Source of the DNA: Circinella minor
Taxonomy: Eukaryota; Mucoromycota; Mucoromycetes; Mucorales; Lichtheimiaceae
Assembly (NCBI GenBank): GCA_016758965.1
Contig: JAEPRB010000381.1
Location: 1-12,695, forward strand
DNA length: 12,695 nucleotides
Reading direction: 5' to 3'
The notes under the pieces are model-generated. The model worked only from the letters and a program-made list of their open reading frames with translations, made no database searches and was not told where the DNA came from. Every line of letters starts with the position of its first letter. Position 1 is the stretch's first letter. Below, one piece after another: positions 1 to 12,695 of this stretch. The position numbers were made by a program, and so were the translations under genes.

Positions 1-123
1 TTTTTTTTGTCGTCCAACACGAAATCACCTTTTTGCTGACGTGTGTCTGGCTTTTAATCAGTTTTATTTTTTAGGGGGGGGAGAACAAAACCCCAACTCT
101 TAAATCCGGGGCCATATAAGTAT
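1..123. other. Unassigned sequence beyond the truncated end of the retrotransposon
   Basis: No coding signal is visible here. The stretch holds a T run at the extreme left, an eight-G run at about 75-83 followed by a short C run, and otherwise low-complexity sequence. Integrase homology on the minus strand ends just to its right, soon after a Trp-Trp-Pro motif, so this is probably whatever sequence the broken retroelement was joined to. It shows no match to the LTR at 4709-4960, so the second LTR is missing. Confidence 0.4.
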
Positions 124-430
124 TTTGATATTAGGCCACCATGCCAATGCACTTGCTTTATCATGAGTTTTTTCAATACCGAAGTGACCACCAGTAGGAC
201 CATTGTGTAAAGCTGATAAAATCATGGAAATCATATTGCGAGGTAAAACTGGTTTGGCTGGTTGTTTGAGATCTTGAGAACGGAATAGAACTTCTTAATG
301 CCATTTGAACAGTGGTTTCACTTCTTCTCATAGTATTATTTGAATAAAAGGATCATTTTTTTGATGACGACAGAAATTATTGGCAGACAAATCAAGCATG
401 ACTTGGTCATTTTGTTGGTGAATTCGACTT
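124..430 (-). pseudogene. Integrase N-terminal (H2C2 zinc-binding) fragment of the Gypsy pol
   Basis: Downstream of the RNase H the minus strand reads a linker and then a segment with LHNGPTGGHFGIEKTHDKA followed by a Trp-Trp-Pro. This is the conserved start of Gypsy integrases, with the two histidines of the HHCC zinc-binding domain and the WP that follows. The two cysteines and the DDE catalytic core are absent because homology stops at about 124. The frame is the same as that of RT and RNase H. Two in-frame stops occur, TGA at 330-328 and TAA at 297-295, where Arg (CGA) and Gln (CAA) would each need one C-to-T change. It is non-functional. Confidence 0.85.
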
Positions 431-956
431 AAAGCATCAGCAGCAGCATTAGCAATTCCCCTTCAATGAACAATGGTGAATTGGTATGACTGAATAGTAA
501 GTATCCAGTGGGCAAGGCGACTACGAGGCATTTTGATGGAAAGAATTGACTTGAGAGCAGCATGATCAGTGTAAATTGTAAAGTTGGCACCATATAGATA
601 AGGATAAAAATAGTTGAAGGACTAAACGATAGCAAGGCATTCTTGTTCAGTTGTGTTATAATTTTTCTCGGGAGCAGTGAGTGAGCAGCTGGCGAATGCA
701 ACAGGATGACCATTTTGGACAAGCACAGCACCTAATGCAAAGGTACTGGCATCTGTATGTAAATCATAAGGTAAATCGGGATCAGGAAAAGCAAGAGTTG
801 GTAATTTCATAATAGCTTGACATAATTTATCGAAAGCTAATTGGCGTGAGGAATCCCATATGAACTTGGTATCTTTGTGAAGGAGACGATGAAGTGGATG
901 TGCAGTTGATGACAAATGGACAAGAAAACAATGATAGAATGCACAAAAACCAAGGA
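431..956 (-). pseudogene. RNase H domain of the Gypsy pol
   Basis: The minus strand carries DLHTDASTFALGAVLVQNG, the first Asp motif of retrotransposon RNase H, then a segment ending TTEQECLAIV, then YTDHAAL with the later Asp, and finally an Ala-rich ADALSR ending. These are the standard landmarks of the Gypsy RNase H that degrades the RNA strand during reverse transcription. TAG at 624-622 falls exactly where the family has Trp (AIVW), so TGG changed to TAG by one G-to-A. TGA at 465-463 follows Val-His, where Arg or Lys is usual. No frameshift is visible across the domain. The frame is continuous with integrase and, once the 1075-1495 insert is discounted, with RT. Confidence 0.88.
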
Positions 957-1067
957 ATTTTTGGACATCGCGAACAGTTTTCAGGACAGGCCAATTTCGG
1001 ATTACTTCAACTTTCTTAGGGTCAGGGCGTATACCAGCAGATCCAACGAGAAAACCTAGGAACTTGA
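957..1067 (-). pseudogene. C-terminal part of the reverse transcriptase, cut off by the 1075-1495 insertion
   Basis: This minus-strand stretch reads VKFLGFLVGSAGIRPDPKKV and on to a segment with VQKFLGF. It is the thumb/connection region of Gypsy RT, where the family has V-x-(F/Y)-L-G followed by G-I-x-x-(D/N)-P-x-K. In an intact element it directly follows the K-C-x-(F/W)-F motif, which here lies about 430 bp away at 1503-1520. The gap is filled by an inserted element with a target duplication. Removing the 428-bp insertion plus one target copy brings the two parts into one frame. Confidence 0.88.
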
Positions 1068-1074
1068 CCTTGGA

Positions 1075-1495
1075 TAATAATCTTTAATAATAAAATAGAG
1101 AAATATATATACTATAAATAATAATATTTAATATAAATTTTAAGAATATTATATATATATTTTATGTTTTTATTTTTAATAATCAAATAATTTAATTTAA
1201 TTTTTATTATAATAATTTTTCTTTTTAATAATTATTTTTATTTTTATATAGATCAAAAAAATAATAATAGATAAAAAAATTATAATATAAATAAAAAAAT
1301 TTTTATAGATTCATAACTGGCGGAATGGTAATGAGCATTCCCCTCCTTAAACCTACGACGAAGGACGACGGTTTACTTGATTTTGAAATAAGAAGATGAT
1401 GATGGATGTGTTGGTCTAGTCATCATGTGTTCTCATTAACAACAATTGTTTTCTTATTATATATAATAATTATTCTATACTTAATAATTATTCTT
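1075..1495 (+). mobile_element. Short non-autonomous element A inside the RT gene, with a tRNA-like core
   Basis: A 421-bp AT-rich insert splits the RT gene. It is flanked by a near-perfect 7-bp duplication, CCTTGGA at 1068-1074 and CCTTAGA at 1496-1502. An alternative reading is a 3-bp TTA duplication (now TTG on the left, 1070-1072, and TTA at 1498-1500) around an element of 1073-1497. Its ends resemble each other weakly in inverted orientation, but AT richness makes this unreliable. About 245 bp from its left end lies a GC-rich core (1318-1380) shared in reverse orientation with element B. No coding capacity is seen. It has no GT-AG boundaries, so it is not an intron. MITE or SINE-like are both possible. 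Confidence 0.75.
1318..1380 (+). ncRNA. Putative structured, Pol III-type core of element A
   Basis: The core opens with TGGCGGAATGG (1318-1328), which fits the A-box consensus TRGYNNARNGG. An 18-nt run (1320-1337) is identical to element B. A stem follows: TAAACC (1348-1353) pairs with GGTTTA (1370-1375) around a 16-nt loop. A B box is not clean here: GGACGACGG (1363-1371) aligns with element B's GGATCGACGC but lacks one base. TTTT occurs at about 1381-1384, which would serve as a Pol III terminator. No acceptor stem of a true tRNA is visible, so this is not called a tRNA. Transcription is inferred, not shown. Confidence 0.45.
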
Positions 1496-1502
1496 CCTTA
1501 GA

Positions 1503-2269
1503 ACAGAACCATTGACACTTGGCAGGAGCAATTTTCAGATTATAATCAGCAAGGTGGCAGAGGACTTCATCGAGATCTTTATAACGTTCTTTAGGGGATT
1601 TGCTGTATATGATAATGTTATCTAAATATATGAGAACATTTTTTAAATCTTGGAGAACACCAGTCATGAATCTCATAAAGGAACTTGAACCATTTGAGAC
1701 ACCAAAGAGCAAACAGAGAAATTCGTAAAGGGCACCATCGGCAATGAAAGCAGTTTTGGCACAGTCATCGGGAAGGACAGGAATATGATAATAGCCAGAT
1801 TTTAAGTCGATGGTACTAAGGCAAGTGCTACCATGTAATTTATCATGCAAGGAGGTAATATTCGGCAAAGGAAACTTATCCTTGACTATCACTTTGTTGA
1901 GGTCCCAGTAGTTAATACAAAAACGAAGAGAACCATCTGGTTTCTGGATGAGGAGAACAGGAGAACACCAGGGACTTTGTGATGGTTGAATTACGTTTTT
2001 GGCGAGGAGTACTTAAACTTCTTCAGCAATTTTTTTATTTTCGGCAAGAGAACGGCGAAAATCATGAGAGACTACTGGAATAGCGTCACCCATATTGATG
2101 CGATGTTGAAAGGGTGAGTTATCAAGGGCTTGAGTAGGTGTAGTGGAGGTGAGGCTTGGGTATTGTTGAAGAATAGTGGTGACAATTTGTTCGTGGTTGG
2201 CATTGTTGTTGATGTGTGTGGTGAATTCTTTACTGATGCTATTCGTTTTAGGACGTAGAATAATATCTT
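1503..2269 (-). pseudogene. Reverse transcriptase core of the Gypsy pol (inactive)
   Basis: On the minus strand this shows the RT blocks in order: a Pro-Ser-x-Ser-Pro-Trp segment with VLLIQKPDGSLRFCINY, then DKFPLPNI, then STIDLKSGYYHIPV with the first catalytic Asp, a weakened LPFG block reading LLFGVSNGSSSF, and finally NVLIYLDNIIIYS. The catalytic Y-x-D-D has become YLDN (1628-1617): the second metal-binding Asp is Asn, a one-base G-to-A change. A TAA at 2015-2013 interrupts the frame after AEEV, where CAA would give Gln. The frame ends at KCQWFC, where element A is inserted. The normal role is copying element RNA into DNA; this copy cannot do so. Confidence 0.93.
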
Positions 2270-2494
2270 CAGTAATCAACCAATCCATTCCAAGTATGAC
2301 ATCTTCATTTTGGTGTTTGACAATATAAAAATTGGTGGTTGTTGCATTGTTGGAATATTATCAATAGTTGAGGCGAGCTATATTGCTGTGCTGGTGATTT
2401 GTGTGGACTGATTGCCATATCGAATAGGTTGTGGTAGGCAATGCATTGTTGGAATTTTTATATCGTTGATAATGTTGCATCGAATAGCACTTAG

Positions 2495-2517
2495 GAGAGT
2501 AATCAATAACAATTAAT
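2495..2517 (+). repeat. Left terminal inverted repeat of element B
   Basis: This pairs with 2815-2837 with four mismatches in 23 positions. The first eleven bases are GAGAGTAATCA here and GAAATTAATCA at the other end read inward. It also pairs imperfectly with about 2530-2560, giving a possible cruciform or hairpin at this end. Confidence 0.75.
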
Positions 2518-2560
2518 TTTACTATAAACAGTAAATTAATTTGATATTGTTATTACTCTG

Positions 2561-2625
2561 TCAAGCTAAGCGTCGATCCAGTTGGTCTAGCTTAGAGGAG
2601 GGAAGTGCTCATTACCATTCCGCTA
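2561..2625 (-). ncRNA. Putative structured, Pol III-type core of element B
   Basis: Read on the minus strand it starts with TAGCGGAATGG (2625-2615), an exact fit to the A-box consensus TRGYNNARNGG. The 18 nt at 2623-2606 are identical to element A. GATCGACGC (2578-2570) fits the B-box consensus GWTCRANNC, 47 nt downstream of the A box start, a normal tRNA-gene spacing. A 6-bp stem CTAAGC (2595-2590) with GCTTAG (2571-2566) encloses an 18-nt loop. Three of its six pairs differ from element A, with both sides changed so that pairing is kept. The D-arm-like part lacks full pairing, and no acceptor stem or T-run terminator is seen, so this is tRNA-like, not a tRNA. Confidence 0.5.
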
Positions 2626-2814
2626 CTTTTATTTTTGATTGATCATAATAATAAATAATTATTATATTAATTAAAAAATTTAAAAAAAACTAAAAAATAA
2701 TTATTTTATAAATTATAAATTAATTTAAAAATAAAAAAATGATATAAATATTTTTCTAATATTCATTATATTTTTGAGCTATAGTCTATTTATTCAATAA
2801 TAGATTACTTATTT

Positions 2815-2837
2815 ATTAATTACTATTGATTAATTTC
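2815..2837 (-). repeat. Right terminal inverted repeat of element B
   Basis: This is the inverted partner of 2495-2517, read inward as GAAATTAATCAATAG and onward. It abuts the right CTTAG duplication at 2838-2842. Confidence 0.75.
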
Positions 2838-2960
2838 CTTAGTGTTGATCCAGTGTCAATTAAAGTGCGTCGTAATAAATTATCATGTGGAATTGTCATG
2901 GTAACATGGAAACGAAGTGGTGTCGGTTTGTTATTTTGTTACTTTTGTATAGGTTGATTT

Positions 2961-4652
2961 TCTTAAGCATTATTTATGTGTTGATTTTCTAATGGTATTT
3001 TTTCAAGCAGATGTTCGAAAATGTTGTAATTGCCATTGTTTTCATCAGAATTCTCAAGTTGCTGGTTATTATTTTGTTGGGAACGGTGGCAGTTAGTAGC
3101 AATATGACCATGTTGGCCACATGCAAAACATCTACGAGTTTCGCATCCTGTATTGTTATTATGGCGATTATTACTTGGATAATTGCTGTGATAATTGTTT
3201 CAGTTTCTATTGTTGTTTAATCGATTGTTGTTGAACTGATTATTGTTGTTGTGTCGATTATTGTAGTTGTTGCATTTTTGGTGATTATTGTGGCGAAAAC
3301 GATGTTGATGATTGTAGTTGTTGTCCATATCGTCGATTGTTATTCTATTGATTGTTTTGGTTGGCTAGCATTAGTTCTGTGTTGTTGGTGATAGTCGTAT
3401 TGTTAGTGCTGTTAGGTGCTGCTGTCATATAAGTTGGTAATGTCTGTCCTGATCGAGTCAATGCATATTCAACTTCAATACAAATATTGATAGCTTCTTA
3501 TAGATTCGATGGACCATGCATGTAGATAGCTTCTTGTAACTCTCTGTGAACTCGGTCACTAAAATAGTCAAGTTGTAGAGCATCACTAAAGATTTTGGCA
3601 CAGTGAAACAGTTCAACAAACTTGGGTGCGAATTGGCTCATTGGTGTTGCTCCTTGACATAGGAGTTTCAGTTCGGCAAGAGCAGCACGACTTGGTTGAG
3701 TTCCTCCTCCAAAATGTTGGAGAAACTGTTGTTTAAAGAGTTCAAAGTTATGTTGAACATCTGGGACAAGACCAGAAAACCATTTGATAGCTGGGCCTTC
3801 CAGAACAGCATTCAATTTATCCGAACGTTCAGATTTTGAAAAACCTAAAAATTCACAAAGTTGTGTGTATTTTTCAACCCATTGTTATGCTGCAGCAGCA
3901 GTACCATTACTGAAAGGAGGTAGTTTAGTGCGGCGGCGTCGTTCGATATAGGTATGGTCGATGGAGCGTCAGTTAATTTCAGGAATGGGGTTGGTAACGG
4001 CAGTAGTGCTTGTTGTTGTATATGTAATTGTAAAGTTAGAATTGTTAGAGTTGGTAGCATCACCTTCGGTTGGTACTGAAGCAATGGGGACAGAATTTAA
4101 AATGAGGTTCATGATATCGTGCGTTAATGGTAGGTCTCTACAGACGTCAATGATAGACCAGTGGTAATTGAGAATAAGGGTTTGTAATAAGTTTCGGGCA
4201 TTATTATGGAGCCATTGTAGTTGAGATGCGATCCATTGGCGTTCACCTTCACGTTTAGAGTCAAGATCAGTAATTTCGTTGAGCGCATTCTGGGCCAAGG
4301 TACAGCGTTAATTAATAACGGGAAGGAGAAGAGATCGGTTAACTTGAGGTATCATTGGCAACGTCTGTTCAATAGTGGCGGCTCGACCGGTGAGTGTGTT
4401 GCTATGATCAAGGCGAAGTTGACGTCCCTCAGTCAGGTAAAAAACAAGATCAGTGTAGCGGTTCTTGGCAGCTTGGAAACCATAACGGAGAGTATCTTCA
4501 TTTGGTATGGAGTCAGAGGCAATATGAGACAAAGGCTCAGCAGCAGCAAAGGCAGATAGAATATCATTAGGTGCACGGGCACCAAAATTAGAACCAAAAG
4601 TAGGAGGTTGAGCCACAGGAGCAGCGGTAGGTGTAGCAGGAGTAAGGGACAT
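2961..4652 (-). pseudogene. Gag (nucleocapsid) gene of the Gypsy element, broken
   Basis: The ATG at 4652-4650 starts a Thr/Ala/Pro-rich N-terminus (MSLTPATPTAAPVAQ). The retrotransposon gag core follows at about 3815-3500, with NAVLEGPAIKWFSGL, an FEKFKQQF-like helix seen here as FELFKQQFLQHFG, and PMSQFAPKFVELFHCA. This is the capsid-type domain that packages element RNA. From 4652 to 3498 it is one frame interrupted only by stops: TAA 4310-4308, TGA 3971-3969, TAA 3887-3885, TAA 3500-3498. An Asn/Gln-rich stretch at about 3200-3400 contains a frameshift, then a CCHC knuckle appears at 3130-3089. The frame then runs on into protease. The ATG lies about 40 nt past the primer-binding site, as expected. 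Confidence 0.88.
3089..3130 (-). other. CCHC zinc knuckle of Gag
   Basis: The minus strand reads CFACGQHGHIATNC, exactly C-x2-C-x4-H-x4-C, the nucleocapsid RNA-binding knuckle. All four zinc ligands are intact. It is embedded in an Asn/Gln-rich tract and lies in the same frame as the protease Asp-Thr-Gly downstream. Confidence 0.92.
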
Positions 4653-4693
4653 AATAATAAGGGTTAAATATAAAGAAAAATAAATAAAGAGAT

Positions 4694-4706
4694 AGCTTCT
4701 CCACCA
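4694..4706 (-). promoter_or_regulatory. Primer-binding site for a tRNA 3' end
   Basis: Two bases after the LTR end the minus strand reads TGGTGGAGAAGCT. The TGG complements the CCA tail of a tRNA, and a two-base gap from the LTR end is normal for Gypsy elements. The complement on the plus strand ends CTTCTCCACCA, which should match the acceptor end of the priming tRNA. I cannot name that tRNA from the sequence alone. Confidence 0.82.
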
Positions 4707-4708
4707 AT

Positions 4709-4960
4709 TGTAATATTATGAATAATATATAAATAGTATAAACCAAACGGGAATTGAGAGTACTTTATATCAAATCAATTGTCCTTTATTTTATCTAATA
4801 AACTGCTTATATTTATACTAATAATTTATCTAAGAAATGCTTGGCAATATATATAACTATTTATTATATTGTTCTGTCTTCTTTATTATCTTATTCTTGG
4901 CGGTGGTATATATTTCTTGGTTTGGTTGTGAGGTCAGGTGAAGTTGGAGTATTGCTTACA
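4709..4960 (-). repeat. 5' LTR of the Gypsy element (252 bp)
   Basis: On the minus strand the LTR runs from TGTAAGCAATAC at 4960 to AATATTACA at 4709, with 5-bp inverted ends TGTAA/TTACA. The position is fixed on one side by the primer-binding site two bases away and on the other by the sudden start of the Tnp2 reading frame at 4963. Inside are a TATAAATA box at 4817-4810 and an AATAAA at 4790-4785, a compact promoter plus polyadenylation signal as expected at the U3/R region. The partner LTR is absent, so ends could not be checked by comparison. Confidence 0.8.
4810..4817 (-). promoter_or_regulatory. Likely TATA box of the LTR promoter
   Basis: TATAAATA on the minus strand lies about 100 bp before the LTR end. 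The AATAAA on the same strand at 4790-4785, about 20-27 bp downstream, would lie in R, so the transcription start probably falls between them. The call rests on motif and position only, and AT-rich sequence makes chance matches common. Confidence 0.45.
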
Positions 4961-4962
4961 AA

Positions 4963-7900
4963 CCATTATATGCTGATAACTGTGGCGGGGATGATGATCA
5001 TATGACAGATGAAAATTTTGTAACAGATGACAACTACAATGATCATAGTGATAATGAAGATGAAGTTGATCAAGAAAATGTACCAGAACAATAACACATC
5101 GTTGTTGGGGCAACGGACCAGGTGAATAGTGATGAAGAAGATGGTATTTATATTGATCCTTGGGATAAAGAACCTCCACTCTGTACCGACGTTCCTTTTG
5201 AAGAAACAGTCCAGGGAACTGCCCAACTTGACAAACACCACCAAAAGAGCTTTGAATTATACAGCTGGGTTCAGGATCATAATGTCAGCTGTGATGCCTA
5301 TACATCATTATTATCAATGTTGAACGAATAGATTGTGGATGATAGTTTCGGTAAGAATTGTTTGTTTCAGGTTCGCCAGTTCACTTTACATAAGATGTTA
5401 TCTAACTTACTTGAAAAATATATAGATAAGAAACCATTGTTTTCACCAGCAAAAAGTGAAGCACGTTTAGAAAAAATGTTCAACCTGCAAGAAACAAAGT
5501 ACCGCATTTGTCCAGGCCATTGTCGACTCTTCCCATTAACTTCGATGGATGGTTGCTCTTGTGGAAAAGAACAATTTTTTTCCAATGGAAAACCAATTGC
5601 ATCCATGTCATACTTCCCGCTCAGGCGACAGCTCGCATATATAATTTCAGACCAGGATATCCGCACGCCTATCCTAGATACAGTAACGTTGCAACCGTTA
5701 GAATCAGGAGAAGAAGTATTGACAGATATAACGGATGGTACCATATACAGAACACTTAAAGCCCACCTTTTCCAAAACCAAACAGAAACGAACTTATCTC
5801 TTGTGGTATCTTTATTTGTTGATGGTTTCATGCCATTTAAGGGAAGTGGAAACTCGAGAATGACCATCAAACATCTTGTATTATTATGTCTATCACCAAA
5901 GGAAAGGTAATTATCAGCGATTAGAAACTCTATATAAAAAGTATATCATATTTATCAACCCTATACATATTTTTAATTAGATACAAAATGAAACACATGA
6001 TGCAAGTGGCGATTATTCCCGCAGATCACACAGGCGACATATACAGTTTTCTTATGCCACTTTTGAGAGAGCTATTTGTACTTGAAGATGCTGGCATGAA
6101 TGTATATTGTGAAAGTGGCCCGATTCATGTCAAAGTGCATTTGCTATTAGCTTCAGGGGACCTCATAGGGTGTCAGGAAATTATGCACCATACCAAGAAT
6201 AATTCTGAATATGGATGTAGGCAATGCTGCATCAAAACAACCTGCGAAATTAGTCCTACCGGTAAAGGACATGGACGTTACCCATTACTATCCTCGTACA
6301 ATAGCCATGTCTACTCCAAGGTCAGATGATAAATTTATACAAGGAATGCCAGTAAGTCGAAAAGAACATTAATGAATAATAAACCTTTTTAATCTACTGA
6401 CCTTTTTTGCTTGTATTGTAATATAGGATTATGGTGTCAAGAAGACAACCATATTCGGTCAATTGAAATCTTTCCATGGGTATAGCTTTTTTGGGTAGGA
6501 CGAAATGCACTGTATTGGAGCTAATGTGACAAGAAAGCTGTGGGACATGATCACCAGCAAAGCAGCAATTTTCCAACTAATGTGAACTCCACCATTAAAC
6601 TTCGCCATGGACCATGTTCAGATATACAGTACTGTAGGTAGGGAGATTGTTGATTCAGGATCAACACTACTATCTAGAATATTTGAAGGATCATTTAGAG
6701 GTATGTATAAATTTATTTTCTTTATATATATATATATCTGTATGATAAAATAATTTATCAATATTTATTAATATACCAATTTCATTCATAGACGTCTCCA
6801 AAAAAGCAGGTCTAATGTGTTCTGTTGACTGGATCATGTTTCTTCAAATAATGATTCCAACACTTGTATTCGAACAACTAGTAGAGGAGTATGGTCAAAA
6901 TGCTGAACAAGTACAAGCCCTCATGTCTCTTGTAATAGGATGTACCTTGTCCCTACAATGGGAGATTGACAGAGAAAACCATTCTAATATAAAAAAGTAA
7001 GTATAACCTTTCTATTTTGTTTATTTAACTTCGATAAAAAAAAGTAGTCAATACTTTAATTATATATTTTAGACACTTGAATCTCTAGCACCTACACATG
7101 AAAAATAATATGGACCATAATTTATATATGGTGAATTTCCATCTACTTCGTCACTTCACTGAAATTATCGAAAAACTGGCCTCTTTGATAGGTTATTGTA
7201 CTCGATCGGCAGAGCGCACAATTGGTTAGTATATTATTACTAAATATCCCATTGCTACACTATTGAATATTTACTTACCATCTTTTTGCACAATATAGGA
7301 TTTTTTAAATGTCACATAAAACTATGTGTCTGACCTGGAGCCAACGCTACGAAAATCATCAAATGTCAACTACTCGTATGTAGCTTTAAGCGTGTGTATA
7401 AGAGTGATAATTCTATAGGAGAGCTCCCAGTGAACCAGTATGTCATACCTGATCAAGATGACGAATATGAAGAAATGATGCTATGGGATTACAATATAGC
7501 AAGGGTTACTGATTATAATGCAAAATATAATCTTATTGAATACTTAACAGACTATTGGCATTTCTAGTTTTATGATGACCAGGTACTTCATAGTGTACTA
7601 GACAACAACATCCGTATTGGAAAACGATTCCTCAAAGATGATTTGATATTCCGTTGCCAAGAATATCCCAGCACAGCCAAAAAACTAGAAACATTAGCTA
7701 AACTAATATTGCCAACTACATCTGGTTCAGGAATGTTCTTTGGAGACATATTGCTATTTTTTACACACACTTATAAGGGTATGAATTTATAGAAACAAAT
7801 GCAATACATACAGATATATAAATAGATTACTTACCTTTTTTATAATTTTAGGCATTGAGCATCCCCTATGCTTGCTGATAGTTTATGGCAACATTAGGAT

Positions 7901-8120
7901 GACTGAATATGGTACATGAGGAACAAAAAAGGGCGTCCCATTTGGTTTTTAGACGAGCAGCAATACAAGTAATTCTGACAAGCTTTATGTAACACACGCG
8001 AACAATATAAAGACCAATGCTGGATTGCTTAAATTCTCATTGCATGATGGCCAGTATTATTTGGTTTTCCCTGAAATAATACTAGGTGACATTCAGCTGG
8101 GTGATATCAACAATATTTAG
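4963..8120 (+). pseudogene. Tnp2/CACTA-type transposase, seven exons, interrupted by stops
   Basis: Exons: 4963-5906, 5981-6351, 6427-6700, 6792-6996, 7073-7224, 7299-7778, 7852-8120. All six introns are GT-AG and 73-91 bp, and phases join throughout. The N-terminus is very acidic (DDDH, NDHSDNEDE). The core matches the Transposase_21 (Tnp2) family: SLFVDGFMPFKGSGN holds the first Asp, then DHTGDIYSFLMPLLRELFVL, then SGDLIGCQEI and YGCRQCC. Further on come KSFHGYSFFG, DEMHCIGANV and SAERTIG. The protein would cut and move its own DNA. Nine stops interrupt it: 5092, 5329, 6496, 6583, 7086 (a Trp position), 7331, 7565, 7917, 7950. There is one frameshift, near 6319. The 5' end is missing because the LTR abuts the reading frame. 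Confidence 0.87.
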
Positions 8121-8143
8121 ACTCCACTCTCAAAAAGTTTTAT
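8121..8143. other. Short spacer after the transposase stop
   Basis: This links the final TAG of the Tnp2-type gene to the first C-rich repeat. It contains CCACTCTC, but I see no CACTA terminus with an inverted partner in the window, so the ends of the DNA transposon are not defined. Confidence 0.3.
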
Positions 8144-8438
8144 CAATTTCAATACATTTGACCTTCCTCCTCTACAATTTTTTTTAAACCCCTTTTCTTT
8201 TTTTATCAAAACTTTTGTGCCAAAATGTGCCAAAGTAGAACTCGACACCCTCCAATTTTAATAATTTTTGACCATCCGCCCTCTAAAAAACTTTTTTTAA
8301 ACCCCTTTTCCTTTTTTATCCAAAATGTACAACTTCATCAACTTCAATAAATTTGACTTTCCGTCATTACAAAAAAAAAATATATTTAGAGTCCTTTTCC
8401 TTTTTTGTCAAAAATTTTGTCCCAAATGTCCTAAGAGC
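8144..8438. repeat. Three degenerate tandem copies of a C/T-rich unit
   Basis: Units begin at 8144, 8253 and 8339 with CAA(T/C)TT(C/T)AATA and are about 109, 86 and 100 bp. Each has TTTGAC(C/T) followed by a pyrimidine-rich stretch, a CCCCTTTTC(C/T)TTTTTT-like block (TCCTTTTCC in the third), and a (C)CAAA(A)TGT ending. The plus strand is strongly pyrimidine-biased. They lie directly after the transposase stop, where CACTA elements often carry subterminal repeats that bind transposase. That role is an inference; no terminal inverted repeat was found. Confidence 0.6.
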
Positions 8439-8494
8439 TTCCCATGGTGATGTCTTTACACAATGACTCATATTTACTATGATCACTTTACCAT

Positions 8495-8625
8495 CCATTA
8501 TCTTCCACAGTAACATTATCATTATTATTATTATACATCAATACTATACTATGCACATCTGCAGTAATTTAGAAAATATATAAATAGTGGATTATTTTGT
8601 TAAATAAAAAGATATCTTTCATTAC
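8495..8625. repeat. First copy of a dispersed direct repeat of about 120 bp
   Basis: The copy starts CATTATC, then CAGTAACATTATC at 8508, runs through ATT triplets, CATCTGCAGTA, AGAAAATATATAAAT, GGATTATTTTGTTAAATAAA and ends near GATATCTTT. The same order of blocks recurs at 8835-8955 with small changes. A shorter partial copy, CACTATCATCCGCAGTAAT, sits at about 8792. No coding potential. Confidence 0.7.
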
Positions 8626-8834
8626 CCTTTATTCTTATATTTTTCCTTTTTGTTATTTTATTTTATTTGTCTACAGTGTTATCTGCCAAAATATATTATG
8701 ACAAAATTGTCGTAATTATTAATCGGTTATTTTTAATACCAAATATACTTCTTTTACTATGGCTCTCTTTTATTTCTCTGTTATTGTTTAACACTATCAT
8801 CCGCAGTAATATTATTAATATTATTTATTACTCA
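8626..8834. other. AT-rich spacer between repeat copies
   Basis: This contains a short open frame (8667-8912) rich in Leu, Ile and Ser, which is a by-product of T-rich sequence and triplet repeats. I see no domain or conserved motif and do not call a gene. Confidence 0.4.
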
Positions 8835-8955
8835 TCATTATCATCCGCAGTAACATTATTATTATTATTATCATTATTGTATGCATCTGCAGTAGTTTTA
8901 GAAAATATATAAATTATGGATTATTTTATTAAATAAAAGGATATCTTTTTATCTA
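8835..8955. repeat. Second copy of the dispersed direct repeat
   Basis: This matches 8495-8625 block by block: CAGTAACATTATTATT at 8848, CATCTGCAGTAG, AGAAAATATATAAAT, GGATTATTTTATTAAATAAA and GGATATCTTT. Spacing between the copies is about 340 bp. Confidence 0.7.
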
Positions 8956-9333
8956 CTCTATATTCTATTATCTACCTTTGTGGCATTTTCCTGTATGGTT
9001 ATATCTACCTATATGGTTATATTATTCTTCGTGTTTATATTATCTATCATTTAAATATTCTTCTCTCTTTGTGATGGGTACCGAGTATTTTGTGCAGATT
9101 CCATATATTTGGTCGCTCGCCTAAATAAGGAAAAGCAGTCCATGGGTATATTGTACATAGTCAATAATAATTATATACTTATTGTCAAGTTTCCTTACTA
9201 CTTTTTTATAAAATTATATAGAAATAACAATAGAAAATATTATTAAGCATAGAAACTCTTTTATAAATAGTTTTATAACCCATAAAAATGACATAATGTA
9301 TAAACAAATAAAACCTACACGAAATCTGAGAAT
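8956..9333. other. Gene-free AT-rich stretch
   Basis: I see no protein-like reading frame or RNA gene. The only less AT-rich piece is at about 9075-9150 (with GGTACC, GGTCGCTCGCC and CCATGG), and it shows no recognisable feature. Confidence 0.4.
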
Positions 9334-9460
9334 CTACACAAAAAATTTCTGCACAAAAATAATTTTATAACAAAACTACACAAAAAATTCCTGCACAATA
9401 ATAATTTTATAATAAAACTACACAAAAAATTCCTGCACAAAAATAATTATACACAAAAAA
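9334..9460. repeat. Three tandem copies of a 42-bp unit
   Basis: Copies start at 9334, 9376 and 9418, each opening with CTACACAAAAAATT(T/C)CTGC. The period is exactly 42 bp. A reduced piece, ACTGCACAAAAAGTT, follows near 9470. CTGCACAAAA and CTACACAAAA are half-unit variants of each other, so the 42-mer probably arose from a roughly 20-bp unit. No coding sense is seen. Confidence 0.85.
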
Positions 9461-9859
9461 AAAGTCATAACTGCACAAAAAGTTTAAAACTATGTACTTT
9501 ATAAAAAATGTCGATTATCTGCCCTGTTGAATGAATAAACCAGAATGTTCTTTTAACAGTGATAGCGCATACACGCAGAAGTTGTTAGAATATTTTTTAT
9601 GGTGAACTGATATCAAGCAAAAATAAAAACAAAATTAATAAGGGCAAATAATAGAATAAAAGATATCATAAATGATAATGATCATGATAGGAACAATACA
9701 TATCAATAGTGATGATAATGATGATGATTATTATGATTGTGATTATGATTATGATGTAATTGCCAACTGTAGAGAAATTATTATGAATCGCAAGAGGTAT
9801 TGAAAAAGGAAATAATGTCACCATGTATTACGTATTTTAAAAATAAAATAACCAAAAAT
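9461..9859. other. Gene-free stretch with GAT/ATT triplet run
   Basis: A GATGATAATGATGATG-like microsatellite occupies about 9700-9755. The remainder is AT-rich with no supported gene or RNA. Confidence 0.45.
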
Positions 9860-10015
9860 AGTTTCTAAAAAGGGAATAATGATGATGATTGCTTTAAATA
9901 AAAATAATCTAAAGAGGTGTGTAACAATTAGTTTGAAAATAATTGGAACGAGTTTCTAAAAATGAAACCATGATGATGCTTATTTTAAATAAAAGTAATC
10001 TAAAGAAGTGTGTAA
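9860..10015. repeat. Two spaced direct repeats, 91 bp apart
   Basis: Copies at 9860-9924 and 9951-10015 share AGTTTCTAAAAA, a GATGATG block, TTTAAATAAAA, TAATCTAAAGA and GTGTGTA. They differ at scattered single positions. No gene is seen in or between them. Confidence 0.75.
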
Positions 10016-10330
10016 AAAGAAGAGTTAATATTAGTTGATTTTAACTATGACAAATACTCAGATTAAAACAATGTATTAGCAATTACGTAGTAACACAGAT
10101 TCACATAAAACTATATAAAGCTAACATTTTAATACTTTTTATTTACACAATATAACTTTTATCAATAATATTATAAAAGGTATTATTTTTACTATATCAA
10201 ATGCTTCATTCGTTTTTATTTTATTTCCATAGTTTTTTAATACTTCATTGATATTTTATATAGTATTTTTACTATGTCTTTTACCAAATCTCCAAATGGC
10301 GATTATCACTAAGAAACTACACTTTTATAA
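10016..10330. other. Gene-free AT-rich stretch
   Basis: The reading frame of the downstream zinc-domain fragment is closed by a TAA at 10328-10330. Short similar pieces (TATTTTTACTAT at about 10183 and 10263) may be another degenerate repeat. Nothing else could be supported. Confidence 0.35.
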
Positions 10331-10771
10331 GAAGGGGAAAATCTTGTATGTGATATGGATATTGGATGGCAACTTTTCCATGATAACCAATATAAGATTG
10401 ACAATGGTCGCGGTTTGAGCGTAAACAAGCATTGTTTAGGTGCATTAAGATGTGAAGAATGTAAGACCACATTCAGACCAGCAAGCAGTGAACACGCTAT
10501 GGAGTCTAAGGCTATTGATGGATGTAAAAATAAGAAATATGGGTCTCCAAACGCTTTGACAATAATTGTATGTTCTGTTACAGTGAATATCAAATTATTA
10601 GAGAGTTTAGGGGGTTCGTATTTTGGTGAAAACACGAAACTAACCCAAATATAGACGAAAGGACTGTTTTTCAAAAATGATGTTGCTGAGAAACTTTCGG
10701 GTAACACAACAATGCTTGAAATACTAAACTGTCATATAGCTTGTCAACTCATTTTATTTTTTAATATGTAA
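10331..10771 (+). pseudogene. Fragment with a GCM-like zinc-binding domain, probably transposon-derived
   Basis: The frame is open from 10331, with the first ATG at 10355. It reads KHCLGALRCEECKTTFRPAS, which resembles the C-L-G-V-x-x-C-x-x-C and R-P-A segments of the GCM (WRKY-GCM1 type) zinc DNA-binding fold. Further Cys residues follow (DGCKNKK, IIVCS). The frame meets a TAG at 10652-10654 but continues with protein-like sequence (TKGLFFKNDVAEKLSG) to the TAA at 10769-10771. CAG to TAG by one C-to-T would explain the break. Such zinc domains occur in transposon-related proteins of fungi; a host regulator is possible. No catalytic domain is visible nearby. The family call is tentative. Confidence 0.45.
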
Positions 10772-11188
10772 CCATTTTTTCATTTGTTTGCTGTATTGAA
10801 TGCCAAATAAGTTATTATAAATTAAATAAATAAATATATTTATTTATTTATTCTCAAGGGTTTTGAGCTTTAATTGGCTCTTGTGCACGTGTGAATTTCC
10901 TAAATACATGCTTTTGTCATCTGTTATGGTTTCATAGATACAATAATGTACTAGCCTATAACACTATTAGATGTTACGAAATAATAATGTTGAGATAATA
11001 AATATCCAATGAGCTTCTAAGTATGTACTTAAGGCCAGAATTGTTTTTAAAAGTCATAGGTATCATTATAAATACAGTTTGATTTATAGATAGAATAATT
11101 TTTTGTTGTTGTTTTATTTTCATCTCTTTTCTCTTATATATTTTATTTTTTATTTTTAGAAGCTATTTGATACGTAATATATCTTGTT
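10772..11188. other. Gene-free stretch upstream of the Harbinger-type transposase
   Basis: This holds a 28-bp perfect AT palindrome at 10823-10850 made of TAAA/TTTA repeats and otherwise plain AT-rich sequence. The left end of the Harbinger element and its 5' untranslated region should lie here, but I could not find an inverted partner to the sequence at the right edge of the window. Confidence 0.4.
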
Positions 11189-12595
11189 ATGTCTGAATAC
11201 GTGCATGCTATTGCAGAATTTGACCTTCAACAACAAATTCTTGAATGACGACGTATAAATAGACGCGAGCATAGACCATTTAATTTGAATGACTATACAG
11301 ATGAAAGATGTGAATCTAACTTTCGATTTGATAAAACTCAAGTATGTGATGTATATATAAACAAGATGAATTTTTTGTATGGTTCCATATTTAGTTTCTG
11401 ATGAATAATATGTACTGTATAGCTTTGTACTATTATCCATGCAATGGAGTTGCCTAGTCATTTTGTTTTCCATGCAGAAGACCCTGATCACCATTTCCAG
11501 GTTTCTACGGAAGAAGTAATGGCGATTTGCTTACGTCGTTTAGCATATCCTGCCCGTCTTGAGGACCTGGGTCATATGTTTGGGTGAACAGCACCTGCTT
11601 TGAGTGTTATTTTTAATGGTATGATAGAGTATCTGTTTAATAAATACAAGTCAACATTGAACTTTGCTGAATCACAGTTTACCCGTGACCGTCTCCAATT
11701 ATTTGCTGATGCAGTTGCTCAAAAAGGTATTATGTTATTATAGTAAGACAAATAAATATAATTAACACTGCAAAAAAAATACTCATAGTATACTTGTTTT
11801 GTTACAATATAGGATCTCCTATCAGTAATGTTGTTGGGTTTATTGATGGTACAGTTAGAGGAATATGTCGACCTGTCGTAAATCAAGAAGTTGTGTATAA
11901 TGGGCATAAGGTAATAACTCGTTTATATCATTTTGTATGTACTTGCATCACCATAGTGTTAATATTTCTGATATGTGATATAAACGTTGACATTATGTAT
12001 AGCACAAGCATGCACTGAAATACCAGGCAATGACTACCCCTGATGGTATTACTGCTCATTTGTTTGGTCCTATTTGTGGCTCGCATCATGATGGATTCAT
12101 GTTAACTGAATCTAAACTTCTTGAAACTCTCAAAGATAGATTAAACTTTGATGACGGTTGCCACTTTGTCCTGTATGGTGACCCAGCATACCGCCGTCAC
12201 CAGAATTTAGTCGCTCCATTTGTTGTTCCAGAAAGTAATTATTTGTGATACAGCATACTTAGTATATTATTATTACTAACAAAAATGTTTCACTTTTATG
12301 TATAGATGATAGGACAAGTCGCGAGTCCCTGCACAATCAAAAAATGTCGAAGGTTAGAGTGGCCGTTGAATGGGAATTTGGAAGAACTGTAAATCTATTT
12401 GCTTTCTTAGATTACTACAAAAATCAGAAAGTCTGGCTTAGCCCTGTTGGTGCGTATTACTTTGTTGGTGTTCTTTTCAAAAACATTAAAATCTGTTTGG
12501 GTGGAGGTCAAGCCTGCAAATATTTTGGTATTGAGCCACCAACAATCTATGAATATCTAGAACATGGTAATCGTGTATTTCGTGAACAGCAATAA
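11189..12595 (+). pseudogene. PIF/Harbinger DDE transposase (DDE_Tnp_4 type), five exons, two in-frame TGA
   Basis: Exons: 11189-11341, 11423-11726, 11813-11910, 12003-12234, 12306-12595. All introns are GT-AG, 71-92 bp, and phases join to give 358 codons plus stop. That is close to the usual size of Harbinger transposases. The catalytic triad reads D164 in VVGFIDGTVRG, D245 in VLYGDPAYRRH and E284 in RVAVEWEFGR. Other landmarks are NGHKHKHALKYQ, SHHDGFMLTES and LRRLAYPARLEDLGHMFG. The enzyme moves its element into TWA target sites, usually with a Myb-like partner, which I do not see here. TGA at 11246 and TGA at 11585 break it. The second falls where the family has Arg (FGR), so CGA to TGA is likely. 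There are no frameshifts, suggesting recent loss. Confidence 0.9.
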
Positions 12596-12695
12596 AAAAT
12601 ATAACACTTTTAATAATATATAAAAAAAACAGAACTAAACTTAAGAAGGGGATTATTGTGTGGATCAGTAGGATAAAGGGGGTAATTGGAGATTA
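12596..12695. other. 3' flank of the Harbinger-type gene
   Basis: AATAAA overlaps the stop codon region (12591-12596) and could serve as a polyadenylation signal. A slightly G-rich piece follows from about 12645. The element's right terminal repeat may be here or beyond the edge; no inverted match was found upstream. Confidence 0.35.

What the first reader, a model, noticed from the sequence alone, without database searches (positions are those of the whole stretch)
1318..2625. Two short mobile elements share a structured core with compensatory stem changes
Elements A (core 1318-1380, plus) and B (core 2625-2561, minus) differ almost everywhere but share the run GCGGAATGGTAATGAGCA, then CA-TTCCC-TCCT-like sequence, then a 6-bp stem, then CTTGA. 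The stem is TAAACC/GGTTTA in A and CTAAGC/GCTTAG in B. At three of six positions the base pair is different (T-A to C-G, A-T to T-A, C-G to G-C) with both sides changed. Three double changes that all keep pairing are unlikely by chance and point to selection on an RNA (or cruciform DNA) structure in a mobile element. I do not recognise this RNA family. Transcription and function are inferred.
Basis: partly seen in the sequence, partly recalled or inferred. Interest (0 to 1): 0.78.

Follow-up and report, generated by a model that had tools for sequence, protein, structure and literature searches.

The report
Jumping DNA with conserved folding cores
Two short non-coding jumping DNA pieces in a fungal genome belong to a modular set of about fifty related pieces that carry short conserved stretches and small hairpins whose two sides tend to change together, so a folded shape seems to be kept, although whether the fold is RNA or DNA, and what it does, is not shown.

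Summary
Elements A (1072-1496) and B (2494-2838) are short non-coding inserts in a Ty3/gypsy pol region, each flanked by a 3-bp duplication. Both carry the 18-nt run and a 6-bp stem (S1) with three double changes. The run has 12 exact genomic copies (reversed control 0). In 18 aligned copies five of six S1 pairs have double changes and 93% of S1 cells pair; the covariation score beats 500/500 shuffles, though two cruder measures do not. In a home-made tree-aware null two S1 pairs rank top, but one non-pair ties with them. The core belongs to a wider MITE-like assemblage: 31 of 36 inspected elements have exact 3-bp duplications. Related families carry further hairpins; for helix P5, 14 distinct loci found by loop sequence alone have 79 of 84 arm positions complementary (re-dealt maximum 73). 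No Rfam match above cut-off, no tRNA. RNA is not proven: shuffle-corrected folding shows no strand preference, and G-U pairs are rare in S1 and P5. Template switching or a DNA hairpin remain possible. No mobilising partner was found. Verdict: a real, probably undescribed, structured MITE assemblage; RNA is the leading but unproven reading.

The parts
1072..1496 (+). Element A, 425-bp non-coding insert; short inverted ends GGATAATAATC / GAAGAATAAT
   Evidence: Matches of most copies run to about these ends; 3-bp duplication CTT
1069..1071 (.). Target duplication CTT, left of A
1497..1499 (.). Target duplication CTT, right of A
1320..1337 (+). 18-nt conserved run in A
   Evidence: 12 exact copies in the genome
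1348..1353 (+). S1 5' arm TAAACC of A
1370..1375 (+). S1 3' arm GGTTTA of A
1376..1380 (+). CTTGA, conserved after S1
1395..1427 (+). Second hairpin H2 of the A family, arms GATGATGA 1395-1402 / TCATCATG 1420-1427 (outermost position G-G, not paired); other copies carry double changes at three pairs
2494..2838 (-). Element B, 345-bp non-coding insert; inverted ends GGAAATTAATCAATAG / GGAGAGTAATCAATAA
   Evidence: Two near full-length copies; duplication TTA/TAA
2491..2493 (.). Target duplication TTA, left of B
2839..2841 (.). Target duplication TTA, right of B
2606..2623 (-). 18-nt conserved run in B
2590..2595 (-). S1 5' arm CTAAGC of B
2566..2571 (-). S1 3' arm GCTTAG of B
2561..2565 (-). 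CTTGA after S1 in B
622..2357 (-). Degenerate Ty3/gypsy pol region that hosts both inserts
   Evidence: RNase H domains in 622-1080; reverse-transcriptase-like ORF 1488-2012 (by eye)

Best explanation
A and B are MITE-like non-autonomous DNA transposons with 3-bp target duplications. They belong to an assemblage of families that carry conserved foldable modules: in A and B the X core (GGANTGGTAAKGAG, CCCTC, stem S1, CTTGA), in others hairpins P3-P4-P5. Shown: the elements, the target duplications, covariation in S1 and P5, and unpaired stretches conserved where arm sequences change. Inferred: source elements are under selection to keep a fold, and that fold most likely forms in an RNA (Pol II transcript or read-through) bound by an element or host protein that helps the element persist. 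The mobilising enzyme is inferred to be PIF/Harbinger-like. Not shown: transcription, binding or function.
For: S1 covariation. A second hairpin in the A family has double changes at three pairs in seven rows. P5 arms lie outside the search pattern, yet 79 of 84 positions in 14 distinct loci are complementary against a re-dealt mean of 64.3 (maximum 73, 0/5000); in hand register 99 of 104 cells in 13 distinct arm pairs, re-dealt mean 64.4, maximum 85, with one pair using all four Watson-Crick types. Unpaired stretches are conserved between families with different ends: 15 of 19 P5 loci have TRTGGTT upstream, outside the pattern. P3 starts about 27 nt from the 5' end of one element (L095) and about 410 nt in another (L083), so the module is not a fixed-distance end site. 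31 of 36 elements have exact 3-bp duplications.
Against: Shuffle-corrected folding favours neither strand (plus lower in 16 of 37, p 0.32; plus-strand z in the A family between +0.33 and -1.82). G-U pairs are rare: P5 1 of 104 cells, with 1 A-C; S1 3 G-U and 4 A-C, H2 0 and 2. P3 and P4 lean to G-U, each 13 to 2, but mostly at recurring places, and P4 was registered by hand in 6 rows. Two of five measures do not exceed shuffles. One non-pair ties with the best S1 pairs. The P5 tests are not tree-aware. No Rfam match above cut-off and no tRNA, no expression data, no transposase with matching ends among those read.
Confidence: 0.45

Rival explanations
1. The double changes come from mutation: template switching within short inverted repeats copies one arm onto the other, keeping the hairpins perfect without selection for a fold.
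For: The mechanism is described for RNA hairpins (PMC8794818; abstract and start of introduction seen). P5 arms are almost perfectly Watson-Crick with hardly any G-U. No strand preference.
Against: It does not explain conserved unpaired stretches between families with different ends, nor why the same short hairpins persist at the same places in the module.
Confidence: 0.25
2. The fold acts as DNA: cruciform or single-strand hairpins are recognised by the transposase or by a replication or repair factor.
For: No strand preference, few G-U in S1, H2 and P5, and a module inside a DNA transposon.
Against: Distance of the module from the 5' end varies from about 27 to about 410 nt; arms of 6-8 bp, often AT-rich, make weak cruciforms (general knowledge); a recognition site would be expected to keep arm sequence, which changes.
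Confidence: 0.17
3. The module is a guide or scaffold RNA for an RNA-guided nuclease of the TnpB/Fanzor type carried on non-autonomous elements.
For: The genome encodes a protein over the Pfam cut-off for the Cas12f1-like TNB domain (C441, 42.6 bits), which I read as Fanzor-like.
Against: No X-core word in the two 9-kb stretches around the two matches, and the 3' flank of the first gene shows no such module by eye; the module does not sit at the element end.
Confidence: 0.04
4. A tRNA-derived SINE or other Pol III gene.
For: The start of the X core, TRGCGGAATGGT, resembles an A box (recalled consensus).
Against: ARAGORN finds no tRNA in 10 loci, no Rfam match to the module, T runs inside the P5 module, and 3-bp duplications with inverted ends.
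Confidence: 0.03

Closest known systems
Tourist-like MITEs of the PIF/Harbinger superfamily
   Same: Short, no ORF, inverted ends, 3-bp target duplication; Harbinger-type transposases abound here (58 DDE_Tnp_4 matches).
   Different: Targets are mixed triplets, only 2 of 31 exact duplications being TWA, though 30 of 31 have A or T in the centre; two apparently full-length Harbinger elements have different ends; conserved covarying hairpins inside.
SINE V domain carried by a DNA transposon (MER6; PMC6887750, search listing and start of abstract only)
   Same: A conserved domain shared between families of non-autonomous elements.
   Different: There the domain comes from SINEs; here the module shows covarying stems and matches no known RNA.
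Mitochondrial double-hairpin elements of fungi (recalled; one search listed no such paper)
   Same: Small mobile pieces whose hairpin stems change in step.
   Different: Here in contigs with nuclear genes and transposons, longer, with target duplications.
Fanzor/TnpB guide RNA elements (recalled)
   Same: Structured RNA encoded in a mobile element.
   Different: No link to the Fanzor-like genes of this genome was found.

Membership tests
MITE (non-autonomous DNA transposon) | Short element without coding capacity, flanked by a target duplication | tested here: met
   36 elements of 261-866 bp, exact 3-bp duplication in 31. Ends were chosen by eye with the duplication in view.
MITE (non-autonomous DNA transposon) | Terminal inverted repeats | tested here: met
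   Clear in A, B, L056, C362 and others, but short or weak in several families, such as the C171/C119/C37 type and L018 (by eye)
PIF/Harbinger MITE | TWA target site | tested here: not met
   2 of 31 exact duplications are TWA; 30 of 31 have A/T in the centre
PIF/Harbinger MITE | Autonomous partner with the same ends | tested here: inconclusive
   End-pattern search: 46 places, control 16; two new ones read, no transposase recognised. Of 58 transposase matches six places were fetched and two have clear ends, which differ
Rfam RNA family | Covariance-model match over the curated cut-off | tested here: not met
   Window: only snoR28 at 9714, E 0.07, below cut-off. 18 loci: four hits, all on an inverted repeat of L071 outside the module (best E 2.2e-05), all below cut-off
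tRNA-derived SINE | tRNA-related Pol III head | tested here: not met
   ARAGORN, 0 genes in 10 loci; a degenerate tRNA could be missed
Fanzor guide RNA | Module at the 3' end of a nuclease-encoding element | tested here: not met
   No X-core word in the stretches around the C441 and C102 matches
Conserved structured RNA | Helices with covariation above phylogeny | tested here: inconclusive
   S1: two pairs above all null pairs, but one non-pair too; P5 tested by re-dealing flanks, not by a tree
Conserved structured RNA | Transcribed | not testable with these tools
   No expression data

The most novel reading that the evidence does not exclude
A MITE assemblage whose spread depends on a structured RNA that it encodes: an RNA that binds a cut-and-paste transposase or its messenger and favours the element that made it, exchanged as a module between MITE families with different ends.
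Probability: 0.12. Interest if true: 0.88.

Novelty: new variant of a known kind. Interest (0 to 1): 0.58.

Why it matters
MITEs are usually seen as two ends with filler. Here internal modules with covarying hairpins and conserved unpaired stretches recur in families with different ends, which suggests that the inside of such an element can be under selection. If the fold is RNA, a cut-and-paste element would carry its own functional RNA. If it is mutational, the set is a natural test of how far template switching can imitate RNA covariation.

Tried and rejected
Rfam and ARAGORN gave nothing in the module. Fanzor guide RNA: genes found, no X-core word beside them. Folding-strand test: raw energies favour the plus strand in 31 of 37 rows (5 minus, 1 tie), but shuffle-corrected z-scores do not (16 of 37), so the raw result was dropped as composition. 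Harbinger partner: two related elements (83% identical) have ends GGGGGTTTCAAAAATGAA, unlike the MITE ends. An interrupted A-like copy (L090) looked at first like a longer element. Splicing of the module (GTAAGT ... CAG) was considered by eye and rejected because several families lack the CAG. Viral collection: no exact match to two module patterns. Papers: no report of such elements turned up (listings and starts of abstracts); terms were looked for inside PMC5640933 (none found), PMC8216456 and PMC11234323 (passages); one search was uninformative; led to PMC8794818.

Rows dropped before counts: A1 holds 18 rows; four C-family rows, L090 and four D rows were added only (27 rows, gaps placed by hand, the length-variable loop removed). 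The D rows lack the 18-nt run; L058, which shares only the tail, was left out. One search used 13 distinct arm pairs registered by hand, L093 by eye (its row did not fit the check pattern of that script). P2, P3 and P4 were registered by hand in 5, 10 and 6 rows and are not claimed as tested. One search examined all 19 loop-pattern loci, 14 of them distinct, and took the best register in both data and control.

Full report
What is in the window. Both cores lie inside two short non-coding inserts in a degenerate Ty3/gypsy pol region on the minus strand; 622-1080 matches RNase H domains, and the ORF 1488-2012 reads like reverse transcriptase by eye. Element A spans 1072-1496 with the duplication CTT; element B spans 2494-2838 with the duplication TTA.

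Copies. The 18-nt run occurs 12 times exactly in the 46.6-Mb genome (0 in the reversed control) and 46 times with up to three mismatches (control 15), several of these by chance. A shorter word GGAMTGGTAAKGAG occurs 26 times (control 1). Whole-element searches gave 17 matches for A and 15 for B, the query itself and partial or AT-rich matches included. By my count about 53 copies of all families were read. The host looks like a fungus near the Mucorales; this rests on one aspartic protease gene piece, 46-48% identical to Absidia repens proteins and 70-88% to unnamed environmental ones. No tool gave a species name.

Elements. For 36 elements of several families I compared the triplets beside the ends: 31 of 36 are exact 3-bp duplications, 30 of those 31 with A or T in the centre. 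The ends were chosen by eye from shared termini with the duplication in view, so the count is somewhat favoured. End sequences differ between families (GGAGAATAATC, GGGAATTAATC, GGGAGATAACTAG, GAGAAACAATTC, GAGTAACGTT), and in some the two ends are only weakly inverted, yet modules are shared. This looks like MITE families with a common or related transposase. PIF/Harbinger transposases are frequent here (58 DDE_Tnp_4 matches, one in the window at 11994-12221), but the two apparently full-length ones read have other ends, so the partner is unknown.

The X module. Alignment A1 (18 rows) gives for S1 13 C-G and 5 U-A at pair 1; 6 U-A, 5 A-U and 7 mismatches at pair 2; 11 A-U and 5 U-A at pair 3 (2 gaps); 10 G-C and 8 A-U at pair 4; 10 G-C, 7 C-G and 1 U-A at pair 5; pair 6 never varies. 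The 14-pair structure tested, S1 plus a folding-suggested helix, scores 0.345 against 0.153 in shuffles, and sliding the 3' partner destroys it; the numbers of pairs with double changes and of pair types do not exceed the shuffles. In a tree-aware null of my own with 27 rows and 40 simulations, two S1 pairs are at the top with no null pair as high, a third has E 0.2 and a fourth 1.7; one mostly non-complementary column pair (34-51) also exceeds all null pairs. So S1 is supported, with some linkage noise. The A family has a second hairpin downstream with double changes at three pairs among seven rows. A D group (L054, L055, L056, L059) lacks the 18-nt run but keeps the S1 region and CTTGA.

The P module. 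Families around L021, L023, L026, L027, L074, L083-L087 and L093 have the word GGANTGGTAAKGAG or a near form, followed by further hairpins; families L067-L073 and L076, L077, L092, L094-L098 have the later hairpins P3-P5 without it. Searching the genome with the P5 loop alone (ATAAAAAA, 2-12 bases, TTTTTGTCTTNGNA) gives 19 places and none in the reversed control. I read all 19. The arms lie outside that pattern: in 14 distinct loci 79 of 84 positions are complementary, against 64.3 +/- 2.6 when downstream flanks are re-dealt (maximum 73, 0 of 5000). In hand register over 13 distinct arm pairs, 99 of 104 cells are Watson-Crick (re-dealt mean 64.4, maximum 85) and pair 2 shows C-G, T-A, G-C and A-T. 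The stretch TRTGGTT, also outside the pattern, is upstream in 15 of 19. These tests keep no tree, so relatedness could inflate them.

RNA or DNA. I tried to decide this and could not. Raw folding energies favour the plus strand in 31 of 37 rows; after dinucleotide shuffles the plus strand is lower in 16 of 37 (p 0.32). G-U against A-C: S1 3 and 4, H2 0 and 2; P2 1 and 0, P3 13 and 2, P4 13 and 2, the last two mostly at recurring places; P5 1 and 1. An RNA gene would usually show more G-U in S1 and P5. Template switching can make double changes without selection (PMC8794818). What it does not explain is the conservation of unpaired stretches between families. A DNA fold read by a protein could explain both, but the module sits at very different distances from the 5' end (about 27 nt in L095, about 410 nt in L083).

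Conclusion. The finding is real and wider than reported: a MITE assemblage with internal foldable modules in a Mucorales-like fungus. I know of no described match, and none turned up in the paper searches listed. The mechanism I favour is a structured RNA encoded by the element that helps it persist or move, at 0.45; mutation-driven palindrome upkeep has 0.25 and a DNA hairpin 0.17.

Noticed in passing
L076, L077, L092 (C156, C82, C21): The same P5-type insert sits at the same place in three copies of one gene (by eye), so the gene seems to have multiplied with the insert inside.
   Followed up: no
L065 (C441, about 846-3401) and L066 (C102): Fanzor-like nuclease genes; the first passes the Pfam cut-off for the Cas12f1-like TNB domain, the second match does not. 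Downstream of the first is a hairpin CTTTCTG ctat CAGAAAG.
   Followed up: partly
window 5332-8100: Broken gene that reads by eye like a CACTA-type transposase; two pieces of it gave no convincing Pfam match.
   Followed up: partly
window 11710-12592: Degenerate PIF/Harbinger transposase pieces (DDE_Tnp_4 at 11994-12221).
   Followed up: partly
L088 and L023 (C407:12365-20397): A MITE seems split by about 7.5 kb whose ends read GAAAAACTGCCCA / TGGGCAGTTTTT (by eye).
   Followed up: no
L103 (C513): Near-identical stretches with ends GAGATACGTCC / GGACGTATCTC occur twice, either side of a DDE_Tnp_4 gene (by eye).
   Followed up: no
L023, L026, L027 (also L083, L084 in near form): The GGANTGGTAAKGAG word occurs twice in tandem, 24 nt apart, where related copies have a hairpin instead.
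   Followed up: partly
window 9331-9459: Three tandem repeats 42 nt apart.
   Followed up: no
L089 (C381 after 12695): The window ends at a run of about 1.5 kb of N, an assembly gap or a masked stretch.
   Followed up: no
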